Under the pieces are notes generated by a model. It was not told where the DNA came from. It searched no databases and worked only from the letters and a program-made list of their open reading frames with translations. This document shows positions 1-8,394 of a DNA stretch of 8,394 nt, in pieces; within the stretch, counting starts at the first letter, position 1; each line of letters starts with the position of its first letter. The DNA lies in assembly GCA_029460375.1 (NCBI GenBank), contig JARPAQ010000135.1:1-8394 (forward strand). The letters run 5' to 3'. The position numbers and the translations under genes were made by a program. This stretch comes from Nitrososphaerota archaeon. GTDB lineage: Archaea; Thermoproteota; Nitrososphaeria; Nitrososphaerales; JACPRH01.

Positions 1-387
1 AAGAATTTCATCGATCTCACCGAGAAAGGGTTCTACGATGGAGTCATCTTCCACAGGATAATACCAGGCTTTATGATCCAAGGAGGAGACCCTACTGGAA
101 CAGGAATGGGTGGCCCGGGATACGCGATCCAGGATGAGTTTCACGCTGATCTCAGACATGATTCAAAAGGTATCCTATCTATGGCCAACGCAGGCCCCAA
201 CACAGGAGGCTCTCAATTCTTCATCCTTCTCGCACCGCAACCACACCTTGATGGACGCCACTCCGTATTCGGGAAGCTAATCAAAGGAGAGAATGTTCTA
301 GACGCCATCGGAGCAGTAGAAACTGATGGGAACGATAAACCTATCAATGAAGTTAAGATGACTAAGGTAACAATAAAAGAACAATAA
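1..387 (+). CDS. Cyclophilin-type peptidyl-prolyl cis-trans isomerase (5' end outside window)
   Basis: The frame is open from base 1, so the gene starts upstream of the window; 128 codons and a TAA stop are present. It catalyses cis-trans isomerisation of Xaa-Pro bonds during protein folding and is probably cytoplasmic, although the N-terminus that could carry a signal is missing. The cyclophilin core is clear: [14 protein letters not shown] holds the catalytic Arg and the hydrophobic pocket Phe, Met and Gln. GGSQFFI follows, and then [11 protein letters not shown] with the conserved His. The position of the cyclosporin-binding Trp of human CypA is His here, as in many prokaryotic cyclophilins, so weak cyclosporin binding is expected. 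A hairpin/T-run terminator follows 36 bases downstream. Family assignment is secure; the specific partner is unknown. Confidence 0.95.
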
Positions 388-423
388 GACTGATAGCCTT
401 CCACCACAGTAGTAATAATTCAA

Positions 424-442
424 GCGGTTAAACCGCATTTTT
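424..442 (+). terminator. Hairpin plus T-run terminator after the cyclophilin gene
   Basis: GCGGTT and AACCGC form a near-perfect inverted repeat around a single A, followed after one base by TTTTT. It lies between the convergent cyclophilin and glycosyltransferase genes and would end rightward transcription. Archaea often terminate on T-runs alone, so the hairpin may be incidental. Confidence 0.55.
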
Positions 443-481
443 CAATTCCATAAAACAAGGTTTCGGACGGAACTCAGCAGC

Positions 482-1339
482 CTAGATGCTTACTTCTACC
501 GCTTTATCCAGTCTCCGATATGTAAGAGCTTCATTTATTATCGTAAAGGCAACCTGTTCACCCTTCCTCTTCAGTAACGCAAGATCCTCAGAATGGTTTA
601 GGAACGACTTGTGCTCCTTACAGCCTAGAAACACTTCTTTAATTCTAAACCTCTTCATAGCAGCCTCGATCAGAAACCACACATCAGCCCCCCATCCGTT
701 AGGAGGATTCTTCTCTTTAAGAAACTTCCAGACATCTCTCTTTGCAGCGACCTCCCCGCTGAGAGGCTGTTTTAGATAAGATACCTCGGGGAAGAATGTT
801 TCGAGCAGCGGTTCAGCAACGAGGTGTGTAACTGCTCCGTCTTTAGGGGATCTAAAGTAGGTTCCTCTGGTCATATCGCATTCATCCTTGGCTATGGGGT
901 CGACAAGGTGGTCTATCCATTCAGGGGTGAGGTTCCAAATATCTGAATCTAAGAAAACTACGATATCTGGGTTTCTCCTTAGGGCTACATCAAGTCCAGC
1001 CTGCATGGCGGCACCTTTACCGGGAGAATCTACCTTTTTGGCTAGCACGATCTCGGCACCCATCTTCTCAGCTATCTCTCTACTATTGTCGCTTGAATAT
1101 CCGTCGCTTACGATAACGTCGGGGTGGTATCTGCTTTCTCTTGTGGTGCGTATACAGGCTTCTATAGTGCTGTTTTCATTTTTTGTTGGGAATACTATGA
1201 CTACACGTGGGTTGTCTGTTTTCGTCTTTCTATTCGCCGTGCGTACTAACGTTGCGATGGGATATAATCTTCTGTATGTATTAAATTGAACGAACCCTTA
1301 TTTTAGGATGGAGCTGCGGTGTGTCTGTGATTTATTCAC
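482..1339 (-). CDS. GpgS-like family 2 (GT-A) glycosyltransferase, interrupted by an in-frame TAA
   Basis: The protein resembles glucosyl-3-phosphoglycerate synthase (GT81/GT2). It has the first strand RVVIVFPTKNE, the VSDGYSSDNS donor-binding segment, the metal-binding FLDSDI (DxD-type), AEPLLETFFPE, PLSGE followed by AAKRDVW, NGWGADVWFLIE and a late LGCKEHK histidine region. It should transfer a sugar from a nucleotide sugar to a small acceptor; the exact acceptor is uncertain. The first ATG (1061-1063) would remove the nucleotide-binding N-terminus. No ATG, GTG or TTG lies in frame between it and a TAA at 1298-1300. Beyond that TAA the same frame begins at a GTG (1337-1339) overlapping the TGA of the upstream gene (GTGA), a typical coupled start. 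The gene therefore seems to be a full-length 285-residue product broken by one nonsense codon, or the base there is wrong. It is the last gene of the sugar operon. Confidence 0.8.
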
Positions 1340-2589
1340 AGAGTTAGACCTGACTTGAGGACTCCGCGCCTATACCTCTCATCTTGAGTCATCTCGAAAA
1401 CCCTGAAGAGCAGAGCCTTATCCTCCGCCGTCTGCTGCACACCTCTACGCTTCATCATCCTCTTCTGAGTTTCAACAGCCGAGTCTAACCGAAGTTCAAA
1501 AGCCTTCCCCGTCAGACTCTTAGTGTATGCGGTGAAGCTGGGAACATCCTTAGTCACGTATCCATGTGTCTGAGAAGAGACACCTATCCGTCTCCCCGTA
1601 TAGATAAAGCAGCCTATAGACGTCTTTGCATAATCGGCTATGAAGCACCCAACCTTCATACTGCCAGTATCAACCTTTTTGCCGCCTAGCTCAATCTTAA
1701 CAGTTCCATACGTATTCTTGAGATCAGAATTGGATGTTCCAGCACCGATATTAACCCACTCACCCACATACGAGTGCCCTAGAAACCCGTCGTGCGCCTT
1801 GTTCGAGTACCCTGAAATTATAGAGCAGTCAACCTCCCCCCCAATCTTACAATAGTCGCCTATCGTAGTGCCACCATGTATTCTTGCAGACCTAATCTCG
1901 GCATGCCTTCCGATATATGCTGGGCCCTCGATCCTTGTAAAGGACTGTATCTCTGCATCCTCACCGACCCAGACAGATCCTCTCCTCAGATCAAACGCAA
2001 CATACGGCTCAACACTAGCGTGCCCTTCGAATAAAATGTTGGAACGCTGACCTAACACTTCGCACCTCTGCAAATCAGGTTCTTCACCACGCGGAAGGTT
2101 CTTCATCTGCTCCTCTATAGCGGAAGGGTTTCTCTCCACGAGCTGCCATGGATATCTAATCAAGGATGATTCTGGAAGTTCAAGAAGCTTCGAATTAGCC
2201 TTCAGACTCTCAGGGCTTGCAGTGTCTTGAAGGAATTTTTCAGCATCTTTTTTACTCATCTTTGCTAGGGCTAATTGATCGCCTGAAAATACTGTGAAGT
2301 TTTCTTCTTGTCGGAGGAGCTTTTTGACCTGTTCATTGGGGCTTATCAGCCCGTTTATGAGCACCGTGTCTTCTTCGGCTTGGGTTGGGTTGACGGTTCT
2401 ATTGTGTCTTTGTCTGGTTATCTTTGCTAAGTGAGGTTGGACTTTCAGGATGTATTCTTTCAGGTTCAGTCTTGCTGTCAGGTTCTGCAGTAACGTCTTT
2501 GTGCCTAGGGTGAGGTCAAATGTTGGTCTGGTGAGTGTTAAGGGTGTGAAGTTGGATGTGAGCTCGCCTTCGAAGATTATGTACTGCAA
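1336..2589 (-). CDS. GlmU-like protein: degenerate nucleotidyltransferase-type N-terminus plus left-handed beta-helix acyltransferase
   Basis: The N-terminus (YIIFEGEL, then PLTLTRPTFDL) matches the alternative GlmU family best known from Bacteroidetes (TIGR03991-like). The second half is a hexapeptide-repeat left-handed beta-helix (about residues 205-350). It contains GHSYVGEWVNIGAGTSNSDL, whose His aligns with the general base of GlmU acetyltransferases. The predicted role is acetylation and/or activation of a sugar phosphate, for example in making UDP-GlcNAc. No GGxGTR nucleotide-binding loop is visible in this protein; the adjacent gene has one. I chose the TTG at 2587-2589 (417 residues). 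The upstream gene's TGA flows into GAGGG about 10 bases before it, and homology begins right after it. An ATG at 2650-2652 would add 21 unmatched residues and overlap the upstream gene by 50 bases. The stop overlaps the glycosyltransferase GTG (GTGA). Confidence 0.85.
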   Translation of the reverse strand: MQYIIFEGELTSNFTPLTLTRPTFDLTLGTKTLLQNLTARLNLKEYILKVQPHLAKITRQRHNRTVNPTQAEEDTVLINGLISPNEQVKKLLRQEENFTVFSGDQLALAKMSKKDAEKFLQDTASPESLKANSKLLELPESSLIRYPWQLVERNPSAIEEQMKNLPRGEEPDLQRCEVLGQRSNILFEGHASVEPYVAFDLRRGSVWVGEDAEIQSFTRIEGPAYIGRHAEIRSARIHGGTTIGDYCKIGGEVDCSIISGYSNKAHDGFLGHSYVGEWVNIGAGTSNSDLKNTYGTVKIELGGKKVDTGSMKVGCFIADYAKTSIGCFIYTGRRIGVSSQTHGYVTKDVPSFTAYTKSLTGKAFELRLDSAVETQKRMMKRRGVQQTAEDKALLFRVFEMTQDERYRRGVLKSGLTL

Positions 2590-2602
2590 CTTTGCTGTGC
2601 CC

Positions 2603-3322
2603 TCAGAGTATCTTACCGAGTCTGCTTGTGAAGAGGCTGTTCGCTTCTTCATAGGTCGCCATATCGCCTATGTCTATGAACTCCCCGTCTGTCACGTACC
2701 CGAAGATTTTTTCTTCTGCGTCGAGGGCCTTCTTGAACGCTATATCCATTCCGTACATCTTCTTCGCCGGGATATAATTTAGAAATTCTGGCTCCATTAC
2801 GTAGCACCCTATATTTATCAGCCCTTCAAATTCTGGTTTTTCACGCCAGTTCTTAACGGCGCCCGATGAATCAGTGTCTATGAAACCGTACTTTAGAGAT
2901 GTCTTGTACTTCTTCAGAACCATCGTGGCCAATGCTTTATTCTTTCTGTGATATGATACTACATCTGTCAGATCGAAGTTGTAAACTGAGTCGCCATATG
3001 TGCAGACGAACCGTGAGTCAAGGTATGATTCAACCTCTTTTAGCTGCCCAGCGGTTCCGAGAGGGTTGTGCAGTCGAACATAAGTCATATTCACATCGAA
3101 CTCTTCGCCGTTCTGAAAGTAGTCTTCGATAGACTTGCTGAGATAACCGACTGAGACCACGATGTCTCTTAACCCATTATCACGTAGCCATTCGATGTTG
3201 TACTGAAGCACAGGTTTCTCCGCCAAGGGGAGCATAGGTTTCGGTACGAAGAGAGTGTAGGGTCTCAGCCTTGTACCAAGCCCGCCTGCTAGGATCACGG
3301 CTTTTAATCGATGACTGCTCAT
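2603..3322 (-). CDS. RmlA-like sugar-1-phosphate nucleotidyltransferase
   Basis: This 239-residue protein has the single-domain NDP-sugar pyrophosphorylase fold. It should join a sugar-1-phosphate and an NTP to give an NDP-sugar and pyrophosphate in the cytoplasm. Visible motifs are GGLGTRLRPYT (residues 13-23) followed by the VPKPMLPL lysine, the LGTAGQL segment (88-94), the metal-binding YGD (109-111), REKPEF (160-165) and the closing DGEFIDIGDMATYEEAN segment. The length suits the short RmlA/GlmU-N/ManC-like group; which NTP and sugar it uses cannot be read from sequence. It heads the leftward operon with the GlmU-like and glycosyltransferase genes. A TATA box at 3354-3361 and an ATG start about 9 bases after the expected transcription start suggest a very short leader. 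Confidence 0.93.
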   Translation of the reverse strand: MSSHRLKAVILAGGLGTRLRPYTLFVPKPMLPLAEKPVLQYNIEWLRDNGLRDIVVSVGYLSKSIEDYFQNGEEFDVNMTYVRLHNPLGTAGQLKEVESYLDSRFVCTYGDSVYNFDLTDVVSYHRKNKALATMVLKKYKTSLKYGFIDTDSSGAVKNWREKPEFEGLINIGCYVMEPEFLNYIPAKKMYGMDIAFKKALDAEEKIFGYVTDGEFIDIGDMATYEEANSLFTSRLGKIL

Positions 3323-3353
3323 TAGGCTATCGCCCCAAAAGTCTCCTTGTCGG

Positions 3354-3361
3354 CTATATAG
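3354..3361 (-). promoter_or_regulatory. TATA box for the sugar operon
   Basis: The leftward strand reads CTATATAG about 32-39 bases before the ATG of the nucleotidyltransferase gene. It lies in the 58-base gap after the ctaB stop. The spacing predicts transcription starting close to the ATG. It is a candidate by composition and position only. Confidence 0.5.
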
Positions 3362-3380
3362 TTAACCCTTATCTAATGAG

Positions 3381-4238
3381 TTACAGTAAGGTGTCGATTA
3401 TTAGCGCCAAAAAGATGAACCCCAAGTATGGGCTGGATGCTTTGAAGACTATCCACGATATTTCTTTAGTCGGCTTGATGAACAACCAGACGCTCAGCAC
3501 AAGTATAATTATCCCTAGAACCAACGCTGAATAAATGTAGATGAGCCCTAAGGGAGAGTATAAGGGAGCTAATAGGCTGAACAGCACCATAAGAATGGAT
3601 GCTACAGCAATCACTCTTACAGCGGTCTTCTCACTGACTATCACAGGAAGCATTGGGACATTCACTTTTAAGTAATCATCCTTGCTGTGTAACGCTAGAC
3701 TCCAGATATGAGTAGGTATCCAGACCATAACAAGCGCAGCCATAAACAGAGCAATAACCCCTATCTCGTTATTAACAGCAGCGTAGCCGATAAGTACAGG
3801 CATACCTCCTGAAAAGCCGCCCAAAATTATGTTCGCCGGGCTCCGCCTCTTCAGAAATCGACTGTATATCACCACATTATCAAAGATTCCAAGAAACATC
3901 AGGATGAAGGATAGAAGGTTTATTGACGCCGCAAGCACAAGGGAGAACAGAGATAACGCCAGGCCGAAGTAGAGCGCACGCGACGCAGGATGAATCCGTC
4001 GAGTAGGCAGAGGACGAAGTCTAGTCCTGTTCATAACAGCATCTATATCTCGATCAAGATAGTTCGTAAGCGTATTAGACCCTGCTGAACCTAACGTAAC
4101 TGCGACCAGAGTAATTCCGGCAATGATCCACGGAATATCCCTACCTGAAGCTACTATAAGTCCTCCGACTGCTGTGAAAACCAGGAGTAACCATATTTTG
4201 GGCTTGGTGACTTCAAAGTAATTGTAAGCTGGTTTCAT
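3381..4238 (-). CDS. ctaB: Protoheme IX farnesyltransferase (heme O synthase)
   Basis: This 285-residue UbiA-family integral membrane prenyltransferase transfers a farnesyl group to heme B to make heme O for terminal oxidases. The first Asp-rich motif is NYLDRDIDAVMNRTRLRPLP (residues 59-78). The second region, HIWSLALHSKDDYLKVNVPMLPV (177-199), splits into HIWSLALHSKDDY and VPMLPV, both characteristic of CtaB rather than of UbiA or lipid prenyltransferases. About eight to nine hydrophobic segments are spread over the length, as is usual for the family. It is monocistronic by context: its own TATA box lies at 4276-4283 in the gap after the tat operon, and another promoter follows it. No oxidase subunits or heme A synthase are in the window, so whether heme A is also made is not shown. 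Confidence 0.93.
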   Translation of the reverse strand: MKPAYNYFEVTKPKIWLLLVFTAVGGLIVASGRDIPWIIAGITLVAVTLGSAGSNTLTNYLDRDIDAVMNRTRLRPLPTRRIHPASRALYFGLALSLFSLVLAASINLLSFILMFLGIFDNVVIYSRFLKRRSPANIILGGFSGGMPVLIGYAAVNNEIGVIALFMAALVMVWIPTHIWSLALHSKDDYLKVNVPMLPVIVSEKTAVRVIAVASILMVLFSLLAPLYSPLGLIYIYSALVLGIIILVLSVWLFIKPTKEISWIVFKASSPYLGFIFLALIIDTLL

Positions 4239-4275
4239 TCTCTATACTCTGAATTGAAACTTCCTTTTACCTCAG

Positions 4276-4283
4276 TTATATAA
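4276..4283 (-). promoter_or_regulatory. TATA box for ctaB
   Basis: TTATATAA lies 38-45 bases upstream of the ctaB ATG, in the 68-base gap after tatA1. It predicts transcription starting about 16 bases before the ATG. No strong Shine-Dalgarno sequence is visible in that leader. Confidence 0.5.
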
Positions 4284-4306
4284 TTGTATTGAGATGAAGG
4301 ATGTGT

Positions 4307-4624
4307 TTATGACGATGGTTTTTCCAGGGCTTTCTTCACGGCTTCTCTGAGTTCTTCGTCACTTTTACCTTCAACCGGTAATCCGAGGGATTTGGCTGCC
4401 TGTTCAAGCTTTTCTCGCTCGGAGGGCTCCTTCTTTCCGGCTTCACGTTCTTTCTCGTATTCATCCTTACCTCTTGCAAACTCACCTCTGGCGCGGCCTA
4501 CAGATCTGGCGAGGTCAGGTATTTTTTTGGCGCCGAATAAAAATACTACTACTACAACTAGCAGAATGATGGGCACCTCATACCCTTGCAAGAATAGAGT
4601 ATGTTCAAGCATCCCTATCATCAC
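4307..4624 (-). CDS. tatA: TatA-like twin-arginine translocase subunit (copy 1)
   Basis: TatA forms the pore-like assembly that moves folded proteins across the membrane after TatC recognises the twin-arginine signal. This 105-residue protein has a short N-terminal transmembrane helix, the hinge FGAKKIPDLARSVGRARGEF, a charged amphipathic region and a compact C-terminal segment ending in GKSDEELREAVKKALE. It lacks a polar residue distinctive of classical TatA and is only loosely separable from TatE/B. The listed start is the GTG (4622-4624), which shares one base with the TAG of the upstream tatA2 gene (TAGTG). An ATG follows immediately (4619-4621) and another lies at 4610-4612. It is translated after tatC and tatA2 in the same operon. 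Confidence 0.9.
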   Translation of the reverse strand: MMIGMLEHTLFLQGYEVPIILLVVVVVFLFGAKKIPDLARSVGRARGEFARGKDEYEKEREAGKKEPSEREKLEQAAKSLGLPVEGKSDEELREAVKKALEKPSS

Positions 4625-5013
4625 TACTGTGGTTTAGGTGTCGTATTAGTCTTTTGCTTATCCTTGGATTCTTCTTTCTTTTTGTCCTTGTCACTTAGAA
4701 AGTTAATAATATCTTTACGTAGCTCCTCATCGCTCTTCCCCTTACTTTCTAACCCCATATTTTCAGCGGCCTTTGCAAACCGGCTGCTGGGGCGTTGGTA
4801 TGTTTTCAGATTCTTTGGAGGAGACGGAGGATTGGCGGTTGCTTGCCTAAATTCACGCTCAATCTCTTCTCGCCCTCTTTGAATTTCACCCATTGCCTTC
4901 CCAAGAGCTCTAGAAAGTTCTGGAAGCTTCTTTGAGCCGAATAGCAGGAATATTACTAAGAAGACTATCCACATCCATTCTGTCCCTATCACCTGCAGAG
5001 AGTAGTTGAACAT
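4624..5013 (-). CDS. tatA: TatA-like twin-arginine translocase subunit (copy 2)
   Basis: This 129-residue TatA-family protein has an N-terminal transmembrane helix (about residues 11-26), then FGSKKLPELSRALGKAMGEI, the canonical TatA hinge and amphipathic helix. A Pro-rich linker follows, then a C-terminal segment with GKSDEELRKDI that also occurs in the neighbouring paralogue. A Lys-rich, Thr/Pro-ending tail unique to this copy closes the protein. It lies 34 bases downstream of tatC and overlaps the next tatA by one base. Two TatA paralogues with one TatC occur in several archaea; one may play a TatB-like role, but the sequence does not decide this. Confidence 0.9.
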   Translation of the reverse strand: MFNYSLQVIGTEWMWIVFLVIFLLFGSKKLPELSRALGKAMGEIQRGREEIEREFRQATANPPSPPKNLKTYQRPSSRFAKAAENMGLESKGKSDEELRKDIINFLSDKDKKKEESKDKQKTNTTPKPQ

Positions 5014-5047
5014 CTAGTTCCCTTGTATATGGAACGAAAATCGACCT

Positions 5048-5848
5048 TTAAACTTTTCCAGCCTCTTTGCGTCCACCAAGTATTCGCTTTATTATGAAAT
5101 ACCCCAGAATATACAGCACCAGCATAGGGCCTGCCACAAACCACATCGTTATCCCGCTTCCGTCAGGAGTGATAACTGCGCCGTAGACAGCAAGCACCAC
5201 AACTACATATGAAATGTTCTTCCGCCAGAAGTCAGGTTTCACGATGCCTGACGCTGTTAAAAGCCACATAAGTATAGGTAGCTCAAATGAAAGACCGAAA
5301 GCTAGAGTGAATAGCAGGACGAAGCTAATGAATTCATCTATGGTTATGAAGGTTTCTTGAACTATACCTAAACCGTATCTATACAGGAAGTCTATCGTGA
5401 AGGGTGTAATGAGGATGTATGAAAACGCTGCGCCCAGTATGAACAGGAACGTCGCGGGGAGAGCCAGCCTAAGAATTCTCTTACGCTCCGCAGGGTATAG
5501 TGCTGGGCCTAAAAACGCCGAGATTTCACGAATTATAATGGGCATACCGAGAAGAAGTCCTAAGAATAGGGAGAAGTAGAGCTGTGCGATTAGAGCTTGA
5601 CTAGGAGCGGTGACTATAACCGTAACAAAGTCTGGAAGGAGATCTTCCTCCATTCTCCTTATCGCTTGGCTCGCTAGGTTGTCGAACGGGTCTGGAAACG
5701 GTAAGAGTACCCTTGTACCTTCTATGGTGAACTCTCTAAATCCGAAGGTGAAGCTGAACAGAGCTACTGCGCCCACGAATATGAACATCCGGACAAGCCT
5801 TTTTCTAAGCTCGTCTATGTGTTCAAGTATGGTCATATCTCTAGACAT
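5048..5848 (-). CDS. tatC: Sec-independent protein translocase subunit TatC
   Basis: TatC is the six-helix membrane receptor for twin-arginine signal peptides. The sequence shows the N-terminal HIDELRKRL motif just before the first transmembrane helix, a PAERKRILRL cytoplasmic loop, the FELPILMWLL segment and the late ITPDGSGITMW region. Overall length is about 266 residues, typical for the family. I prefer the ATG at 5846-5848, because GGTGA lies five bases before it as a Shine-Dalgarno. That same GGTGA includes a GTG (5855-5857) that would add three residues. It is the first gene of the tat operon, with a TATA box at 5896-5904. Two CACCGGTT repeats lie in the leader and over the RBS. Confidence 0.95.
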   Translation of the reverse strand: MSRDMTILEHIDELRKRLVRMFIFVGAVALFSFTFGFREFTIEGTRVLLPFPDPFDNLASQAIRRMEEDLLPDFVTVIVTAPSQALIAQLYFSLFLGLLLGMPIIIREISAFLGPALYPAERKRILRLALPATFLFILGAAFSYILITPFTIDFLYRYGLGIVQETFITIDEFISFVLLFTLAFGLSFELPILMWLLTASGIVKPDFWRKNISYVVVVLAVYGAVITPDGSGITMWFVAGPMLVLYILGYFIIKRILGGRKEAGKV

Positions 5849-5854
5849 CAGGTT

Positions 5855-5882
5855 CACCGGTTCTTCTGGGTAGACACCGGTT
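5855..5882. repeat. Pair of CACCGGTT repeats over the tatC ribosome-binding region
   Basis: CACCGGTT occurs at 5855-5862 and again at 5875-5882, exactly 20 bases apart. The core ACCGGT is its own reverse complement, so the two copies can also form a stem of six pairs around a 14-base loop. The first copy covers the tatC Shine-Dalgarno. It could be a DNA operator (two helical turns) or an RNA hairpin hiding the RBS; neither is shown. Confidence 0.4.
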
Positions 5883-5895
5883 TGCTATTGGAGCC

Positions 5896-5904
5896 TATTA
5901 TATG
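5896..5904 (-). promoter_or_regulatory. TATA box for the tat operon
   Basis: The leftward strand reads CATATAATA, 48-56 bases before the preferred tatC ATG. This predicts transcription starting near 5874 and a leader of about 26 bases, enough for the GGTGA Shine-Dalgarno. Confidence 0.45.
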
Positions 5905-5996
5905 AATTGCTACTACTGATGGAAACGGGACACTAGAACGATAAACTTTAGCTAAGCGCTATTTCTGCTAATTATTCGTCTTCAACAGCCGAACCT

Positions 5997-6024
5997 AAAG
6001 TGTGATCAGTTGTTCTGTCGGTTC
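5997..6024 (+). repeat. 28-bp upstream repeat, copy 1
   Basis: AAAGTGTGATCAG followed by TTGTTCTGTCGGTTC matches a second copy at 6291-6318 at 25 of 28 positions. This copy continues into a perfect inverted repeat, GTTCTG-6 bases-CAGAAC (6012-6029), of the kind bound by dimeric winged-helix regulators. It lies about 55 bases before the small membrane gene at 6078. Confidence 0.6.
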
Positions 6025-6077
6025 AGAACTATATGCGCTAAGAGTGTTATCTGCCAGAGGTATATTGTTACAGTGCA

Positions 6078-6263
6078 TTGGTAGTCTTAAGGTTCCTCCA
6101 CCTAGTTTCGAGCTTAATTATCCCAGCTGGTACATTCGTAGTAGCTCTACGCATCTTACAGTCAAATGGTTTTTCAGAGATTACTTCGATGATCTATGGA
6201 ACCTTTCTGTCTGTTATGATGATAGCTGTATGGATCTGCTACATACCTCGAGGTGAGGATTGA
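6078..6263 (+). CDS. Small two-helix membrane protein, hypothetical
   Basis: The frame encodes 61 residues from a TTG and is strongly hydrophobic. One probable transmembrane helix covers about residues 6-25 and a second covers residues 37-54 (MIYGTFLSVMMIAVWICYI), before a short charged end (PRGED). I do not recognise a family. The start is weak: AGAGG lies about 17 bases upstream, and the frame is closed by a TAA at 6039-6041, so no better start exists. A competing 84-residue frame over the same bases (6002-6256) lacks any protein-like pattern. Support comes from the helix pattern, the position between the two 28-bp repeats, and a PadR regulator gene just downstream. Whether it is expressed is uncertain. 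Confidence 0.45.
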   Translation: MVVLRFLHLVSSLIIPAGTFVVALRILQSNGFSEITSMIYGTFLSVMMIAVWICYIPRGED

Positions 6264-6290
6264 TGGGCTTAGATGACTACAACTCTCTGA

Positions 6291-6318
6291 AAAGTGTGAT
6301 CAGCTGTTCTGTTCGTTC
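6291..6318 (+). repeat. 28-bp upstream repeat, copy 2
   Basis: This is the second copy of the element at 5997-6024, with three differing bases, placed 63 bases before the padR ATG. The CAGAAC half of the inverted repeat in copy 1 is not kept here. A shorter related string, CTGTTCCGT, occurs at 6743-6751. It lies 77 bases before the next gene's ATG, the same distance as CTGTTCTGT in this copy from the padR ATG. Confidence 0.6.
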
Positions 6319-6380
6319 TAGATAGGACTCGCAAGTCTTGATTTGCCACAAAGCGCCGAAGTTTAGATGAGGGTTCGAGG

Positions 6381-6737
6381 ATGGAGATAAATGACATAGG
6401 TCAGATAGAGGATATGATTATCCGCAGGTGTGTAAAATCCTTTCTCGACGTAATAATACTTGATACACTTCGAAACGGTGGAAGTTCAGGGTATGATATC
6501 TTGAATAAAGTGTACGAAAAGTTCGATGTCCTTCTGAGCGCGAGCGCCATCTATTCTGTTCTTGATTCCTTAAAGGATAAGCGCCTTGTCAATGTTGAGC
6601 ATGACGGGCGGAGGAAGATTTTCAGCCTCACTAGAGAGGGATATTTGTATGCTGATACCGTCATCGAAGAGTACGGTAAGTTCACCTCTCAACTTCTCGC
6701 TCCGAAGATAGTCAGGAGCGCCAGATACAATCTCTAG
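6381..6737 (+). CDS. PadR-family winged helix-turn-helix regulator
   Basis: This 118-residue DNA-binding protein is probably a dimeric repressor or sensor. The PadR pattern is clear: SFLDVIILDTLRNGGSSGYD (first helices), ILNKVYEKF, then the recognition helix region SASAIYSVLDSLKDKRLV, the wing GRRKIFSLTREG, and a single C-terminal helix for dimerisation (YADTVIEEYGKF). It lacks the longer C-terminal coiled-coil domain of PadR-s1 proteins, so it fits the short PadR-s2 type. The start is an ATG with GAGGG seven bases upstream. The ligand cannot be predicted. The 28-bp repeats before this gene and before the small membrane gene are candidate self-binding sites. Confidence 0.88.
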   Translation: MEINDIGQIEDMIIRRCVKSFLDVIILDTLRNGGSSGYDILNKVYEKFDVLLSASAIYSVLDSLKDKRLVNVEHDGRRKIFSLTREGYLYADTVIEEYGKFTSQLLAPKIVRSARYNL

Positions 6738-6780
6738 CCCAACTGTTCCGTAGAATTCATCGTTGCGCGTAAACTGCAGT

Positions 6781-6790
6781 AAATATATTA
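6781..6790 (+). promoter_or_regulatory. TATA box for the gene at 6820
   Basis: AAATATATTA lies 30-39 bases upstream of the ATG at 6820. It predicts a transcription start around 6811 and a nearly leaderless mRNA. No Shine-Dalgarno is seen, which fits. Confidence 0.5.
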
Positions 6791-6819
6791 GGGTGGAAAG
6801 CCAATAATTCTAGTTTGAA

Positions 6820-7092
6820 ATGGCGAAGCTGAAGATCCTAGTCTGGGAGACAAAAGAGCCGATTGGAGAACCTGCAGTTGAAGTAACTATCCCTACGTAC
6901 TTGGCGAAGTGGGTTCCTAAAATGATGCAGTTCATGCCTAGGAAGACTAAGGAAGAGGTGTGGGGGGAAGGTCTCGACTTGGGGGACTTCAACTTGGATG
7001 AGTTGATCAAGGAGGCGGTTGAGAAAGGTGAGTCCGAGATTATGGAGGTTAAGGCTAAAGACGCCTACGTAAAGATCTTCGTCGAGCAGTAA
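6820..7092 (+). CDS. Small protein resembling the C-terminal domain of SHOCT-like proteins, function unknown
   Basis: The protein has 90 residues and no signal or transmembrane segment. It has a beta strand opening (KLKILVWE), a strand with VEVTIPTYLAKWVPKMM, a charged middle, a helix NLDELIKEAVEKGES and a closing strand pair (IMEVKAKDAYVKIFVEQ). This order of strand, IP..LAKW..K, hDLDELh..h..GE, then strand ending in hxVE, resembles a small domain that follows SHOCT-like helices in bacterial proteins. I recall it there near membrane-stress genes and PadR regulators. Here the domain stands alone. Its role is not established. It has its own TATA box and lies 82 bases after padR, so it is probably separately transcribed yet functionally linked. 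Confidence 0.7.
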   Translation: MAKLKILVWETKEPIGEPAVEVTIPTYLAKWVPKMMQFMPRKTKEEVWGEGLDLGDFNLDELIKEAVEKGESEIMEVKAKDAYVKIFVEQ

Positions 7093-7110
7093 CTAGGTTA
7101 CGGAAACCAA

Positions 7111-7343
7111 TTGCCTCTGAAAGTTGACTTCGGCAGAATCTTTTCCGTGATCATCCTTCTATTAATCGGCATTGTGCTTTTGATCATCTGGGTAGCTGTA
7201 GTAGTAATCTCCTTATTCATCTCAGTAGATGCCTATGCATTTATGGCGCTGTTAATTTAGCGCTAGCGGGCATAATATCAGGAATCATACAGATACTTTA
7301 TGGAATATCCGGGTGGAGAGAATTAGGTTCTCGAAAAAGGTAG
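7111..7343 (+). pseudogene. Small membrane protein gene, apparently broken by a one-base frameshift
   Basis: From TTG at 7111 a frame encodes 49 residues ending at a TAG (7258-7260). It holds one long hydrophobic stretch (about residues 10-36) and the start of a second. Another frame, open from before 7200, continues with NLALAGIISGIIQILYGISG and ends in WRELGSRKR at 7343. Adding one T in the TTT at 7240-7242 would join them into a protein of about 77 residues, with two or three transmembrane helices and a positively charged tail. The two halves look like parts of one protein. It lies 18 bases after the preceding gene. It could be a true pseudogene, a programmed shift or a base-call error; if intact, the product is a small membrane protein of unknown function. 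Confidence 0.45.
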
Positions 7344-7490
7344 TGAACCTGATCGGGCTTGTATTATTCAACGTAAAATTCTATGATAGGTATGAACATT
7401 GGTAGAAAGAACGTGGGGAGAGATATACTCGAACATATCAAGATTACTTAGTGATATCGCATAAATTTATGAGACCGTTTTTCTATCAAG

Positions 7491-7676
7491 CTATATCTCC
7501 ACTTTGTCCCATACGTGCTCGTGCGCGTAATAGATGAAGGTTTTGATGATGGCGTCGATTACGCCGACCGTTCCTGCTATATCGAATCGATTCGTGATTA
7601 GATAGGCTACAGTTATTGTGATTGAGGTGGCTATGATACGCCACGAGATGGTCTTGAAAAGACTTTTGCGCTTCAT
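7491..7676 (-). CDS. DUF2061 small membrane protein
   Basis: The protein has 61 residues and matches the DUF2061 pattern closely. It starts KRKSLFKTISWRIIATSITI, continues through one hydrophobic helix (VAYLITNRF), then GVIDAIIKTFIYYAHEHVWDKVE. The family is widespread in bacteria and archaea; its function is not established. In some bacteria, DUF2061 is fused to adenylylsulfate kinase. The start is an ATG with GAGGAGA eight bases upstream (7685-7691 on the + strand), a strong Shine-Dalgarno. A TTATAAAA box lies about 32-39 bases before the ATG. The gene faces left, against its neighbours on both sides. Confidence 0.92.
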   Translation of the reverse strand: MKRKSLFKTISWRIIATSITITVAYLITNRFDIAGTVGVIDAIIKTFIYYAHEHVWDKVEI

Positions 7677-7707
7677 CCTGAATGTCTCCTCATCTCTTAT
7701 TCGGGTT

Positions 7708-7715
7708 TTTTATAA
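7708..7715 (-). promoter_or_regulatory. TATA box for the DUF2061 gene
   Basis: The leftward strand reads TTATAAAA here. Standard archaeal spacing would put the transcription start near 7683, which would leave little room for the Shine-Dalgarno at 7685-7691. The true start may therefore be slightly upstream of that estimate. Confidence 0.4.
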
Positions 7716-7831
7716 GGTTGTAAGGTAATTTGGAAAGCAGTTTAGCAATAATAATTCCTGATAGTACAAACAGCCTAGCCTCACCCCCCATATTTTCCGA
7801 TATTAGCCATTATTCTTTTCATCGTGATCAC

Positions 7832-8089
7832 TCTTTTAGTATTTGTGCAACAGGATATGCTACGGTTTTATTGCGTCAACGTTGCACCAAGGATTAAGAG
7901 ATACATCAATCGTAAGGTGGCGGAAATATGGGATATCATCCTCCTCATATATTCGCCTTGAATGGTGTTATCTTTCCAATACGGATAGCAGTGAAGTCGG
8001 GGTTGTGGCGGCCCATGTCAGGCTGGTCAGTACATCCCCCACGGGCGCAGGAGCCACATGCCTGCGTCCAACCAACCCCCACACTCTTC
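7832..8089 (+). ncRNA. Candidate structured non-coding RNA, family unknown
   Basis: The 495 bases between the DUF2061 gene and the gene at 8172 hold no convincing protein frame but contain strong stems. Stem 1 pairs 7832-7851 with 7881-7901 (one mismatch, one bulge). Stem 2 pairs 7919-7930 with 7946-7957 (11 of 12) plus GGAT/ATCC in its loop. Stem 3 pairs GGGGTTG (7999-8005) with CAACCCC (8073-8079). Stem 4 pairs 8043-8051 with 8061-8069 (nine pairs). Five G-U pairs occur in these stems and all are allowed only on the + strand. The 7990-8080 part is clearly richer in G+C than its surroundings. No SRP RNA tip, RNase P core (GAGGAAAGTCC) or tRNA T-loop is visible. A remnant of a mobile element is the main alternative. 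Confidence 0.45.
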
Positions 8090-8130
8090 TGGAATAGCAC
8101 AAAATTATGTGAATTTCAGCTCCATATCGC

Positions 8131-8138
8131 ATAAATAT
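8131..8138 (+). promoter_or_regulatory. TATA box for the gene at 8172
   Basis: ATAAATAT lies 34-41 bases before the ATG at 8172 and predicts a transcription start near 8160. It is part of a 13-base string (ATATCGCATAAAT) that also occurs at 7454-7466. Confidence 0.5.
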
Positions 8139-8149
8139 CAAGTATTCGA

Positions 8150-8171
8150 TATTCGAAACGGTTTCCGAATA
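8150..8171. promoter_or_regulatory. Imperfect palindrome against the start codon, possible operator
   Basis: TATTCG at 8150-8155 and CGAATA at 8166-8171 are perfect inverted arms, and AA/TT pairs continue inside. The site ends directly before the ATG at 8172 and covers the predicted transcription start, a usual place for a repressor site. TATTCG is also repeated at 8143-8148. No binding protein is identified. Confidence 0.35.
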
Positions 8172-8394
8172 ATGCGACTAGGCTACCTGGCATCGGGCCT
8201 TGCGGTAATTCTGCTAGGAATCGGTGTGACTTTATGGGCGTACGGAGAGTCTCTAAACTTTCAAAGTCATATCGAAAGCTCATCGATAAACTCTCCTGGC
8301 GCTATTGCTCAATTGGAAGTGGCACGTGTAAGTGTGTCCCTAATGATGCTTGGAGCAGAGGCTTTTTCCGCTTTTGGCGTAGTTATTCTAGTAT
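8172..8394 (+). CDS. Membrane protein of unknown function (3' end outside window)
   Basis: The frame is open for 74 codons to the window edge. It begins MRLGYLASGLAVILLGIGVT, a likely uncleaved first transmembrane helix. A polar, probably extracytoplasmic segment follows, rich in Ser and Asn, and then a second hydrophobic stretch (SVSLMMLGAEAFSAFGVVIL). The ATG follows a good TATA box at 8131-8138 with a leader of about 12 bases and no Shine-Dalgarno. I recognise no family. The helix-loop-helix layout is common among small archaeal membrane proteins. Confidence 0.7.
   Translation, partial: MRLGYLASGLAVILLGIGVTLWAYGESLNFQSHIESSSINSPGAIAQLEVARVSVSLMMLGAEAFSAFGVVILV

Follow-up and report, generated by a model that had tools for sequence, protein, structure and literature searches.

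The window, by which we mean the whole 8,394-nucleotide stretch of DNA that was analysed, is contig C99 of a 1.05 Mb genome (G000) that is 88.3% complete. Between an ORF on the - strand that encodes a DUF2061 protein and an ORF on the + strand that has no Pfam assignment lies a conserved element with a 77-nt core, at 7996-8072 on the + strand, which is matched by the covariance model described below at 87.8 bits (E 8.9e-18). The parts of this element and the hairpins that precede it are as follows.

7919..7957, + strand: hairpin upstream of the core (z -2.52)
7956..7995, + strand: site of P0, a variable 5′ hairpin that is seen in many other copies and is weak in the window copy
7996..8002, + strand: 5′ strand of P1 (fold of the window copy; compensatory changes in other copies)
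8004..8009, + strand: predicted 5′ strand of a pseudoknot, UGUGGC, in the junction between P1 and P3
8006..8009, + strand: 5′ strand of an alternative extension of P3, mutually exclusive with the pseudoknot
8010..8013, + strand: 5′ strand of P3 (double-sided change at three of its four pairs)
8021..8024, + strand: 3′ strand of P3 (covariation across 43 copies)
8026..8029, + strand: 3′ strand of the alternative extension of P3
8036..8042, + strand: 3′ strand of P1 (fold of the window copy; compensatory changes in other copies)
8043..8051, + strand: 5′ strand of P2 (nine of nine pairs; double-sided changes at four of eight aligned pairs)
8053..8058, + strand: predicted 3′ strand of the pseudoknot, GCCACA, in the loop of P2
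8061..8069, + strand: 3′ strand of P2

The helices read GUGGGG/CCCCAC for P1, GGCY/RGCU for P3 and GGGUGCAGG/CCUGCACCC for P2. In the fold of the window copy, P1 is formed by the pairs 7996-8042, 7997-8041, 7999-8039, 8000-8038, 8001-8037 and 8002-8036, and carries a mismatch between C7998 and C8040.

The original prediction had placed a structured RNA with four stems on the + strand at 7832-8089. The existence of such an RNA is well supported by further copies and their compensatory changes, but the extent was wrong, as the real unit spans 7996-8072 and is joined by a 5′ hairpin in many copies. Likewise, a single one of the four stems, 8043/8069, with all nine of its pairs and one G-U among them, proves to be a conserved helix of the family, namely P2, while P1, P3 and the pseudoknot had been missed. 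The seven pairs proposed at 7999/8079 do exist, but their downstream partner is not conserved, and in other copies the 5′ strand pairs instead with a C-run that corresponds to 8036-8042. The two remaining stems lie outside the conserved core: 7919/7957 has 11 of 12 pairs, including one G-U, and 7832/7901 forms only 14 of 20 pairs when read without gaps, although a minimum-energy fold that allows bulges yields 20 pairs (z -2.59). In other copies, the region that corresponds to 7832-7901 is no more structured than expected (mean z -0.21, 40 copies). The rise in G+C content that had been noted is real, with 0.63 at 8000-8099 against 0.36-0.42 in windows of 7700-7999, and the stretch is gene-free in substance, since an 84-codon ORF starting with TTG covers 7843-8097 but no frame is conserved among the copies. 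Within what Rfam and ARAGORN are able to detect, SRP RNA, RNase P RNA and tRNA are absent, in agreement with the original prediction, which had seen no marks of them. No Rfam 15 family reached its gathering threshold in the window, where the hits below threshold were at chance level, and at 20 other loci the Rfam matches were confined to tRNAs that lie apart from the element.

A DNA search of the same genome showed that parts of window ~7983-8078 recur at five further places, and that repeats are also present in four other genomes of the thaumarchaeal family. From these, 29 cores were aligned without the use of any structure, a covariance model was built, and the search was renewed at E <= 0.1. 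This yielded 43 copies, spread over five genomes that all belong to this family: six in G000, 14 in G001, two in G002, 17 in G003 and four in G004. L137 (21 bits) and L136 (28 bits) have the lowest scores, and an additional candidate in G002 (L171; 15 bits, E 0.083) lies ~80 nt past a quinoprotein gene. Named records that hold true copies come from MAGs, which carry the labels Thaumarchaeota (JACPRH01) and Nitrososphaerales (JASLOE01, JASMAB01), and the family would be placed near the marine heterotrophic Thaumarchaeota described in PMC7300363.

Beyond this family the element was not found. Among 39 relatives searched, all five family members matched and the 34 outside the family did not. In a class sample of 300 genomes, which partly overlaps with the set of relatives, three genomes matched under stricter filters, all of them family members, and the 297 others were without the element; because 15 candidates were scored per genome, a weak copy could escape this search. 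Phage and plasmid collections held nothing that matched window 7960-8072. Pattern hits in seven unrelated records, from Lentibacillus, Muribaculaceae, Sinomonas, Planctomycetaceae, Arcticibacter, Tyzzerella and one viral contig, received no support from the covariance model. Literature searches, whose coverage stopped short of subscription journals, turned up nothing recognisable as the element's RNA.

The paired bases of the copies covary. In the structure-free alignment of 29 copies, double-sided changes occur at seven pairs (26 cells), a result that none of 500 shuffles equalled and that compares with 0-5 in slid controls. In the alignment of all 43 copies, in which 95.1% of cells are paired, they occur at 13 pairs (46 cells), which again was not equalled in any of 500 shuffles, while slid controls give 3-6. 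Both counts of pairs refer to the model that includes the pseudoknot. Fitting of the alignment of 43 copies had used the nested structure but not the pseudoknot; the shuffle counts take no account of relatedness, and many copies are paralogues. The sequence comparison shows covariation in stems P1, P3 and P2, and the element is almost certainly a real structured RNA family, best read as a new, small and lineage-restricted one.

The pairing of UGUGGC with GCCACA would add a six-pair pseudoknot to these stems. Over the 43 copies, 97.3% of its cells are paired and seven of 258 are broken. Two double-sided changes were seen, one from G-C to A-U in L125 and one from C-G to A-U in L136, which is a weak copy; 13 of 500 shuffles reached this number. 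The alternative helix, in which UGGC pairs with the GUCA that follows P3, is paired in 95.9% of cells and shows one double-sided change (24 of 500 shuffles). Pseudoknot and P3 extension compete for UGGC, and both are conserved. The element's RNA may fold as a pseudoknot able to exchange with an extended P3. An invariant set of junction and loop bases around the predicted pseudoknot, a variable but covarying outer helix P0 and the narrow spread of the family would also suit a self-cleaving ribozyme of an unrecorded class, with a short conserved core, a pseudoknot and variable outer stems. However, no Rfam family, among which the known ribozyme classes are included, was matched, and the sequence suggests no cleavage site that could be named; we regard a ribozyme as improbable.

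Folding energy contributes little to this picture. The 281-nt region does not differ significantly from shuffled controls on the + strand (z -1.28, with 20 of 200 shuffles folding at least as well; z 0.23 on the - strand), and the core alone gives z -1.60 on the + strand (nine of 200 shuffles as stable) and z 0.19 on the - strand. With such weak values for both region and core, it is the repeated copies, rather than folding, that reveal the RNA. The region from -100 to -41 upstream of the copies has a mean z of -1.45 over the 40 copies that are kept when the three weakest, L135, L136 and L137, are omitted, and the window copy has -0.7 in that cut. The arms of P0 fit each other within a copy better than in all 5000 permutations between copies (43 copies), but the window copy scores only 4.5. 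The argument that G-U pairs reveal the + strand holds only modestly across the family, in which, apart from one near-invariant G-U pair, there are 62 G-U and 30 A-C cells, and is reversed in P1, where A-C accounts for 18 cells and G-U for 12. The element very probably acts as an RNA of the + strand.

Several known classes were considered and rejected. A box C/D small RNA is not indicated, as the C box RUGAUGA occurs in none of the 43 copies and the D box CUGA in nine, with no copy having both. Core lengths range from 74 to 81 nt over the 43 copies and differ in single-base steps, so that no frame is conserved, as would be needed for a small protein. Translation from the AUG in the loop, behind AGGAG, would produce no conserved peptide: the ORFs run from 7 to >112 codons, and that of the window, which is open to the contig end, is the longest among those listed. 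A 5′ leader or riboswitch fails as a general rule, since in mechanical ORF calls the right-hand ORF lies on the opposite strand in 10 of the 42 copies that have one, and the co-oriented right-hand ORFs vary.

Dispersed copies in numbers of 6, 14 and 17 in three genomes, together with a decayed half copy at L175 (~3670-3800) in which the 5′ hairpin and first strands are retained and the 3′ half is gone, could also point to a dispersed DNA repeat whose palindromes have a function in DNA. REP and MITE repeats are likewise dispersed intergenic palindromes near gene 3′ ends. Unlike them, however, the element shows compensatory changes between copies that are far from near-identical (mean core identity 0.80, all against all, with L135, L136 and L137 left out), and a single orientation to the upstream quinoprotein gene in all 23 of the copies linked to one, the search for such genes having looked upstream only. 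Target-site duplications are not above control, with seven against five in shuffled flanks. We give a DNA repeat of this REP- or MITE-like kind little credence.

The element often lies beside a gene for a quinoprotein resembling PQQ dehydrogenases. When the 1500 bases upstream of each copy were examined with tblastn, 23 of the 43 copies proved to lie downstream of such a gene on the same strand: 10 of 14 in G001, 11 of 17 in G003, one of two in G002, one of four in G004 and none of six in G000, the genome of the window. Pfam family PF01011 was found in all five of the quinoproteins checked. Of the 23 linked copies, 19 have a core that begins 76-120 nt past the stop of the quinoprotein gene, and in the other four this distance is 201-261 nt. 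The element follows roughly one third of a very large quinoprotein family in the two larger genomes, with 10 linked copies for 31 protein matches in G001 and 11 for 29 in G003, where the matches include distant relatives and fragments. No quinoprotein was flagged among those right-hand neighbours that lie on the strand opposite to the element. Gene and element may have been duplicated jointly in many of the linked cases, so that the 23 are not independent.

A DYD motif is present in 19 of 20 element-linked quinoproteins, but it was rejected as an explanation of the element because it is nearly as common without it (13 of 16); one gene was left undecided in this comparison owing to a 3′ flank that is too short. 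This linkage to enzymes and the two conserved, mutually exclusive helices that share UGGC would be expected of a ligand-sensing switch, for PQQ or a lanthanide for example, in which the pseudoknot gives way to the extended P3. Yet the element is not generally a 5′ leader, given the convergent right-hand ORFs counted above, the DYD motif hardly distinguishes genes with the element from those without, and no copy in the window's genome is linked to a quinoprotein. A switch of this kind is accordingly a distant prospect.

Other neighbours recur as well. In G001, and twice in G004, the element lies between an MptE-like gene and a gene for deoxyhypusine synthase (Pfam assignments for the G001 pair only), and in G003 it adjoins the MptE-like gene but precedes another ORF. 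In both G001 and G003 a copy follows an Hsp20 gene and a tRNA-like gene (Pfam for G001 only), and in G002 a copy follows a P-II gene. Overall, the left-hand ORF is on the + strand of the element in 33 copies and on the - strand in 10, and the right-hand ORF is + in 32, - in 10 and lacking in one. The ORFs behind these counts were called mechanically with a minimum length of 100 codons, and a few overlap with the element.

Inspection by eye of 34 quinoprotein 3′ flanks revealed a terminator-like hairpin followed by a C/U run in all of them, with or without the element, although for L060 and L124 only the second arm of the hairpin was in view. Its arms are commonly GACGAUCC/GGAUCGUC; in L046, L054, L191 and others the hairpin commonly reads GACGATCC...GGATCGTC, followed by a C/T run. 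Where an element is present, it lies beyond this hairpin. In the window, 7919/7957 sits roughly where the quinoprotein-linked copies have theirs, and the two may be related.

The edges of the element were compared in eight corresponding copy pairs, seven between G001 and G003 and one within the G004 bin, which were matched by context and sequence. Identity is 0.84-0.97 in the core, 0.65-0.93 in the 40 bases before it and 0.42-0.73 in the 60 bases after it, against 0.46 for random flanks; the 3′ side is less alike than the 5′ side in all eight pairs, and clearly so in five. Similarity drops directly after P2 in each pair, as would be expected of a free-standing small RNA and also of its main rival, a cis-acting 3′ module. 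In such a module, transcripts would end after P2, and the element would set the 3′ end or stability of mRNAs for quinoproteins and of a small number of other transcripts. The co-oriented upstream ORF in 33 of 43 copies (mechanical calls), the short distances from the quinoprotein stop and the lack of a TATA match at most copies are in keeping with such a module. Conversely, the terminator-like hairpin precedes any element in all 34 flanks, the upstream ORF is divergent in 10 of 43 copies (two of these ORFs, at L061 and L130, overlap the element and are probably spurious), and L130 and L127 retain the element although no quinoprotein gene was found within 1500 bases upstream, where one is present at the corresponding G001 copies, L064 and L062 respectively. 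On balance, a 3′ module appears rather unlikely, while still deserving more weight than the ribozyme, the DNA repeat or the switch.

Promoters give a divided answer. A TTTATAT-like box with at most one mismatch is found at 24 of 25 quinoprotein starts, and in 19 of these it lies 29-40 bases before the ATG. A TATA matrix made from 24 quinoprotein promoters showed no enrichment upstream of the copies, with matches at two of the 40 copies that remain when L135, L136 and L137 are omitted, against a shuffled mean of 2.4. At the L045/L047 locus there is a strong match of 12.5 bits, 55 bases before P1, which would put the transcription start close to the 5′ end of P0. Upstream of this locus lies a tRNA-like gene of 97-102 nt (L045:1789-1885 and L047:2197-2298), which perhaps contains an intron.

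The strand that joins P3 to P1 offers a candidate for contact with other transcripts. It contains UAUUUUC in 20 of 43 copies, where 0.085 would be expected in shuffled cores, and in 13 of the 23 quinoprotein-linked ones; the window copy is without it. Its complement was sought in a stretch made up of the ATG and the 28 bases that precede it. GAAAATA was found exactly at nine of 25 quinoprotein starts and with at most one mismatch at 15 of 25, against 0 of 67 and eight of 67 other starts. It is thus possible that UAUUUUC is a seed complementary to the GAAAAUA ahead of many quinoprotein start codons. Pairing energies lend this less weight. The whole RNA pairs weakly with quinoprotein 5′ regions (-30.72 against -29.14 +/- 0.77 for shuffled sequences), and the joining segment alone reaches -8.47 against -7.15 +/- 0.33, while the other two segments do no better than shuffled. 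The advantage disappears in comparison with control genes: the duplex energy of the joining segment at quinoprotein starts, -5.57, is no better than the -5.46 at other genes, although the mechanical definition of the control starts weakens this comparison. In addition, the leaders of the quinoprotein genes are paralogues of one another, and GAAAATA may be common to them for another reason.

While the RNA family itself is well supported, its mechanism has to be inferred. The element is best read as tied to quinoprotein expression, its RNA most likely acting in trans or bound to a protein. The best explanation, which we hold tentatively, is a small structured RNA of the + strand that would help to coordinate the quinoprotein genes; that it does so as a trans-acting small RNA is a similarly tentative proposal. 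Some copies would be transcribed from a promoter of their own and others by polymerases that read through the terminator of the quinoprotein gene, giving an RNA product of ~75-115 nt. This RNA would act in trans, bound to protein or paired to quinoprotein mRNAs, and in the latter case its UAUUUUC would pair with GAAAAUA at their starts. Against this explanation stand the TATA matches that are not enriched, the six copies of the window's genome, none of which adjoins a quinoprotein gene, the missing UAUUUUC in the window copy, the duplex energies, the excess of A-C over G-U cells in P1 and the broken cells of the pseudoknot. A more elaborate version would see in the element a bistable archaeal RNA class, duplicated along with DYD-type (lanthanide-like) quinoproteins, that senses a PQQ or lanthanide cue and whose freed UAUUUUC pairs with GAAAAUA, thereby setting which of some thirty enzymes is made; this version is highly speculative.

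Among known systems, the rrA/rrB/rrF RNAs of E. coli, described in PMC8144298, resemble the element in that several similar small RNAs per genome follow the terminator of a larger transcript. Unlike them, the copies of the element are diverged, covarying, archaeal and often placed beside quinoprotein genes. Similarly, candidates for RNAs and riboswitches from comparative genomics, such as those of PMC2864571, share with the element an intergenic, covarying and compact nature and discovery by comparison of copies, whereas the element is not generally found in 5′ leaders, has many copies per genome and often lies 3′ of one enzyme family. For marine heterotrophic Thaumarchaeota, PMC7300363 reports that genes for PQQ-type enzymes rank with those of highest expression. 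With as many as 17 copies per genome and an apparently pseudoknotted core, the element is a concrete, testable candidate for control of quinoproteins at the level of RNA. To our knowledge, the structured RNAs of uncultivated archaea have hardly been charted.

Two loci merit separate mention. The G004 bin contains two diverged loci with the order MptE, element and deoxyhypusine synthase (G004:C6 and G004:C7; L056 and L065), which suggests a mixture of strains. The copy in L041 begins 5 nt past the ORF L041:817-1649, which has no Pfam match and ends in what we take to be a PEFG-type sorting tail.
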